DNA from: Sulfuricurvum sp.
Lineage (GTDB): Bacteria > Campylobacterota > Campylobacteria > Campylobacterales > Sulfurimonadaceae
Direction of reading: 5' to 3'
DNA: 64,000 bases
NCBI GenBank assembly: GCA_028714915.1
Contig: JAQTLL010000002.1
Location: 310,001-374,000 of the forward strand
Both the position numbers and the translations under genes were made by a program. The notes under the pieces were generated by a model. That model ran no database searches. It worked only from the letters and a program-made list of their open reading frames with translations, and had not been told where the DNA came from. Shown piece by piece: positions 1 to 64,000 of this stretch (the stretch's first letter is position 1; each line of letters opens with the position of its first letter).

Positions 1-516
1 TGCATCCATATTAAATACAAAGCCAAGCCCGCTGAACTGATACGGTTCTTCTTGCTCGATGCATAATAGAATCCCTTCGCTTTGAGCTTCAAATTGATCA
101 ATAATTTCACGATATTGGATATTAAACTCCGTCGCATGCCAGCCGATGGTTTCGAGTGTTTTATCCGAAAACTCAGCAATACCATCCCCTGAAGTATCAT
201 CATACAGTGCGCGAAGACGGTTGAATCCGATGATGCTTTGCCAAGCACCTGTAGCTTTGATAAGAATTCGATCATCATCTTCAACAATACGGTAATCACG
301 TCCCAGTATTTCAGTGAGTGGGCGAGAGAGATTGGTACTAAGAGGTGATGCGGGGGTGATTGTCCCTTCATAAATTGAAATTAGATTCGGTTCAAACGGC
401 TCATAGGCTATCGCCCCGTCATAGGTGACGGCAAATTTTTTGTGTGAATTAATGGCTCTCATAAAATCTTCGCGAGGTACGACGATAATCTCTTTAAATA
501 GGTTGAATTTTTTCAA
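1..516 (-). CDS. hypothetical protein, 3' end beyond the window
   Basis: This frame stays open for 172 codons from the window edge and is not recognised as a known family. The protein begins LKKFNLFKEIIVVPRED and contains a run of acidic and aromatic residues but no signal peptide or membrane segment. The start is a TTG at 516, chosen because AAAGG lies six bases upstream; a later in-frame ATG (the M of DFMRAI) is possible but would cut a region with the same protein-like composition. It is transcribed away from ilvC, so the 517-682 gap holds both promoters. Function unknown; being a real gene is supported by the long open frame, codon use and ribosome binding site. Confidence 0.7.
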   Translation of the reverse strand, partial: MKKFNLFKEIIVVPREDFMRAINSHKKFAVTYDGAIAYEPFEPNLISIYEGTITPASPLSTNLSRPLTEILGRDYRIVEDDDRILIKATGAWQSIIGFNRLRALYDDTSGDGIAEFSDKTLETIGWHATEFNIQYREIIDQFEAQSEGILLCIEQEEPYQFSGLGFVFNMDA

Positions 517-632
517 AAGATACCTTTGTTTTTTTGAGTGAATTGTAGCATGCAATTTGTCATACAGGCTAAAGAGAAAATTTAGCCTACTATTATAAGG
601 GGTTACTAAACTTTCTTTTTGCAAACTTGGGG

Positions 633-638
633 TATAAT
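633..638 (+). promoter_or_regulatory. -10 box of ilvC promoter
   Basis: TATAAT in the context GGGGTATAATTCG, 44 bases before the ilvC ATG. Upstream sequence is T-rich with no -35 match, the usual form of a housekeeping promoter in Campylobacterota. Confidence 0.65.
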
Positions 639-652
639 TCGCGAAATTTTAA

Positions 653-1705
<1,053 letters not shown>

Positions 1706-1715
1706 TTTTCTTTTT

Positions 1716-1734
1716 TCAGAGCTTTTTGCTCTGA
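1716..1734 (+). terminator. hairpin downstream of ilvC
   Basis: TCAGAGC-TTTTT-GCTCTGA, a perfect 7-bp stem 11 bases after the ilvC stop. It is not followed by a T run, so it may be a weak terminator or an mRNA end stabiliser. Confidence 0.4.
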
Positions 1735-1764
1735 CAACCCTACAAATGAGGTTCTACTCTCTCT

Positions 1765-2799
1765 ATGCACAAACACCACAGATCCTCTAAATTTCTCACT
1801 CGCTCTTTTATTACTAAAATTATTTGGATACTCAGTGTCTTTATTGCCATTATCGGAGCACTTTTTCTCGGCTATTTTTTAGGATTTCAGCAAGCCGAAG
1901 AAGAGTTGAATAAAGAACGTATTCAAACCCAAAAACTTATTGATCAGATCCAGTCGATTGCACAAATCAATGAGACGAATCTAACTCTTCCGACTAAAGC
2001 ATATACGCAAGACGAAGAGATTGGTCGTCTAAAAGAACAGCTTAAAAAGCTCCTTCTTAAAGAGAGAGAAGCCCCTGGTGCGAGACACGAATATGCTCCA
2101 AAAGAACCAAAATCTCTCCCTCCTCCGAGTGAAAAGCGTTATCCTCGTGTCGGTGGAGCGGAAGCAAAATTAGTAATTATTATCGATGATGTTTCGTATG
2201 AGCGTGATATTGCGGCGATTCGATCGGTCGGATTACCGTTGGTTATGTCCTTTTTACCACCAAGCCCGCGACATCCGGAAACGGCACAATTGGCGACCAA
2301 AGAAAGCAGTTATATGGTTCATCTTCCGATGGAAGCGGTCAGTTTTACGGACGAAGAACCGAATACATTGCACGTAGGGGATAGTGAAGAAAAAATTTCC
2401 AATCGGATTGTGGAGTTAAAGCGTCTGTATCCACAAGTGCATTATATGAATAATCATACCGGTTCAAAGTTTACCTCTGATGTGCCGTCTATGGAAAAAT
2501 TACTTTCCGTTCTTAAAAAAGAAGGGATTACTTTTGTGGACAGCCGCACAATCGGGACAACAAAAGTGCCTCAGGTATCAAAAAAATTTGGATTGCGTTA
2601 CATCGGCAGAGATGTTTTTTTGGATCATGAAGATGGTGTAGGCAATGTTAAATGCCAAATCAGGGAAGCGGTAGAAAAAGCAAAACAATACGGTACAGCG
2701 ATCGCCATTGGGCATCCTCGTCCGGATACGATTCAAGCGCTAAAAGAATCTAAAGCTATTTTGAGCGAAGTAAAGATTGTGGGAATTGATAAAATCTGA
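1765..2799 (+). CDS. divergent polysaccharide deacetylase family protein, membrane-anchored
   Basis: The protein has 344 residues. An N-terminal membrane helix (about residues 17-42, IIWILSVFIAIIGALFLGYFLG) is followed by a charged, coiled-coil-like linker (45-100) and a C-terminal domain (about 130-344) of the divergent polysaccharide deacetylase type (YibQ/DUF610): KLVIIIDDVSYERD, VMSFLPPSPRHPETAQLA, MVHLPMEA, MNNHTGSKFTSD and AIAIGHPRPDTIQAL. The domain is expected in the periplasm acting on carbohydrate or peptidoglycan-linked substrate, but no substrate is established for the family. The ribosome binding site is weak. It sits between ilvC and dprA. Family call is confident, role is not. 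Confidence 0.85.
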   Translation: MHKHHRSSKFLTRSFITKIIWILSVFIAIIGALFLGYFLGFQQAEEELNKERIQTQKLIDQIQSIAQINETNLTLPTKAYTQDEEIGRLKEQLKKLLLKEREAPGARHEYAPKEPKSLPPPSEKRYPRVGGAEAKLVIIIDDVSYERDIAAIRSVGLPLVMSFLPPSPRHPETAQLATKESSYMVHLPMEAVSFTDEEPNTLHVGDSEEKISNRIVELKRLYPQVHYMNNHTGSKFTSDVPSMEKLLSVLKKEGITFVDSRTIGTTKVPQVSKKFGLRYIGRDVFLDHEDGVGNVKCQIREAVEKAKQYGTAIAIGHPRPDTIQALKESKAILSEVKIVGIDKI

Positions 2800-2870
2800 C
2801 AAATTGCCATATTTCGACTTTTTTTTTATGATTGAGATAGGATGATAAAAATTTAATATTGGGTAGTTAG

Positions 2871-3647
2871 ATGTCTCAATGTGTCCCATGGCAAATCAAA
2901 GAGCTTGAGGTGATGAAAAAATATCCTCAATTGCTTTATTATAAAGGCTCGCTCGATCTTCTCTCCCGTCCCAAACTTTCCATTGTCGGAACACGTCGTC
3001 CTAACCCTTACACGCGGGCATTTACTCTTGAACTTTCTAAAAAGCTCTCTAATGCAGGAATGGTCATTGTAAGTGGTGCTGCTGCGGGAGTGGATACTCT
3101 GGCACATCAGGGTGCGGGTACTAACAATACAATTGCTGTGCTGCCAAGCGGAATTAATATTCGCTATCCAAAAGCTAATGAAAATCTGATTGAATCGATT
3201 GAAATGCATGGATTGACTCTTTCACAGTTTGAGCCTGATTTTATGGCGAGAGCGTGGAGTTTTGTCGTACGAAATGAGATTGTTGTAGCATTGGGTGATG
3301 CATTGATTGTAACGGAAGCGGATATAGGGAGCGGAAGTATGCGCTCAGTCGAGTTTGCATTAGAGATGGGAAAACAAATTTACGTTTTGCCGCATAGAAT
3401 ACGTGAGAGTGAAGGGACGCATAACCTTCTTAACCAGGGGAAGGCTATCGCTATCGAGGAGATTGACAGTTTTGTGGCATATATCACCAAATCAGCATTA
3501 AATACAATGAATGATACCCCTTTTCTAGCGTACTGTAGAACCATGCCAACGTATGAAGAGATGATTGCACGGTTTCCAAGTAAGATTTTTGAAGCAGAAT
3601 TAGCCGGGATAATTGAAGTTCGAAACGGCAGAGTTGTTGTGGCGTAA
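2871..3647 (+). CDS. dprA: DNA-processing protein DprA
   Basis: DprA binds incoming single-stranded DNA during natural transformation and loads RecA. This is the short form (258 residues) typical of the group: a Rossmann-like domain with LSIVGTRRPNPYTRAF (about 37-52), VIVSGAAAGVDTLAHQGA (65-82), AVLPSGINIRYPKANENL (90-108) and GSGSMRSVEFALEMGKQIYVLP (about 153-174), then a small C-terminal winged-helix-like segment ending in EAELAGIIEVRNGRVVVA. No SAM domain precedes it. The start follows a poor ribosome binding site. The gene meets sorB tail to tail with nine bases between. Confidence 0.93.
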   Translation: MSQCVPWQIKELEVMKKYPQLLYYKGSLDLLSRPKLSIVGTRRPNPYTRAFTLELSKKLSNAGMVIVSGAAAGVDTLAHQGAGTNNTIAVLPSGINIRYPKANENLIESIEMHGLTLSQFEPDFMARAWSFVVRNEIVVALGDALIVTEADIGSGSMRSVEFALEMGKQIYVLPHRIRESEGTHNLLNQGKAIAIEEIDSFVAYITKSALNTMNDTPFLAYCRTMPTYEEMIARFPSKIFEAELAGIIEVRNGRVVVA

Positions 3648-3656
3648 GAGAGAGCA

Positions 3657-3977
3657 TTAATGCTCTGAAGTTGCCTCATAGCCATAATGTTTGACAAGAT
3701 AGTTGATAATTGTTTGCTGATCTTCTTTTTGAATAGGCGCTTTGAACTCATTGACCATTTTTTGTACGGTTCCTTTCCAGTAGGGGCGGCTTTTTTTACC
3801 TTGGTTAAGAACATATCCCCATGAATGGCAAATAAGGCAATATTGCTGTGCTACTTCATCATGATCCCCTTTGATCATAGGATATTCGACGTAGGGCATT
3901 TCTATCGGTTTGCTAACTTGGGCAAAGAGGGCAGATGTGCTTAATAATAATGAAGCCAATAATAATTTCTTTTTCAT
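3657..3977 (-). CDS. sorB: sulfite dehydrogenase cytochrome c subunit (SorB-like)
   Basis: A small periplasmic monohaem cytochrome: 106 residues with a Sec signal peptide (cleaved after SALFA, about residue 19) and one haem c motif, C47-LI-C50-H51. It follows the molybdenum subunit gene by 13 bases on the same strand, the arrangement of the Campylobacter jejuni sulfite dehydrogenase pair Cj0005c-Cj0004c. It should take electrons from the SorA molybdenum centre and pass them to soluble cytochrome c. The axial Met is not certain; M29, M34 and M74 are candidates. Confidence 0.88.
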   Translation of the reverse strand: MKKKLLLASLLLSTSALFAQVSKPIEMPYVEYPMIKGDHDEVAQQYCLICHSWGYVLNQGKKSRPYWKGTVQKMVNEFKAPIQKEDQQTIINYLVKHYGYEATSEH

Positions 3978-3990
3978 AATCTCCCCTCCC

Positions 3991-5217
3991 TTACACTATT
4001 TTCACATTGACGTGATCGACGGCATTGTATTGGTAACCGCCCGCATTCCAGCCGATTTCATCCGGCATAGGTTGAATGTTTCCGATACGGTTGATGGCGC
4101 GTACCATGATAGTGTAATCCCCTTTGGTTTTAGGCTCCCAGTCATAGCTCCACGGACGGAATGCAAATTTGCCATGATCCTCACCAAGTTTGGCAGCACT
4201 CCAGCTTTTACCGCTATCAAGAGAGATCATTACCTCTTTTATCCCTTTGCCCTGATCGAAGGCGACTCCGGCAATTTTAATGCGAGAGCCTTTTTTGATG
4301 GCACTTTCTGGGAGAGGATAGCCGATAACCGATTTGACTTTCATTGCAGCAATTGGTTTACGTTTGTATTCAAAGTCACTTCCGGAGACAACACACTCAC
4401 AGTCGTTGTCCGGGACGGTATAGGCAACGTCCATAAAGAAACTTGGTCTGTATTCATCCATTACCATGATTTCTGAGAGCATTTTAACCCAACTGTCCGA
4501 GAAGTGTCCCGGAATGACGAGACGGAGCGGAAAACCATTGAGATAGGGAAGATCTTCACCGTTCATGGAATAGGCAACGATAATTTGATCTTCAAGCGCC
4601 TCTTTTATCTCCATTTCGCGAAAAAAATCGGGAGTCTCTTCCATTGCCGGCTTTTCCAAACCGTTGAGTCCGACCCATTTGGCAGAATTTTTAACTCCTG
4701 CATGAGCAAGAAGATCTTTGAGTCGTACCCCTTTCCATACCGCGCATCCCATGGCATCATGATCCCATTGAACACCGTGTGTTGCTTGTCCGGTTACCGC
4801 ATAATATTTACGGCTGTTACCGCCGCATTGGAGGACAGCGGTAATTTCTGTGGGTTCAAATTTTGATTTTAAATCATCGACACTGAGGGAGAGAGGGGTA
4901 GTGACAGACCCTTTTACCTCAAGACGAAATTCGTTTAAATCGATATACGTCGGCATATCAGGCAAGTGCCATCGGACGAAAAATTGATCATTTGGGGTGA
5001 TTGCTTCGGTAAAAAGCTCGCGACCTCGATTGGAAGCTAACAATGCCGGACGATCTGAGATGGTTTTCATCGGTTTTTTCTCAGGAAATGTAACAACGGG
5101 AAGAATAAATTCGGGTATTTTGTTAACAAGAGTTTTGGTTGTTTCTTTTGCAAAGACACTTGATGCCCCAAGTAGCAGACCTGCACTTAAAAAATTTCTG
5201 CGGGAAAATTTATCCAT
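3991..5217 (-). CDS. sorA: sulfite dehydrogenase molybdopterin subunit (SorA-like)
   Basis: SorA oxidises sulfite to sulfate in the periplasm. The 408-residue protein starts with a Tat signal (SRRNFLSAGLLLGASSVFA, residues 5-23) and carries the sulfite oxidase fold: the molybdenum-ligand cysteine C131 in AVLQCGGNSR, the GVQWDHDAMGCAVWKGVRL segment, NGFPLRLVIPGHF, and the C-terminal Mo-Co dimerisation domain ending VRAINRIGNIQP...NAGGYQYNA. AAGG lies eight bases before the ATG and a TATAAT box sits upstream. Tat genes lie 1 kb away. In a sulfur oxidiser this would finish oxidation of sulfite released by Sox or Psr-like steps. SoxC is the alternative, but no soxD or other sox gene adjoins. Confidence 0.93.
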   Translation of the reverse strand: MDKFSRRNFLSAGLLLGASSVFAKETTKTLVNKIPEFILPVVTFPEKKPMKTISDRPALLASNRGRELFTEAITPNDQFFVRWHLPDMPTYIDLNEFRLEVKGSVTTPLSLSVDDLKSKFEPTEITAVLQCGGNSRKYYAVTGQATHGVQWDHDAMGCAVWKGVRLKDLLAHAGVKNSAKWVGLNGLEKPAMEETPDFFREMEIKEALEDQIIVAYSMNGEDLPYLNGFPLRLVIPGHFSDSWVKMLSEIMVMDEYRPSFFMDVAYTVPDNDCECVVSGSDFEYKRKPIAAMKVKSVIGYPLPESAIKKGSRIKIAGVAFDQGKGIKEVMISLDSGKSWSAAKLGEDHGKFAFRPWSYDWEPKTKGDYTIMVRAINRIGNIQPMPDEIGWNAGGYQYNAVDHVNVKIV

Positions 5218-5245
5218 AATAAATACCTTCTGACTAGTTAGTACA

Positions 5246-5251
5246 ATTATA
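5246..5251 (-). promoter_or_regulatory. -10 box of sorAB promoter
   Basis: TATAAT on the minus strand in the context GTTATAATTGTAC, 28 bases before the sorA ATG. Confidence 0.6.
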
Positions 5252-5268
5252 ACATAAATGTGATTAAT

Positions 5269-6306
5269 TCATACTATAAGCATAGCGTCGCCGTAGGAAA
5301 AAAAGCGATATTTTTCATCAATTGCACACTTGTAGATACGGTGTGTTTCCTCTAATCCTATGAAAGAGGCTACTAGCATAAGTAAGGTTGACTGGGGGAG
5401 ATGAAAGTTGGTTAAGAGATGGTTTACACGTAAAGGCGGGTTATTGGGGTGTAAAAAGAGATTGGCTTCACCATGGAGTTCATGGGTGCGAGCATGGTAT
5501 TCAATGGTTCTAGTTGATGTCGTTCCGATGCACAGGAGAGGAATCTCTTGTTGGATAAGGCTCTGTGCTTGGTTGGTGATATTAAAATACTCCGAATGCA
5601 TCGGATGATCGGTGATGTGAGCACATTCGACAGGTTTAAATGTTCCTGAACCTACGTGTAACGTGACAAAGGCATGAGGGCGTGAATGACAAATGGTTTC
5701 AAAAAGCTCATCGGTAAAATGCAGTGACGCAGTGGGGGCAGCAACGGCTCCCTCGTGTACGGCAAAAACACTTTGGTACTCACGTTCATCTTCGGAGTTG
5801 TCTTCACGACCCAGATAAGGGGGGAGGGGAATATGCCCAATGCGTTCGAGTATAGGGAGAAGCTCTTCAAAACGCAAAAGAGCTCCATCTTTAGTGAACT
5901 GCACTTCACGTGATCCGTCTTCATGGAGAGCGGTTACCGTTGCGGTGAGATTATCATCAAAAAGAAGGGGTGTATTCTCTTTAACGCGCCCTTTTATATA
6001 CACATTGAGGGTATGGGCGTTGAGGGGGCGGTTGATAAGCAGTTCAATCGTTCCGCCACTCTCTTTTTTGCCGTATAGCCGTGCTTTGATGACTTTGGTA
6101 TCATTAAAAATAAGGGCACACTCTTCGGGTAAAAATTGTTCTAATTGGTCGAAGCGAGCGTGGGTGATGGAACGATCACTTCGTCTGTAAACAAGAAGTC
6201 GTGCGTGGTCGCGTGGGTGGACGGGATGAGTGGCTATGAGCTCACTGGGGAGAGAGTACTCGTAGCTAGAGGTGAGAAGAGGGTCAGTCAATCGTCTCTT
6301 CTTCAT
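5269..6306 (-). CDS. queA: S-adenosylmethionine:tRNA ribosyltransferase-isomerase
   Basis: QueA transfers the ribosyl of SAM to 7-aminomethyl-7-deazaguanine in tRNA to form epoxyqueuosine. Family segments are all present: YEYSLPSELIATHPVHPRDHARLL, FNDTKVIKARLYG, TASLHFT, FVTLHVGSGTFKPV, and NHLLTNFHLPQSTLLMLV near the end. The open frame extends further upstream, but homology begins around LLTSSYEYSL, so I place the start at the ATG at 6306; a TTG at 6291 is also possible. Either way the gene overlaps the tatC 3' end by a few bases, implying cotranscription with tatBC. Confidence 0.95.
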   Translation of the reverse strand: MKKRRLTDPLLTSSYEYSLPSELIATHPVHPRDHARLLVYRRSDRSITHARFDQLEQFLPEECALIFNDTKVIKARLYGKKESGGTIELLINRPLNAHTLNVYIKGRVKENTPLLFDDNLTATVTALHEDGSREVQFTKDGALLRFEELLPILERIGHIPLPPYLGREDNSEDEREYQSVFAVHEGAVAAPTASLHFTDELFETICHSRPHAFVTLHVGSGTFKPVECAHITDHPMHSEYFNITNQAQSLIQQEIPLLCIGTTSTRTIEYHARTHELHGEANLFLHPNNPPLRVNHLLTNFHLPQSTLLMLVASFIGLEETHRIYKCAIDEKYRFFSYGDAMLIV

Positions 6307-7069
6307 CTTCGAAGTCTGATTCAGGTTCTTCTTTGGATGCTGGATTAACGGCACGGACAATGAGAATAGAGATAGCATAGAGAAGAATCAAAGGCAATGC
6401 CATTAGGATTTGAGAGATAACATCCGGAGGGGTTAAAATAGCGGCAATGATAAAAATAAGGACGATGGCATAGCGAAAGAAGTCTTTCATCATTTTGTCA
6501 TCAATGAGTCCTAAGAGGGCTAGGAAATAACAAACAACAGGAAGCTCAAATGCAAGTCCAAAACCAAATAGAATTTTGGTAAAAAACTCGACATACTCTC
6601 CAATGTTATACATTGGAACAAAAGAGGCACTTCCAAATTCAATAAAAAAGGCAAATCCGATGGGGGTTACAAAATAGTAGGCAAATGCTGCTCCCATCAG
6701 GAACATCCCCGTTCCCCCGACAACGATGGGAATCATCATTTTTTTCTCATTCGTATACAAACCGGGGGCGATAAAAAGCCATACTTGAGAGAGGATAACC
6801 GGAAGAGCTAAGAGGAGTCCGGCAAAAAAGGATACTTTCATCGCAACAAAAAAAGCTTCCGATAATTCTCGGGTAACAATCATCCCCATGGCTGCTTTAC
6901 GGGAGATTTTTGCTGTAGCAGTTAATGCGTCAACAAGAGGAGCGGTAATCCATGCTAAGAGAGCATCATGAAAATTCCACATAATAAGAGACATAATAAT
7001 GATAGCAACAACACTGATACCCAGTCGTTTGCGCAGTTCAACTAAATGGGGGCGTAAATCATCAAACAT
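6284..7069 (-). CDS. tatC: twin-arginine translocase subunit TatC
   Basis: TatC is the multispanning receptor of the Tat system that exports folded, cofactor-bearing proteins. The 261-residue protein begins MFDDLRPHLVELRKRLG, the conserved cytoplasmic start, and has six hydrophobic segments, with the conserved VWLFIAPGLYTNEKK loop and the FGLAFELPVV segment. Its ATG overlaps the tatB stop in TAATG. Substrates encoded here include SorA and the large molybdoenzyme at 35.2 kb. Confidence 0.97.
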   Translation of the reverse strand: MFDDLRPHLVELRKRLGISVVAIIIMSLIMWNFHDALLAWITAPLVDALTATAKISRKAAMGMIVTRELSEAFFVAMKVSFFAGLLLALPVILSQVWLFIAPGLYTNEKKMMIPIVVGGTGMFLMGAAFAYYFVTPIGFAFFIEFGSASFVPMYNIGEYVEFFTKILFGFGLAFELPVVCYFLALLGLIDDKMMKDFFRYAIVLIFIIAAILTPPDVISQILMALPLILLYAISILIVRAVNPASKEEPESDFEDEEETID

Positions 7070-7467
7070 TAAACAGTCTCTTCTATGGGAGTTTTTGGTT
7101 TCGGGGTAAATGTGACTACTTCGGGTGCTTTTGGGGCAGCAGGGGCAGATACAGTCTCCAGGGGAGTATCAAGATTAAAACTATTTTTCAATCCAGTGAC
7201 TTCTGAGCCAATTTCGGTTATATCCGTCATGCGCTCTAATTCAGCACTCGCCCCCAAAAGATCATTTTTGTAGTTTAGCGCTTCTTGTTTCATTTCAGAG
7301 AATTTCATTTCCTCTTCGAGGGTTGCACGGGCAGAATTGACCGTACCTTTTACGCTGCGAAAAAACTTGGCAATATCCACCATGGTGCCAGGAAGTTTAT
7401 CAGGACCTAAAAACAGTACCGCAACAATCGCAATAAGAAAAATTTCACCGATGCCCATACCAAACAT
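7069..7467 (-). CDS. tatB: Sec-independent protein translocase protein TatB
   Basis: The 132-residue protein has the TatA/B architecture: a short N-terminal membrane helix (GIGEIFLIAIVAVLFLGP, about 5-22), the FLGPDKLP hinge, an amphipathic helix (about 24-70) and an acidic/proline-rich tail (PAAPKAPE...). TatB hands signal peptides to TatC. Position directly before tatC supports TatB over TatA. Downstream of hemW by 47 bases, with which it may be cotranscribed. Confidence 0.92.
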   Translation of the reverse strand: MFGMGIGEIFLIAIVAVLFLGPDKLPGTMVDIAKFFRSVKGTVNSARATLEEEMKFSEMKQEALNYKNDLLGASAELERMTDITEIGSEVTGLKNSFNLDTPLETVSAPAAPKAPEVVTFTPKPKTPIEETV

Positions 7468-7514
7468 ATTATTTGCCTAATGCTAAAGATGGAGCAATTT
7501 TAGCAAAAAAAGAT

Positions 7515-8576
7515 TTAATATCCCTCAACTCGCAGTGCAATTTCATCTGCGAGGAGAAAATTTGGGTTAAAGTAGCGTCCATCTTGGTATTTCAACATCT
7601 TTTCATCGCAAAGCAATTGGGCAGTTTTGAGCTGATTTTTAGAGAGAATGATTTCATCCACCCCAACGCAACTGCGAAATCCTAAAAAAAGTTTCTCACT
7701 TAGGAGGGCTTGACCGTCTAGGGGCTCTTCACTGATTTGCAGTGGATGTTCAATGTAATAGTCAATATCCACAGAGGGATAAAATCGGCAACTGTCTAAA
7801 AAACCAACCGCACCTGCACCCAATCCGATGTAGTTTTTTCCCTCCCAGTATCCGAGATTATGTGCCGATTTGCTTTTGCCGAAATTAGAAATCTCATAGT
7901 GCTCAAATCCTTGTGAGGCTATTTTTTCAAAAAGCCATTGTGTGAGTGCTAGCTCTTCTCGGGCAATCTCGGGAGTTTTCTCAAAAGCGGTATGCTCTTC
8001 GATGGTGAGGGAATAGAGGCTGATATGATTGATGGGGAGAGAAAAAGCATGGGTAATATCATTTTGTAAAAGTTCTTTAGCATCACCTGCCACTCCATAA
8101 ATAAGATCGATAGAGAGGTGTTTAAATCCAATTTTTTGGGCATTATGAATAGCACTGAAGGCATGCGCTGTATTATGAGCTCGTCCTAGGGTTTTAAGTT
8201 TTTTATCATTAAAACTCTGAACTCCAAAGCTGATTCGATTGACCCCTAAAGCATACATTCCCTCTAACCACTCGAATGTTGCGCTGTTGGGATTGGCCTC
8301 AGAGGTAATTTCAGCATTGGGAGCCAAAAAAGGGCGAATAGTATTAAAAATTTCGGTATAGAGGAGAGGATCAACAGTCGAGGGAGTTCCTCCGCCGATA
8401 AAGACGGTTTCGATCATGTTTGTCTCACTGACATTAAAGCGCTCTAGCTCGTAGCTGAGCTGAACTGAGAGGGCACGCATGTATGATTCACGTTGAGAGA
8501 ATTTATCAACATACGAGTTGAAGGCACAATAGGAGCATTTGCTGTCGCAAAAAGGGATATGAATGTATAAAAGCAT
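7515..8576 (-). CDS. hemW: HemW-like radical SAM haem chaperone
   Basis: The 353-residue protein starts MLLYIHIPFC and has the radical SAM cluster motif C10-x3-C14-x2-C17, then FIGGGTPSTV and EANP segments, the AHNTAHAF and ISLYSLTIEEHT segments and a C-terminal HemN-type domain. The shorter length and the CSYCAF motif without the extra cysteine of oxygen-independent coproporphyrinogen oxidase (HemN) favour HemW, which binds haem and delivers it to respiratory enzymes. The start is fixed by the family N-terminus; a TATAAT box ends only five bases before it and there is no Shine-Dalgarno sequence, so the mRNA may be leaderless. Confidence 0.9.
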   Translation of the reverse strand: MLLYIHIPFCDSKCSYCAFNSYVDKFSQRESYMRALSVQLSYELERFNVSETNMIETVFIGGGTPSTVDPLLYTEIFNTIRPFLAPNAEITSEANPNSATFEWLEGMYALGVNRISFGVQSFNDKKLKTLGRAHNTAHAFSAIHNAQKIGFKHLSIDLIYGVAGDAKELLQNDITHAFSLPINHISLYSLTIEEHTAFEKTPEIAREELALTQWLFEKIASQGFEHYEISNFGKSKSAHNLGYWEGKNYIGLGAGAVGFLDSCRFYPSVDIDYYIEHPLQISEEPLDGQALLSEKLFLGFRSCVGVDEIILSKNQLKTAQLLCDEKMLKYQDGRYFNPNFLLADEIALRVEGY

Positions 8577-8581
8577 ACGGG

Positions 8582-8587
8582 ATTATA
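8582..8587 (-). promoter_or_regulatory. -10 box abutting the hemW start
   Basis: Minus-strand TATAAT in ACTATAATCCCGT, followed after five bases by the hemW ATG. Transcription would start at or next to the A of the ATG. Confidence 0.6.
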
Positions 8588-8609
8588 GTATTTTTAATGG
8601 CGAATAGTT

Positions 8610-8615
8610 TACAAT
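8610..8615 (+). promoter_or_regulatory. -10 box of the rppH-lysC-hobA-holB-folP promoter
   Basis: TACAAT in GTTTACAATACGC, 33 bases before the rppH ATG. Divergent from the hemW -10 box 23 bases away. Confidence 0.5.
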
Positions 8616-8648
8616 ACGCGACAAAATTAATCAAAAAGATTATCCATT

Positions 8649-9119
8649 ATGTCTCAAACAAAATTTTATCGACCTAACGTTGCTGCGGTAATCGTTTCCC
8701 ATGAGTATCCTGATAAAAAAGAGATTTTTATTGCCGAACGCAGTGATTTGCACGGTGTTTGGCAGTTTCCTCAAGGGGGAATTGATGAGGGAGAATCACC
8801 TGAAGAAGCCCTTTTTCGAGAACTAAAAGAAGAAATCGGGACGAAGAAAGTGGAAGTAATTGCCCAATATCCTGATTGGATAGCCTACGATTTTCCTCCT
8901 CATGTTGCGGCGAAAATGGTACCGTTTGCAGGGCAAAAGCAGCGTTATTATCTCGTCCGGCTTAAAAAAGAGGCCGTGATTAATCTCGAAACGAAACATC
9001 CGGAATTTAAAGCTTATCGTTTTATCGGAGTCGATACGTTGTTTGAGCATGTTGCCCATTTTAAAAAACCGGTCTATGAGCAAGTTATTTTACATTTTAA
9101 AGCCGAGGGGTATTTGTAA
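8649..9119 (+). CDS. rppH: RNA pyrophosphohydrolase (Nudix)
   Basis: RppH removes pyrophosphate from the 5' triphosphate of mRNAs and so starts decay; it also hydrolyses dinucleoside polyphosphates. The 156-residue protein has the complete Nudix box at residues 43-64 ([22 protein letters not shown] is the pattern Gx5Ex7REUxEExGU), an N-terminal [10 protein letters not shown] strand and the WQFPQGG segment typical of RppH/NudH. Its TAA overlaps the lysC ATG (TAATG), so the two are translationally coupled, an arrangement common in this bacterial class. Confidence 0.92.
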
Positions 9120-10330
9120 TGGTAATCGTACAAAAATTTGGAGGGACAAGTGTTGGTGATTTGGAGCGTATCCAAAATGTCGCTAATCGTGTAGCCAAAA
9201 CACTAAAAGAAGGGCACAAAATTGTGGTGGTGGTTTCTGCCATGAGCGGTGAGACGAATAAGCTTATTGCGTATGCAGAGCATTATACCACCAGCCCTGA
9301 ACGCAGCGAAGTGGATATGCTTCTAAGCTCAGGGGAGCGCGTAACGGCAGCATTGCTCTCGATCGCTCTCAATGCGATGGGGCACCCTGCAGTATCTATG
9401 AGCGGTCGTCGTGCAGGTATTGTAACAGACAATGTTCACACAAAAGCGCGTATCGAGAGCATTGACCCATCATTGATGCATGAGCAGCTTGCACTGGGAA
9501 AAGTCGTCGTTGTTGCAGGATTTCAAGGAGTCAGCGAAGAGGGTCAAGTGACAACACTTGGACGTGGCGGGTCTGATCTCTCTGCAGTAGCTCTTGCGGG
9601 GGCACTTCAAGCTGATTTATGTGAAATTTACACCGATGTTGATGGGATTTATACGACTGATCCTCGTATCGAGCCAAAAGCTAAAAAGATGGATAGAATT
9701 AGTTATGATGAAATGTTGGAACTGGCTTCGTTAGGGGCTAAAGTACTTCAAAACCGTTCGGTTGAACTGGCTAAAAAACTCAATGTTAATCTCGTTACCC
9801 GCTCTAGCTTCACCGATGCAGAGGGAACACTTATTACAAAGGAAGAGAATATAATGGAAAAACCTCTCGTTAGCGGCATTGCGCTGGATAAAAATCAAGC
9901 TCGTGTATCCCTTAGTGGAGTTATCGACCGTCCGGGAATTGCGTCGGATATTTTTACCCGTTTGGCGGATAACAGTGTTAACATCGACATGATTATTCAA
10001 ACACTTGGGCATGATGGAAAAACCAGTCTTGATTTTACTGTCCCTAAAACAGAGTTGTTGGATGCCCAAAATATAGTCGAACAGTTTGTTGGTGAAGGTG
10101 AGATTAGTGAAGCGAGCTATGATGAAAATATTTGTAAAGTTTCTATTGTCGGTGTGGGGATGAAATCGCACACGGGTGTTGCGGCAAAAGCATTTCAAAC
10201 CATGGCGCGTGAAAATATCAATATTATGATGATCTCGACCTCTGAGATTAAAGTGTCAATGGTCGTTGCTGAAAAATACGCAGAACTCTCGGTTCGTTCA
10301 TTGCACAGCGCCTATTCATTGGATCAGTAA
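9119..10330 (+). CDS. lysC: aspartate kinase
   Basis: LysC phosphorylates aspartate, the first step to lysine, methionine, threonine and diaminopimelate. The 403-residue protein has [13 protein letters not shown] (6-18), [13 protein letters not shown] (37-49), [16 protein letters not shown] (about 154-169) and [14 protein letters not shown] (175-188), followed by two ACT regulatory domains (about 265-400) that normally bind lysine or threonine. The gene is coupled to rppH upstream and hobA downstream by TAATG overlaps. Confidence 0.97.
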
Positions 10331-10881
10331 TGCGTCAATTTGACCAGTGGACTCTTGACGCGATACGCGCAGAGGGGGCATCTATGAGCTGGTTTGAAGA
10401 ACAACGTTATGAGTGGATACCCCAAATTGTCAACGTTATGGACCACATCATGCAAGGTCACACTGTTGTTGTAGTGACCGATCATGAACGACGATGGTTC
10501 TCCCACTATATTACCGAATCTATCAATAAGCGCACCAAAGAGCGCCCAATGATCCCTGTCGTCTCTTTAGAAGCGCTTCATCCTCATCTGAATTTGATGC
10601 GAGATTCTGAATCAATCGATATGCTTAATGATATGCTGGATCTTTCCTATAATGGAAAATATTTCTTTTGGTATATTGGAAAAGGTGGAGATGAGCATCG
10701 TGCTGATATTGTCAAGCGTTCCAATGGTGCGCTTATGTGGATGATGGATGAAAATTATCCTAATTCTTTGTCACTTAGGTCGTATGATTCACACATTGAT
10801 ATTAAGCTGCTTCAGCTTTATCGGCTGTTTGATCGTACGTTAGCCGGTGTGTTGTTTGGGGAGATTGATGTTCACGCTTGA
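10330..10881 (+). CDS. hobA: HobA, DnaA-binding replication initiation factor
   Basis: HobA is the Campylobacterota functional analogue of DiaA: a tetramer that binds DnaA and promotes its assembly at oriC. The 183-residue protein fits that size, begins with an aromatic-rich N-terminus (FDQWTLDAIRAEGASMSWFEEQR) and has the SIS-like fold segment HTVVVVTDHERRWFSHYI. The strongest support is position: lysC-hobA-holB-folP is the same order as Helicobacter pylori HP1229-HP1232. The ATG overlaps the lysC stop. Confidence 0.88.
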   Translation: MRQFDQWTLDAIRAEGASMSWFEEQRYEWIPQIVNVMDHIMQGHTVVVVTDHERRWFSHYITESINKRTKERPMIPVVSLEALHPHLNLMRDSESIDMLNDMLDLSYNGKYFFWYIGKGGDEHRADIVKRSNGALMWMMDENYPNSLSLRSYDSHIDIKLLQLYRLFDRTLAGVLFGEIDVHA

Positions 10882-11491
10882 GAGAGGGGGGATCCTTATT
10901 ACAGAGCGATTTGAAGAAAAATCACTTGAAATTGAACAAACTTTATTGCCACTTCGAAGCGTCCGTTTTGTGTGTGATGATTTTAAAATTGAAGATGCAA
11001 AAGAGGTTATATCCGAAGCCTATAAGAGTGAAGAAAATACCAAAACATTGATTATAGGGGCAAAAAGCTTTACCATTCCTGCTCAGAATGCTCTCCTTAA
11101 AATCCTCGAAGAACCCCCTAGAAATATTATTTTTGTGTTGCTTGCTCCGAATAAAAGTACGTTTTTACCCACCGTTCGCTCTCGAATGTCGCTGCAAGTG
11201 GAACAAGAGAGAAAAAGCCATAAACCAATCTCATTGTCATTGCGACATCTGGATATTTCAGAGATGTTTAAATGGGTAAAAGAGCATGATAAGCTAAAAA
11301 AACATGAAGCAAAAGAGTTGATTGAAAACCTTTTTCATCATGCAGTTTATGAAGAGCATTATCCTTTATCAGCGATGCAGATAGAGGGGTTTGAGAAAGC
11401 GTTTAGGCTTATTGAGCTCAATGGTCGGATGCAAAGTATTTTAGTTATGGTGTTGATAAATTTTCTCAAAGAAGCCAAACGTGCACGTTGA
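10868..11491 (+). CDS. holB: DNA polymerase III subunit delta'
   Basis: Delta' is part of the clamp loader. This 207-residue version is a short, degenerate AAA+ form usual in the class: KTLIIGAKSFTIPAQNALLKILEEPPRNIIFVLL (about 52-85) holds the NALLKxLEEPP signature and LPTVRSRM the SRC-like segment. No Walker A or zinc motif is visible. The start at 10868 is chosen because GGGGAG lies five bases upstream inside hobA; the frame is open a little further up. It overlaps hobA by 14 bases and folP by 11. Confidence 0.85.
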   Translation: MFTLERGGILITERFEEKSLEIEQTLLPLRSVRFVCDDFKIEDAKEVISEAYKSEENTKTLIIGAKSFTIPAQNALLKILEEPPRNIIFVLLAPNKSTFLPTVRSRMSLQVEQERKSHKPISLSLRHLDISEMFKWVKEHDKLKKHEAKELIENLFHHAVYEEHYPLSAMQIEGFEKAFRLIELNGRMQSILVMVLINFLKEAKRAR

Positions 11492-12620
11492 ACATCTCTC
11501 CTCTTCCTGTAATCTCAAAAATATCCTTAAAGAGCTTGGTGTTGATGGCGGAGGAGTCTCGATTTTGAATGATAAAGGGCAACTTCATTTGATTGCCATC
11601 AAGAATTTACATGTGGGAGCCGCCAATATCCTTAAGCAAGATGCTTTGAGTATAGGAGCTGATTTGGCCGTACCCAAAGGGACGGTAACGGCATCAACCC
11701 CTTTTGTGGACACACTGTTAATCGCCAATGAGCGACAGTTGAAAGAGTTGGTTCATAAAGAAAAAGCGCAACCTTTTGGTCTAAAAAATGTGGCGCAGGA
11801 GCTGGCACGTTTTTGTGCTCTTCATTTTCCGCAAAAAGTTGAGGTAATGGGAATTATCAATGCCAATGATGACAGCTTTTATCCCTTAAGTCGATTTCAA
11901 GCATCCAGTGCGGTAGAAAAAATCGAAGAAATGATGGTTCATGGCGCGGATATTATTGACATCGGGGGGGTTTCTAGCCGTCCGGGAAGTATTGGCGTAA
12001 GTGTTGAAGAAGAGTTGGCGCGAGTAAAACCTATTATTGATCTGCTGTACCACGAAAAGACCCATGAAAAAATCCGTTTGAGTTTGGACAGTTATGCTCC
12101 GTCAGTGATTGCGTATGCGCTAGAGAGAGGGTTTCATATTATTAACGATATTACAGGGCTTGCCAATGATGAGGTTGCAGGACTGTGTGGCTCATACAAG
12201 GCTGCGGTAGTTATTATGCACGCACAAGGAGCTCCCAACGAGATGCAAAACAATCCTCACTACACTTCCGTACTGCATGAAGTGGAGAATTTTTTTCTCC
12301 AACGGTTGGAAAAAGCAGACAAATTTAGAATCTTTGATGTGATTTTAGATTGTGGTATCGGTTTTGGGAAACGTTTGGAAGATAATATGGCACTGATACA
12401 GCATCAAAAACATTTTTTGGCTTTTGGAAAACCGTTATTGGTCGGTGCAAGCCGTAAATCGATGATTGATACCATATCACCCGCAAACAGTGAAAATCGC
12501 CTTGGCGGGACGCTGGCAATCCATCTTAAAGCGATTGATGAAGGTGCCTCGATCATTCGAGTACATGATGTCAAAGAACATGTTCAAGCCATTGCCTTAT
12601 GGCAAGCGTTGAGAGGTTAG
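11481..12620 (+). CDS. folP: dihydropteroate synthase
   Basis: FolP condenses p-aminobenzoate with the pterin pyrophosphate in folate synthesis. The catalytic TIM barrel occupies about residues 118-379 with VMGIINANDDSF, GADIIDIGGVSSRPGS, LSLDSYAPSVI, IINDITG, VIMHAQGAP, DCGIGFGK and LVGASRKS. About 115 residues precede it, an N-terminal extension also known in H. pylori FolP; its role is unknown. Here NxNxDSF reads NANDDSF, so the usual threonine of NVTPDSF is replaced. The start is GTG, inside the holB 3' end. Confidence 0.94.
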   Translation: MHVEHLSSSCNLKNILKELGVDGGGVSILNDKGQLHLIAIKNLHVGAANILKQDALSIGADLAVPKGTVTASTPFVDTLLIANERQLKELVHKEKAQPFGLKNVAQELARFCALHFPQKVEVMGIINANDDSFYPLSRFQASSAVEKIEEMMVHGADIIDIGGVSSRPGSIGVSVEEELARVKPIIDLLYHEKTHEKIRLSLDSYAPSVIAYALERGFHIINDITGLANDEVAGLCGSYKAAVVIMHAQGAPNEMQNNPHYTSVLHEVENFFLQRLEKADKFRIFDVILDCGIGFGKRLEDNMALIQHQKHFLAFGKPLLVGASRKSMIDTISPANSENRLGGTLAIHLKAIDEGASIIRVHDVKEHVQAIALWQALRG

Positions 12621-12624
12621 AGGT

Positions 12625-13791
12625 ATGAGTACAAGCGTCGTTATTATCACCTTATCCTTTTTAGTGATGTTTTCCCCCTTTTTGTCGCGTGTTACAAAAG
12701 TCCCCGTTGTTGTTGTTGAGATATTGCTGGGGAGTGTTGCTGCCTATTTTGGCTTTTTGGTTGAAAATGAACTCTTTAAAATTATCGCCAAAGTTGGATT
12801 TTTGTATCTGATGTTTTTGGCAGGGATGGAAGTAAATCTTAAAGAGTTTGGATTTGCCAAATCATCCCTTTTGCGCCGAACCATACTTTATTTTGCCATG
12901 CTGTATGGATGCTCGCTGGCTTTGTTCTTCTATTTTGATTTAAGTGCTGTTTATCTGGTCGCTTTTCCAATTTTTTCACTGGGTATGTTGATGGCATTAG
13001 TAAAGGAGTACGGTAAAAATCAGCCGTGGCTTGCCCTGGCGCTCAATATCGGAATTATTGGTGAGCTTGTCAGTATTATGGCTCTTACCATACTCAGCGG
13101 TGGGCTTGAATATGGATATAACCGTGAATTTGTTTTTACCCTTATAGGATTGTTTGCTTTTATGATCGGATTTGTTCTTTTTTTCAAAGGAATTCGAATT
13201 CTTTTTTGGTGGTATCCTGGACTTAAGATATTGATTATGCCGCATGATGATGGTAAAGACCAAGATGTACGCTTTTCAATGGCACTTATGTTTATGATGG
13301 TTGCGGTGATGCTCTATCTTAAGATCGATGTTGTTTTGGGAGCATTCTTGGCGGGGACATTTGTTGCAACCTATTTTAAGCATAAAAAGGAACTTCCCGA
13401 AAAGCTCTCTTCTTTTGGGTTCGGATTTTTAGTCCCTATCTTTTTTATCCACGTTGGATCGACGTTGGCGCTTGAGGCATTTGGTGATCCCAAAATTTTG
13501 ATGGCAGCATTTTTCATTGCCAGTGCTATTATCGGAATTCGCCTATTAAGCTCTTTCGTGGCATACAGTGGGTACTTGGGCGTTAAAAATACAATACTTT
13601 TTTCGTTGAGCGACTCAATGCCTTTAACGTTTACGGTAGCGATTGCAACATTGGGATACAGTGCACATGCTATTTCTCATGAGGAATACAATGCCTTTAT
13701 TGTTGCCAGTATGGGAAGCGGTATTTTTCTGATGATTCTGATCAAAATACTCTACAATTTTTTCTATCCTGATAATGAAAAAAAATCATAA
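12625..13791 (+). CDS. cation:proton antiporter, CPA2 (KefB/NapA-like) membrane domain
   Basis: The 388-residue protein is almost entirely hydrophobic, with about twelve membrane helices and the family segments VVVEILLGSVAAY (30-42), LYLMFLAGMEVNL (55-67) and VLGAFLAGTFVATYF (about 234-248), plus the late GxxxPLTFTVAIATLG helix. It lacks the C-terminal RCK/TrkA-N domain of KefB/KefC, so it is a transporter core without an attached nucleotide sensor. Ion (Na+ or K+) cannot be read from sequence. It starts four bases after folP and ends the operon. Confidence 0.85.
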   Translation: MSTSVVIITLSFLVMFSPFLSRVTKVPVVVVEILLGSVAAYFGFLVENELFKIIAKVGFLYLMFLAGMEVNLKEFGFAKSSLLRRTILYFAMLYGCSLALFFYFDLSAVYLVAFPIFSLGMLMALVKEYGKNQPWLALALNIGIIGELVSIMALTILSGGLEYGYNREFVFTLIGLFAFMIGFVLFFKGIRILFWWYPGLKILIMPHDDGKDQDVRFSMALMFMMVAVMLYLKIDVVLGAFLAGTFVATYFKHKKELPEKLSSFGFGFLVPIFFIHVGSTLALEAFGDPKILMAAFFIASAIIGIRLLSSFVAYSGYLGVKNTILFSLSDSMPLTFTVAIATLGYSAHAISHEEYNAFIVASMGSGIFLMILIKILYNFFYPDNEKKS

Positions 13792-13809
13792 TTTTCAGCA
13801 AAAACAAGG

Positions 13810-13815
13810 TACAAT
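13810..13815 (+). promoter_or_regulatory. -10 box of motAB promoter
   Basis: TACAAT in AGGTACAATCGATCC, 53 bases before the motA GTG. No sigma-28 or sigma-54 consensus seen, fitting housekeeping control of stator genes. Confidence 0.45.
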
Positions 13816-13868
13816 CGATCCATTATGAGTTATAAAGAATAAATTAGTCTAGTGGAGAAGGAGTTCCT

Positions 13869-14639
13869 GTGGATTTAACAACGATTTTAGGAATATTAGG
13901 GGCGATGGCTACTATTTCTATCGGGGACTTGATGGAGGGTGGGAATCCCGTTCATGTTGTTCATATCACATCCCTTATCATTATTATTCCAACAACGCTA
14001 TTAGCCTCCATGGTAAGTACCGATCCAGAATATATCAAAGGTGCATTTAAAAACGTAGGGATGAATTTTAAAAAATCACCGGTCAATTTGGAAGAGCGTA
14101 TCAAAGAAATTGTTGATTTGGCTCTTATGGCACGACGTGATGGTCTTTTATCGTTAGAAAAAAGAGTGGCTGAACTTGATAATGAGTTTTTAAAACAAGG
14201 GCTTAGTATGGCCGTAGACGGGAATGAAATTGACACTATCTCTGATACTCTGGAAGCGGTAATTGAAGAGACGGAACATTATTGGCACGGATGTGCCCAC
14301 TATTGGATACTAGCAGGAGAAACATCTCCGGTTATGGGGCTTGTCGGGGCGGTTCTGGGTCTGATTCTCGCACTTCAAAAACTTGATAATCCTGCTGAAA
14401 TGGCAGAAGGTATTGCAGGTGCGTTTACGGCAACCGTTACGGGGATTTTCGGGGCATACGTTTTGATCGGACCGATGGGAAATAAGATGAAAGCAAAAGC
14501 GCATCATATCGTCAAAGAACAAAAAGTGATGCTTGAGGGGATTATCGGAATCGTTCATGGGGATAATCCGCGTACACTCGAAGCAAAGCTTCTCAATTTC
14601 CTCTCCCCTGCGGAAGAGAAGCATAGCCAATTTACATAA
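13869..14639 (+). CDS. motA: flagellar motor stator protein MotA
   Basis: MotA forms the proton-conducting stator with MotB. The 256-residue protein has four membrane helices (about 2-20, 33-50, 155-175, 188-208), the cytoplasmic loop with the conserved ARRDGLLSLE segment (R and E residues that contact FliG), and the proton-path segment SPVMGLVGAVLGLILAL. The start is GTG, supported by GAGAAGGAG upstream and by the family N-terminus MDLTTILGI. Confidence 0.96.
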   Translation: MDLTTILGILGAMATISIGDLMEGGNPVHVVHITSLIIIIPTTLLASMVSTDPEYIKGAFKNVGMNFKKSPVNLEERIKEIVDLALMARRDGLLSLEKRVAELDNEFLKQGLSMAVDGNEIDTISDTLEAVIEETEHYWHGCAHYWILAGETSPVMGLVGAVLGLILALQKLDNPAEMAEGIAGAFTATVTGIFGAYVLIGPMGNKMKAKAHHIVKEQKVMLEGIIGIVHGDNPRTLEAKLLNFLSPAEEKHSQFT

Positions 14640-14650
14640 TGAGTATTTAA

Positions 14651-15487
14651 ATGGCCAAGAAAAAAAAATGTAAACCATGTGAATGTGCAGCAGGGGAGAA
14701 GTGGGCAGTTCCGACGGCTGACTTTTTCAGCCTTCTCTTGGCATTATTTATTGCACTGTATGCACTGGCATCGGTCAATAAAGAAAAAATGCGTGCCGTT
14801 AAAGAGGAGTTTGTAAAAATATACGATTACGCTCCTGCACCTGAAGAAATAAGTCCGGTTGTTCCCATGGATCCGGCAACACCTGAAGAACCTTCAGAGC
14901 AAAGCAGTGGGAAAATGCCTGTTGCCAACGGTGGAGCGGTATTAGAGAATAATCCGACACTGAGTGATGGAAAAACAGAGTCAACCAGTAATGAAGATGA
15001 GCAGATGCAAAATGTTTCTGTCGGGGAAGGAGCATTGGATCAGAGTATGGATGGGGCATTGCTTAAGTTACCGGCAACAATCCCTTTTAGAGGTTCCAAT
15101 GCGACGTTAGACGATGAAGAGATGTACCGATTTGTTAAAAGGGTTGCGGATATTATCAAAACTCTTCCTCCAACGGTTGATATTTCTGTGCGTGGCTATA
15201 CGGATAATCAAGCGCTTCCAAGAGGTTCGGCGTATCGTGATAATTTGGATTTATCCAGTGCCCGCGCAGCAACGGTAGTAAGAGAGTTGATTAAAAATGG
15301 TGTGAGTGAGCAGCGAATTTCAAGTGCAGGATTTGGAGCGGCAAAACCGCTTGCAACAAATAGCAGTGAGACTAACCGAGCTAAAAATAGACGAGTTGAA
15401 TTCTATATGTTTGTCGCAAATGATAAAAAACTCGATCAGGCAACACAAAAAAGTGTATTAGACTCTTTGGCAAAACTTCCCAAATAA
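14651..15487 (+). CDS. motB: flagellar motor stator protein MotB
   Basis: The 278-residue protein carries a single membrane helix (about 22-42, PTADFFSLLLALFIALYALA) with the proton-binding aspartate D24, a plug and proline/acid-rich linker (60-135) and a C-terminal OmpA-like peptidoglycan-binding domain (about 155-262) with VRGYTDNQALPRG, NLDLSSARAATVV, and the NRAKNRRVEF motif. The N-terminus is unusually cysteine-rich (CKPCEC, residues 7-12). It follows motA by 11 bases. Confidence 0.96.
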   Translation: MAKKKKCKPCECAAGEKWAVPTADFFSLLLALFIALYALASVNKEKMRAVKEEFVKIYDYAPAPEEISPVVPMDPATPEEPSEQSSGKMPVANGGAVLENNPTLSDGKTESTSNEDEQMQNVSVGEGALDQSMDGALLKLPATIPFRGSNATLDDEEMYRFVKRVADIIKTLPPTVDISVRGYTDNQALPRGSAYRDNLDLSSARAATVVRELIKNGVSEQRISSAGFGAAKPLATNSSETNRAKNRRVEFYMFVANDKKLDQATQKSVLDSLAKLPK

Positions 15488-15496
15488 ACTTCTTTT

Positions 15497-15520
15497 ACAT
15501 CCCTGGAATTCGAGGGATGT
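15497..15520 (+). terminator. intrinsic terminator of motAB
   Basis: Stem ACATCCCT / AGGGATGT with an 8-base loop, followed within a few bases by a six-T run. Confidence 0.8.
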
Positions 15521-15545
15521 ATCTCTTTTTTGACATTTTTAATTT

Positions 15546-16076
15546 TTAAGGAATTAATGTAGCTTTGATGATTTTTTGGACTTGAAGCGGCTGATCACCG
15601 TTTAGCTGCCCATTGGTTTGTACATTGTTGAGCTTTCCTAGCGTATCTGAACCTTTAATTACTTTACCAAAAATTGTATGATAGCCGTTAAGCCATGGAG
15701 TGGGTGCCGTAGTAATAAAAAACTGGCTTCCATTGGTTCGTGGTCCTGCATTAGCCATGGCTAAAATCCCTGATTGATTAAAAACTACACCTGATTTAAA
15801 TTCATCTTTAAACGGTTTTTTCCAGATAGATTCGCCCCCGGCACCCGTACCCATCGGATCTCCCCCTTGAACCATGAAATTTTTGATAATACGGTGAAAT
15901 GTGAGACCATTGTAGTAGCCATTTTTTACATGCGTTGTAAAATTTTCAACGGCAAGAGGGGCAACATCTTCGTAGAGTTCAAGGGTTATATCACCCTGAG
16001 TGGTTTGAAGTAAGACAGTGGGGTGAGCAGCGAGTGCAAAGCTATACGATAGCAACAAAGTGAGTAAGAAGCGCAT
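15546..16076 (-). CDS. cyclophilin-type peptidyl-prolyl isomerase, exported
   Basis: Catalyses proline cis-trans isomerisation, here in the periplasm: a Sec signal peptide (residues 1-16, MRFLLTLLLSYSFALA) precedes a compact cyclophilin domain with AVENFTTHVKNGYYNGLTFHRIIKNFMVQGGDP (catalytic R in FHRII), GGESIWKKPFKDEF, LAMANAGPRTNGSQFFIT and LNGYHTIFGKV. The 176-residue length is normal. It lies 18 bases after the gene at 16095 on the same strand. Confidence 0.94.
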   Translation of the reverse strand: MRFLLTLLLSYSFALAAHPTVLLQTTQGDITLELYEDVAPLAVENFTTHVKNGYYNGLTFHRIIKNFMVQGGDPMGTGAGGESIWKKPFKDEFKSGVVFNQSGILAMANAGPRTNGSQFFITTAPTPWLNGYHTIFGKVIKGSDTLGKLNNVQTNGQLNGDQPLQVQKIIKATLIP

Positions 16077-16094
16077 GGTGATTCCTTTTGATAT

Positions 16095-17537
16095 TTAGTG
16101 AAGATCTTCCGAAATTATAGTGACGCTCTCTGATGCACGGCTTAATGCAAGCGGATAGAGGGGGTGATTGGGATCAAGGTTGATAAGATAACAATGGGAA
16201 ACACTTAGAGCACTGATAAGCTCTAGCGTTGAAAGTGTGATGGATTCAAGGCTTTTATATTGCAAGCTAAAGGAAGTCTTGAGTATTCGTGACTCTAGGT
16301 GTAGGTATTCATCGATTGCATTTTTATATTCATCTAAAAGTGTTTCATTGGGGAGAATAATCATGACAGGAGAGCTAGAAAGGAGTTCTAAATGATTTCT
16401 TAACCCTGAAAGAAGGGCATAAAGTGCTCCTTTGGTGTGAGAGAAATGTATCGAGTGAATATTAGGCTTTCGATACGGTTGCTTTAATATATAGTGTGCT
16501 GTATCTTCGTCTCGTATAGGACCGCTCAAGATGATAGATTTCCCTTTTACGTTAGTTGAAGTTAGGAAAGAGGTCATGTCCAATAATTGTATATCATCAC
16601 AAACGATATGTGAAAAATCGCTTGGCAACATATCTGGATGGATTGAAGAATAAAGTTTACTTGGACTTAAAAATTGAAGTCGTGAAGAATCAAGATAAAC
16701 GACGGCAAAATCGGCAAGCATAATAAGTTCTTGTCGAAGTGTTTCACCATTTAGAAGTGTTGGTGTAATAATAATAATTTTAGCATACGAATTATTGAGA
16801 AGTATCTGAAGAATTTTTCGTACAATTACTGTGCTTCTTCCACTGGCATATTCTCCACCAAGTATAAGGGTGGATTGTGTGAGTGGTGCGTCTAAAAACG
16901 TTTGTTGTTCTTTATTTAGAAAGGCACCAAAAGGCTCTGCCGTCGTTGGAAGGAGGAGGGTATGAGCACTTAGTGATCCTATGACTTTTAGTTTTGAATA
17001 GGGAGTTTCTTGATAAGTTCCCAGTGATGTAAGTTTATCTTGAATGTTTTGAATACTATCATCAGAAAAAAGTAATCTCTTTTTGGGAAGAAGTTTGTGA
17101 AAAGAGGAGTCAAGACCATCAAATTCAGCTTCACTGAGATGTTCCATCCAAAAAAATCGTTCAATTTGAGTTGAATCAAAAGACAAGACATCTTCCAGTT
17201 TTTGCTGGAGTATCTTTTGAGTTGATTCAAGATTGCTTGTAGATATTTTTTTATTTTTTTGTGATGAGCGCTCAATACTGGCACCTTTTAACTCTGATCT
17301 TTTCCACGCTATTTTTTCTCCCAAATAAAGACCATAATGAGGTAAAAAAATCAATAAATCAATAGAGAGCGCTGTAGTGCGATGAAAGAGGGTAAAATCT
17401 TGGAGTAATACTCCATGGGTACCAAAGATAGCGTCTTCTAGCACTTTTTGCGAGTTTGGATTTTTTTCTTGTGCGGATACATTTGTATATTTTTTGTTTT
17501 CAGATGGAAAAAAATAGGATAAAAATGAAAACAACAC
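16095..17537 (-). CDS. P-loop ATPase/helicase-like protein with possible NERD-like N-terminus
   Basis: The 480-residue protein is not assigned to a named family. Around residues 215-240 it has LILGGEYASGRSTVIVRKIL, a Walker A variant (GxxxxGRST, arginine instead of lysine), then IIIITPTLLNGETLRQEL and IVCDDIQLLD (Walker B-like) and IILSGPIRDEDTA, the order seen in UvrD/Rep-type superfamily 1 helicases up to motif III. The first 100 residues (ALSIDLLIFLPHYGLYLGEKIAWKR) resemble a nuclease-related NERD core but the catalytic E-x-K is not clear. No UvrD C-terminal motifs V and VI are obvious. The GTG start has AAGGG eight bases upstream. Possible roles are DNA repair or defence, or a degenerate helper; unproven. 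Confidence 0.6.
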   Translation of the reverse strand: MLFSFLSYFFPSENKKYTNVSAQEKNPNSQKVLEDAIFGTHGVLLQDFTLFHRTTALSIDLLIFLPHYGLYLGEKIAWKRSELKGASIERSSQKNKKISTSNLESTQKILQQKLEDVLSFDSTQIERFFWMEHLSEAEFDGLDSSFHKLLPKKRLLFSDDSIQNIQDKLTSLGTYQETPYSKLKVIGSLSAHTLLLPTTAEPFGAFLNKEQQTFLDAPLTQSTLILGGEYASGRSTVIVRKILQILLNNSYAKIIIITPTLLNGETLRQELIMLADFAVVYLDSSRLQFLSPSKLYSSIHPDMLPSDFSHIVCDDIQLLDMTSFLTSTNVKGKSIILSGPIRDEDTAHYILKQPYRKPNIHSIHFSHTKGALYALLSGLRNHLELLSSSPVMIILPNETLLDEYKNAIDEYLHLESRILKTSFSLQYKSLESITLSTLELISALSVSHCYLINLDPNHPLYPLALSRASESVTIISEDLH

Positions 17538-17622
17538 GATAGTAACCCTTCGTTAAGATGAATGACAAGTGGATAATTATAACTCATTCTAGTGAAGAAA
17601 TAAGAGAAAATATTAGAAAGCC

Positions 17623-17639
17623 TCGAGGAAGATCCTCGA
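17623..17639 (-). terminator. intrinsic terminator of hup
   Basis: Seven-base stem TCGAGGA / TCCTCGA with a three-base loop, 14 bases after the HU stop on the minus strand, followed by a T-rich stretch (GGCTTTCTAATATTTTC). Confidence 0.65.
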
Positions 17640-17652
17640 AGAATAGGAAGAA

Positions 17653-17937
17653 TTATTTTGCAGCTGCAACGCTGTCTTTAAGACTTTTGCCTGGTTTAAA
17701 TTTAGGAACCATTTTATCTGCAGTACTGTAAGTTTTATCAGTACCTGGTACTTTACCGCTTTTACCTTTTTGAAGTGATGCAGCAAAGTTGCCAAAGCCT
17801 ACCAATGAAACTTCTTCTTTAGCAACAAGCGCCGCAGTAACTGCCTCTGTAAATGCTTTAATAGCTGTCTCAGCTTCTACTTTAGTTTTGTAACCACCGT
17901 TTTTTTGTACTAACTCAACGAATTGTGCTTTATTCAT
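17653..17937 (-). CDS. hup: HU family DNA-binding protein
   Basis: A 94-residue histone-like protein that bends and compacts DNA. It begins MNKAQFVELVQ and contains the family core VSLVGFGNFAASLQKGKSGKVPGTDKTYSTADKMVPKFKPG, the beta-arm with basic residues and the P of the intercalating tip (KVPGTDK region). AAGGGAATTAA precedes the ATG. It has its own terminator. The tip sequence departs from the usual R-NP motif, as in other members of this class. Confidence 0.94.
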   Translation of the reverse strand: MNKAQFVELVQKNGGYKTKVEAETAIKAFTEAVTAALVAKEEVSLVGFGNFAASLQKGKSGKVPGTDKTYSTADKMVPKFKPGKSLKDSVAAAK

Positions 17938-18042
17938 TTAATTCCCTTGGGTAAAGATCTATGAAATTCACTAAAGCCTCCTTATTTACGAGAAAAAAGA
18001 GAGCCCTATGTTTCTGACGCAAATACTTTAATATCTCTTGGC

Positions 18043-18288
18043 TTAAATTTTTCTTGTTTTTTCTGTTTTTTGTGAATTCTTTTGTAAAAATGTGTTTTTT
18101 AGAGTGTTTTTAATCTTTTCTTGGAAAGATGGTTGACTTTTCAAGGCTCTTGCGTGGGCTTTTAGGTGCAACATGAGATACGTTCGATAGTGTGACAGTT
18201 TGTATTTAAGTATAGGTGTACGAGTAGCGGATATGGATAAAAAAACATCTTCTAAACCGTGGCGTTCTTGTTCGCTCAAAGTACTCAT
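18043..18288 (-). CDS. small basic hypothetical protein coupled to an HTH regulator
   Basis: Eighty-one residues, no recognised family. The N-terminal half is mixed (LSEQERHGLEDVFLSI) and the C-terminal 35 residues are strongly basic (KIKNTLKNTFLQKNSQKTEKTRK), which suggests nucleic acid contact. Its ATG overlaps the TGA of the upstream HTH gene (ATGA), so the pair is cotranslated. Could be a partner or effector of that regulator. Confidence 0.6.
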   Translation of the reverse strand: MSTLSEQERHGLEDVFLSISATRTPILKYKLSHYRTYLMLHLKAHARALKSQPSFQEKIKNTLKNTFLQKNSQKTEKTRKI

Positions 18289-18524
18289 GACTTTTTTCCT
18301 AGTTTGTTAATTTTTCGAACAACACGAATGATCTCATCATCTTCAAGCATCCCCAGCATTTCCAAAACAGCTTTGGCGGCTTGAGGTTTTGCGTTTCCAA
18401 GCCGCCAATCCTGATAAGAACGCATAGAAATTCCCAACCTTTGAGCCATCTCTTTTTGAGAAATTTTCTTCCCATTGCTTTGAGCTTCGACAGCGTTGTG
18501 AAGAAGATTAAAAAGGTCATTCAT
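18285..18524 (-). CDS. XRE-type helix-turn-helix protein
   Basis: A small single-domain DNA-binding protein. The HTH is visible as KKISQKEMAQRLGISMRSYQDWRLG near the middle, with a short helical tail (AAKAVLEMLGMLEDDEIIRVVRKIN). The start is placed at the ATG at 18524 because AGGG lies eight bases upstream; ATG 18530 and a more distal ATG are in frame but have poor spacing. The upstream 220 bases are very AT-rich and carry no other gene. Targets unknown. Confidence 0.75.
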   Translation of the reverse strand: MNDLFNLLHNAVEAQSNGKKISQKEMAQRLGISMRSYQDWRLGNAKPQAAKAVLEMLGMLEDDEIIRVVRKINKLGKKS

Positions 18525-18788
18525 TTCCATTACCCTATTGTAAGCTTTATTTATTAAATTAAACATAAAAATGTATAAAATAAGCGATTAAATACTCTTT
18601 TAAGTCATTATATAGATAAAAATATCATTTATAGTATCGGTTATATACAAAAATAATTTAGTAATGTTTATTATTTGGTTGTAAATATACGGAAAAACGT
18701 ATAAAAATTGATGCAAAATTAGATTCTTGCCTTTATGAGAATCTAACTAAAATATTTTTTTAAAATAATGGATTTGGAATAAGAAGGG

Positions 18789-19448
18789 TTATAAAAGGTC
18801 AGTATAGTCGTATTTTGAAAGATCGACGTAAAATTCTCCCTCTTTTTGGATGATACGGACATCACTTCCGTAACGCGCAGAAAAACGATTCCGTACGGCT
18901 TTACGTCCTTCGTTTCCTATCCCGATAAATTTGAGATAACGCTTGAGCTCGATGAGCCCGTTTGTAGTAAAAGGGATGGGATTTGTTGACTCGGTAGCAT
19001 CAACATCGTGTATGGTGCTGTTTTGAGAGAGCATAAGCTTGGTACTTAATACTTCGAGTATATTTTTGAGCTGTTCATCTTTCGAGATGTAAATTTCTTC
19101 AATCCGGTTGCGTTCAGCAATGAGCATTTGCTCTTTATCATTTACAAGAGAGTCTATTTTTGCTTCGAGTTCTTTGACTTTGAGCTTGAGATGGTTATTC
19201 TCTTTTTGATAGAGTGCGATAATCATCCCTACGCTTGTTTTGGTTGCTGGAGAGGATGCGTTGGAGGGTGTCTTTTGTGCAGACTGAATATCACGCTGTT
19301 TCTCTTCGCTTAGAGCGCTTCGAGGTACTATAATATAAGTAATGCCCCCTTCGATAATATAGTTGAGCCGTTTAGACTTCAATTTATTATGGATCATCTC
19401 TTTGGACATTTTAAATGTTTTGGCGTATTCATCGATGCTAAAGCGCAT
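18789..19448 (-). CDS. conserved coiled-coil protein with N-terminal MerR/excisionase-like segment
   Basis: The 219-residue protein starts at the ATG at 19448, selected by AAGGAG five bases upstream. Residues 1-45 (MRFSIDEYAKTFKMSKEMIHNKLKSKRL...GGITYIIVPRSAL) resemble a winged-helix or excisionase-type DNA-reading module. Residues about 80-140 form a coiled coil (KENNHLKLKVKELEAKIDSLVNDKEQ...). The C-terminal 55 residues (LIELKRYLKFIGIGNEGRKAVRNRFSARYGSDVRII) form a separate basic unit. It resembles the general layout of the epsilonproteobacterial DUF3972 group, but I cannot confirm that. The start lies inside the upstream cyclase-like gene (11-base overlap), so the two are coupled. Confidence 0.7.
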   Translation of the reverse strand: MRFSIDEYAKTFKMSKEMIHNKLKSKRLNYIIEGGITYIIVPRSALSEEKQRDIQSAQKTPSNASSPATKTSVGMIIALYQKENNHLKLKVKELEAKIDSLVNDKEQMLIAERNRIEEIYISKDEQLKNILEVLSTKLMLSQNSTIHDVDATESTNPIPFTTNGLIELKRYLKFIGIGNEGRKAVRNRFSARYGSDVRIIQKEGEFYVDLSKYDYTDLL

Positions 19449-20103
19449 GTATTCTCCTTTTTGGGGTAAGTAACCAGTCGGGCTTCGGTGGGGGAATAAT
19501 CCCCCCTTGTCGCATCCAAATGAGGTATCCGCTGCGTTGTATGTTGTGTTTGTCAATAAATGTATGGCGAGAACTGTGTCTGAACTCACATTTTGTTAAC
19601 AGCTCAGCGAAATCATTATGTTCCTCTAAAAAGGTTTGTAATGATTCGTAGGCAGTTTCAGAAATAAAAACAGTGCTGACGATTAAATTTTTGATCTCTA
19701 CATACCGTGCACACTCATTCAATCCATCTCCCACAAAATTATCATGACCTAAAATATCTTCAAAACGGTATATACTTCCTGTATGCACGGCAACCCGCAA
19801 CCCTTGAAAATAAGGATATTCACGAGCAATAAAATCGGAAAAATGGATAAACGATAAACCGAGAATGGAACCAAATCCCCGTAAACTTGGGTGTAAAATA
19901 CAATAAAAGCCATCTCCGGTCGGAATGATACCTTGTAACATTTTTTCCAATGGAATGCCTGAATTTTTGAGCATTTTATGGATCATTTTTTTGTAGCTCT
20001 GAGAAAGATAGCTAATAAGTTCGAGCTGGTTGGGCATACTGAGGCGTGAAAAATCAATAATATCAACCAGAACAATATCGGTTTCAATGGGTCTTTTGTA
20101 CAT
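19438..20103 (-). CDS. class III nucleotide cyclase-like protein, stand-alone domain
   Basis: Class III cyclases make cAMP or cGMP. This 221-residue protein has the fold's landmarks: IVLVDIIDFSRLS (metal Asp14 and D17 region), IPTGDGFYCIL (second metal Asp in GDG), GLRVAVHTGS, and NFVGDGLNECARY, which retains the catalytic N-x3-R pattern. There is no membrane or sensor domain. The frame is open upstream of 20103, but homology starts just after MYKRPIETD. It is translationally coupled to the coiled-coil protein at 18789. Activity and base specificity cannot be judged from sequence alone. Confidence 0.68.
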   Translation of the reverse strand: MYKRPIETDIVLVDIIDFSRLSMPNQLELISYLSQSYKKMIHKMLKNSGIPLEKMLQGIIPTGDGFYCILHPSLRGFGSILGLSFIHFSDFIAREYPYFQGLRVAVHTGSIYRFEDILGHDNFVGDGLNECARYVEIKNLIVSTVFISETAYESLQTFLEEHNDFAELLTKCEFRHSSRHTFIDKHNIQRSGYLIWMRQGGIIPPPKPDWLLTPKRRIHAL

Positions 20104-20267
20104 CTGTGTGTGTTGTTTCCAAATAATGAATATAGCGCCTATTTTATAGGAAACCACCTCTAAAATCCCTGAGATTAATTTTACGGTAACGAAAATGTAC
20201 TAATATCCCTAAAATTTACACACTTTAAAGCCCCGTCGTTATTCTAAAAAGGGGGATGAGTTTTTGC

Positions 20268-20273
20268 TATAAT
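20268..20273 (+). promoter_or_regulatory. -10 box abutting the cmoA start
   Basis: TATAAT in TTTTTGCTATAATACT, seven bases before the cmoA ATG with no Shine-Dalgarno sequence; predicts a leaderless mRNA. Confidence 0.65.
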
Positions 20274-20280
20274 ACTATTT

Positions 20281-20997
20281 ATGAAAACCGATACTCTTTT
20301 TACCAAACCTATTTCCAAGCAATTTGAATTCGATGCCGATGTAGCTGCCGTCTTTGATGATATGTTGAGCCGGTCCGTCCCTTTTTACAAAGAATCACAG
20401 CAGTTGACTGCACGTTTTTGTTTAAATGCCCTTTCTCATGGAGGAAGAATTGTTGATTTGGGATGTTCGACGGCGTCACTTCTTCTCCAGATCGAGCGAG
20501 GAATGAGCGCATCAGACAAGAGTGCGCTTATTGGAATTGATAATTCCCATGCAATGATTGAACATGCCCGCAAAAAAATCGAAGCATATCAATCAAAAAT
20601 TCTTCTTGTAGAGGGGGATATTTTGGACTATAATTTTGGGGTTACACGTGCGATTGTGTGTAACTATACCTTACAGTTTATCCGTCCCATGATGAGAGAG
20701 ACGCTTGTTCAAAAAATATATGACTCACTGGAAGAGGGGGGAGTTTTCATCTTTAGTGAAAAAGTATTGAGTGAAAACAGTACGCTTAACAAGCAGCTTA
20801 TCGATTGCTATTATGATTATAAAAAAGCGCAAGGGTACAGTGAATACGAAATTGTTCAAAAGCGTGAAGCACTGGAAAATGTACTGATTCCCTATACCGT
20901 AGATGAAAACAGTGCGATGGTGAAAAAAAGTGGATTTGTCAGCTGTGACATATTGTTCCAGTGGGCAAATTTTGCTACGTTTATTGCGTGCAAATAA
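20281..20997 (+). CDS. cmoA: carboxy-S-adenosyl-L-methionine synthase CmoA
   Basis: CmoA makes carboxy-SAM from SAM and prephenate for the cmo5U modification at tRNA wobble uridine. The 238-residue protein has the DTLFTKPISKQFEFD start, VPFYKESQ, VDLGCSTASLLLQI (SAM loop, about 59-72), IGIDNSHAMIEHARKKI, CNYTLQFI, and DYKKAQGYSEYEIVQKREALENVLIPYT, all diagnostic of CmoA rather than a generic methyltransferase. The start is fixed by the family N-terminus. No cmoB is adjacent. Confidence 0.94.
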   Translation: MKTDTLFTKPISKQFEFDADVAAVFDDMLSRSVPFYKESQQLTARFCLNALSHGGRIVDLGCSTASLLLQIERGMSASDKSALIGIDNSHAMIEHARKKIEAYQSKILLVEGDILDYNFGVTRAIVCNYTLQFIRPMMRETLVQKIYDSLEEGGVFIFSEKVLSENSTLNKQLIDCYYDYKKAQGYSEYEIVQKREALENVLIPYTVDENSAMVKKSGFVSCDILFQWANFATFIACK

Positions 20998-21003
20998 CGC
21001 TTT

Positions 21004-21222
21004 TTACCAAACCTTGGGGGAAACTTCAGTATCTGAAGAGGTAAATACTTTTTTAACATCACTGTAATCAATGATATTATCATCGCATTTCTTGTGATAG
21101 TACCCTTGTGCATCGTAATACTCTTCACAATTATTGTAATAGCGCAGACTAACGCCGCGCTCATTGAAGCATCCCGAAAAAAACAGTAATGCTGTTAACC
21201 AAAGTAATGTTTGTTTTATCAT
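21004..21222 (-). CDS. small lipoprotein
   Basis: Seventy-two residues with a lipoprotein signal peptide: MIKQTLLWLTALLFFSGC with the lipobox LFFSGC (Cys18). The mature part is acidic and tyrosine-rich (RYYNNCEEYYDAQGYYHKKCDDN) with two further cysteines that could form a disulfide. No family recognised. It follows nth by 14 bases but has its own -10 box right before the ATG. Converges with cmoA. Confidence 0.75.
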   Translation of the reverse strand: MIKQTLLWLTALLFFSGCFNERGVSLRYYNNCEEYYDAQGYYHKKCDDNIIDYSDVKKVFTSSDTEVSPKVW

Positions 21223-21228
21223 GAGGAG

Positions 21229-21234
21229 ATTGTA
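21229..21234 (-). promoter_or_regulatory. -10 box abutting the lipoprotein start
   Basis: Minus-strand TACAAT in GCTACAATCTCCTC, six bases before the ATG at 21222; partly inside the last codons of nth. Confidence 0.45.
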
Positions 21235-21236
21235 GC

Positions 21237-21884
21237 TTATCTGGGTTTAAAGCTTTCCTTGGTTTTACAGTAGTTTTGCAAAAAACAGCCATCATCACAT
21301 TTTGGATTTTTGGCAGTACAGATATAGCGACCGAAAAGTACCATCCCTTGATGCAGTTGATGTAATCCGGTTTTGAATTTTTTGACTAAAGTTGCTTCCG
21401 TAGCGGCTGGGGTGAGGTCATCACTCAAGCCTAATCGGTGAGAGACTCGAAATACATGGGTATCGACTGCCATGAGATTAGCCTGCGTATATTCGATTAA
21501 GACGACATGTGCTGTCTTTTGTCCAACACCTGCGAGGGTCATAAGCTCTTTTTCCTCTAAAGGGATCTCTCCTCCATAGACATCAACCACCCGCTTGGCC
21601 ATTGCAATAAGATTGATTGCTTTATTGTTAAAAAAAGAGCAACTTTGAATGAGACTTTTGATGTGATTTATATCCGCTTTTGCCAAAGCCTGAGGTGTCG
21701 GATACGCTTTAAAAAGTTCGGGAGTGATGAGGTTGACCCGCTTATCGGTGCATTGTGCAGAGAGGGCAACGGCGATAACCAATTCGTAGGCATTTTGGTA
21801 GGTAAGTTCGGTGACGGCATCGCTGTATTTTTCTAATAACGATTGTTTGATCTCGTCAATCTCTTTTTTGGTTGCTTTTTTCAT
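21237..21884 (-). CDS. nth: endonuclease III (DNA glycosylase/AP lyase)
   Basis: Nth excises oxidised pyrimidines. The 215-residue protein has the helix-hairpin-helix LAGVGQKTAHVVL with the catalytic lysine (about residue 121), VDTHVFRVSHRLGL with the catalytic aspartate (about 139), and a C-terminal [4Fe-4S] loop C-x6-C-x3-C-x5-C (CTAKNPKCDDGCFLQNYC). The middle spacing is three residues rather than the common two of E. coli Nth, a small deviation. A TACAAT box lies about 26 bases upstream. Confidence 0.94.
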   Translation of the reverse strand: MKKATKKEIDEIKQSLLEKYSDAVTELTYQNAYELVIAVALSAQCTDKRVNLITPELFKAYPTPQALAKADINHIKSLIQSCSFFNNKAINLIAMAKRVVDVYGGEIPLEEKELMTLAGVGQKTAHVVLIEYTQANLMAVDTHVFRVSHRLGLSDDLTPAATEATLVKKFKTGLHQLHQGMVLFGRYICTAKNPKCDDGCFLQNYCKTKESFKPR

Positions 21885-22040
21885 GAGAAAATATGATCCA
21901 TTTTTTTTGGTATTGTATCACCAACTTTTACACACTGTGGATAATAAATTAGATTAAAAATTTTATTTATAAAGCGTGCATGACAGTTTTGTGTTACAAT
22001 AACCGACAAACGAGTGTAAATTTGCAAGGAGGAGCATCTA

Positions 22041-23981
22041 TTGGAACTTAAAAAGTGGATTATGAATCTTTTTAAAAAGCACAGTGATGAAGAAGGAATT
22101 GACTACAATATTGACAAAGAACTTTTTTATAAAGTATTGGATACGGATCCCAGTGCTATTTTATTTTTTACCAAAGAGAGTGGATGGATAGGTGCAAATA
22201 AGGCTTTTTTTAAGTTAGTACCGATAAAAACGATTGAAGAACTTCGTACAAAACATGAGAGCATACGTGATCTTTTTAGTGATGAAGATGAAGAGGTATT
22301 TACCGAATATGATAAAAGCTGGTTGGATTATATTCGTACCCATTGTCCCAATGGATACGGGCTTGGTATTACGGATGCACACGGAAAACGTCGGGCTATG
22401 TTAGCAACGTCGACAATGCTGCGTCAAGGGTCAAGCGATCTGTATCTTCTTCGCTTGGAAGATAAAACAAGTGTTGCTGCTCTTAAAGAAGAAGTGGTAC
22501 AGGTTGAAGCCCTCAAAACAAAATTTTTAGCCAATATCGGGCATGAATTTAGAACCCCTATGAATGGGATATTGGGCTTTGTTGACCTTTTATCGAAAAC
22601 GTCCCCTACGGATATGCAGTTGGAGTATATCCATTCGGTTCAGGGTTCAGCTTTAAATCTGATGTCTAATATTGAAAATTTGCTTGATTTGGCACAAATG
22701 CAAACAGGACGTTTGACTATTAGCAAGGTTGACTTTAACATCATTACCGAAATGGAAGAGTTTGCTCTTGGTTGTGTCTCTCTTGGAAATGATAAAGGGG
22801 TGGGGGTTATGCTCTTTATTGACCCTAAGCTCCCAACGCACCTTACAGGAGATATTCGAAAAATTAAACAAGCTCTTAGCAATCTCTATAATAATGCTTT
22901 AAAATTTACAGCGCCTCAGGGACGAATCACTATCGAAATAAAACTCCTTAAACGAAATACGACGGGCAGCAGCAATATCGGATTTAGTGTGAAAGATACC
23001 GGTAAGGGGATTAGTAAAAGTGAGCTTGGTTTGATCACGCGCCCTTTTGTGTCCGGCGATCATGCGGACAATCGTCTTGGAGTGGGATTGAGTCTTTCTC
23101 ATGGGTTGATTAATCTTATGGGAGGTGAACTCAAAATTACGAGTGAAGAGGGGCGAGGTTCATCATTCAGTTTCGCGTTAACCCTAGAGGGTTCATCCGA
23201 CCAAGCAATGCGAATGATTAATGCAAACAGTGCAAAAGTAGTGCTTTTGGATGAAAAACGTATCGATGATGCTAATCATTTGACTAATTATTTGCGCAGC
23301 TTTGGTATGAGTGTCACAAAAACTCATTTGATTGATGAGACAATTTTTAATGATACGGATATTGTCTATTTTATTGCATCCCAAGAAAAAAGTGATTGGA
23401 TTTTGAAGATTTCATCCTTTAAAAGAGAGTGTAAAACGGTTCTTTTGTTGGAACAGCATGAGCGATTATTGGCACGAACGATGCATATAATTGATTATGG
23501 TTTGTCTAAGCCTTTATTGCCGACAACCTTACTCGCCCATTTAATTGAAATTCTCCGATTGGCCAAAGAGGAAGTCCCGGTAATTGCACAATTACAACAA
23601 GGAATTTATGCATTGGTGGTAGAGGATAATTTGATTAATCAGCGTCTGATCAAACTTTTGCTCAAAGAGTACGGGTTAAGTGTAGTTACCACGTCAAATG
23701 GTGATGAAGCAGTAGAAGCATGTAGAAATCAACGATTTAATATTGTTTTTATGGATATTGATATGCCGATCAAAGATGGTATTCTGGCAACGCAAGAGAT
23801 TAAAGCAGAAGCAGGAGCTTCACGCAGTGGGAGAATGCCGATTATTGCATTGACGGCTTTGGCGATGGAGGGAGATCGTGAGTATATTCTTGAGAAAGGG
23901 TTGGATGATTATCTCTCCAAGCCTCTTACGCGTGAAAAATTAGAATACATTCTCCAAAAATATTTATACGTTGCAAAGTGA
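22041..23981 (+). CDS. soluble hybrid histidine kinase with C-terminal receiver
   Basis: The 646-residue protein has no membrane helix. Residues 20-140 form a PAS-like input domain (DTDPSAILFFTKESGWIGANKAFF), followed by a HisKA domain with the phospho-histidine in FLANIGHEFRTPMNGILGF (His about 169), and a HATPase_c domain (NLYNNALKFTAP, VKDTGKGIS, GVGLSLSHGLINLMGG). Residues about 390-510 look like a degenerate receiver without the phospho-Asp, and residues 525-646 are an intact receiver (VVEDNLINQRL, FMDIDMP, ALTALAM, LSKPLT). The TTG start is supported by AGGAGG upstream. A close paralogue follows after 12 bases. Signal and output are unknown. Confidence 0.9.
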   Translation: MELKKWIMNLFKKHSDEEGIDYNIDKELFYKVLDTDPSAILFFTKESGWIGANKAFFKLVPIKTIEELRTKHESIRDLFSDEDEEVFTEYDKSWLDYIRTHCPNGYGLGITDAHGKRRAMLATSTMLRQGSSDLYLLRLEDKTSVAALKEEVVQVEALKTKFLANIGHEFRTPMNGILGFVDLLSKTSPTDMQLEYIHSVQGSALNLMSNIENLLDLAQMQTGRLTISKVDFNIITEMEEFALGCVSLGNDKGVGVMLFIDPKLPTHLTGDIRKIKQALSNLYNNALKFTAPQGRITIEIKLLKRNTTGSSNIGFSVKDTGKGISKSELGLITRPFVSGDHADNRLGVGLSLSHGLINLMGGELKITSEEGRGSSFSFALTLEGSSDQAMRMINANSAKVVLLDEKRIDDANHLTNYLRSFGMSVTKTHLIDETIFNDTDIVYFIASQEKSDWILKISSFKRECKTVLLLEQHERLLARTMHIIDYGLSKPLLPTTLLAHLIEILRLAKEEVPVIAQLQQGIYALVVEDNLINQRLIKLLLKEYGLSVVTTSNGDEAVEACRNQRFNIVFMDIDMPIKDGILATQEIKAEAGASRSGRMPIIALTALAMEGDREYILEKGLDDYLSKPLTREKLEYILQKYLYVAK

Positions 23982-23993
23982 GGATGGTTTACC

Positions 23994-25910
23994 ATGAACT
24001 ACACGAGTCTGTTTGAAGATACATTTTCTCCTGCATTAGGGATGTTGACTTCCTGTGCTGCAACGCATGGTGACGCTTTTTTGTATACCAATCTTTCAGG
24101 AGATATTGGTGGAAGTAATCAGCTTTTACTGAATTTTTTTGGAATACAAGAGATTGGTTCAATTGCTCCCATTAAGCAGTGGTTGCATCCGCAGGGGGTA
24201 GAATTATCTTATATTCTTTCTAACTCAGGAGAGTATCGCGGTAAAGCTATAGCGAATACAAAAACGTATGAGGTTATTATTCGTACAGAAGTGCTTGTGA
24301 TTGGAGAGGAATTGATCGTAGCTATCGTGTTGCGAGATACCTCAGCATTGGAGCGGGCTTTACTTGCAGAGCGTTATTTTGAACGATTTAAAAAGAAATT
24401 ATTGACCAATATATCACATGAGTTTCGAACACCCATGAATGCTATTATCGGTTTTGTTGATTTACTGCGTTCAAGCCCGCTTAGCTCATGGCAACAAGAA
24501 TACATCGATATGGCAGGCAAGAGTGCCTCCTCTATGATGCGTAACATTGAAAATCTTTTGGAGCTTATGCAGGTTGAAGGGGGTGGTATCCATACGAAAC
24601 TGCAACCCTTTAACCCTTTCGACGTCTATGAGAATTTTTCAATGCAATTTACCGAATGGCTTGAAGCTAAAGAGATACAATGGAGTGTTTTAATTGATCC
24701 GCGATTGCCATTAGAAATCATGGGCGATCAGGATAAAATTTTGACTATTCTCCGAAACTTAGTTCAAAATGCCATTAAATTTACCCCATTGTCGGGGCAA
24801 GTTCTTCTTGAAATTTTAATTATAAAACAAGAAGACAACAAGGTCGAAGTAGAATATGCCGTGAGTGACACAGGAGTTGGGATCGAGGGCGGACGGATGA
24901 TAACCCTTCTTCGGCCATTCTCGTCGGCATGGGAAAATCAGCGTCATGGACAAGACGGTATGGGAGTAGGTCTTTCTTTAAGTCATAAATACATCGATAT
25001 GATGGATTCGCATTTGATGCTTGCTTCTGAAGTGGGGAGAGGATCACGGTTTTCCTTTCGTATTTCCCATGAGGTTCATGATGAAGCTCATTTGGAGGAT
25101 ATTGAAGCCAAAAGAATTGCGTTCTACTCTCATGAGCCGCATTCGACACAGAGTATTTTATTGGAAAAATATCTGGATCTTTTTAATTTAAAAGTGATTT
25201 CTGTTTCCTCATTGGTTAATCCCCAACTTAATTTTTGTGATGTATTGTTGATTGATGTTCCTCATCTTTCAGTATCGCAAGTAGAATCACTCAAAGCAAC
25301 CTATCATCATTTACAAATAGTAGTAGTTTTGGATGTACAATCTAAAGAGAAGGCCGGGTATCTACACAAAACGGTTGAAGCGATTATTATGGCGCCTCTT
25401 TTGCCAAGTACCTTGCACAAAATATTCTCTATGTTAGGAAAAACGGCATCGCAAGAAGAACTTCATGAAGCAATCGTAGAGAGTAGTCTTGCATTTACCA
25501 TAGAAAATGCAAAAATTTTAGTTGCTGAGGATAACCCGATTAACCTCAAGTTGCTTGAGACAATTTTACGACAACATAATTTTCAGGTTATTGCTGTAGA
25601 AAATGGACAAAAAGCGGTTGATGCATATCTAAAAGAGTCTTTTGATTTAGTGTTAATGGACATTGATATGCCTGTTATGGATGGGTTGACAGCAAATAGA
25701 CTGATCAAAGAGATTGATAAGCGTGATAATCGAGGATTTACACCGGTAATTGCTCTAACAGCCCATGCCTTGATTGGAGATCGTGAACGAATTATCCGTG
25801 CCGGTTTGGATGCTCATCTTGCAAAACCGATTGATAAAAACTTTTTATTACAAACGATTGATCGCTATTTAGAGCTTGCCTACCAAAAGCGAAAAATGGT
25901 GAGTGTTTAA
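23994..25910 (+). CDS. soluble hybrid histidine kinase with C-terminal receiver (paralogue)
   Basis: This 638-residue protein has the same domain order as its upstream neighbour: PAS-like N-terminus (1-120), HisKA with ISHEFRTPMNAIIGF, HATPase_c (NLVQNAIKFTPL, VSDTGVGIE, GVGLSLSHKYIDMM), a pseudo-receiver (about 375-490) and an intact C-terminal receiver (LVAEDNPINLKLLETIL, LMDIDMPVMDG, ALTAHAL, LAKPID). The N-terminal sensor has diverged most, so the two kinases probably read different signals. No separate response regulator is adjacent. Confidence 0.9.
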   Translation: MNYTSLFEDTFSPALGMLTSCAATHGDAFLYTNLSGDIGGSNQLLLNFFGIQEIGSIAPIKQWLHPQGVELSYILSNSGEYRGKAIANTKTYEVIIRTEVLVIGEELIVAIVLRDTSALERALLAERYFERFKKKLLTNISHEFRTPMNAIIGFVDLLRSSPLSSWQQEYIDMAGKSASSMMRNIENLLELMQVEGGGIHTKLQPFNPFDVYENFSMQFTEWLEAKEIQWSVLIDPRLPLEIMGDQDKILTILRNLVQNAIKFTPLSGQVLLEILIIKQEDNKVEVEYAVSDTGVGIEGGRMITLLRPFSSAWENQRHGQDGMGVGLSLSHKYIDMMDSHLMLASEVGRGSRFSFRISHEVHDEAHLEDIEAKRIAFYSHEPHSTQSILLEKYLDLFNLKVISVSSLVNPQLNFCDVLLIDVPHLSVSQVESLKATYHHLQIVVVLDVQSKEKAGYLHKTVEAIIMAPLLPSTLHKIFSMLGKTASQEELHEAIVESSLAFTIENAKILVAEDNPINLKLLETILRQHNFQVIAVENGQKAVDAYLKESFDLVLMDIDMPVMDGLTANRLIKEIDKRDNRGFTPVIALTAHALIGDRERIIRAGLDAHLAKPIDKNFLLQTIDRYLELAYQKRKMVSV

Positions 25911-25948
25911 CGTTGATTAATTTGTATACGATATTCTTTTATTTGTAT

Positions 25949-25954
25949 TATAAT
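25949..25954 (+). promoter_or_regulatory. -10 box of the PEB4-like gene
   Basis: TATAAT in TGTATTATAATTCGC, 31 bases before the ATG, with AAGGAT as ribosome binding site. Confidence 0.6.
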
Positions 25955-25985
25955 TCGCTCAATCGAAGATTAAACAAGGATAACA

Positions 25986-26828
25986 ATGAGACGACAGTTT
26001 GGCGTATGGGTATTAGGGGTTTTATTAAGTGCAACAATTGTCAACGCAACGGTTCTAGCAACGGTTAACGGTGATGACATTACATCGGATGAAGTCAATC
26101 GTGTACTTATGGAAGGGACACAAGGGCGTTTTGACTCCTTACCTGCAGATAAACAAAATGAACTTCGTCAGCGTATTATTGAGGGGATGGTTGCTCAACA
26201 ATTGGTATTTGATGATGCTCAAAAAATAGGAATACTGGAATCAAAAGAGTATAAGGCTGAATACCAAAAGCTCGCTGAACGTATGAAAATACAGCTCGCG
26301 GCAAAAGTATGGGAGCAGCAGCAGTTTGATGCCATTAAGGTAGATGCCAAAGAGGTAAAATCCTACTATGATACTAATCCTGATGAGTTTGTGGATAAAG
26401 AAAAAGTACACGCTCGTCATATTTTGGTCAAAACTTCTGATGAAGCAGATTCTGTGATTAAAAGTATGAAGGCTCTTAGTGGTGATAAGCTCAAAGCAGA
26501 ATTTATTGCCCAAGCAAAATCAAAATCAACAGGACCAAGTGCAGCCAAAGGTGGAGATTTAGGGTATTTCCCTCGTGGTCAGATGGTCCCATCATTTAAC
26601 GATGCCGTATTTGCTATGAAAGAAGGGACGATTTCATCTGATCCGGTACAGAGCCAATTTGGGTATCATGTTATCTACCTCGAAGATAAAATGGCAGCAA
26701 AAAAGATGAGTTTTGATGAGGTTAAAAACTTTATTGAACAACGATTGAAAATGGATAAGTTTAAAGTCTATATGGATAAAAAGATGTCTGCTCTGAAATC
26801 AAAAGCAAAAATTACCTACGCTAAATAA
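25986..26828 (+). CDS. periplasmic peptidyl-prolyl isomerase, PEB4/SurA-like (parvulin)
   Basis: A periplasmic chaperone for outer-membrane proteins. The 280-residue protein has a signal peptide (about 1-21), a SurA-type N-terminal helical domain (VNGDDITSDEVNRVL ... EGMVAQQLVFDDAQKIG), a parvulin domain (about 135-225: VHARHILVKTSDEADSVI, AAKGGDLGYFPRGQMVPSFNDAVFAM, FGYHVIYLED) and a C-terminal helix. Its location next to fba matches C. jejuni peb4 (Cj0596)-fba (Cj0597), although here fba is on the opposite strand. Confidence 0.93.
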   Translation: MRRQFGVWVLGVLLSATIVNATVLATVNGDDITSDEVNRVLMEGTQGRFDSLPADKQNELRQRIIEGMVAQQLVFDDAQKIGILESKEYKAEYQKLAERMKIQLAAKVWEQQQFDAIKVDAKEVKSYYDTNPDEFVDKEKVHARHILVKTSDEADSVIKSMKALSGDKLKAEFIAQAKSKSTGPSAAKGGDLGYFPRGQMVPSFNDAVFAMKEGTISSDPVQSQFGYHVIYLEDKMAAKKMSFDEVKNFIEQRLKMDKFKVYMDKKMSALKSKAKITYAK

Positions 26829-26838
26829 CTACTTTTTT

Positions 26839-26866
26839 CGTCATACCGTACTTGATACGGGATGAC
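26839..26866. repeat. short palindromic dispersed repeat (copy 1)
   Basis: GTCATaCCGTA-CTTGA-TACGGgATGAC, an imperfect inverted repeat with T run before and A run after, between two convergent genes. Similar in design to elements at 46626 and 63466. May act as a bidirectional terminator. Confidence 0.6.
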
Positions 26867-26884
26867 AAAAAGAAGAAAATTGAG

Positions 26885-27964
26885 TTAGTTTCTATCTATT
26901 GCATTCAAATCATTAAATGCCACTTTCACACGGTTTACCAATGTTTTTTGTCCGTCACGTAACCATTTACGAGGGTCATAATATTTTTTATTTGGTTTAT
27001 CTTCCCCCTCTGGGTTTCCGATTTGCCCTTGGAGATAATCTTTGTACTTTTCGTAATAGTCTTTTACCCCTTCCCATGTTGCCCATTGAGTATCGGTGTC
27101 GATGTTCATTTTGATAACACCATAGCTGATTGCTTCACGGATCTCTTCGAGCGTAGAACCTGAACCGCCGTGGAAGACAAAATTAACAGGCTTAGGTGCA
27201 GTGTTAAATTTTTCTTGGATGTAGCGTTGTGAATTATCCAAGATAATCGGAGTAAGAACGACATTTCCCGGCTTATAAACGCCATGCACGTTTCCAAACG
27301 ATGCGGCAATCGTAAAGTTTTTACTGACGGCCATCAGTTTTTCGTAGGCGTAGGCAACATCTTCAGGCTGTGTGTAGAGGAGGGAGTTATCGATGTTGGT
27401 ATTATCAACACCGTCTTCTTCACCACCGGTGACACCCAGTTCGATTTCGAGCGTCATTCCGATTTTTGCCATTCGCTCCATATAGCGTACACACGTTGCG
27501 ACGTTTTCTTCTAAGCTCTCTTCGGAGAGGTCAAGCATGTGTGAGCTGAAAAGTGGTTTGCCGTATTGAGCAAAATGTTTTTCCCCTGCATCCAGCAGTG
27601 CATCAATCCATGGAAGGAGGTGGCGTGCGGCATGATCCGTATGCAATACAACGGGAAGTCCATACGCTTCTGCCATCATGTGAACATGCAGTGCTCCGCT
27701 GATTGCACCCACGATAGCTGCTTTTTCATTCTCGTTACTGAGCCCTTTCCCGGCGTAATAACTTGCACCGCCATTGGAAAATTGGATAACTACGGGTGAG
27801 TTGACCAGCTTGGCTGCTTCGAGAACACCGTTGATTGAATCGGTTCCGACGACATTGACAGCGGGAAGGGCAAAGCCTTCTTGTTTTGCAATGGCAAAAA
27901 GAGTATGAAGATCTTCGCCGAATACGACACCTGGTTTGATTGAGTCTAAAATACGCATGGACAT
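26885..27964 (-). CDS. fba: class II fructose-bisphosphate aldolase
   Basis: Fba interconverts fructose 1,6-bisphosphate with dihydroxyacetone phosphate and glyceraldehyde 3-phosphate; in an autotroph using the reductive TCA cycle it mainly works toward hexose synthesis. The 359-residue class IIA enzyme has LHTDHAARHLLPWIDALL (zinc-binding histidine and catalytic Asp), LEIELGVTGGEEDGVDN, FGNVHGVYKPGNV, and NFVFHGGSGSTLEEIREAI. The start is the ATG at 27964 (MSMRILD), with GGGG five bases upstream; the frame is open further up but carries the promoter. Confidence 0.96.
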   Translation of the reverse strand: MSMRILDSIKPGVVFGEDLHTLFAIAKQEGFALPAVNVVGTDSINGVLEAAKLVNSPVVIQFSNGGASYYAGKGLSNENEKAAIVGAISGALHVHMMAEAYGLPVVLHTDHAARHLLPWIDALLDAGEKHFAQYGKPLFSSHMLDLSEESLEENVATCVRYMERMAKIGMTLEIELGVTGGEEDGVDNTNIDNSLLYTQPEDVAYAYEKLMAVSKNFTIAASFGNVHGVYKPGNVVLTPIILDNSQRYIQEKFNTAPKPVNFVFHGGSGSTLEEIREAISYGVIKMNIDTDTQWATWEGVKDYYEKYKDYLQGQIGNPEGEDKPNKKYYDPRKWLRDGQKTLVNRVKVAFNDLNAIDRN

Positions 27965-27995
27965 GATTACCCCATAATGAATAAAAATAATCTCT

Positions 27996-28001
27996 ATTAT
28001 A
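27996..28001 (-). promoter_or_regulatory. -10 box of fba promoter
   Basis: Minus-strand TATAAT in GCTATAATAGAG, 31 bases before the chosen fba start. Confidence 0.6.
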
Positions 28002-28049
28002 GCAGACCTTGCGTCTATATGCACTTTAGATGTGCTAAAATAGGATGGT

Positions 28050-28055
28050 TATAAT
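28050..28055 (+). promoter_or_regulatory. -10 box of the M23 peptidase gene
   Basis: TATAAT in GGTTATAATCTATG. The ATG just two bases later (28058) cannot be translated from this promoter, which supports the downstream TTG start at 28088. Confidence 0.6.
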
Positions 28056-28087
28056 CTATGAAATGGTACGGAAGGGGCGGGGCTACA

Positions 28088-29458
28088 TTGATAAAATTGG
28101 TTATTTGCTTAGTAGGGTGTATATTCGTTGTCAATGGACAAAATTCACTCCCTTTCTATTCACTTGCAGCACCACTTGAAAAAGATTCACACCGGTTGAT
28201 CCAGTTAAATGAAGCATTTTTAGAGACACAGGAACCCAAAATTATTGAAAATTATTGCAAAGATGTTCGTGGGACATTGTTGCTTGGAGAATCGTTGCGT
28301 GAACCCTCCAAAAAAGATGAGGAAAAGCTTAACACTTATCTTCAGCAATTACGGTCATTGTCCTCTCGTCAAGAAGTGATTTTTCAACTCTACCGAAAAT
28401 CCTTACTCAGTGCTATTGAATCCAAAGATAAACAAAAATTTGAGCACTTGGCTTCTATCGAATTGGAACCCTTGCATCAGCCCCGCGTCCGCTCAGAAGC
28501 GATAGCTTTTTACCAAAAAAACTTTTCTGACCACCCGATTAAGACGTTAGACTCTTTGTGCAAAGAACAGGTTTTGGAAGCTAAAAGTATTCAGTTCGCG
28601 ATAGAGCAAGAGCAGGCGTATGAAGAGAATTTGAAAATTCTAAAGCGTTCTGAGGTGCAAGGGATTAAACGAACTGCCAAAATTGGTTCTCGTAACAGCG
28701 TTATTGTTGTGGGAGAGCGTAATGCCAAAGGAGAGATGGTCTTTGAAGCAGAAAATTTAAATCCTTATTTGGTGACACTTTCGCTGGATTTTGACAAAAT
28801 TAATAATATCAAAGCGAATCATTCACTTCCATTGTATGTTGAATTGCCTGGGCGTACCAAAAAAGAAATTTTGACGCTGACTCCCACTAATTCTTCCTTA
28901 GAAATGACGTATCAATCTTCGTACGGATGGGTTAAAGGTTCAGCATTTGCGCAACACGATGATACCTATCTTTATAGTCTTCCCTTTGCTGCAGGTACTA
29001 CAGTGAGAGTTGGGCAGGGGTATAATGGCGGATTGTCGCACAAGGGACTCTCGGCGTATGCGATCGATTTTACTCTTCCTGTGGGAACATCCGTTTATGC
29101 AGCTCGTGAGGGTGAAGTCGTGGGGGTGGATGTGAGCAGTAATTTAGGTGGAAATTCTCCTGCGTACCGTCCATATATGAACTATGTCAATATACGACAC
29201 GTCGATGGAACGCTGGGCAATTATTATCACCTCAAATTCGGGGGGACGGCGGTCAAAATTGGAGATACGGTGAAAAAAGGGCAACTCATTGCCTATTCGG
29301 GAAATACGGGTTATACCACCGCTCCTCATTTGCATTTTAGTGTGAGTATGGTTGATCCTGTGTCTATGCGTCGCCCAAAGAACTTGCCGATTAAAATTCA
29401 AACTTTGCAGGGGATTGTGAGCAATCCGCGTGAAGGTGAATATTATACGGTACAATAA
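28088..29458 (+). CDS. M23 family metallopeptidase, exported
   Basis: Probable periplasmic peptidoglycan endopeptidase. The C-terminal LytM/M23 domain has the zinc ligands in SHKGLSAYAIDFTLP (H-x6-D) and APHLHFSVS (HxH), with VYAAREGEVV and GNYYHLKFGGTAVKIGDTVKKGQLIAYSGNTG between. Before it lie about 300 residues of unrecognised, partly helical sequence. I place the start at the TTG at 28088: GGAAGGGGCGGGG is a strong ribosome binding site, the protein then begins with a good signal peptide (MIKLVICLVGCIFVVNG), and the ATG 30 bases earlier overlaps the promoter. The mature N-terminal part may be a regulatory prodomain. Confidence 0.88.
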   Translation: MIKLVICLVGCIFVVNGQNSLPFYSLAAPLEKDSHRLIQLNEAFLETQEPKIIENYCKDVRGTLLLGESLREPSKKDEEKLNTYLQQLRSLSSRQEVIFQLYRKSLLSAIESKDKQKFEHLASIELEPLHQPRVRSEAIAFYQKNFSDHPIKTLDSLCKEQVLEAKSIQFAIEQEQAYEENLKILKRSEVQGIKRTAKIGSRNSVIVVGERNAKGEMVFEAENLNPYLVTLSLDFDKINNIKANHSLPLYVELPGRTKKEILTLTPTNSSLEMTYQSSYGWVKGSAFAQHDDTYLYSLPFAAGTTVRVGQGYNGGLSHKGLSAYAIDFTLPVGTSVYAAREGEVVGVDVSSNLGGNSPAYRPYMNYVNIRHVDGTLGNYYHLKFGGTAVKIGDTVKKGQLIAYSGNTGYTTAPHLHFSVSMVDPVSMRRPKNLPIKIQTLQGIVSNPREGEYYTVQ

Positions 29459-29492
29459 GATTTAAAAGTTATAGTGAATGAGGTAAATAGAT

Positions 29493-31082
29493 ATGCTGAA
29501 TACAGTTAAATCAAAAGTTGTTTTTTCTACACTGGTGATGGGAGCCTTGAGTTTGGGAGCTATTTATAGCTATTTAAGCGTAACTTTTCATGATTTTTCC
29601 AATGCAACCGCCAAGCGTTCTTTGGATATGTTAAGTCAATCAATTTTTCAAACATTGACGCAAAGTATGTTAGCGGGTGATCCTAAAGTTGTTGCCGATA
29701 CTATTGAGCACGCCAAAGGAATTGATGGCATTAGCAATATTACAATAGAGCGTTCTAAAGCTGTGAATGAATTATTTGGTACCCATGGATCTTCAAGTGA
29801 TGATTTATTGATTAAAAAAGTATTTAAAACAAAAAATCCCGAGTTAATTGAAAGTAATGAATTGCTGGGGCATAGTATTCGTCTGCTTCAGCCTCTTGTA
29901 GCCGAAGAAAAATGCCTTTCATGCCATACAAATGTTAAACAAGGGGATACTCTTGGGGTTATGGATTTGGTGATATCTTTAGAAAAAAATGACGAAGCAA
30001 TCGGTAAAACGCAAAATACTTTATTAATTGCACTGGGTATTGCTGTTGTGGCTTTTGTGGTTGTTTTAAACATCTTTTTTGGTCGAGAAGTTTTAACCCC
30101 TCTTTTTGGTTTACGTATCCGAATTGCTGAATTGGTAAGCGGTGATAAAGACTTGACTAAGCGGCTTGAAGTACGAAAAAAAGATGAGTTTTCAGAAGCA
30201 GCACATGCAGTCAATAATTTTGTGGCTATGATTCAAGAGACAATCAATGAGGTCAAATCGTTAGGGAGACAAAATGCCATGATTGCTTCGACGATTACGG
30301 ATGCAACTCAGAATATCTTGACAGGGGTAGAGAGTGAGCGTTCGATTGTCGAAGCAACAACCCAAAAAAGCCATTCTATCAAAGAGATACTTTCAGCTGC
30401 TATGACAATCTCAGAGCAGACACAGCGTAATATTTCCAATGCCAATGATGAACTCTTAAGTGCAAAGGGCGCTCTGGATCGTCTTGTGCGTGAAGTAGAG
30501 GGGTATATTGAAACGGAAAACGATATGTCCTCACGATTGGTAGGATTGCGTCAAGATGCACAACAGGTCAAAAGTGTCCTTGGTGTCATAAAAGACATAG
30601 CCGATCAAACCAATCTTTTGGCGCTTAATGCGGCGATTGAGGCGGCTCGTGCAGGTGAACACGGACGAGGGTTTGCGGTTGTAGCAGATGAGGTGCGTAA
30701 GCTTGCTGAGCGAACCCAAAAAAGTTTGACAGAAATTGAGGTAAATGTTGGGACGATCGTTCAATCAATCAATGATGTAAGCGATACTATCAGTGAAAAT
30801 GCGACTAATATGAACGGATTGACGACAATATCACTTGAAGTAGAAGCAAAAATTTCAACAACATCCCAAGAGATGGAAAATTCAGTGGTGATTGCTAAAA
30901 AGTCCTATAATGATTCAATTGAAATGGTAGGACATATTGAGTGGATTATTGAGAAAATATCGCAGATCAATAATGTTTCACAATCCAATCAAAAAAGTGT
31001 TGAAAATATTGAAGGAGATTCCGCAAAACTTTTGAGTGTTGCTCAATCATTGCAAGCACGGATTGATGAGTTTAAGAGCTAA
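29493..31082 (+). CDS. methyl-accepting chemotaxis protein with periplasmic haem c motif
   Basis: The 529-residue chemoreceptor has a first membrane helix (about 9-29), a periplasmic domain ending in C141-LS-C144-H145 followed by [16 protein letters not shown], a second helix (about 174-194), a HAMP domain and a cytoplasmic signalling domain with the conserved hairpin tip [40 protein letters not shown]. CxxCH in this setting indicates a covalently bound haem, as in the DUF3365/Tll0287-like sensors. It could sense redox state, NO or another haem ligand. No CheR-tether pentapeptide at the C-terminus. Confidence 0.9.
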
Positions 31083-31117
31083 GTGTACTAAGTTAATCTC
31101 TGATATGATTACATCTT

Positions 31118-31123
31118 TATAAT
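31118..31123 (+). promoter_or_regulatory. -10 box of aroK promoter
   Basis: TATAAT in CTTTATAATTTAAAC, 18 bases before the aroK ATG. Confidence 0.5.
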
Positions 31124-31141
31124 TTAAACTTTTGGTATATC

Positions 31142-31654
31142 ATGAAAAATATTGTGTTGATTGGATTTATGGGAGTCGGTAAAGGTTCGATTGCTCGGGC
31201 GATGGTGAAGAAAACGGCGATGATGGCATTGGACACGGATGATGTGATTGAGAGTATTGAAAATCGTTCTATCAAAGCAATTTTTGCGGCTGATGGCGAA
31301 GAATACTTTCGTAACTTAGAGCGTAAGGTGGCCCGTTGGCTGAAAAAAAATGTGACGGGGACGATTATCTCTACCGGGGGCGGCTTTTATAAAGTTCCGG
31401 CATTGAAAAAAGTAGGGACGGTTATTTTATTAAATGCCCCTTTTGATACGATTTATCAGCGTATTGCAGCTCATCCTGATGCCGTAAAAAAATTCAAAAA
31501 GCGCCCTTTGTTTAAAGATATTGATAAAGCTCGTGCGTTGTATGAAGAGAGGCTTCCTCAGTATCTGAAAGTAGCAGATGTGGTGATCGATGTGAGTGAT
31601 AAAACGGTTGATATGATTGCTAAAGAGATTATTAAAAAAGGTAAAAAACGATGA
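31142..31654 (+). CDS. aroK: shikimate kinase
   Basis: AroK phosphorylates shikimate on the way to chorismate. The 170-residue protein has DTDDVIE (31-37), EEYFRNLE with the shikimate-binding arginine, STGGGFY and RPLF (lid region). The Walker A reads G8FMGVGK14-G15-S16: the residue after the lysine is glycine instead of the usual serine/threonine, with serine shifted by one. All other motifs are intact. Its stop overlaps the next ATG (ATGA). Confidence 0.92.
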   Translation: MKNIVLIGFMGVGKGSIARAMVKKTAMMALDTDDVIESIENRSIKAIFAADGEEYFRNLERKVARWLKKNVTGTIISTGGGFYKVPALKKVGTVILLNAPFDTIYQRIAAHPDAVKKFKKRPLFKDIDKARALYEERLPQYLKVADVVIDVSDKTVDMIAKEIIKKGKKR

Positions 31655-32061
31655 AAATGCTATTTATACTATTCTTAACACTCTCTGCACTTTTTGCAGA
31701 TGGGATCAAATGGGAAAAAGACTATGCAACGGCACTCAAGCAAGCCAAAATTTTGAATAAGCCAATGATGTTTATTATCTCTAGCCACACTTGTCACTTT
31801 TGTGTTCAGCTCGAATCAACAGCACTTAAAGATTCCAAAGTGATCCAAAAGATTAATACCAATTATGTAGCGGCTATTGTTTATATGGAGGAGAATCCTT
31901 TGTTTCCGCGTGAATTGTATGTAGGAGGAACACCTGCAACTTGGTTTATTAAAGAAGATGGCGAGCCTTTGTTTGAACCTTTGATGGGTGCCGTTGATGC
32001 GACCACTTTTAGTAAAGCATTGGATATCGTTAGCAAAGAGTATAAAAAAACAAAAAAATAA
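31651..32061 (+). CDS. thioredoxin-fold protein, exported
   Basis: A 136-residue periplasmic protein: signal peptide about 1-16 (MKMLFILFLTLSALFA), then a thioredoxin fold with the redox motif C48-HF-C51 in ISSHTCHFCVQLE and the cis-proline in VGGTPATWFI. The KxWKxxYxxALxxAKxxNKPMM start resembles the DUF255/thioredoxin_7 group used for thiol-disulfide work in the periplasm. Substrate unknown. Coupled to aroK and 13 bases before hisD. Confidence 0.85.
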   Translation: MKMLFILFLTLSALFADGIKWEKDYATALKQAKILNKPMMFIISSHTCHFCVQLESTALKDSKVIQKINTNYVAAIVYMEENPLFPRELYVGGTPATWFIKEDGEPLFEPLMGAVDATTFSKALDIVSKEYKKTKK

Positions 32062-32074
32062 AAGGAGGATGTAT

Positions 32075-33364
32075 ATGATAAAGATTCAAACGAGTGATGA
32101 CAATTTTCAAACAATTTTTGAAGAACTTTTAAATCGCGGAAAAGTGGATATGGAGCATGTCTCTGGGATTGTAAAAACAATTATTGATGAAATCCGTATT
32201 GAAAAAGACAGTGCACTAGTACGTCATATTGCTAAATTTGATCGTTGGACACCTGCGAGCGGTTACGAGTTGAAGATTCATGCTGAAGATATGAAAGAAG
32301 CATACGATGTGCTTGAACCGGCGTTAAAATCAGCACTTCATTTGGCGTATGATCGTATCCGTGCGTATCACGAAAAACAGCTTCCGCGAAGCTGGTTCGA
32401 TACGGAAGCCAATGGAACAATTTTGGGACAAAAAGTGACTCCGGTTGACCGTGCAGGTCTGTATATTCCGGGAGGAAAAGCGGCATATCCCAGTTCACTT
32501 CTGATGAATGTTATTCCGGCACAAGTAGCAGGGGTGGAAGAGATTATCGTCTGTACTCCTACTCCGGATAATGAGCCTAATGCCCTTTTGCTTGCAGCAT
32601 GTCATTTGTGCGGTGTGAGCAAAGTATTTAAAGTCGGTGGTGCCAGTGCGATTGCAGCAATGGCGTATGGAACACAAAGTATTCCCAAAGTAGACGTGAT
32701 TACAGGTCCGGGAAATATTTTTGTAGCAACCGCTAAAAAAATGGTTTTTGGTGAAGTAAACATTGATATGATCGCAGGTCCGAGTGAAATTGGAGTTTTG
32801 GCGGATGATTCTGCCAATCCTGAGCATATAGCGATTGATTTGCTTTCACAAGCGGAGCATGATGAGATGGCAAGTTCGATTTTAATAACCCCATCACAAA
32901 AATTTGCTGATGCATGTGCTCTTGAGGTCGAAATATGGTTAAAAAAGCTTCCTCGTGAAGAGATTGCGCGTAAATCGATTGAAGAACGTGCTGCAATCAT
33001 TGTTACCGAGACGATGGAAGAGGCTGTCAAGCTGATGAACTGTATTGCCCCTGAACATTTAGAGGTGGCAACTAATAATCCGTTTGAACTTTTAGCCTCT
33101 ATCAAACACGCCGGAGCAATATTCTTAGGACATAATACCCCCGAAGCAATCGGTGATTATGTGGCAGGTCCGAATCATACGTTACCCACAGGAGGAACGG
33201 CAAAATTTTACTCACCTCTTGGGGTTGAAAATTTTATGAAAAAATCTTCTATTATTTCTTTCTCCAAACAGGCAATTAACGAAATCGGTGAAGCCTGTGC
33301 ACTAATTGCACACACTGAAGGACTTAGTGCTCACGAAGCATCAGTTCGCTGCCGATTGAATTAG
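32075..33364 (+). CDS. hisD: histidinol dehydrogenase
   Basis: HisD performs the last two oxidations of histidine synthesis with NAD+ and zinc. The 429-residue protein has VTPVDRAGLYIPGGKAAYPSS, VGGASAIAAMAYGT, VITGPGNIFVATAKKMVFG, IAGPSEIGVLAD, SQAEHDEMASSIL, IAPEHLEV and GPNHTLPTGGTAKFYSPL. Start chosen at 32075 because AGGAGG lies six bases upstream; an ATG six bases earlier has no spacing. Not near other his genes. Confidence 0.96.
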   Translation: MIKIQTSDDNFQTIFEELLNRGKVDMEHVSGIVKTIIDEIRIEKDSALVRHIAKFDRWTPASGYELKIHAEDMKEAYDVLEPALKSALHLAYDRIRAYHEKQLPRSWFDTEANGTILGQKVTPVDRAGLYIPGGKAAYPSSLLMNVIPAQVAGVEEIIVCTPTPDNEPNALLLAACHLCGVSKVFKVGGASAIAAMAYGTQSIPKVDVITGPGNIFVATAKKMVFGEVNIDMIAGPSEIGVLADDSANPEHIAIDLLSQAEHDEMASSILITPSQKFADACALEVEIWLKKLPREEIARKSIEERAAIIVTETMEEAVKLMNCIAPEHLEVATNNPFELLASIKHAGAIFLGHNTPEAIGDYVAGPNHTLPTGGTAKFYSPLGVENFMKKSSIISFSKQAINEIGEACALIAHTEGLSAHEASVRCRLN

Positions 33365-33366
33365 AA

Positions 33367-33393
33367 TGCCAAAGGAATAAAATTCCTTTGGCA
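33367..33393 (+). terminator. hairpin downstream of hisD
   Basis: TGCCAAAGGAAT-AAA-ATTCCTTTGGCA, a perfect 12-bp stem two bases after the stop. No T run follows, but the strength and position suggest transcript end formation. Confidence 0.5.
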
Positions 33394-33621
33394 GTATGGC
33401 ATTAAAGCTTCCTTTTTCGAACAGATTTTTTTCTTTCTTTTGTTACCCTATCGTAATCTTCTGCACAAAATATCAAAAAGATAACAAATTTTAGTATTTA
33501 TTTAGATTGCATTAAACCTATTTTAGCTACTATAAAAACAGTACTAATACCGTTATATGCTTATTATAAGGGCATTAGATAATTATTATTGTATTAAGCA
33601 ATAGGAATGCAAGGAGAATAT

Positions 33622-34260
33622 ATGCAATTAGGTTTCTTGGTAGACCTTCGCCTTTGTATGGGGTGTAAGGGCTGTGAGATCGCATGTAAAGTGGAAAATG
33701 AAGTTCCACTGAGCACATGGCGTCTTCGCGTAAAATATGTCGATGTAGGGACGTTTCCTGAAACACGGCGAACATTTACTCCTCTTCGTTGTAATCATTG
33801 TGCCAATGCACCGTGTGAACGAATTTGTCCGGTTAGTGCATTGCATTACATTGAAAACGGTATTGTCAATATTGATAAAGATCGTTGTATCGGATGTGCG
33901 GGATGTGTTATGGCGTGTCCTTATGGAGCTATTTACATCGATCCACAAACTCAAACTGCAGATAAATGTACCTTCTGTGCACACCGTGTTGCAAGTTCTA
34001 TGATGCCATCGTGTGTTGTTGCGTGTCCGGTAGAAGCCAATATTTTTGGAGATTTGGATGATCCGATGTCCAATATCAGTAAATATATCCAAGAACACCA
34101 AGGGAATGTTCAAGTACGTAAACCGGAAAAAGGGACTGATCCTCATCATTTTTATGTAGGTGGCGGGAATGTTCAATTAAATCCGTTGGCATCATTCCGA
34201 GGAGAGGGACATAACCTCTTTAATAAACTTACTCATCTCCCTTTAGGAGGGCACCACTAA
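33622..34260 (+). CDS. molybdoenzyme electron-transfer subunit, four [4Fe-4S] ferredoxin (PsrB/DmsB-like)
   Basis: Passes electrons between the membrane subunit and the catalytic subunit of the complex encoded downstream. The 212-residue protein has four cysteine groups typical of PsrB/PhsB/DmsB/SreB: CMGCKGCEIACK, CNHCANAPCERICP, CIGCAGCVMACP and CTFCAHR...CVVACP, i.e. four [4Fe-4S] clusters. No signal peptide; it would be carried out by the Tat signal of the catalytic subunit. AAGGAG lies five bases before this ATG. Its TAA overlaps the next ATG (TAATG). Confidence 0.92.
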   Translation: MQLGFLVDLRLCMGCKGCEIACKVENEVPLSTWRLRVKYVDVGTFPETRRTFTPLRCNHCANAPCERICPVSALHYIENGIVNIDKDRCIGCAGCVMACPYGAIYIDPQTQTADKCTFCAHRVASSMMPSCVVACPVEANIFGDLDDPMSNISKYIQEHQGNVQVRKPEKGTDPHHFYVGGGNVQLNPLASFRGEGHNLFNKLTHLPLGGHH

Positions 34261-35159
34261 TGGTACATGAAACAATTGCAGCAACAAATGCGATCGTAGT
34301 CCTTGACGTTCCTCTTCCGGGAATTGTTTGGGGCTGGATTATTACAATGAATATGTGGGCGAAAAGTATTGGCACAGGTATTATTTTTATTACCTTCTTC
34401 TTACTGAAAAAATATCCGGAACAAACCGGCTTTATCCGTTTTCCGGCGGTAGTGATTTCAATCATTTTTATCCACCTTTTCTTATTTTTTACGGTCATTG
34501 ATTTACACCAGATGTTCCGTTTTTGGCACATCTTTTTCTATCCTCATTTGACATCGGCAATCACGATTGGTGCATGGATGGCGACCGGTTTTGTTGGGCT
34601 TCTTTTTGCAATGGCATATGCTATTTATTTGAAAAAAGATGAAGCGATGTACGACAAATATTTGGGATGGACCGTCTTTTTGGCTATTCCTGTCACATTG
34701 TATACGGCTGGGTTGATGGCTGAATCAACTGCACGTGAGTTGTGGCAAATGCCGACTGAATCAGCACAAATGATTTTGGCAGCATTGTTGGCAGGAACGG
34801 CTGCGATGCTTTTACTCGGCGGAAATAAATTTTCTGATGCCATTAAAAAAGATCTTGGAATTATTTTGGGATTGAGCGCATTTTCAGCTTTTATCCTTTA
34901 TATGGCAGAGTATATTTTTGGCGGAATGAAAGCAGAAGAGGTTGCCGCAACCTTGGACTTTATCAAAGGCGGAGAGTATACGATTATGTTCTGGATTGGA
35001 CAAATTATGGCATTTATCGTCCCGATGGTTCTTGTCTGGATGAGTATTAAGAAAGAATCGTATTATTTGTTGAAGATCGCAGCTGTATCAGCATTGGTCG
35101 GTTTATGGGTAGCTAAACACGTTTGGCTCGTTATCCCACAATTGTTAAACATGAGCTAA
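34260..35159 (+). CDS. NrfD/PsrC-type membrane subunit of the molybdoenzyme
   Basis: Membrane anchor and quinone-reacting subunit. The 299-residue protein has about eight hydrophobic helices, starting with VLDVPLPGIVWGWIITMNMWAKSIGTG, a segment typical of the NrfD family, and ending with ISIKKESYYLLKIAAVSALVGLWVAKHVWLVIPQ. No haem ligands are expected in this family. With the ferredoxin and the Tat-exported catalytic subunit it forms a periplasm-facing quinone oxidoreductase. Confidence 0.9.
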   Translation: MVHETIAATNAIVVLDVPLPGIVWGWIITMNMWAKSIGTGIIFITFFLLKKYPEQTGFIRFPAVVISIIFIHLFLFFTVIDLHQMFRFWHIFFYPHLTSAITIGAWMATGFVGLLFAMAYAIYLKKDEAMYDKYLGWTVFLAIPVTLYTAGLMAESTARELWQMPTESAQMILAALLAGTAAMLLLGGNKFSDAIKKDLGIILGLSAFSAFILYMAEYIFGGMKAEEVAATLDFIKGGEYTIMFWIGQIMAFIVPMVLVWMSIKKESYYLLKIAAVSALVGLWVAKHVWLVIPQLLNMS

Positions 35160-35167
35160 AGAGGTAA

Positions 35168-38100
35168 ATGATGTATTTAGAAAGCAGAAGAACATTTTTA
35201 AAAGGTGCAGCGTTCACCGTAGCAGGCGCAGCTATTGCAAAAGGAGTTTTTACAACGGATGCGGTTGCTGAATCGGTTGAAAATAGCAAATTTACCAATA
35301 CTCCGGATACTCTTTCGTTTTATCCTCCACTGGATCAATGGGATAATTTCCAAGAGCTTGACGGAACGGATTGGAAACGTGGCGGTATCGGTCGTCACGG
35401 TGTAAAGAGCGAAGAAAATCCAGATGGTATTTTAGTTCATGATTATATGGTTATTCCTACGGCATGTTCCAACTGTGAAGCGTCATGCGGATTGACAGCG
35501 TGGGTTGATAAAAAAACAATGACAGTCAAAAAATACATGGGTAATCCATTGCATCCGGGTTCTCGCGGACGTAACTGTGCCAAAGGGTATGCTGTTCAGT
35601 CACAAATGTATGATCCTGACCGTATCCCATTTCCGCTTAAGCGTGCTCCGGGTTCAAAACGCGGAGAGGGTAAGTGGATACGTACGACATGGGATGAGGC
35701 AATGACCACCATTGGTAAAAAGATGGGAGATACCATCCGTATTGGGGATGAGCTCTCACGTAAATCGGTTATGTACCATGTCGGTCGTCCGAATGAAAAT
35801 GGATTTGTCCCTAAAATCTGGGAAAGTTTAGGTTTAGACTCGTATAACTCGCATACGAATATTTGTTCAGCAAACGGTCGTACTCCGACGATCCATTTTG
35901 TCAATGATGACCGTACCAGCCCTGACTGGGGGAATGCAAAACTCATTTTCTTGAACTCATCACACGCAGCGGACGCGGGGCACTATTTTGCACAAGCGGC
36001 TGCATATATTGCCGATGCTCGTAAGAAGGGTGCAAAAATGGTCGTTATGGACCCGCGCCTTTCGAACTCTGCAGGTATCGCGGATTTATGGCTTGCACCA
36101 TGGCCGGGTACTGAAACAGTAATCTATCTTCATTTGGCAAGCCGAATTTTGAGTGATAATCTCGTGAACAAAGCCTTTGTTAAGCGTTGGTTTAACTGGG
36201 ATACACTGATGAAAGATAGTGATTATCTTAATTATATGGTAGAAAAAGGGTTCGTTCCAAAACTTCCAGAAGGACGTAATTTTGAAAGTTACTTAGAGCT
36301 TTTAAAAGATATGTATGCCCCGTATACTCTCGAATTTGCCGAAAAAGAGACTCATATTCCGGCTTACAAGCTTGAAAAACTCTATGAGATGTTTATTTGG
36401 GCAGAAGATGCTATTTCTACGTACGTTTGGCGTGCAGCTGCTGCGGGTAACCGTGGTGGATGGATGGTTGGTAAAGCGGTATTCTTTGTAACCGGTTTAC
36501 GTGGTGCTATCGGCAATGTCGGCGGAACCGGATTTTATCATTCACATGATATTTCAGTGGGTGGCAAAGGGGGAAGTGCTACTGTTGGACAGGGTAAAGG
36601 GGGTGCAGACGTACCAGCGGTAAAAGCGTGGAATGAGTTGACATGGCCTCCAGAATGGCCTATTTCAACTTATGAAATGTCATTTTTATTGCCTCATCTT
36701 TTGAGTGATACTGAGTGGCAGAAAAAATGGAATGATCGCGGATTGCAAGTACCGAGTAAATTGGCAGTGTATGCTCCTCGTATGTATAATCCGGTGTGGA
36801 TTAATCCGGATGGTTTCCGTTGGATCGAAGTTCTTAAAGATGAGACAAAAATGGAACTTACCTTTAATCTCTCTCCGGTATGGTCAGAAACCAATTGGTA
36901 TATGGACTATGTCCTCCCTGTTGGGCTTGCGGGTGAGCGCCACGATCAGCATTCGGAAGCAACTCTTCCTGCACGATGGACAACTTTCCGTCAACCGGTA
37001 TTGCGCGTCGCGTTAGAAAAATCGGGCTGGAAACCAAAAAATCCAAATCGTGCAACTCTTGAAGCGCATATCAAAGCAGGTCTTGGCGAAGTGTGGGAAG
37101 AGAATGAGTTCTGGTTCCAATTGTGTACGGATTACATTGATCCAGACGGAAGTTTGAATATCAAAAAAATGTGGGAATCCAAGCGTCATCCAGGAAAAGC
37201 GGTTACGATTGCTGAATGGTACGATGCAGCATTTGGAGATAATCTCCCAAAACTTCATGAAACTGTTATGAATGATGAGCGATACACGAAAGAAGAGTTC
37301 CCTGTCTATTCGTATATGCGAGATCATGGTGTATGGCTTGAAGAAGATAAAATCTATAATGTTCAAGAGCGTGAGCTAAAAGTCGAAGAGGGTAAAATCG
37401 AATCATACGAGCACAAATACGATGTAGCTTCGATTAGTGTTGATAGCTCCGGTATTATCAGTGCCAATGACGAGAAAGGCAAATCGAAAAAAATAGGTAT
37501 TGAGATTGACGGTAAAAAATTACAAGGGTTTACTACGCCAACACGTAAACTTGACGTATATACACAATGGGTAGCAAAAGACTGGAAATGGCCGGAATAT
37601 GGTATGCCAATCTATCCGCGTAATGACAAAGAGAAAGAAGAGATGGTTCATATTGTTTCTCATATTAATCATATTTATATGAAAGAGGAAAACTCATTTG
37701 CCCTTAATACGGTATTTCGTTTACCGTATAATATTCATACACGTTCGGCAAACTCCAAACATTTGATGGAGATCAGCCAAAATCATGACCCTATTTGGAT
37801 CAGTACGAAAGATGCTAAACGTCTTGGATTTAAACGCGGTGATGCAATCCGTGTGAAAATTGTTGATACCGTTTCGGGACTTGAGAGCGGACACTTTGTA
37901 GCGATGGCGGTTCCGACGGAGGGTGTTCTTCCGGGCACTTTGGCATGTTCACACCACGGCGGACGATGGAAGCTCACTAACCATGTCACAATCCCTAATG
38001 GGGTAAGTGACGGTAAGGTAGCGCCGGGTGCAGCACCTCGTGATTTGAGTAACAAAGAATTCCTCAAAGAATCACCTGCAAATGTAGGTAAAGTAGGTGG

Positions 38101-38563
38101 TCAAAGTATTATCGATGATTACAGCGGTACAAGCGGTATTAACAGTTTTGGGGTACCTGTAGCTGAAATCCAAATGGATGGAAAAGTGGGTAAACTTAAA
38201 TATGTTGAAGGGATCAAAGGTTTCAAAGCAGAGCGTTTTGCACAGTATAATCGAGATTCTGAAAATGTATGGTGGGATGGATTGAGCGGTTCATGGCAAA
38301 ATGCCGTTGCTGCTCCGCATCCAGACCCTGTATCAGGTATGCACTGTTGGCACCATAAAGTTCTTGTTGAACCGGCACAGCCAGGAGATAAAATTGGAGA
38401 TATTTTTGTCAATTATGACAACAATCTCAAAGTTTACCAAGCATGGAGAGATAAACTTTCACGCGGACTGGATTCAAATTCCAAACTTCGACGTCCTCGT
38501 CACATTTTCCGTCCATGGGTCAAGCTTGATCCAGCATCGTATGATGTGAATATTAAGGCATAA
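35168..38563 (+). CDS. molybdopterin oxidoreductase catalytic subunit (Psr/Sre/Soe-like, 1131 residues)
   Basis: Catalytic subunit of a complex iron-sulfur molybdoenzyme. A Tat signal (ESRRTFLKGAAFTVAGAAIA, residues 5-24) is followed by an N-terminal [4Fe-4S] site C100-x2-C103-x3-C107-x29-C137 and the bis-MGD domains; SHTNICSANGRTP places Cys233 as the likely Mo ligand, as in the Psr/Phs/Nap group rather than the Ser of DMSO reductase. Further MGD segments are MVVMDPRLSNSA and, in the C-terminal third, FKRGDAIRVKI. It is far longer than PsrA or PhsA (about 760) and closer to SreA, TtrA or SoeA. Substrate (polysulfide, sulfur, tetrathionate, sulfite) cannot be decided from sequence. Confidence 0.88.
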   Translation: MMYLESRRTFLKGAAFTVAGAAIAKGVFTTDAVAESVENSKFTNTPDTLSFYPPLDQWDNFQELDGTDWKRGGIGRHGVKSEENPDGILVHDYMVIPTACSNCEASCGLTAWVDKKTMTVKKYMGNPLHPGSRGRNCAKGYAVQSQMYDPDRIPFPLKRAPGSKRGEGKWIRTTWDEAMTTIGKKMGDTIRIGDELSRKSVMYHVGRPNENGFVPKIWESLGLDSYNSHTNICSANGRTPTIHFVNDDRTSPDWGNAKLIFLNSSHAADAGHYFAQAAAYIADARKKGAKMVVMDPRLSNSAGIADLWLAPWPGTETVIYLHLASRILSDNLVNKAFVKRWFNWDTLMKDSDYLNYMVEKGFVPKLPEGRNFESYLELLKDMYAPYTLEFAEKETHIPAYKLEKLYEMFIWAEDAISTYVWRAAAAGNRGGWMVGKAVFFVTGLRGAIGNVGGTGFYHSHDISVGGKGGSATVGQGKGGADVPAVKAWNELTWPPEWPISTYEMSFLLPHLLSDTEWQKKWNDRGLQVPSKLAVYAPRMYNPVWINPDGFRWIEVLKDETKMELTFNLSPVWSETNWYMDYVLPVGLAGERHDQHSEATLPARWTTFRQPVLRVALEKSGWKPKNPNRATLEAHIKAGLGEVWEENEFWFQLCTDYIDPDGSLNIKKMWESKRHPGKAVTIAEWYDAAFGDNLPKLHETVMNDERYTKEEFPVYSYMRDHGVWLEEDKIYNVQERELKVEEGKIESYEHKYDVASISVDSSGIISANDEKGKSKKIGIEIDGKKLQGFTTPTRKLDVYTQWVAKDWKWPEYGMPIYPRNDKEKEEMVHIVSHINHIYMKEENSFALNTVFRLPYNIHTRSANSKHLMEISQNHDPIWISTKDAKRLGFKRGDAIRVKIVDTVSGLESGHFVAMAVPTEGVLPGTLACSHHGGRWKLTNHVTIPNGVSDGKVAPGAAPRDLSNKEFLKESPANVGKVGGQSIIDDYSGTSGINSFGVPVAEIQMDGKVGKLKYVEGIKGFKAERFAQYNRDSENVWWDGLSGSWQNAVAAPHPDPVSGMHCWHHKVLVEPAQPGDKIGDIFVNYDNNLKVYQAWRDKLSRGLDSNSKLRRPRHIFRPWVKLDPASYDVNIKA

Positions 38564-38596
38564 AAACCTTTCTTCCCCTTGCTAAAAGGGACTTCT

Positions 38597-38617
38597 AAAG
38601 GGCTTTTCAGCCCTTTT
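38597..38617 (+). terminator. intrinsic terminator between catalytic subunit and chaperone genes
   Basis: Stem AAAGGGC / GCCCTTT with a TTTTCA loop and a short T tail, 34 bases after the stop. It separates structural and accessory genes and may set their ratio. Confidence 0.55.
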
Positions 38618-38620
38618 GGT

Positions 38621-38626
38621 TACAAT
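38621..38626 (+). promoter_or_regulatory. possible -10 box of the accessory genes
   Basis: TACAAT in TTGGTTACAATCCTAC, 31 bases before the chaperone ATG, directly after the terminator. Confidence 0.4.
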
Positions 38627-38657
38627 CCTACATTCACTATTAAAAGGCCTAACCGTT

Positions 38658-39281
38658 ATGGATGAGATCATTGCACGAAGCAATATATATGCACTTCTTT
38701 CTCGAATACTCCTCCAAGAATTGGACAGTGAACTCTTGGAGATGCTTCAAACTGATTCGACAGTATTAGAATTTTTCCCTCATTGGAATGAGTGGGAACA
38801 ACGTACAAGCATAAAGAATAGTAAGCTTTTGGAAGAGTATCTTAATCCTGATTTTACCAATCTCTCGATTTTACATCTTGTTCCTTATGAGACTTTCTAT
38901 ACACGCTCGGACCAAATGATTGAAACGGGTGGGGCAAATCCTGTAACGGATATTTACAGTGCATACGATTTTATTGTTGATTATGAAATTGCCCGTGTTG
39001 TCTCAGCCGATCATATTGGAATCCAATATGAATTTATGCATCATCTCTGTGATGCACAAAAAAAAGCGATGGAAGAAAATGATTTAGAGGCGGTTCGTGA
39101 TCTTCAAGAGGTGCAACATCGTTTTTTAAATACCCATTTACTTCAATGGGCACCGATGTATCTCATCAATATGAAATATGAATCCAGAACCCCGTTGTAT
39201 TATGATGCTGCTGAAACGGCATTGGAGTTTATCCTCTCTGATAATGAAACCTTAAGCGCAGTTGTTTCCAACAATTCATGA
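38658..39281 (+). CDS. TorD-family molybdoenzyme chaperone
   Basis: A 207-residue all-helical cytoplasmic protein of the TorD/DmsD type, which holds the apo-catalytic subunit, guards the Tat signal and helps insert the cofactor. Supporting segments are ARSNIYALLSRILLQE at the N-terminus, LVPYETFYTR in the middle, and the H-x-L-x-WAPMYL segment near residue 160 typical of the family. The start at ATG 38658 is used; the frame is open a little further upstream. Its stop overlaps the next start (ATGA). Confidence 0.85.
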   Translation: MDEIIARSNIYALLSRILLQELDSELLEMLQTDSTVLEFFPHWNEWEQRTSIKNSKLLEEYLNPDFTNLSILHLVPYETFYTRSDQMIETGGANPVTDIYSAYDFIVDYEIARVVSADHIGIQYEFMHHLCDAQKKAMEENDLEAVRDLQEVQHRFLNTHLLQWAPMYLINMKYESRTPLYYDAAETALEFILSDNETLSAVVSNNS

Positions 39282-40375
39282 GCCTTTTACTCCTCTCTCC
39301 AAGTGCATGTGTTAGAGCGCTAAGCGTCAATTCGATTTGTACCCTTTGTGCTGACGTGTGTCCCGTTAATGCTATTAGTATCACAGACCGTCTCCCCTCC
39401 ATCAATCAAGTACTATGCGTTGGATGTGCCGGATGTGTTTCGGTGTGTCCGACTGAAGCATTGCGTTTGGATGATTTTAGTTCAACTGACTTTTTTTTTA
39501 CGTTTGCGTCCGATGAAGACAATATGATTTCGTGTCAAAAAAATGTTCCTTGTATCGCGGCGTTGAGCCATGAACAGCTGATCTCTTTTGCCCAAATGAA
39601 ACATGGTGTTGTTTTGGATACGGGTCATTGTGGGCAATGCGATATTGGAGTCAGTATTTTAGCAACACTAGCCAATACGCTTGAAAATGCCAATTATCTA
39701 CTCGAAGCAATTGAATCGGAGTTTAGAGTGGAATGCTCGGATATTGGATACAACGCATTGGACGAGAGTGAAGCAGCAGTAGAAAGACGAGATTTCTTTA
39801 AGACTTTTCATCTTCGTGGGTTGGGTAAAATTAGAGAAGATTTTGAAAAAGAGATTCAGAAAACGACGGATGAGTTTATTGAGTATTCAACCGATAGTTC
39901 CCATACTAAAGAGTTACGGGCAAAAAAAATTACTGATCGCCGTAAACTTTTTTTTACAGCCATAAAGCGGTTGCCTCCTCCTTCAATTTTCCATGTTGTC
40001 GATAGTTCAAAAATACCGTTTACTTCGCAAAAACTGATGGATGAGGCGGCGTGTACAGCGTGTGAAATGTGTTATCGTATTTGTCCGACAGGTGCTTTGA
40101 CATCAGATATGCGTAATTCTAAAATTGACTTTGACCCCTTTTTATGTGTTAAATGCCATTTGTGCCATGATGTTTGTGAACCAAAGGCAATTACCCTTTC
40201 CCCATCATATAATTTAGTAGAATGGTATACGCCAAAAGTACAAAATCTCGTAACGTACAGGGTACGACGATGTGATGAGTGTGATGCGCTGTTTAGTTCC
40301 AGTACCGGTGAAAAAATTTGTCGTCGTTGTCGTCTTGAAGATGAAGAAGCAAAAGAATTATGGGGGATACAATAA
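39278..40375 (+). CDS. polyferredoxin with C-terminal zinc-ribbon, molybdoenzyme accessory
   Basis: The 365-residue cytoplasmic protein has several [4Fe-4S] motifs: C21-x2-C-x3-C28P with upstream C11, then C47-x2-C-x2-C-x3-C57P, and late in the chain CTACEMCYRICP and CVKCHLCHDVC. Between lie more cysteines (ISCQKNVPC, GHCGQC) and a helical stretch; the end is a zinc-ribbon-like CDEC...CRRC. No Tat or Sec signal. The set B-C-A-chaperone-ferredoxin parallels the sreABCDE layout of archaeal sulfur reductases. Role could be electron supply for maturation or a soluble electron partner. Confidence 0.8.
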   Translation: MSLLLLSPSACVRALSVNSICTLCADVCPVNAISITDRLPSINQVLCVGCAGCVSVCPTEALRLDDFSSTDFFFTFASDEDNMISCQKNVPCIAALSHEQLISFAQMKHGVVLDTGHCGQCDIGVSILATLANTLENANYLLEAIESEFRVECSDIGYNALDESEAAVERRDFFKTFHLRGLGKIREDFEKEIQKTTDEFIEYSTDSSHTKELRAKKITDRRKLFFTAIKRLPPPSIFHVVDSSKIPFTSQKLMDEAACTACEMCYRICPTGALTSDMRNSKIDFDPFLCVKCHLCHDVCEPKAITLSPSYNLVEWYTPKVQNLVTYRVRRCDECDALFSSSTGEKICRRCRLEDEEAKELWGIQ

Positions 40376-40822
40376 ATGATGAACAATGATAATTCGATTA
40401 CGACTGAAACGTTACTCTACGGATTTATCGCGGAAAATGCACATAGTAACCGTTTTTCGGTTACAGTCAATAAATTGTTTAAGAGCAATGGTGTTAATGC
40501 GATGATGATACCGATGAACATACGGCCCGATGATATTGCCTTTACCCTTTCTCAAATGCGCAGTTCAAAACTAAACGGTGCAGTGATTTCGACAGAGTAT
40601 CAAGAGGAAGCGTTTGGTTTATTAGATCATGCCTCTGCTTTGGTGCAAGATCATGGGTATTGTGATTTTATCCGTATTGTTGAGAGTGAGCTTATCGGAG
40701 AACTTATTATGCCGATAGCTTTAGAAAAATATGCACAAAGTGAAGCATTTGAAGATGATATTGCTCTCAATTCGATGACACACTATTTTTATGAATTAAT
40801 TACAGGAGAAAATAATGATTAA
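40376..40822 (+). CDS. stand-alone protein resembling the shikimate dehydrogenase substrate-binding domain
   Basis: The 148-residue protein aligns by eye over about residues 13-95 with the N-terminal domain of AroE: LYGFIAENAHSNRFSVTVNKLF matches the xGxPIxHSxSPxxHNxxF segment, then GVNAMMIPMNIRPDDIAFTL, and KLNGAVISTEYQEEAFGLLD matches GANVTVPFKEEAF. The catalytic lysine is Gln76 and the second shikimate-binding serine is Arg26, and there is no NADP domain. So it is not a working shikimate dehydrogenase; it may bind a small ligand or a partner of the molybdoenzyme. It begins immediately after the polyferredoxin stop. The resemblance is inference. Confidence 0.72.
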   Translation: MMNNDNSITTETLLYGFIAENAHSNRFSVTVNKLFKSNGVNAMMIPMNIRPDDIAFTLSQMRSSKLNGAVISTEYQEEAFGLLDHASALVQDHGYCDFIRIVESELIGELIMPIALEKYAQSEAFEDDIALNSMTHYFYELITGENND

Positions 40823-41315
40823 AACTGATTTTAGTGATTTAAAAGCAGAATTTGACCAATTTGTACGAGGTAAATGTGAGAGTGGAAGTTGTGAAACATC
40901 CAGTGATGAAAAAAATGAAGAAGAAGCAGAGGAGTATGTCCCTGGGTTTGTTGATGAGCTAGGGGATAGACTTCTTGCCCCTTATCATAGCGGTGTTTAT
41001 TTTTCTCGAATGGATATTAAGCGGGTTGCAGAAGCAATCGATGAATCCATTCCAATCAAAGAGCGTAAAAAAATGATCCGAGCTTTGTTTCGGCATACAA
41101 CACGACGTTCATATTTACAAGCGGCCTTTGATGAATTCAACCGCCATTTTGGAGGACGTATTTTAATTTATACAGAACTTTCCGAAGCGTTTCCTGCGTC
41201 AAAATCGATTTTTGATGCTAACATTGCGAAAATCAAAAAGACTCAAAAAATGTTGGATCAGATTATCGAAGATTTTGAAGAGATAGAACCAACAGATGAG
41301 CCGATGATGATGTAA
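40815..41315 (+). CDS. hypothetical protein at the end of the molybdoenzyme gene set
   Basis: The 166-residue protein is not recognised. It has a short cysteine motif (GKCESGSCE, about 19-27), a strongly acidic stretch (DEKNEEEAEEY), a basic helical middle (IKERKKMIRALFRHTTRRSYLQAAFDEFNRHFG) and a coiled-coil-like end closing with MMM. It overlaps the AroE-like gene by eight bases and has GGAG before its ATG, so it is coupled to it. Likely an accessory or assembly factor of the complex, by context only. Confidence 0.72.
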   Translation: MIKTDFSDLKAEFDQFVRGKCESGSCETSSDEKNEEEAEEYVPGFVDELGDRLLAPYHSGVYFSRMDIKRVAEAIDESIPIKERKKMIRALFRHTTRRSYLQAAFDEFNRHFGGRILIYTELSEAFPASKSIFDANIAKIKKTQKMLDQIIEDFEEIEPTDEPMMM

Positions 41316-41325
41316 TCACATCATC
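41306..41325. terminator. convergent hairpin between two operons
   Basis: GATGATGT-AATC-ACATCATC, a perfect 8-bp stem covering both facing stop codons; T-rich sequence follows on the plus strand. Confidence 0.5.
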
Positions 41326-41828
41326 GTTTGTATTTTTAAAATCCCTTGCCATACCAATGCGGTTGTAATTCCTGCAGCAAATCCTGCGAGTATATCATCA
41401 CCCATAACGCCCCATCCCCCTTTGGCTTCACGGTCTATTCGTCCAATAAGGGAAGGTTTTTTGATATCATAAAGTCGGAAGAAAATAAAGCTTAGTGCAA
41501 TTTGGATGGCTATTCCATTATCCATATTTCCTAAATCACCCATACTAAACGCTATTCCAGGAGCAATGGCAAGGGCAATCCACATTCCTACCAGTTCATC
41601 AATGACAATACGTGCATCATCATGGATTTCACAAGAAGCTTCGTGTTTATCAATACTTTTAATAGCAATAAGGGTGATTAAAATCGAGAGCATAAAAAGG
41701 GTTTGTGACCCAAAAAACATTAAAAGTGCAACACCAAAAGGGAGGGAGACCAGTGTTCCTACCGTTCCGGGAGCTTTGGGTGCATGACCACTTTTGAAGA
41801 GGGTGAGAAAAAGCCAGTTATATTTCAT
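41316..41828 (-). CDS. pgpA: phosphatidylglycerophosphatase A
   Basis: PgpA removes the phosphate from phosphatidylglycerol phosphate in the inner membrane. The 170-residue protein has the family marks SGHAPKAPGTVGTLVSLP (13-30), DDARIVIDELVGMWIA (70-85) and FRLYDIKKPSLIGRIDREAKGGWGVMGDDILAGFAAG (about 115-150), plus four hydrophobic segments. It lies 12 bases after the Sat-family gene, the last gene of ispDF-regulator-sat-pgpA. Confidence 0.93.
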   Translation of the reverse strand: MKYNWLFLTLFKSGHAPKAPGTVGTLVSLPFGVALLMFFGSQTLFMLSILITLIAIKSIDKHEASCEIHDDARIVIDELVGMWIALAIAPGIAFSMGDLGNMDNGIAIQIALSFIFFRLYDIKKPSLIGRIDREAKGGWGVMGDDILAGFAAGITTALVWQGILKIQTMM

Positions 41829-41840
41829 TGCATATTTCCA

Positions 41841-43031
41841 TTAGGTGAGAGAAGTCGTTTGGTAGAGATTCATCAGCTCGATATAAAAATCATTTTCACT
41901 GTGTTCTTCTAGCAGACCGTTTGTGGGCATAATGTCGTAATAAAGCTTGGCTAAATTCTTAAATCGGTTTGGATGAAGCGTTGAGACGATGAGGGAGGAA
42001 ATCTCTTTTCGAACCAAGACCGCAGGAGGGAGAAGACCTTGTTTCATAAGCTCTAAAATCGATTCGGAATTGTAAGAAATATGGTGATGGTGTCCATGCG
42101 GGCAGGTTTGAATGCTAACGAGCGTTTTGCACAGGTTGCAATAAACGTATTCACTGGCGATGCATACCTCAATATTAATTCCTACGAGACGATCGACAAC
42201 TGATTTATTGGCATTTCGATCATAGTACATACCGATACCTGCATGGTTTTGCCCAATCATAAGAAGATTACATCCATAATTTTTAGCAACAATGGCATCC
42301 AGTATGACTTCATTGCTTCCCGCAAAAATATAGCTGTTTTCGAGCGGGACGACAATTACGCGACCTTGTGGAAGGTAATTTGTGATGAAAAATTCGAGTA
42401 CTTCATGCCGAAGTTCATATTTAAGGTCACTGCTCCCATAGGGTTTGAAGAGAAAAATAACAACTAAATCACTTCTCTCCAAGCTTTGACGAATGAGACG
42501 CTCATGAGCACGATGGAGAGGATTGGCCGCCATGAAAATAGCCGTTGTATGTTTAGCAGAAATTTGTTCTTGCGCTTTTTTGATTTTTAAGTGAATCTCT
42601 TCGATGCTGGAGAGATCTATGGTGTATTCTCCACAAAGGGCATATTTCCCCAACCGCTTGTAAGTTGCGCTTACTCCGGGATGAGCGAGGTCTTCAGTTC
42701 CATAGATTTGTCGAAGACGCTCAATGGGATTGATAGGGAAAACTTCATCAACATAAATTTCACCAACTAAGGCATGATCGCATACCAGATCAAGAACTTC
42801 CCCTTTTTTGGTACTGAGCAAGACGGTTTCATTGGTTTTGCCATTGGGAGAGAGAATAAGCGGGAAAGGGAACGTTGTCCCCTTAAAAAGCCCGCTTTGA
42901 AGCACTTCCATGCATTGATTGGCATTCATAAGCTCTGTGACAGGAGAGAGCATCCCCGATTTGAGCAGTGTGAGAGCGCTGAGAGCCTCTTGATCGATAT
43001 AAAGAGCTCTATTTTTTCTTAATGATGCCAT
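41841..43031 (-). CDS. sat: sulfate adenylyltransferase-family protein with altered active-site motifs
   Basis: The 396-residue protein has the ATP sulfurylase fold: PUA-like N-terminus (1-155), then the catalytic Rossmann part, including NPLHRAHE (170-177) and a zinc site C298-x2-C301-x8-C310-PHG-H. However, the QTRN sulfate/ATP motif reads MAAN (167-170) and the GRDHAG motif reads GQNHAG (260-265), and the ISGTxxR loop reads ISYNSES. The Arg and Gln needed to bind sulfate are therefore missing. C. jejuni has a sat-annotated gene at the same place (Cj1609). It may have a different adenylyl-transfer or non-catalytic role. It overlaps the regulator gene by 23 bases. Confidence 0.82.
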   Translation of the reverse strand: MASLRKNRALYIDQEALSALTLLKSGMLSPVTELMNANQCMEVLQSGLFKGTTFPFPLILSPNGKTNETVLLSTKKGEVLDLVCDHALVGEIYVDEVFPINPIERLRQIYGTEDLAHPGVSATYKRLGKYALCGEYTIDLSSIEEIHLKIKKAQEQISAKHTTAIFMAANPLHRAHERLIRQSLERSDLVVIFLFKPYGSSDLKYELRHEVLEFFITNYLPQGRVIVVPLENSYIFAGSNEVILDAIVAKNYGCNLLMIGQNHAGIGMYYDRNANKSVVDRLVGINIEVCIASEYVYCNLCKTLVSIQTCPHGHHHHISYNSESILELMKQGLLPPAVLVRKEISSLIVSTLHPNRFKNLAKLYYDIMPTNGLLEEHSENDFYIELMNLYQTTSLT

Positions 43032-43896
43032 ACTTTTTTCTCTTTTCCCATAAACTTTTACGTGAAATACCTAATTTTTTTGAGAGCTCCGTATCAGGAA
43101 AACGGTTTTGAAAATTGGTCATGATGTATTTGACGTATTCCTCAATCGGTAGGATTTCTCCTTGATCAAAAAGTTGACTTTCGCTTTCGATATCGATAAG
43201 ACGAAAAGGGACATTCTCAACATGATCAGTACTTGAAATAATACAAGAACATTTTTCAATCAGTTCAAAAAAAGCTTTATACTCACTTTTTTTTAAATTT
43301 TGAAAATCGGTAATATAGAGTACGTTAGTATTGGAGTGAAGTTCAATATCCTGAAGTGCCTTAGAGGAACTAAGAGAAATAAACTGAAGTGCTTCCTTTC
43401 GATGTTCAGCATATCCAAATGCAAATGCATCGGCGTATTTTTGATAGCCGCTGCAAATCATGAGGGGGAGTTCTGTTTTGTCGAAATCTTCATCAATGTT
43501 AACGTTCGTAAAGGTATGAGCTAAATAGCGCTCATAAGTTTGATTTTGGCGACGAAGACGTTCATGATTTTGAAAATGTTGAATTTTTCGGATGAGCTCT
43601 TCAATCATAAAAGGTTTGAGAATATAATCTTTTGCCCCTGCAGCAAGTGGCTTGGAGACCGTATCATTGCTGACATATGAAACCATCAAAATAACGACTG
43701 AATCCTTATATGCTTCGATAACAGGATAAATATCTTGACCGCTGATATTGGTTGAAAGGAGAATAACGTCGTAAGCTGTCCCCTTTAGAGCCTCTTTTGT
43801 TGAGCTGCTAATATCACAGTTATGATTTAGATCACTGAGTTTAGAGGCGATACTTTGTGCGAGATAAATCTCATTTTCGATAATTAAGACGTTCAT
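43009..43896 (-). CDS. HP1021-like atypical response regulator
   Basis: Orphan regulator of the HP1021/Cj1608 type, known from H. pylori and C. jejuni to act in redox/stress response and at the replication origin. The 295-residue protein has an N-terminal receiver fold in which the phospho-acceptor is Ser48 (VILLSTNISG) and the acidic pocket reads IIENE, so phosphorylation is not expected. The middle part is unlike other regulators; the end is a Fis-like HTH (SKKLGISRKSLWEKRKKYGI). The ATG overlaps the ispDF stop (ATGA), with GGAAAAACGG upstream. Context ispDF-regulator-sat-pgpA matches C. jejuni Cj1607-Cj1610. Confidence 0.88.
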   Translation of the reverse strand: MNVLIIENEIYLAQSIASKLSDLNHNCDISSSTKEALKGTAYDVILLSTNISGQDIYPVIEAYKDSVVILMVSYVSNDTVSKPLAAGAKDYILKPFMIEELIRKIQHFQNHERLRRQNQTYERYLAHTFTNVNIDEDFDKTELPLMICSGYQKYADAFAFGYAEHRKEALQFISLSSSKALQDIELHSNTNVLYITDFQNLKKSEYKAFFELIEKCSCIISSTDHVENVPFRLIDIESESQLFDQGEILPIEEYVKYIMTNFQNRFPDTELSKKLGISRKSLWEKRKKYGIIKKK

Positions 43897-45014
43897 CCGT
43901 TTTTCCAATCAAAATAGTATAACGAAGCGGTCGCAAGAACACCCACCCCCTCTTTGCGGCCGATAAATCCGAGGTGCTCTGTTGTGGTGGCTTTGATATT
44001 TAATCGCGAGAGAGGTAGGTGTAATAAAGCGCTGAGTGTACGGCGCATTTGCTCTTTATAGGGGGAAATCTTCGGTGTTTGTGCAATGATAGTAATATCT
44101 GCATGCAAGATGACAAACCCAAATTGATGCAGTTTTAAAACACATTGAGCAAGCAATTCTTTGGAGTCCGCATTTTTATACGTATTGTCCGTATCGGGGA
44201 AAAGCATCCCAATATCACCCAGACATGCAGCCCCAAGCAGAGAATCGATCAGGGCGTGAATCGCAACATCTCCATCGCTGTGGGCTAGAAATCCAAAAGG
44301 GCTGTCAATCTCTACCCCACCAAGCACCATGGGCTTACCTTCTTCAAAAGCATGGACATCAAACCCATTTCCGGTAAAAATAGCACTTGAAGGAGCTTTT
44401 AGACATTGAAGCGCAGAGAGATCGCTGATGTGGGTTATTTTATCGGCGAGTATATCTCCCTCAATGAGGTGCCGAGTCCCTCCATTTGCTACTATTGCAC
44501 TGCTCTCATCGGTGTATTCGATGGGTGTTTTCAACGCTTGGAGGAGAATGGATGTTTTGGAAAGTTGAGGAGTTTGAATCCGTTTTACGTGGTCACGGTT
44601 TATGGTCTCGTGGTTATAGAGCATGGTATCATTGACACTTAGTGCGGGAACAATGCAGTCGGCATACTCTTTTGCATCGATAAGGCGCTGTATCAGTTCA
44701 AAACTAACGCACGAACGTGCAATATCACTGACCAGAACGTAGGGCGCTTTAACATACTCAATTGCATTGCGCAGCGAGTGCTGACGGCTATTCCCTCCGG
44801 CAATAATCGTATGCTCGCACATGGTTCGCATAAAAGGGCATTCCTCAGGATGGGCAACAACGATTATTTTTGCAAAATATCCCATCTGCATGATACGGTT
44901 AGTAACATACAGCCACAGCGGATCATGATCAATTCGAAGCCACTGTTTTTTGACAGGGACTTTAAAACGGCTTGAATTACCTGCTGCGAGTAGAATAAGT
45001 GTCAAATCAGACAT
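43893..45014 (-). CDS. ispDF: bifunctional IspD/IspF (MEP isoprenoid pathway)
   Basis: One chain carries two non-consecutive MEP-pathway enzymes, as is usual in this class. Residues 1-205 are IspD (LILLAAGNSSRFKVPVKKQWL nucleotide loop, VLVSDIARSCVS, VKRIQTPQ). Residues about 213-373 are IspF (TGNGFDVHAFEEGKPMVLGGVEI, LAHSDGDVAIHALIDSLLGAACLGDIGMLFPD, ATTTEHLGFIGRKEGV) with the metal ligands DVH and H. AGGAT precedes the ATG. Confidence 0.95.
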   Translation of the reverse strand: MSDLTLILLAAGNSSRFKVPVKKQWLRIDHDPLWLYVTNRIMQMGYFAKIIVVAHPEECPFMRTMCEHTIIAGGNSRQHSLRNAIEYVKAPYVLVSDIARSCVSFELIQRLIDAKEYADCIVPALSVNDTMLYNHETINRDHVKRIQTPQLSKTSILLQALKTPIEYTDESSAIVANGGTRHLIEGDILADKITHISDLSALQCLKAPSSAIFTGNGFDVHAFEEGKPMVLGGVEIDSPFGFLAHSDGDVAIHALIDSLLGAACLGDIGMLFPDTDNTYKNADSKELLAQCVLKLHQFGFVILHADITIIAQTPKISPYKEQMRRTLSALLHLPLSRLNIKATTTEHLGFIGRKEGVGVLATASLYYFDWKNG

Positions 45015-45248
45015 TTTATATCCTATTTTATGGGTAGTGTTACGAAAGTATACACATAAAAAGCTGTTTTTTATCTTGTTTGTGATAAATTCTACTTAAA
45101 ATCATTAAGAACATAAAGAGCATCTAAAATAAATGTTTCCCTAAACATTCTTGAAATTTTTAATATAAGTTGAAACTGATACGACTCTTTTAGGGGGTCT
45201 TATTTATAAGTCCACTGTAGCTTTACGCAAAGTCCAAGGAGTAAAATT

Positions 45249-46625
45249 ATGAGAACAAAATGGGTTGATGAACGAAAAAATGATACTGTTTGTACTCAGA
45301 TGTATTATGCCAAGCAAGGCATTATTACTGAAGAGATGAAGTATGTAGCAGCAATAGAAGAACTGGATGCCGAGCTCGTCCGCTCAGAAGTGGCACGCGG
45401 TCGTTTAATTATCCCTGCCAATATAAATCACAAAAATTTAGAGCCGATGGCAATTGGAATTGCGGCACGCTGTAAGATCAATGCCAATATTGGTTCTTCT
45501 GCGATTGCCAGTGATGTACAAGGAGAAATTGAAAAAATTCAAGTTTCTCAGCATTATAAAGCGGATACGGCAATGGACCTTTCAACGGGCGGAGATTTGG
45601 ATGAAATTCGTCGTGCGGTTATTGCCAACTCAAAAATTCCAATCGGAACGGTTCCTATTTATCAAATTTTGCATGATGTCCATAATAAAATTGAAGATAT
45701 GAGTATCGAAAAAATGCTTGAAGTCTTGGAGCGTCAAGCACAGCAAGGGGTGAGTTATTTTACCATTCATGCGGGCTTTTTGCTCTCGACCATGCCTAAA
45801 GTCGCCAAACGTAAAATGGGGATTGTGAGCCGTGGCGGATCCTTGATGGCGGCATGGATGATGCACTATCATCGTGAAAATCCTTTTTATACAGCCTATG
45901 ATGAAATTTTGGATATTTGTGCCCGCTATGATGTTTCCCTTTCTCTTGGGGACTCCCTTCGCCCTGGATGTTTAGCAGATGCTTCAGATGATGCACAGCT
46001 CTCCGAACTCAAAGTTCTAGGTGAGTTGACATTGCGTGCATGGGAGAAAAATGTTCAAGTGATGATTGAAGGCCCGGGGCACGTCCCTCTCAATCAAATT
46101 GAGCGTAATATGAAAATTCAGCGTGAATATTGCCATGAGGCACCATTTTATATTTTAGGACCGTTGGTTACCGATATTGCGGCAGGGTATGACCATATCA
46201 GTTCAGCAATCGGTGCGGCAGTGGGCGGATGGCACGGTGCATCGATGTTGTGCTATGTGACTCCAAAAGAGCACTTGGGATTGCCCAATGCCGAAGATGT
46301 CCGTAATGGTATTATCGCCTATAAAATCGCGGCACATGCAGCGGATATTGCCCGAGGTCGAAAAGGGGCGCGTGATATTGATGATGCGATGAGTGATGCC
46401 CGTTATGCGTTTGATTGGAACCGTCAGTTTGAGCTTGCATTGGATTCTGAGCGTGCTCGTGAATATCATGATGAGACGTTGCCTCAAGATGTTTTCAAAG
46501 AGGCAGAGTTTTGTTCCATGTGCGGACCAAAGTTTTGCAGTTATAAAATTACCCAACAGATTATGGATAATCCAGAATCGATGGCATGGATTGCAGCGGA
46601 AGAAAATAAAGCGAATGCTAGTTAG
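45249..46625 (+). CDS. thiC: phosphomethylpyrimidine synthase ThiC
   Basis: ThiC rearranges aminoimidazole ribotide to the thiamine pyrimidine (HMP-P) by radical SAM chemistry. The 458-residue protein is the short form without the N-terminal extension: [80 protein letters not shown] and the C-terminal cluster C-x2-C-x4-C ([10 protein letters not shown]). AAGGAG precedes the ATG. The 234-base upstream region has no recognisable TPP riboswitch. Confidence 0.96.
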
Positions 46626-46655
46626 TGTCATCCTCGGGCTTGACCCGGGAAAGAC
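46626..46655. repeat. short palindromic dispersed repeat (copy 2)
   Basis: GTGTCATCCTCGGGCTTGACCCGGGAAAGACGAC, centre TCGGG-CTTGA-CCCGG, directly after the thiC stop. Same TCAT(N)-stem-CTTGA-stem design as copy 1. Confidence 0.6.
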
Positions 46656-46694
46656 GACAAATACATTGTATAACTTAATATAAAGGAAAATAAG

Positions 46695-47864
46695 ATGACA
46701 GAAGAAATAGTAAAAAGTGCATTATCTAAGGTGACATATCCTGGGTTTACGAAAGATATTGTAGCATTCGGATTTGTTAAAGAGATTAAGATTGAGGGAA
46801 AAAATGTCAGCGTATTGGTTGATATAACCTCAAGTGCGCCAGAAGTGGCTCAGCAAATTACACATGAAGCTACGGACGAGTTAAAACTTGCAGGTTTTAG
46901 TGATGTGATCATTAATGTTCAATCACCAAAGATGCCTCGTGAAAGTTCATCTAAGGGGAAAAACATTGCTCCTCAAGTAAAAAATTTCATTATGGTGAGT
47001 TCTGGTAAGGGGGGTGTTGGCAAATCAACAACTTCAGTCAATCTTGCAGTAGCACTTGCAATGCAAGGAAAAAAAGTAGGACTATTAGACGCTGATATTT
47101 ATGGTCCAAATATTCCGCGTATGATGGGTATTGATGGAATAAAGCCTGAAGTAGTCGGAAATAAAGTTCTCCCGATCAAAGCGTACGGGGTAGAAGTTAT
47201 GTCAATGGGTTCATTGATGGAAGAAGGGCAGTCTCTTATCTGGCGCGGTGCGATGATTATGAAAGCGATCGAGCAATTCTTGCGTGATATTTTATGGTCG
47301 GATTTGGATTGTTTGGTAATCGATATGCCTCCGGGCACGGGTGATGCGCAGTTGACTTTGGCACAAAGCGTTCCGGTCACCGTAGGCGTTACGGTTACGA
47401 CCCCACAAATGGTAGCGCTGGATGATTCGAGACGAAGTTTGGATATGTTCAAAAAGTTGCATATTCCGATTGCGGGTGTTGTTGAAAATATGTCTGGATT
47501 TATTGCTCCTGATACTGGTGTCGAATATGATATCTTTGGAAAAGGGACATCTGAAGCAATGGCGAAACAGTTTGATACAACCATCTTGGCACAGATTCCT
47601 ATCGAGCCTTCGATTCGTACAGGCGGAGATGAAGGAAAGCCTGTTGCGTATTATGCTCCGACTTCTGAAACGGCAAAACGTTATATGAAAGCGGCTGAAG
47701 ATTTATGGGCAACTATTGAAAAAATTAATGCCGATGGTGGTGTTGATAATCAAGCAATTCAGCCAAATACTCCTCCGGGTGTATCTGCGTGTTCAACCGC
47801 AGCTGCACCTGCTCCAAAAGCATCTAGCGGAGAAAGTTGTGGAACAGGGTGCGGTCATCACTAA
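46695..47864 (+). CDS. mrp: Mrp/NBP35-type iron-sulfur cluster carrier ATPase
   Basis: Mrp binds and transfers [4Fe-4S] clusters to apo-proteins. The 389-residue protein has an N-terminal MIP18/DUF59 domain (1-80) and a deviant P-loop, SSGKGGVGKSTTSVNLA (102-118), then GLLDADIYGPNIPRMMGI, VIDMPPGTGDAQLTL and VTTPQMVALDD. The tail ends CSTAAAP...CGTGCGHH, giving extra cysteines and histidines for cluster binding. Cj1606c-like location next to the ispDF cluster. Relevant to the many Fe-S proteins of this window. Confidence 0.95.
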   Translation: MTEEIVKSALSKVTYPGFTKDIVAFGFVKEIKIEGKNVSVLVDITSSAPEVAQQITHEATDELKLAGFSDVIINVQSPKMPRESSSKGKNIAPQVKNFIMVSSGKGGVGKSTTSVNLAVALAMQGKKVGLLDADIYGPNIPRMMGIDGIKPEVVGNKVLPIKAYGVEVMSMGSLMEEGQSLIWRGAMIMKAIEQFLRDILWSDLDCLVIDMPPGTGDAQLTLAQSVPVTVGVTVTTPQMVALDDSRRSLDMFKKLHIPIAGVVENMSGFIAPDTGVEYDIFGKGTSEAMAKQFDTTILAQIPIEPSIRTGGDEGKPVAYYAPTSETAKRYMKAAEDLWATIEKINADGGVDNQAIQPNTPPGVSACSTAAAPAPKASSGESCGTGCGHH

Positions 47865-47894
47865 AGTTTTACCCTAAATTTATTCTAAAACGTT

Positions 47895-47922
47895 TATAAT
47901 CTACCCTTCTTAATGAAGGGTA
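47895..47922 (+). promoter_or_regulatory. -10 box followed by a perfect hairpin that covers the Shine-Dalgarno
   Basis: TATAAT at 47895-47900, then TACCCTTC-TTAAT-GAAGGGTA (47902-47922). The right arm contains AAGGG, the only ribosome binding site of the ATG at 47929. A transcript started from this box (about 47907) would lack most of the left arm, while read-through from mrp would keep the hairpin. Confidence 0.5.
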
Positions 47923-47928
47923 CACTCA

Positions 47929-49731
47929 ATGCATTTAAAGACAAAAATTTCTCTCCTCCTATTTTCTTCTCTTTTCATTTTATTTACTGCTGTTTTTTGG
48001 AATACAATTGTTGATTTGCGAAAGTCTTCAGCTGTAAGTGCTCAGGGACAAGCGTTATCGGCAGCTAAGGTTATTGAAGCAGGACTTACAGCACATATGA
48101 TTTCAGGATCGATGAATCAGCGTGATGAATTTTTAAAACAAATATCATCTTTAGATACGATGAAGCGGTTATGGGTGGTTCGCTCTCCAAAAGTATCCCG
48201 TCAATATGGACAAGGGCCATTTTCACAAGATCCTCAGGATGGGCTTGATAAGTCGGTTTTGATCAGCGGTGAAGCAGTAGCAGAGAGCAGGGGTGGGATT
48301 TTTGAAGATGCAATTGTGCGCTTATCCATTCCCTATAAAGCAACTGCCGGGGAAAAGATTGATTGTCTTAGCTGCCATGATGTCAAAGTTGGGGATACAT
48401 TGGGAGTTATTTCACTCGAGATGCAAACCAATGATTTAAAAGCACTTAATTATCGTAATATTATTATTACCGTAATCATCTTGGTTCTTTTGTTTGCCTT
48501 GATGGCATATTTTCTCCATACTAAAGTTCTTATTTATTTTGATCGTTTTGATGCAATGGGCAAATGTGTTCGTGCAGTGGAAGAAGGAGATTATCATGCC
48601 CGTATTTCTGAGGAACTCTCCAGTGATAAAGACACTGCTTCATTGAACCGATTGGTTGAAAAATTTCAGATATTACTTGAGACGATGAGAGAGAATTTAT
48701 CAGGCCTTATTCGGCTTGATAATTCAACTGATCCTCTTGTAGCACTAAGCGAAGGATCTGCACGCCTTAGTGAAATAAACCATTTTGCTCAAACGCTTCA
48801 AAAAGATGCAAACACTCAAGAAGTTTATAAGCATATCGCATCCCATTTTTCTGAAAAATTTGAAATAGACGATATCAATATTATTACTTACAATACGATC
48901 TCACAGGAGAGTGTGATTGCCTATCAAACAAAGCAAATAATGTGTGATGCATCAAGCGGATGCCGGGCTGCGCGAACAACTGAACTCGTTGATTCATCGC
49001 AAACCAATGGAATTTGTCCTAAAATGATTACCCCAAATGAACATTATATTTGTTTTCCATACGCTATTACCCCTGCCTCTACATTAGTAGTCTCTATAGT
49101 AAGCGATAAAAAGAATCTTCTAAATTCTGTTCGCTATGGTAAACATATTGTGAACGAAACAATGCAGGGGATACGTGAAAATATTGCATATCATCAAATG
49201 TCTGAGGATATAAAATCATTAGAGCGTGTTGATCCTCTTAGTGGATTATTTAATCACAGCTATTTAAATGAACAAATATTTGTAATTGTCAAAGAGTCTA
49301 GACGAACAGCTATCCCCTACGGTGTTTTAGTTATTAATGTAGACAATTTTAAAGCTATTAATGAGGTTTATGGGAATAAAGTAGGGGATGAGACTATCAA
49401 ACTCATTGGACGAACATTACTCGATTCATTACGTGAGAGTGACCTTATAGCTCGATTTTTTGGGGATGAATTTGTTATTCTTTTGTATGATTGTAATCCG
49501 ACGCATGTTGCAGATGTAGGAGAAAAGGTACGTTCGATTTTTGCGAATAAGAAGCTTAAATCCCATGCAGGAGGATTGATTATAACAGTCAGTGTCGGTA
49601 CTGCTATCTTTCCTCAACAGCATAAAAATCTTGAAGAATGTGTTCACTATGCTCGTTTGGCAATGAAAGAAGCAAAGAGTGAGGGTGGAAATTTGAGAGT
49701 GAAATTTCATACACGATTATTAGAAAAGTAA
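47929..49731 (+). CDS. membrane GGDEF protein with periplasmic haem c motif
   Basis: The 600-residue protein has a first helix (about 7-24), a periplasmic sensor (LTAHMISGSMNQRDEFL ... C146-LS-C149-H150-DVKVGDTLGVISLE), a second helix (about 178-198), HAMP, a GAF-like segment with conserved cysteines (MCDASSGCRAARTTE ... GICPKM ... YICFPY), and a C-terminal GGDEF domain (430-595). The active-site loop reads RFFGDEF, so the first glycine of GGDEF is phenylalanine; cyclase activity is doubtful. Convergent with a paralogue at 49932. CxxCH suggests haem sensing. Confidence 0.88.
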   Translation: MHLKTKISLLLFSSLFILFTAVFWNTIVDLRKSSAVSAQGQALSAAKVIEAGLTAHMISGSMNQRDEFLKQISSLDTMKRLWVVRSPKVSRQYGQGPFSQDPQDGLDKSVLISGEAVAESRGGIFEDAIVRLSIPYKATAGEKIDCLSCHDVKVGDTLGVISLEMQTNDLKALNYRNIIITVIILVLLFALMAYFLHTKVLIYFDRFDAMGKCVRAVEEGDYHARISEELSSDKDTASLNRLVEKFQILLETMRENLSGLIRLDNSTDPLVALSEGSARLSEINHFAQTLQKDANTQEVYKHIASHFSEKFEIDDINIITYNTISQESVIAYQTKQIMCDASSGCRAARTTELVDSSQTNGICPKMITPNEHYICFPYAITPASTLVVSIVSDKKNLLNSVRYGKHIVNETMQGIRENIAYHQMSEDIKSLERVDPLSGLFNHSYLNEQIFVIVKESRRTAIPYGVLVINVDNFKAINEVYGNKVGDETIKLIGRTLLDSLRESDLIARFFGDEFVILLYDCNPTHVADVGEKVRSIFANKKLKSHAGGLIITVSVGTAIFPQQHKNLEECVHYARLAMKEAKSEGGNLRVKFHTRLLEK

Positions 49732-49768
49732 TCTTTTTTTTGGACTGCTTTTGGTTGGGTAGTTCTAT

Positions 49769-49924
49769 TTATGGACCTTTTTTACCTAAGGGTTGGAGTC
49801 CAAGTTCTTTTAAAGGATTCGTCCGTTCGTAGTGAGCCCATTTGCTATATGTATATCGAACGATGAATCCTTTGATATATCTTATATGGCACGCAAACTC
49901 AAGGTGAAGAGGAGAGAGCACCAT
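49769..49924 (-). CDS. possible small protein, 51 residues
   Basis: An open frame from ATG 49924 to TAA 49769, seven bases after the stop of the GGDEF gene upstream on this strand. The product (MVLSPLHLEFACHIRYIKGF at its start; SKWAHYERTNPLKELGL later) has a protein-like composition but no recognised family and only a weak ribosome binding site. It fills the otherwise empty 200 bases between two convergent genes. Confidence 0.35.
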   Translation of the reverse strand: MVLSPLHLEFACHIRYIKGFIVRYTYSKWAHYERTNPLKELGLQPLGKKGP

Positions 49925-49931
49925 CTAGTGA

Positions 49932-51773
49932 TTAGAACTCATTCCCGCTTTTAAACATTTTAGCCTCAAATTCTATTACACGGTTACGTCCTGAATTTTT
50001 TGCTTCATAAAGGGCTATATCGGCAAACTTGATAACTTTCCAAATCGATTCAGCGTCGGATGGGAAGTGAGCGATACCAATACTTAGTGTTTTTTCAACA
50101 GTATTATTTCCAAATTGATATTTTTTTGCAGCAAACTGGGTACGGATTTTTTCTGCAACCGTAAGAGCCCCTTCTTTGGTTGTGTTATGTAAGAAAATCA
50201 GGAACTCTTCTCCTCCGTAACGGATAGGAAGATCGGCTTTGCGAACGGCTGCCTGTAAAATTTCAGCAAGAGATTTGATAACAACATCTCCTGAATCGTG
50301 TCCATATGTATCATTGACCATTTTGAAATAATCAATATCAATCATAAGGATAGAATAGGAAATATTTGAGCGCAGTGCTTGCTCGGCACTTTTATCGATA
50401 AACTCTTCCATAAATCGGCGATTGTACAGCTTTGTTGCTCCATCGCGCAGTGATGAATCGCGAAGCTTATCCATGAGTGTCCGGCTTTCGATAACGGCTT
50501 TGGCTGCTTCAAAATAGTTTTTAATGCTTGGCAATGTTTGATTGAGCCTTTCAATCGTTCCTGTCTCTTTAGCTGAATACGACAGGGTAAGAGATAAATC
50601 ATTATTGATGTTAAAAGGGATACACGTATATTCTTTATCATGAACCGAACAATTTTGGCATACATTCGGAAAGTCAGTCGAATAAATATCACTATTGGTA
50701 CGATAAGCACGACACTCTGTTGCATCTTGGTCAATAATTGGCGTACAAAAGCTTGTATGATCGGTAATATAGATAAGACGACGTGTTTTGCTCTGTTTGT
50801 CTACTTCGTAAAATGCAAAATGGTCAAAATGAAATTTCTCTTTTAAAACATAAATAAAGCGGTCATAAATTTCTTCCTTTGTATTATCCAATTCAATGGT
50901 CTTTTTGAACTTATAGACATCGGAAAGTTCTTTAATAATCATTCCTGCAGTATTCAACGGATCAGAGTTTGAGAGATTAGAACGCGAAACAAAAGTACTG
51001 AGATCATGCTTTATATTCCCGAATGTCTCTTCCATTTTTTGAAAGAGGGTATTCATTTGTTCGGCCACTTCTGACCCGGCATCTTTAAGTGTGGTAGTAA
51101 AACGAAAGGTAAAATCTCCCGTACGAGCTCGTTTTATCCCTTGCTGGAGATTTTCAAACAATTTCATATAGGGTTTGAAATAGTAGTTGGTAACCCATAA
51201 TGCAATAATAATAAAAATAACATTGATGGCAAATATTTTAGCGATGGTCACAGCTCCTGTTTGGCGAATATCGTTGATATTAAACTCCATGCTGATAGCG
51301 CCGAGAACATCTCCCTCTTTGGCTTTATGACATTCAAGACAGTTGGTATTTCCATAGGCAGTTGCAATATAGGGAATAGTGACACGGAGGAGAGCATTTT
51401 TAGCGTCTTCATGAACATCTTGAATAGTAATTCCTTCTTTAATAACTTTTTTATCAATGGCATCTCTAGGCTGTTCATTTTCTAGCCCTGGACCGTGCTG
51501 GGCAACAACTTTATCGGAACGGACGATCCATAGGGATTGAACATCCTTGAGATCTGTGATGTTGGCAAGAAAAAATTTTCGTTTGTCCATTATCCCATTG
51601 ACCATATGGGCGGTGAGGCCGTCCCGGACAATTTCAGCCGTCATTTTCGATTTTTCAATCGCATTGCTGTAGCCGTAATCACGGAAATTAAGTGCGACGT
51701 TGGTAATCGTAGCAACGGCAAGACCGATAAGCATCAGGGCAACAATAAATAAAATTTTTCGATTGGTATTCAT
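49932..51773 (-). CDS. membrane diguanylate cyclase with periplasmic haem c motif
   Basis: The 613-residue protein has helix 1 (about 7-27), a periplasmic sensor (LTAHMVNGIMDKRKFFL ... C145-LE-C148-H149-KAKEGDVLGAISME), helix 2 (about 177-197), HAMP, a cysteine-bearing GAF-like segment (SFCTPII ... ECRAYRTNS ... VCQNCSVHDKEYTCIPF) and a GGDEF domain with an intact RYGGEEF loop, LMIDIDYFKMVNDTYGHDSGD metal/substrate segment. It should make c-di-GMP in response to the haem or cysteine sensor. No EAL domain. Paralogue of the gene at 47929. Confidence 0.92.
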   Translation of the reverse strand: MNTNRKILFIVALMLIGLAVATITNVALNFRDYGYSNAIEKSKMTAEIVRDGLTAHMVNGIMDKRKFFLANITDLKDVQSLWIVRSDKVVAQHGPGLENEQPRDAIDKKVIKEGITIQDVHEDAKNALLRVTIPYIATAYGNTNCLECHKAKEGDVLGAISMEFNINDIRQTGAVTIAKIFAINVIFIIIALWVTNYYFKPYMKLFENLQQGIKRARTGDFTFRFTTTLKDAGSEVAEQMNTLFQKMEETFGNIKHDLSTFVSRSNLSNSDPLNTAGMIIKELSDVYKFKKTIELDNTKEEIYDRFIYVLKEKFHFDHFAFYEVDKQSKTRRLIYITDHTSFCTPIIDQDATECRAYRTNSDIYSTDFPNVCQNCSVHDKEYTCIPFNINNDLSLTLSYSAKETGTIERLNQTLPSIKNYFEAAKAVIESRTLMDKLRDSSLRDGATKLYNRRFMEEFIDKSAEQALRSNISYSILMIDIDYFKMVNDTYGHDSGDVVIKSLAEILQAAVRKADLPIRYGGEEFLIFLHNTTKEGALTVAEKIRTQFAAKKYQFGNNTVEKTLSIGIAHFPSDAESIWKVIKFADIALYEAKNSGRNRVIEFEAKMFKSGNEF

Positions 51774-51873
51774 GAAAACCTACTTACAAATATTTTTAAT
51801 TTTTAACATAAAGACATCAGCATAACTAAAAACGAATTAAAAGAATTTTAAATAAGACAAAGGAGATACAGTG

Positions 51874-53688
51874 TTACTCGACGGTAACACTTTTAGCAAG
51901 ATTACGGGGCATATCGACATCGTTTCCTAATCGAACAGCAATCTCCATGGAAAGGAGTTGTAACACCACCATCATCTCAAAAAACTCAAGCATATAGTCC
52001 TCATGATAATGAGTACGGATATGGTCATCAGCTTTGTCAAAATCAAGTGGGCTAATGGAGCAAATGGTTGAATCACGCGCACTTAGCTCTTCCACGTTGC
52101 TTTTGGTTTTATCATAAAGTTTATGCTGTGGAAGGAGGGCAATGGTAAAGAGTTCAGGATCAGCCAGCGCAATAGGACCGTGCTTCATCTCACCGCTTGG
52201 ATAGCCTTCAGCGTGTAGATAGCTGATTTCTTTGAGTTTTAGTGCCCCCTCTAAGGCTAGAGGAAAGAAAACATCCCGTCCGATAAAGAAAAAGCCATGC
52301 CCATGAAGGTAGCGTTTGGAGAGGCGACGGAGCTGTTCATGGATTCCATTATCCACGGCTACTACAGAAGGGAGTGTACGCAGAAGCTTGATTTGATGAG
52401 CAATTTCATTGGCTTGAAGTATTTTACGTTCACTTGCAAGAGTAAGACTGAGCATCCATAAAACAGTTACTTGGGTTGCGAAGGCTTTGGTCGAAGCAAC
52501 CCCTTTTTCGATTCCTGCACGGGTTAGGATACTGGCATCAGCGAGGCGTACCATAGAAGAATTGTCTACATTACAGATAACGAGTGTTTTAAGCCCCGCT
52601 TTTTTTGCCATTTTAAGAGACTCTAGCGTATCAGCCGTTTCCCCGCTTTGGCTGATAACGACAAAAAGAGTATCGGGAGCGAGAAGCGGTTCTCGGTAGC
52701 GAAATTCACTGGCAATCTCAACAGAAGTACGAATGCGAGCATGACGTTCAAACAAGTAGGTTGCAACCATGGCAGCATGATAGCTCGTACCGCAGGCACA
52801 CAGTTTGATTTCGTTAATTCCATCAAAAAGTGTAGGGTCAAGTTCTTCAAAATAAACCGTTTCATCCCGCAGTCGCCCCATAAGGGTATCGGCTAAAACA
52901 GTGCCTTGCTCGTATATCTCTTTTTCCATAAAAAAGCGAAATCCCTCTTTTTGTGCTGAGAGTTTGTTTTCACTAAGGGGAGTAAATTGGAGATTAACCG
53001 GGTTGTTTTGTCCATCGTAAAGGGTAATAGAATCTTTTGTGGCAACACCATAGTGACCATCTTCGAGATAAATGACTTCATGGCATTTTCCGATGAGCGC
53101 TGCATCGGATGAGCCAAAAAAGGTTTCATTTTCATGGTTTCGTCCAAGAATCATTGGTGAACCGTGTTTGGCAAAGAAGATGGTATCATCAACCTGTGCA
53201 TTAATAAGTAAAACTGCATACGCTCCGTCAAGCTCTCCTACTGTTTTTGTGAATGCTTCAAAAGGAGTGTTGGCAGTTTTAAGGTGGTATTCAAACAGAT
53301 GAACGATTACTTCGGTATCCGTTTGGCTTAGAAATTGTACACCTTTTGAGGTAAGCATATTTTTGAGTTCTTGATAATTTTCAATAATGCCATTATGAAC
53401 AACAGATGAAGCGGAACCGATATGAGGATGGGCGTTGAGTTCGGTAGGTTTGCCGTGCGTTGCCCAGCGAGTATGTCCAATCCCCACTGAAAAACCGGTA
53501 CTCTCAAATTTTTGTGATTTTTCTTCAAGATTGATAAGTTTTCCGACGGCTTTAAAAAGAGAGAATTGGTGGTTTTGAAGTACGGCTATTCCTGCTGAGT
53601 CATAACCACGGTATTCGAGTTCACGAAGCCCGTCTATGAGAATTTGTTTTACGGGTTTGGTTCCGATGTATCCTACGATTCCGCACAT
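51874..53688 (-). CDS. glmS: glutamine--fructose-6-phosphate aminotransferase
   Basis: GlmS makes glucosamine 6-phosphate for peptidoglycan and lipopolysaccharide. The 604-residue enzyme has Cys2 as glutaminase nucleophile (MCGIVGYIG), GHTRWATHG, NGIIENY, two SIS domains (CGTSYHAA, SQSGETADTLESL, TRAGIEKGVASTKAFATQ, KEISYLHAEGYPSGEMKHGPIAL) and the C-terminal PRNLAKSVTVE. GAGGTG precedes the ATG, which lies three bases after the glnD stop. No glmS ribozyme is present upstream. Confidence 0.97.
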   Translation of the reverse strand: MCGIVGYIGTKPVKQILIDGLRELEYRGYDSAGIAVLQNHQFSLFKAVGKLINLEEKSQKFESTGFSVGIGHTRWATHGKPTELNAHPHIGSASSVVHNGIIENYQELKNMLTSKGVQFLSQTDTEVIVHLFEYHLKTANTPFEAFTKTVGELDGAYAVLLINAQVDDTIFFAKHGSPMILGRNHENETFFGSSDAALIGKCHEVIYLEDGHYGVATKDSITLYDGQNNPVNLQFTPLSENKLSAQKEGFRFFMEKEIYEQGTVLADTLMGRLRDETVYFEELDPTLFDGINEIKLCACGTSYHAAMVATYLFERHARIRTSVEIASEFRYREPLLAPDTLFVVISQSGETADTLESLKMAKKAGLKTLVICNVDNSSMVRLADASILTRAGIEKGVASTKAFATQVTVLWMLSLTLASERKILQANEIAHQIKLLRTLPSVVAVDNGIHEQLRRLSKRYLHGHGFFFIGRDVFFPLALEGALKLKEISYLHAEGYPSGEMKHGPIALADPELFTIALLPQHKLYDKTKSNVEELSARDSTICSISPLDFDKADDHIRTHYHEDYMLEFFEMMVVLQLLSMEIAVRLGNDVDMPRNLAKSVTVE

Positions 53689-53691
53689 TCA

Positions 53692-56199
53692 TTACACCTC
53701 TGTTAATTTAGCAATTATTTCATGCGCATTATCGCACATCCTGTTTTGTTTTTCGATTAAGAAGTGGTCGCGTGCACGATTTTTGTCGGTATGAATTTTT
53801 GCCGTAGCAATATTGATCTGAGCCTCATCAAAGAGTTGAACGAAATAAGCAAGTAATCCACGTTGGTTTACGGTATTGAGATTGAGTTGCGCATAATGGA
53901 TAGAGTGGTCACAATCGAGAGTGATTTCATTTGGTTTAATAATTGGCTTAGGAAGGTTAAGTTTTTTGGACATATCAAATGCCTCTTCAACAATAAGTTC
54001 AATTTGTTCCATCGTCCCTTCACGAGGTTGTTGTAGAAACTCAATTTTGAAATATTTGATTCCATCAAAGAGGGTGAAAATATCCATGGATGCCACATCG
54101 AGATAGCTGAGTTTTCCGAGTAAATACCCTAAATTGAGGGGAATACGACGAAAAATATGGACGATTAGTCCTCCCTCAATATTGAGCCCATAGGTAAAGG
54201 TTTGGCATTTAAATGCCTCTTTAGAGAGAGCCATTATCTCATCGGGAGTGTGTTTGAAAAAGAAAAGATTGGATTCGATAGAGAGAATTTTCTTTTGTTC
54301 CGCTTTGCTTAATAAAGAAAAATTAGTATCATTAAGCAATTTTCGCTCTTTATTTTGGCGCTTAATCGCATCGGTCAGACGGTCATTCTGAGAAGAAATT
54401 TCCAGTGATGCTTCATAGAGCTCATGGAGTAAATTGGCACCGAAACTCGTATACGTTCCCGCTCCTACCCCATTGATGTCAGCATAGGTGAGAATATAGA
54501 GAAGTTTGAGGTTTTCAGGGGTTTTGATTTTTGACATAAATTGATAGAGTGTTTTTTCACTATAGAGATTCTCACGGTACGCAACGTTGCTCATGGTGAC
54601 GTGATGACGAACAAGCAATGCCGCACGCTCATGGGTGGAGGCAGGGAGTTTGAGACTTTTAATAAAGGGGACGATAAGTTTTGCCCCTACCTCACTGTGG
54701 TCTTGTTTGCGCCCCTTGCCCGTATCATGAAGCAAAATAACTGCTTTAAGGAGTACTTTGTCGTTCAGGGTAAGAGGGGAATAAAGTGCTTCTACGTTAG
54801 GGTCTTTAATATTTTCAAGAGCTTCAATTCCCTTGATAGAGTGCAAATCGACGGGGTAGTGATGATAGCCGTCAAACTGAGGGAGATGAAGTACTTTTTT
54901 AAACGCACCGATGAGATGATGGAGGATGCCGGCATCGTAAAACAGCTTGAGAATGACGTAGAGATGATTGCGTTCAAAAAGTTTTCGCAGGAGGGTGTGC
55001 GTTTTGGCTTTCAGCGGGTGAGTTATTGTGACGTAGGTAAAATGGAACAACACACTGGCATCAAATTTCCACTCACGGTCATCGAGATTGACTAAAATTT
55101 CGAGTAACGTATCGATGGAGGGAGATACGAGATTGTAAGAGCTGTATAATACCCCCTCTACATGATAAAAGCCTTTGGCAATCCGTCCTGAGCGCAGAGT
55201 CGAGGTTTGTGTAATATCTGTGAGATAATGACGCGCCATTTTTTTGACATAAATTTGGGTGAAGTTGCTGATCCGCCATTGTGCTTCGAGGAGCTTGGTT
55301 ACCAGTCGGCGCTCATCGGTAAAGCCTAGCATTCTAGCGATATTGGGCATGAAATCCAGTACCAGTTGGTCTTGTTGCTTATTGGCAAGGAGATGAAGGG
55401 CACTACGAACCCGAAAAAGCAGTTCAAGCGCAATACGGTATTCTTTATACTGATCTTCACTAAAAAGCGTTCCGATGAGTTCTCGAAGAGTTGTTACCCC
55501 ATACAGTGTTTTGGCAATCCAATACAACAGTTGTGAATCGCGTAATCCGCCCACCCCCTCTTTGATATTAGGTTGCATTGAAAAAGGATATTTGACGCGA
55601 CGGATTTCCGCCTCATTAATTTTTGCCAAAACGTATTTTTTGGGATTATCATGACGGATGAGGGTGAGGCGATGAAGTGTTGCATTCCACGTAAAAGGGG
55701 AACCGATGATGAGACGTGATTCCATCATTGCAGTTTTAATGGTAATGTCTTCACGAGAGGCGCTGAGCAAATCATTGACTTCATGAACCCGATGACCCAA
55801 TTTCAACCCCGAATCCCACGCCAAATAGAGGAATTTCTCGATGATGGCCGCCGTGTTGTACCCTTCATTTTTTTCATACACAATCATGAGGTCAATGTCA
55901 CTATGGACACAAAGCTGTTCTCTCCCGTAGCTTCCCAGTGCGATAAGAGCGATAGGGATATTTCCCCGCATAGGGAGATAATTACCAAACATTCGGCGCA
56001 AAAGGGTTTTGTACATCAAAGAGATAATCGAATCAAGAGCTTTGGTATGCGTGACGAGAAAATCTTTCCCTTGATTGCGCTGGAAAAGGGTTAAGAGAGA
56101 GTTTTTGTAATCATTAATATACGATTTAAAAAGTTTTGAAAGCTCAAAATCACTAGCATTGGATTCGATGAGGTCTTCGAGTTGTTCGGTGATAGTCAT
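53692..56199 (-). CDS. glnD: [protein-PII] uridylyltransferase/uridylyl-removing enzyme
   Basis: GlnD adds and removes UMP on PII according to glutamine level, so it sets nitrogen control. The 835-residue protein has the nucleotidyltransferase motif GSYGREQLCVHSDIDLMIVYE (about 88-108), the GlnD helical part with GVGGLRDSQLLYWIAK, an HD domain (VILLHDTGKGRKQDHSEVGAKL) and C-terminal ACT segments (one clear, QRGLLAYFVQLFDEAQINIATAKIHT). Its coupling with glmS links nitrogen sensing to amino-sugar synthesis. Confidence 0.95.
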   Translation of the reverse strand: MTITEQLEDLIESNASDFELSKLFKSYINDYKNSLLTLFQRNQGKDFLVTHTKALDSIISLMYKTLLRRMFGNYLPMRGNIPIALIALGSYGREQLCVHSDIDLMIVYEKNEGYNTAAIIEKFLYLAWDSGLKLGHRVHEVNDLLSASREDITIKTAMMESRLIIGSPFTWNATLHRLTLIRHDNPKKYVLAKINEAEIRRVKYPFSMQPNIKEGVGGLRDSQLLYWIAKTLYGVTTLRELIGTLFSEDQYKEYRIALELLFRVRSALHLLANKQQDQLVLDFMPNIARMLGFTDERRLVTKLLEAQWRISNFTQIYVKKMARHYLTDITQTSTLRSGRIAKGFYHVEGVLYSSYNLVSPSIDTLLEILVNLDDREWKFDASVLFHFTYVTITHPLKAKTHTLLRKLFERNHLYVILKLFYDAGILHHLIGAFKKVLHLPQFDGYHHYPVDLHSIKGIEALENIKDPNVEALYSPLTLNDKVLLKAVILLHDTGKGRKQDHSEVGAKLIVPFIKSLKLPASTHERAALLVRHHVTMSNVAYRENLYSEKTLYQFMSKIKTPENLKLLYILTYADINGVGAGTYTSFGANLLHELYEASLEISSQNDRLTDAIKRQNKERKLLNDTNFSLLSKAEQKKILSIESNLFFFKHTPDEIMALSKEAFKCQTFTYGLNIEGGLIVHIFRRIPLNLGYLLGKLSYLDVASMDIFTLFDGIKYFKIEFLQQPREGTMEQIELIVEEAFDMSKKLNLPKPIIKPNEITLDCDHSIHYAQLNLNTVNQRGLLAYFVQLFDEAQINIATAKIHTDKNRARDHFLIEKQNRMCDNAHEIIAKLTEV

Positions 56200-56280
56200 T
56201 GGGGCTGCTTTTTTAGGATATTGTATCTTAAATCGGTATTATTGGGAGAAAAAATGTAGGTGAAAAAATAAGCAAAAATA

Positions 56281-56491
56281 TTAGCTTATTCTTTAACACG
56301 TAATGAAGCTAAAAATTCATTTGAGGTGACAACAGCGATTCAGGCATGCACTGATTTAAGCACTAAAATGTTAACTCCGATTCATTACAGTACCTTCAAA
56401 CTCTCCGATGAACGAACTCTTGGAGTGGTTTGAAAGATTAGTGAGCAAGAAAACTCCCATTTACGGTAAAAATGCTCTAAATCGGAAAGAT
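56281..56491 (+). pseudogene. decayed 3' fragment of a metallo-beta-lactamase-fold hydrolase
   Basis: Translation of the plus strand gives AIQACTDLSTKMLTPIHYSTFKLSDER in one frame (56335-56415), then LEWFERLVSKKTPI in the next (56420 on). This joins into the C-terminal segment typical of UlaG/NAPE-PLD-type hydrolases (A-x-DL-x-K-x-LxPIHxxTFKLSDE...ERL). One frameshift separates the halves and there is no N-terminal part or start, so it is a relic. It lies between glnD and the YceI gene. Confidence 0.5.
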
Positions 56492-57022
56492 TTATCGTTT
56501 CAACGAAATATCCACACTCAAATCGACCTGATCGCGTACGCTTAAAAATAGTAATTTAGGCGGTTTGATCCCAAAATCGGTCATCTTGAGAGCACTGGTA
56601 GCTTTAATACGCACCGTTGAACTCTCTTCGGTAATTTTCCCCTCAAAAGCAATCGGTTTGGTCACGCCGTGTAGATTCATCGTCCCTTTGAGGAAATAAT
56701 TGTCTTCCCCTTTTGCCACAACCTCTTTGACCTCAAATACCACTTTAGGAAATATAGAAGACTCTAGGACCTCTTGCATATCAGCATCCCGTCTTTTGTT
56801 ATCGCTAATTAGATCGCTCATCGATACTTCAATAGACCCTTTTAATGTCAATGGAGTAGACTCCATAGATAAATAGGAAGTTGCCCTCTTGGCAACCGGA
56901 TCAATCTTCTTGTCCAAAGCCATTTCTGTATGGGCTTTGATAGCTCCCGATTCAAACGACAGATTTCCTGCAAAAACAGCAGCGGTCAATGCAACGGCTG
57001 CTAAACTTAATTTCATCATCAT
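56492..57022 (-). CDS. YceI family periplasmic protein
   Basis: YceI proteins are lipocalin-like and bind isoprenoid chains; many are secreted. The 176-residue protein has a signal peptide (about 1-18, MMMKLSLAAVALTAAVFA), then GNLSFESGAIKAHTEM, RRDADMQEVLESSIFPKVVFEVKEV, LKGTMNLHGVTKPIAFEGKI and KMTDFGIKPPKLLFLSVRDQVDLSVDISL, all family landmarks. AGGAGG lies five bases before the first of three ATG codons. A TATAAT box about 190 bases upstream implies a long leader. Confidence 0.92.
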   Translation of the reverse strand: MMMKLSLAAVALTAAVFAGNLSFESGAIKAHTEMALDKKIDPVAKRATSYLSMESTPLTLKGSIEVSMSDLISDNKRRDADMQEVLESSIFPKVVFEVKEVVAKGEDNYFLKGTMNLHGVTKPIAFEGKITEESSTVRIKATSALKMTDFGIKPPKLLFLSVRDQVDLSVDISLKR

Positions 57023-57400
57023 GACATCCTCCTAAAATAAAATGGATACGCTAGACTAAACAAACCTAATGTCGCAACCCTAATCCAAAGCTGATAATAA
57101 AGAGTAACGGTATTGACTGCCGATCCGGCGACCTAACTCCCCCCCGACCATTGTGCTTCCAATCATGCAAAACATTACTCATATGGGTCAATGTTTGAAA
57201 CAACAATATATTATAGTACGAAAGGTTAATGGGGGAGTAATGAAAAAAATTGAAGGCTAAAATCCTTAGTAAACCTTATTGTGATGCTACTTTGTAAAGG
57301 ATTGTCTACGATGAGTTTTAAAGAAAAATAGCTTAATTTAATACCCCTCTTTTTTCTTTCGCTATAATGCGCGAATAAATAAACAATAAAAGATTTTTTC
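57023..57400. other. 378-base intergenic region between yceI and mqnE
   Basis: Divergent promoter region. It holds a minus-strand -10 box (TATAAT at 57210-57215) for the YceI gene, which implies a leader of about 180 bases, and a plus-strand -10 box for mqnE. The leader has a small GC-rich stretch (around 57115-57150, with GCCG-GAT-CGGC) that could fold, but it matches no riboswitch I know. No tRNA or reliable gene seen. Confidence 0.5.
57363..57368 (+). promoter_or_regulatory. -10 box of the mqnE operon
   Basis: TATAAT in TTCGCTATAATGCGCG, 32 bases before the mqnE ATG. Confidence 0.6.
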
Positions 57401-58462
57401 ATGACTATTATCGAAAAAGTAAAACAAAATATTCGGCTGACATTCGACGAAGCGGTTTCTTTGTACGATTTAGACCTTTTTACTCTTGGTGAGCTTGCGG
57501 ATGCGAAACGGATTGCTTTGCACGGGAAACAAACATTTTTCAATATCAACCGCCATATTAATCCAACGAATGTTTGCAAAGACGTGTGTAAATTCTGCGC
57601 CTACAGTGCCAGTCGTAAAAACCCTAATCCCTACACGATGAGTCATGAGGAGATTGTAGCAATTACCGATGATATTGTCGCGCGAGGTATTTCCGAAGTA
57701 CACATCGTTTCGGCACACAATCCTGAAACAGGCTTGGAATGGTATTTGGAAGTGTTTCGAAAAATAAAATCACGTCATCCGAAGTTGCATATTAAAGCAC
57801 TAACGGCAGCAGAAGTTCATTTTTTGGCGGAAGAGTACAATAAAAGCTACGATGAAATTTTGGATTTGATGGTGGCAAACGGTGTTGATTCGATGCCGGG
57901 GGGCGGAGCAGAGATTTTCGATGAAAAAGTACGTGATTTTATCTGTAAAGGAAAAGTTAATTCCCAACAGTGGCTAGAAATTCACCGTAAATGGCATGAA
58001 CGCGGAATGAAATCTAATGTTACGATGTTATTTGGTCATGTCGAAGAGCGCTCACATCGGATTGATCACATGATGAGAATTCGTGATTTGCAGGATGTTA
58101 CGGGAGGTTTTAACTGTTTTATCCCTCTCGTGTATCAAAGTGAAAATAACTTTTTGAATGTCAAAGAGTTTATCACGGCACATGAAATTCTCAAAACGAT
58201 GGCAATCAGCCGTATCGTATTGGACAATGTCGCTAACCTCAAAGCCTATTGGGTTACTTCTACCGTTAATCTAGCATTAGTAGCACAGGAGTTTGGGGCA
58301 AACGATTTGGACGGTACAATCGAAAAAGAGTCGATTAACTCCGCAGCAGGTGCTAAAAGTGCGCATGGTGTGAAATTGGATGAGTACGTTGCCTTAATAA
58401 AGAACAGCGGATTTGAGCCGATTGAGCGTGATAGCTTGTATAATGTTATCAAAGCGTGGTAG
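57401..58462 (+). CDS. mqnE: aminofutalosine synthase MqnE
   Basis: MqnE is the radical SAM enzyme that joins the enolpyruvyl benzoate to SAM-derived adenosine in the futalosine route to menaquinone. The 353-residue protein has the cluster motif C59-x3-C63-x2-C66 in NPTNVCKDVCKFCAYSASR, then HIVSAHNPETGLEWY, VDSMPGGGAEIFDEKVR, SNVTMLFGHVEERSHRIDHMMRIRDLQDVTGGFNCFIPL and a C-terminal NSAAGAKSAHG segment. MqnC is the closest alternative; the longer N-terminal spacing and HNPETG segment favour MqnE. Menaquinone is the likely quinone partner of the molybdoenzyme at 33.6 kb. Confidence 0.9.
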   Translation: MTIIEKVKQNIRLTFDEAVSLYDLDLFTLGELADAKRIALHGKQTFFNINRHINPTNVCKDVCKFCAYSASRKNPNPYTMSHEEIVAITDDIVARGISEVHIVSAHNPETGLEWYLEVFRKIKSRHPKLHIKALTAAEVHFLAEEYNKSYDEILDLMVANGVDSMPGGGAEIFDEKVRDFICKGKVNSQQWLEIHRKWHERGMKSNVTMLFGHVEERSHRIDHMMRIRDLQDVTGGFNCFIPLVYQSENNFLNVKEFITAHEILKTMAISRIVLDNVANLKAYWVTSTVNLALVAQEFGANDLDGTIEKESINSAAGAKSAHGVKLDEYVALIKNSGFEPIERDSLYNVIKAW

Positions 58463-58471
58463 GAGAAGAAT

Positions 58472-59041
58472 ATGATAGTAATGATTGATAATTATGACAG
58501 TTTTACCTATAACATTGTCCAGTATTGTCTCGAATTGGGTGCTGATTTAAAAATTATTCGCAACGATGAGATGAGTGTAGAGGAGATCGAGGCGTTGCAT
58601 CCTAAAAAACTCATCATTTCTCCGGGTCCTGCAACGCCGGATGATGCAGGAGTTACTCTTGAAGCAATCCGCTATTTTGCCGATAAAATCCCTATTTTAG
58701 GTATTTGTTTAGGGCATCAAAGTATTGCGCAGGTATTTGGTGGACATGTCGTACGAGCCAATCGGATGATGCACGGTAAAACGTCACGGATGATTCGTAA
58801 GGGAGATACTGCTATTTTTAACAAATTGCCGGAGATGTTTACAGCAACACGCTATCACTCACTTATTGTGGAGCAAGAAAATCTTCCTGATGTTATTATT
58901 CCAACAGCATACAGTGAAGATGACCATGAGATTATGGCATTACAAATCAAAGACAAACCTATTTATGGCGTTCAATTTCACCCTGAATCGATTATGAGTG
59001 AATATGGGCACGAAATATTGGATAATTTTCTCAAATTATGA
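58472..59041 (+). CDS. anthranilate/aminodeoxychorismate synthase glutamine amidotransferase subunit
   Basis: Class I glutaminase that feeds ammonia to chorismate in tryptophan (TrpG) or folate (PabA) synthesis, or to both. The 189-residue protein has MIDNYDSFTYNIVQY, ISPGPATPDDAG, the nucleophile C79 in ILGICLGHQSIAQVFGG, RYHSLIVE and GVQFHPESI. It overlaps the next gene by four bases (ATGA). No component I gene is adjacent, so trpG and pabA cannot be told apart. Confidence 0.92.
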   Translation: MIVMIDNYDSFTYNIVQYCLELGADLKIIRNDEMSVEEIEALHPKKLIISPGPATPDDAGVTLEAIRYFADKIPILGICLGHQSIAQVFGGHVVRANRMMHGKTSRMIRKGDTAIFNKLPEMFTATRYHSLIVEQENLPDVIIPTAYSEDDHEIMALQIKDKPIYGVQFHPESIMSEYGHEILDNFLKL

Positions 59042-60222
59042 GAGAACATAAGATTTTTGCACTCTTTTTAGGGATTAATTTCCTTATTTTAGTGGCACAA
59101 ATCCAAGGACTTTCGATTAGCTTTTATGAAGCAAATATCCTTTACGGTGACAGCTCGCTCTTAAAAAGTTTTAGTACCTTCTTTATAAATATTTTTGGCT
59201 CCAACGATTATGCGTTGCGTATACCGATGATTCTAATTCATCTTATAGCCACAACCCTTTTGTACTTCATTTCAAGTTATTATGTATCACGTCCAAACGA
59301 TAAGCTGTGGATTGTTTTCATCTATCTTCTTCTTCCGGGAATTACCAGTTCAGCACTGCTTGTCAATATCGCAGGGTTAAAAATAGTGACACTTTTTGCT
59401 TTTGTGTACATGTACTTGAGATTTAATAATTGGTCATTGATACTGTTGCCTCTTTTTATGATGCTGGATGCGACGGTAATTTTTCTTTATTTTTCCATTG
59501 TCTTGTTTGGTATTAGCCGTAAGCAATGGATCACAACAGGTGTTTCTTTGAGTCTCTTAATCGCAGCCATCCTTTTTTTTGGAGTGGATTTAAGCGGGAG
59601 ACCTCAAGGGCGATTTTTAGATGCTTTGGGTATTTATTCGGCTATTTTTTCACCCGTTGTCTTTATCTATCTCTTTTTTGTCCTTTATCGACGGTATATG
59701 ATGCATGAAAGGGATTTGATATGGATGATAGCATCGAGTATGTTTGTCATTTCATTATTATTATCTTTCCGTCAAAAAGTGAACATTCAAGACTTTGCAC
59801 CGTATCTAATGGTAGCCCTTCCTCTTGCTGCGCAAACTTTTTTTCATACCTATAGGGTTAGATTACCTATCTTTAGACGGCGTTATCGACTACTTTTTTA
59901 CAGTGCGTTTACTCTATTAATGGTAAATGCTCTGGCGGTATTCTTTAACCAATGGTTGTATCAATGGATTAAAGATCCCAAAAATCATTTCTCCTATTCA
60001 ATGCATGTTGCCAAAGAGTTAGCCCATGAACTCAAGGATAATCAAATTTTCTGTGTAAATTCTGATGATGACAAAATGCAGCTTAGACTTCGTTTTTATG
60101 GAATTAAAGAGTGTAAAGGGACTCTTTTAAGTGAAGAGATAGATAAAAAAGGAAAAAAAGTTACAATAAGTTACATTAATATTCCTATCTATACGGCTTA
60201 TGTTACAAAAGTAAACAAATAA
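59038..60222 (+). CDS. membrane glycosyltransferase, GT39/ArnT-like
   Basis: The 394-residue integral membrane protein has about ten hydrophobic segments and the PMT/ArnT-type beginning: a short first helix, then the periplasmic ISFYEANILYGDSSLL segment and GSNDYALRIPMILIHLIATTLLYFIS, where the family has its DE-containing loop and LR-P motif. Such enzymes use polyprenyl-phosphate sugars to modify protein, lipid A or glycans. The first acidic pair is reduced to YEA here. Acceptor unknown. Coupled to the amidotransferase gene. Confidence 0.75.
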   Translation: MREHKIFALFLGINFLILVAQIQGLSISFYEANILYGDSSLLKSFSTFFINIFGSNDYALRIPMILIHLIATTLLYFISSYYVSRPNDKLWIVFIYLLLPGITSSALLVNIAGLKIVTLFAFVYMYLRFNNWSLILLPLFMMLDATVIFLYFSIVLFGISRKQWITTGVSLSLLIAAILFFGVDLSGRPQGRFLDALGIYSAIFSPVVFIYLFFVLYRRYMMHERDLIWMIASSMFVISLLLSFRQKVNIQDFAPYLMVALPLAAQTFFHTYRVRLPIFRRRYRLLFYSAFTLLMVNALAVFFNQWLYQWIKDPKNHFSYSMHVAKELAHELKDNQIFCVNSDDDKMQLRLRFYGIKECKGTLLSEEIDKKGKKVTISYINIPIYTAYVTKVNK

Positions 60223-60278
60223 TATAACTATTATCTTCAAAATGAAAGTGTGAGAGTATTTCTGTAGCTCATATTGGT

Positions 60279-60284
60279 TATAAT
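60279..60284 (+). promoter_or_regulatory. -10 box of aclBA promoter
   Basis: TATAAT in TTGGTTATAATTGTCG, 31 bases before the aclB ATG. Confidence 0.65.
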
Positions 60285-60315
60285 TGTCGCCAAAAGATTT
60301 TTCGAAGGAGTTGCA

Positions 60316-61632
60316 ATGGCTCAAAGAGCGATTCGTGAATACGACGGTAAAGCAATTTTCTCAAAGCATTGGGAAAAATACTTCAGCGGTTTCCATTACG
60401 GTTTTAAATCAGTATTGGTAACTAACGGTGATGAGCTTCGCTCATATGCGCAAAAGCATGGTTTTGAATGGTTGAAGCAAGAGGCTCTGGTTGCAAAACC
60501 GGATATGCTTTTTGGTAAACGTGGTAAAAATGATCTTGTATTGTTTAGAACCAATAAGCCGGGTGATGTCACTCTTGAAGAAGCCGCAGCGTGGATTGAT
60601 GCGAAAATCGCCAATGAGACCATTCTCCTTTCAGGACAAAAAGGGACGTTGACCCATTTTATCGTTGAGCCATTTACTCCTCACTCTCAAGATCAAGAAT
60701 ATTATATTTCGGCAACCACCGTTGGTGAAGACGATGTTCTGTATCTATCGGCTGAGGGTGGAATGGAAGTAGAAGAGGGATGGGAAGAAAAAGTTAATGA
60801 AGTAACTATTCCTATTACTATGGATGATGCTTCTATCGCTCATTTAATTCGTGCAAACATTCCTGCAGGAATTCCTGAAGAGAACAGAGAGCGTTTTATC
60901 GCTTTTGCAGAACAGTTTTATAAATTTTATCGCGATCAAAATTTCGCATACCTAGAGATCAACCCAATCGTTATGGTTGGCAATGATATGCACATTCTTG
61001 ACCTTGTTGCGCGTCTTGACGATACAGCAGGATTTATGATGGGTGAAGCGTGGTGTGGAGCAGAGTTCCCAACAGCATTTGGTATGGAAGATCAATCTCC
61101 GGAAGAAAAAGCAATCGCTGAAGCAGACTCAAAATCGGGTGCTTCATTAAAATTGACCATCCTTAACCCAATGGGTCGTATTTGGACGATGGTTGCCGGT
61201 GGTGGTGCCTCGGTTGTATATGCAGATACCATTGCTGATTTGTCTGGTAATGTCGCTGATCTTGCAAACTACGGTGAGTATTCAGGCGGACCAACTACGG
61301 GTGAAACCAAGTTTTACGCTGAAACCGTTCTTGATTTGATGACGCGTCACAAAGACCCAAAAGGGCGTGATAAAATTCTGATTATCGGTGGAGCAATTGC
61401 AAACTTTACGGACGTTGCAAAAACTTTTACCGGTATTATTCAAGCGTTTGAAGTGTATGCCGAGCGTATGAAAGCACACAATACTCGTATTTATGTACGC
61501 CGTGGCGGACCAAACTATGAAAAAGGTTTGAAAGACATTAAAGAAGCTGCAGACCGTTTGGGTCTTTATATCGAAGTTTATGGGCCAGAAACGCATGTCA
61601 CTGACATCGTCCGTATGGCTCTTGAGAAGTAA
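60316..61632 (+). CDS. aclB: ATP-citrate lyase, small (beta) subunit
   Basis: With AclA it cleaves citrate to oxaloacetate and acetyl-CoA using ATP and CoA, the key step of the reductive TCA cycle. The 438-residue subunit has the ATP-grasp and citrate-binding part: REYDGKAIFSKHW at the start, DMLFGKRGKNDLVL, EPFTPHSQDQEYYIS, YLEINPIVM, and the C-terminal GPTTGETKFYAETVLDL and IYVRRGGPNYEKGL segments. Start at 60316, with GAAGGAG five bases upstream; the frame is open further up but contains the promoter. Ten bases before aclA. Confidence 0.95.
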   Translation: MAQRAIREYDGKAIFSKHWEKYFSGFHYGFKSVLVTNGDELRSYAQKHGFEWLKQEALVAKPDMLFGKRGKNDLVLFRTNKPGDVTLEEAAAWIDAKIANETILLSGQKGTLTHFIVEPFTPHSQDQEYYISATTVGEDDVLYLSAEGGMEVEEGWEEKVNEVTIPITMDDASIAHLIRANIPAGIPEENRERFIAFAEQFYKFYRDQNFAYLEINPIVMVGNDMHILDLVARLDDTAGFMMGEAWCGAEFPTAFGMEDQSPEEKAIAEADSKSGASLKLTILNPMGRIWTMVAGGGASVVYADTIADLSGNVADLANYGEYSGGPTTGETKFYAETVLDLMTRHKDPKGRDKILIIGGAIANFTDVAKTFTGIIQAFEVYAERMKAHNTRIYVRRGGPNYEKGLKDIKEAADRLGLYIEVYGPETHVTDIVRMALEK

Positions 61633-61642
61633 GGAGAAAAAT

Positions 61643-63460
61643 ATGGGTGCTTTATTTACCAAAGATACACAAGCAATTTTTTGGAATAACAACGCAAGCG
61701 CAATTCAACGTATGTTGGATTATGACTATGTTATCAATCGCGTAAAACCTTCTGTTGCTGCAATTGTTGCTCCAACTTCAGGTAATAAATTTGAGAAATT
61801 TTTCTATGGCCCCGATGAGATTATGGTTCCGGTATTTCGTAACACAGTAGAAGCTGCCGCAGCGTTTCCAAAAGCAGACGTTTTATTGAACTTTGCTTCA
61901 TTTCGTACTGCGTACGATGTTACAATGGAAGCGATCACGATCAAAGGTCAATTTAAAACCGTTATGGTAACAGCTGAAGGTATCCCTGAGCGTCTTGCAC
62001 GTAAAATGAACCAAGCTGCTCGTGATGCAGGTGTCGTAGTTATTGGACCGGCAACCGTTGGCGGTATCGCACCGGGCGGATTTAAAATTGCCAATGTCGG
62101 TGGAACAATTGAAAACATCATTAACTCTAAGCTTCACCGTGCAGGCTCATGTGGACTTGTTACCCGTTCTGGCGGTTTATTTAATGAACTTTCAAATATT
62201 ATCAGTATCAATGCGGATGGTATTGCTGAGGGGGTAGCGATTGGTGGAGACCGTTTTGTTGGATCAGTATTCATCGATAATCTTCTTCGTATGGAGAGTA
62301 ATCCAGAAGTTAAATATATGGTATTGTTAGGCGAAGTAGGGGGTACAGAAGAGTACAAAGTCATCGAAGCCGTCAAATCAGGTTTGATTAAAAAACCGAT
62401 TATCGCATGGTGTATCGGTACGATTGCAAAACATTTCACCTCAGGTGTTCAATTCGGGCATGCAGGTGCTAGCGCAAATGCAGACGCAGAAACAGCAGCA
62501 GCTAAAAATATTGCAATGGCAGCCGCAGGTATTCATGTTCCTGCGAGTTTTAATGATCTTCCAAAAACAATTTCAGATGTATACACAAAACTTCGGAATG
62601 AAGGTATTGTTACAGAAATCGTTGAACCTGAATTAAAAACTGTACCAAAAGTACGTCGTAAAAAAGAGTTTATTTGTACCATCTCTGATGACCGAGGGGA
62701 TGAAGCAACCTACGCTGGTTATCCAATCAGTTCCGTTGCAACTCCGGAAACCGGATTTGGTATCGGTGATGTTATTTCACTTCTTTGGTTCAAAAAACGT
62801 TATCCGAAATGGGCAACAGACTATCTTGAAACCGTTATCAAAACAGTAGCCGATCATGGTCCGGCTGTTTCAGGTGCACACAATGCAAAAGTTACTGCTC
62901 GTGCAGGAAAAGACGTTATCAGTTCTCTCGTAACTGGACTTTTAACTATCGGACCACGTTTTGGTGGAGCGATTGATGATGCAGCGCGTTATTTCAAATA
63001 CGCAAATGATCGTGGTATGACTCCAGTTGAGTTTATTGATTATATGAAGAAAGAAGGAAAAACGATTTCTGGTATCGGTCACCGTATCAAATCAGTCCGT
63101 AACCCAGACCTTCGTGTATCCGGTTTAAAAAAATACGCAGCAGAGCACTTCCCAGCAACTCCATTGCTTGATTTTGCTCTTGAAGTTGAAAAATTGACAA
63201 CCTCTAAAAAAGACAACCTTATCTTGAACGTTGATGGTACTATCGGTATCTTGATGGTCGATATGTGGCGTGCACTTGGTTATTCTGAATCCGATATTGA
63301 TGGCTTCATTGAAGCGGGTGCACTCAATGCATTCTTCGTAGTGGGCCGCTCTATCGGTTTCATCGGACATATCCTTGATGAAAAACGTCTCGGTATGCCA
63401 ATGTACCGTCACCCAACAGACGATATTCTCTACAATGTCGAAATGGCAGACGAGATTTAA
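61643..63460 (+). CDS. aclA: ATP-citrate lyase, large (alpha) subunit
   Basis: Catalytic partner of AclB. The 605-residue protein has a CoA-ligase-like N-terminal part (FTKDTQAIFWNNNASAIQRMLDYDY, VIGPATVGGIAPG) with the phospho-histidine in VQFGHAGASANA (about residue 273), and a C-terminal citrate-synthase-like part (GPAVSGAHNAKVTARAGKD, RFGGAIDDAARYF, SGIGHRIKSVRNPDLRV, IGFIGHILDEKRLGMPMYRHP). AAGGAG precedes the chosen ATG at 61643. Its presence argues for autotrophy. Confidence 0.96.
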   Translation: MGALFTKDTQAIFWNNNASAIQRMLDYDYVINRVKPSVAAIVAPTSGNKFEKFFYGPDEIMVPVFRNTVEAAAAFPKADVLLNFASFRTAYDVTMEAITIKGQFKTVMVTAEGIPERLARKMNQAARDAGVVVIGPATVGGIAPGGFKIANVGGTIENIINSKLHRAGSCGLVTRSGGLFNELSNIISINADGIAEGVAIGGDRFVGSVFIDNLLRMESNPEVKYMVLLGEVGGTEEYKVIEAVKSGLIKKPIIAWCIGTIAKHFTSGVQFGHAGASANADAETAAAKNIAMAAAGIHVPASFNDLPKTISDVYTKLRNEGIVTEIVEPELKTVPKVRRKKEFICTISDDRGDEATYAGYPISSVATPETGFGIGDVISLLWFKKRYPKWATDYLETVIKTVADHGPAVSGAHNAKVTARAGKDVISSLVTGLLTIGPRFGGAIDDAARYFKYANDRGMTPVEFIDYMKKEGKTISGIGHRIKSVRNPDLRVSGLKKYAAEHFPATPLLDFALEVEKLTTSKKDNLILNVDGTIGILMVDMWRALGYSESDIDGFIEAGALNAFFVVGRSIGFIGHILDEKRLGMPMYRHPTDDILYNVEMADEI

Positions 63461-63465
63461 TCTTC

Positions 63466-63490
63466 CCGTCATTCCCACGAAAGTGGGCAT
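63466..63490. repeat. short palindromic dispersed repeat (copy 3)
   Basis: CCCGTCATTCCCACGAAAGTGGGCA: stem TTCCCAC-GAAA-GTGGGCA just after the aclA stop, with a further GCGGG that can pair with the leading CCCG(T). Shares the GTCAT start with copies 1 and 2. Probable transcript end. Confidence 0.6.
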
Positions 63491-63556
63491 TGTGCCCTCT
63501 GCGGGTAAATCCATCTACTCACATCTTTTCACTCTTCTTTTTCTTAATACTTTTGT

Positions 63557-63562
63557 TATAAT
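63557..63562 (+). promoter_or_regulatory. -10 box of the pilin-like gene
   Basis: TATAAT in TTTTGTTATAATCATTGC, 36 bases before the ATG. Confidence 0.55.
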
Positions 63563-63598
63563 CATTGCTAATACAATTATAGTTGATAGGTGATTTAT

Positions 63599-64000
63599 AT
63601 GAAACGTTTTGCTTTTACGATGCTCGAACTCGTCTTTGTTATTATAGTGATAGGAATTTTGGCAGTATTGGCAATGCCAAATTTTAATCGTCATCCTTTA
63701 CAAGAAGCAGCTGAACAGCTCGCTAGACATATTCGTTATACACAACACTTAGCGATGGTGGATGATCGATTTGATGCTACGAACCCGCAATGGTATTCAC
63801 AAATGTGGGTGTTGCGAATCCGCAAAGTCGCTGATGTTAATAATGGCGGAGAAGATGAGTGGTATTATGAAGTTTTTTCAGATCGCTCAAATGATAATGA
63901 TTCAACAGAGGAAGAAGAAGCGACCGATCCATTGACTGGACAATCATTAGGTAATGGTAGTTTTAATAATACGGTTGATGATAATAAAATAATTAATTTA
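63599..64000 (+). CDS. type IV pilin-like/pseudopilin protein, 3' end beyond the window
   Basis: The frame runs from ATG 63599 to the window edge (134 codons). The N-terminus MKRFAFTMLELVFVIIVIGI is a prepilin signal: a short basic leader, cleavage before F-T-M-L-E with the conserved Glu at +5 region, and a hydrophobic helix. The rest (AAEQLARHIRYTQHLAMVDDRF, WYSQMWVLRI, EDEWYYEVFSD) resembles type II secretion or type IV minor pilins of the GspH/FimT kind. The leader ends with A rather than the common Gly at -1, which is worth checking. AGG lies upstream. Confidence 0.85.
   Translation, partial: MKRFAFTMLELVFVIIVIGILAVLAMPNFNRHPLQEAAEQLARHIRYTQHLAMVDDRFDATNPQWYSQMWVLRIRKVADVNNGGEDEWYYEVFSDRSNDNDSTEEEEATDPLTGQSLGNGSFNNTVDDNKIINL

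Follow-up and report, generated by a model that had tools for sequence, protein, structure and literature searches.

SatL, a widespread relative of ATP sulfurylase in Campylobacterota that lacks the sulfate-binding residues

Results and Discussion

In this study, a gene of Sulfuricurvum sp. annotated as sulfate adenylyltransferase (sat) was compared with its relatives throughout Campylobacterota. Its Sat-like product, named SatL in this analysis, is a phylum-wide, ancient and vertically inherited relative of ATP sulfurylase and, judging from the comparison of sequences, is very probably not an ATP sulfurylase itself. That it does not serve the cell as such follows from the loss of the sulfate site, the presence of CysDN and CysH in the host, the occurrence of CysD/CysH independently of SatL, and the lack of AprA matches over the cut-off in the genomes examined.

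Organization of the satL gene and its product

The analyzed DNA is a 64,000-nt stretch (hereafter the window) of contig JAQTLL010000002.1 (assembly GCA_028714915.1, positions 310,001–374,000 of the forward strand). Within it, satL occupies positions 41841..43031 of the minus strand, as do all the parts of the gene given below, begins with ATG and encodes a Sat-fold protein of 396 aa without a sulfate site. The protein comprises a PUA-like domain (aa 6–135), a nucleotidyltransferase core (approximately aa 160–290), a zinc/His module (aa 298–320) and a C-terminal extension (aa 346–396). Pfam model PF01747 (ATP-sulfurylase) matches it with 183.6 bits (cut-off 24.3), and PUA_2 matches as well. The top PDB matches are all ATP sulfurylases, both by sequence and by fold, and the best of them are the zinc-containing 1V47 and 8A8D (Foldseek E-values of 8e-26 and 7e-26, respectively).

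The zinc/His module (42072..42140) contains the zinc ligands C298, C301, C310 and H312 together with a new CPHGxHHH...Y motif. The extension (41844..41996), which ends with LYQTTSLT, is absent from Sat; it has no Pfam match, and its PDB matches consist of Sat domain III and noise only. The AlphaFold model of SatL is good for the first ~260 residues, while the pLDDT falls below 50 at residues 313–354 and 359–396, which makes the zinc module and the tail unusable in it.

Loss of the sulfate-binding residues

In the ATP sulfurylase of A. vinosum, Gln199 and Arg201 (QxRN) bind the oxygens of sulfate together with the NH of Ala299; the alpha-phosphate is contacted by Thr200, Arg201 and Asn202, and the ribose is contacted by Gly295, Arg296 O and His298 (PMC3779200). 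According to the same paper, the RNP (QxRN) and GRD loops show strict conservation among ATP sulfurylases, whichever of the three metabolic contexts they serve. An alignment of the window protein with the Sat chains of the PDB revealed MAAN in place of QTRN (QxRN/RNP loop; codons 167–170, 42522..42533), GQNHAG in place of GRDHAG (codons 260–265, 42237..42254) and ISYNSES in place of the PPi-binding ISGTxxR loop (codons 318–324, 42060..42080), with the nucleotidyltransferase signature HRAH retained (codons 173–176, 42504..42515). These substitutions had been pointed out in the initial annotation, as had the preservation of the fold, HRAH and the zinc-site residues, and both observations hold, the former against the PDB chains and in 95 relatives, the latter by PF01747, the PDB matches and C298/C301/C310/H312.

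Approximately 148 SatL proteins were retrieved, and conservation was counted on the 95 of them that lie below 85% identity. The sulfate-binding residues Gln167 and Arg169 were found in none of the 95, with Ala replacing the latter in 80. In the GRD loop (GQN in the window), Arg261 occurs in 12/95 and Asp in 1/95 proteins; the GxxKxxD mobile loop, which reads KPYGSSD at residues 196–202 of the window protein, retains G in 2%, K in 18% and D in 7% of the relatives; the ISGTxxR loop retains S in 3%, T in 2% and R in 5%. Since the lost contacts are those which the crystal structure assigns to sulfate (Gln199 and Arg201; PMC3779200), SatL is not expected to act as a sulfurylase, and since the same losses recur across 95 proteins with the zinc ligands present in 95/95, they are not a matter of chance or of local mutation.

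Other parts of the protein are kept to a different extent. The first His of HxxH is His in 69, Asn in 22 and Thr in 4 of the 95 proteins; the second (H176) is found in 92/95 and the adjacent E177 in all of them. The positions of ribose contact are G260 (87/95) and H263 (81/95), the latter lost in several Helicobacter-like lineages, and in Helicobacter-like genomes the active-site motifs erode further. Conservation peaks in the zinc module, where an HHH motif was gained, and in the new 50-aa C-terminal tail: C298, C301, C310, P311, H312 and G313 are each present in 95/95 proteins, H315 and H316 in 94/95 each, and the highly conserved region past residue 345 includes F382 (94/95) and Y383 (95/95).

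SatL was also compared at the 55 positions that do not vary among 12 canonical Sat proteins: 7 are kept at a frequency of at least 90%, 43 are relaxed, and at 5 a different residue has become fixed (R169A and D262N are among these). A maximum-likelihood tree placed SatL and canonical Sat on opposite sides of one branch with a support of 100/100. On NCBIfam NF003166 (Sat, cut-off 387) SatL proteins reach 93–194 bits (193.5 for the window protein) and on TIGR00339 (Sat, cut-off 323) the window protein stays below the cut-off with 141.4 bits, versus 385–422 and 279–328 bits, respectively, for the canonical Sat copies of the phylum. Pairwise dN/dS values of satL versus close relatives are 0.03–0.08 (approximate, as dS is near saturation in some pairs). 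SatL is under strong purifying selection and is still a working protein.

Sulfate activation in the host and its relatives

The host genome carries, at another locus, cysD, cysN, cysH and cysK above the NCBIfam cut-offs, together with a gene of the nitrite/sulfite reductase family, and its gene content predicts that sulfate is activated by CysDN and CysH. The search for a second, canonical sat elsewhere in this genome, which had been proposed as a check, was performed, and no other PF01747 gene was found. A route of sulfate assimilation via CysDN and CysH has also been reported for A. butzleri (PMC2147049).

Among the Campylobacterota genomes surveyed, strong matches to PF01507 (CysD/CysH) were found in 66/238 genomes with SatL and in 19/60 without it (odds ratio 0.83, Fisher p = 0.63; a descriptive statistic, as the genomes are not independent by descent), which leaves 172/238 SatL genomes with no strong CysD/CysH match. 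A role of SatL as the upstream step of sulfate assimilation was rejected for want of this association, and its dissimilatory use was rejected because AprA was over the cut-off in 0/38 genomes examined.

Distribution across Campylobacterota

PF01747 was searched for in 298 Campylobacterota genomes, of which 239 gave a match and 238 carry SatL. A canonical, high-scoring Sat was identified in only 5/298 genomes, in 4 beside SatL and in 1 (G122) in its place. Glycan-type clusters surround the canonical copies at loci L124–L127, which neighbour a pyruvate-kinase-barrel-like gene; at L124 and L125 an APS-kinase-like gene is a further neighbour (both genes assigned by eye from motifs). This setting suggests a part in the sulfation of surface glycans, and it matches that of the C. 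jejuni capsule locus, which has a putative sulfate adenylyltransferase (PMC2993937).

The genomes without SatL that were checked belong mainly to family f7 (Arcobacteraceae-like, judging from genome size and the number of response regulators) and to Helicobacter-like genera of family f2, the family names being inferred. The majority of Arcobacteraceae-like genomes and many of the Helicobacter-like ones lack satL, and its function must therefore be dispensable or replaceable there. In the Sulfuricurvum-named contigs the copies are SatL in the same operon. The same was found for the copies retrieved from Sulfurimonas-named contigs (L048, L050–L054 and L056–L059); the initial annotation had expected a true Sat of Sulfurimonas as a reference for alignment. 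Its broader proposal, a Campylobacterota-wide protein annotated as Sat but with another function, is supported by the phylum-wide loss of the sulfate pocket and the use of CysDN by the host.

No relatives of SatL were found in viral contigs. Neither was a free-standing zinc/tail module found in the SatL-negative genomes, the sole match besides the host genome being the canonical Sat of G122. Two long frames (L156 and L159) were considered as possible fusion proteins and rejected, since the additional part is upstream low-complexity sequence with no second domain by eye. One protein (L158:1363-2271, minus strand, genome G232) is devoid of the PUA-like domain, with the core, zinc module and tail intact, and at L150 (G049) the N-terminal part of satL lies in another frame, which indicates a frameshift or a sequencing error.

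Genomic neighbourhood of satL

Upstream of satL lie, on the same strand, a gene for an orphan response regulator of the HP1021/CemR type (43009..43896; the type is assigned from synteny and PMC11334517) and ispDF, coding for the bifunctional enzyme of the MEP pathway (43893..45014, above the NF006899 cut-off). The 3' end of the regulator gene overlaps the satL start by 23 nt, and its own start is likely the ATG at 43896, which overlaps the stop codon of ispDF (ATGA), with a TTG at 43908 called by the tool. The gene for phosphatidylglycerophosphatase A (pgpA; 41316..41828, minus strand) begins 12 nt downstream of satL. As these genes overlap or are only 12 nt apart, the arrangement fits an operon. 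The gene order, noted in the initial annotation, was found in the window and in relatives alike: in 93 satL loci, the regulator is directly upstream in 89, ispDF is present in 88, pgpA is downstream in 79 and all three accompany satL in 77, some of the misses being due to contig ends.

The operon itself does not need satL, as in some of the SatL-negative genomes checked (L164–L167 and L169) ispDF, the regulator gene and pgpA are present with satL cleanly missing. SatL is encoded apart from the regulator at L113, L114 and L115, and in two genomes it is away from the regulator, IspDF and PgpA. A regulator orthologue was present in 36/39 and 11/13 of the SatL-negative genomes checked; SatL as an obligate partner of this regulator, one of the roles initially envisaged, was therefore rejected.

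Several other neighbours were recorded. At L113 and L114 (family f7), satL lies outside the operon, upstream of a small lipoprotein-like gene and divergent from queH (epoxyqueuosine reductase), a placement which could be due to chance. A link to thiamine via a neighbouring thiC was considered and discarded, as thiC is also found in most SatL-negative genomes. In the window, positions 35168–41315 hold a convergent cluster encoding a large molybdopterin oxidoreductase-like protein, a TorD-like chaperone, a ferredoxin-like protein and two small proteins; such a cluster is also near satL in some Sulfuricurvum and Sulfurimonas loci and in Sulfurovum mangrovi.

Possible functions of SatL

The reading that we tentatively favour, although we would not put it at even chances, is that SatL is a zinc- and His-assisted, nucleotide-dependent enzyme acting on a substrate other than sulfate. 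On this reading, sulfate activation would have been given up, with the sulfate- and PPi-binding loops gone across the phylum and the zinc site retained. The protein may still bind a nucleotide or another phosphorylated ligand at the HxxHE pocket and the ribose-binding G/H residues, and the new zinc/HHH module, situated in the PPi loop's place, would aid nucleotide-dependent transfer or hydrolysis. An enzyme is favoured because H176-E177 is near-invariant and a His cluster occupies the place of the PPi loop. Since satL shares one operon with ispDF, the CemR gene and pgpA, it may plausibly have a housekeeping role in the metabolism of energy, isoprenoids or phospholipids. With less confidence, it may be proposed that the Sat fold was turned into such an enzyme for a near-essential metabolite of Campylobacterota, including C. 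jejuni, which would be a new chemistry for the family.

The main rival, which we consider somewhat doubtful yet worth serious attention, is that SatL is a pseudo-enzyme, i.e. a zinc-stabilised protein that senses nucleotides or serves as a scaffold through its zinc/His module and tail, and perhaps tunes a neighbour such as PgpA or CemR. The substitution of the first HxxH His by Asn or Thr in 26/95 proteins, i.e. the loss of the first catalytic His in about a quarter of them, and the losses of H263 fit such a protein equally well; the zinc module and tail, and not the catalytic pocket, are the best conserved parts, and the CemR-type regulator adjoins satL in 89/93 loci, the two reading frames overlapping in the window. 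On the other hand, H176 and E177 hardly vary, many genomes retain the regulator, IspDF and PgpA without SatL, and in two genomes SatL is located away from all three. As the pLDDT of the zinc module and tail is below 50, the AlphaFold model cannot choose between an enzyme and a pseudo-enzyme.

A role in place of NadD or CoaD, in which SatL would adenylylate the precursor of a known cofactor (NMN, nicotinate or phosphopantetheine), is improbable. The HUP fold is the same, and Sat is followed among the fold matches by PanC, NMNAT and CoaD, but PF01467, NadD and CoaD models are all missing from the Pfam and NCBIfam matches of SatL, the host encodes its own NadD-like protein (GSFDPPHIGH), and the mean numbers of PF01467 matches are equal in genomes with and without SatL (3.34 vs 3.25, p = 1.0); the nicotinate-like role suggested initially is thus not upheld. 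A CoaD-like PF01467 match is missing from the 91%-complete MAG of the host, probably owing to missing sequence, and a strong one is present in the genus-mate G133.

Still less probable is the role proposed for Sulfurimonas (PMC4584964), namely that SatL, however unusual, is a true ATP sulfurylase serving the assimilation of sulfate. The Sat fold with its exclusively Sat best PDB matches, the retained HRAH and zinc site and the annotation in public records speak for it, but the Gln and Arg of QxRN are absent in 95/95 proteins and the PPi loop is lost, the host has CysDN and CysH, 172/238 SatL genomes have no strong CysD/CysH match and AprA exceeded the cut-off in 0/38 genomes examined; moreover, CysD/CysH occur in SatL-negative genomes, and A. 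butzleri is reported to possess a CysDN/CysH route (PMC2147049). The least probable reading, in which SatL is a degenerating relic of an old Sat that persists solely owing to its place in the operon, could draw on the loss of the gene in several lineages, the further erosion of motifs in Helicobacter-like genomes, the missing PUA domain at L158 and the frameshift at L150, but is contradicted by dN/dS of 0.03–0.08, a zinc/His module and tail invariant across 95 diverse proteins, the reported essentiality (PMC10077673) and the clean absence of satL from operons that do not need it.

Essentiality and consequences for annotation

In C. jejuni, Cj1609 is annotated as sulfate adenylyltransferase and numbered directly after the CemR gene Cj1608 (PMC10077673, PMC11334517). 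Its position and naming suggest that it is SatL, which sampled Campylobacter-like genomes carry at that place. By TraDIS, Cj1609 was reported as essential in C. jejuni (six strains) and C. coli (four strains), whereas C. lari and C. hyointestinalis gave no such result (PMC10077673); the essentiality could reflect a polar effect on pgpA. In an aerotolerant C. coli derivative, A290V was the single substitution listed in "sat", as the gene is labelled there (PMC5366326).

A review of Sulfurimonas found a "Sat-type ATPS" in every species examined, noted the lack of AprBA and suggested that the enzyme serves assimilation (PMC4584964). The authors of another study considered the lone sat "conspicuous" (PMC4674564), and in a comparative table each of the eleven Sulfurimonas genomes has Sat, several of them with no other gene of this kind (PMC7952632). 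SatL explains these puzzles. If it is not an ATP sulfurylase, papers on Sulfurimonas that list it as Sat rest on a misannotation, and the Sat entries in metabolic reconstructions of Sulfurimonas and other Campylobacterota (PMC4584964, PMC4674564, PMC7952632) should be withdrawn or marked. A limited literature search found no paper questioning this annotation. In most Campylobacterota, including food-borne Campylobacter, a gene is named for a textbook enzyme without encoding the parts for its reaction, and it is under the sulfate adenylyltransferase label that the same locus has been reported as essential in C. jejuni and C. coli. Being conserved and near-essential, with a defined signature and a small set of candidate ligands, SatL is a good target for experiments.

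Comparison with known systems

SatL shares with the Sat proteins of Thermus thermophilus (1V47) and Methanothermococcus thermolithotrophicus (8A8D) the three-domain fold, the PUA-like N-terminal domain, the HxxH nucleotidyltransferase core and the Cys3His zinc site in domain III. It differs from them by the loss of the QxRN, GRD, GxxKxxD and ISGTxxR loops, the addition of CPHGxHHH and a 50-aa tail, and the lack of a link to sulfate genes. The canonical Sat of loci L124–L127 belongs to the same superfamily and is found in the same phylum, with 4/5 canonical-Sat genomes carrying both proteins; it keeps QTRN, GRDHAG and IS(G/A)TxxR and reaches or nears the NCBIfam cut-off, whereas SatL does none of these. 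NadD, CoaD and PanC have the HUP core fold and a (T/H)xxH-type motif in common with SatL, but their TM-scores by query are ~0.25–0.3 and they are devoid of the PUA and zinc domains.
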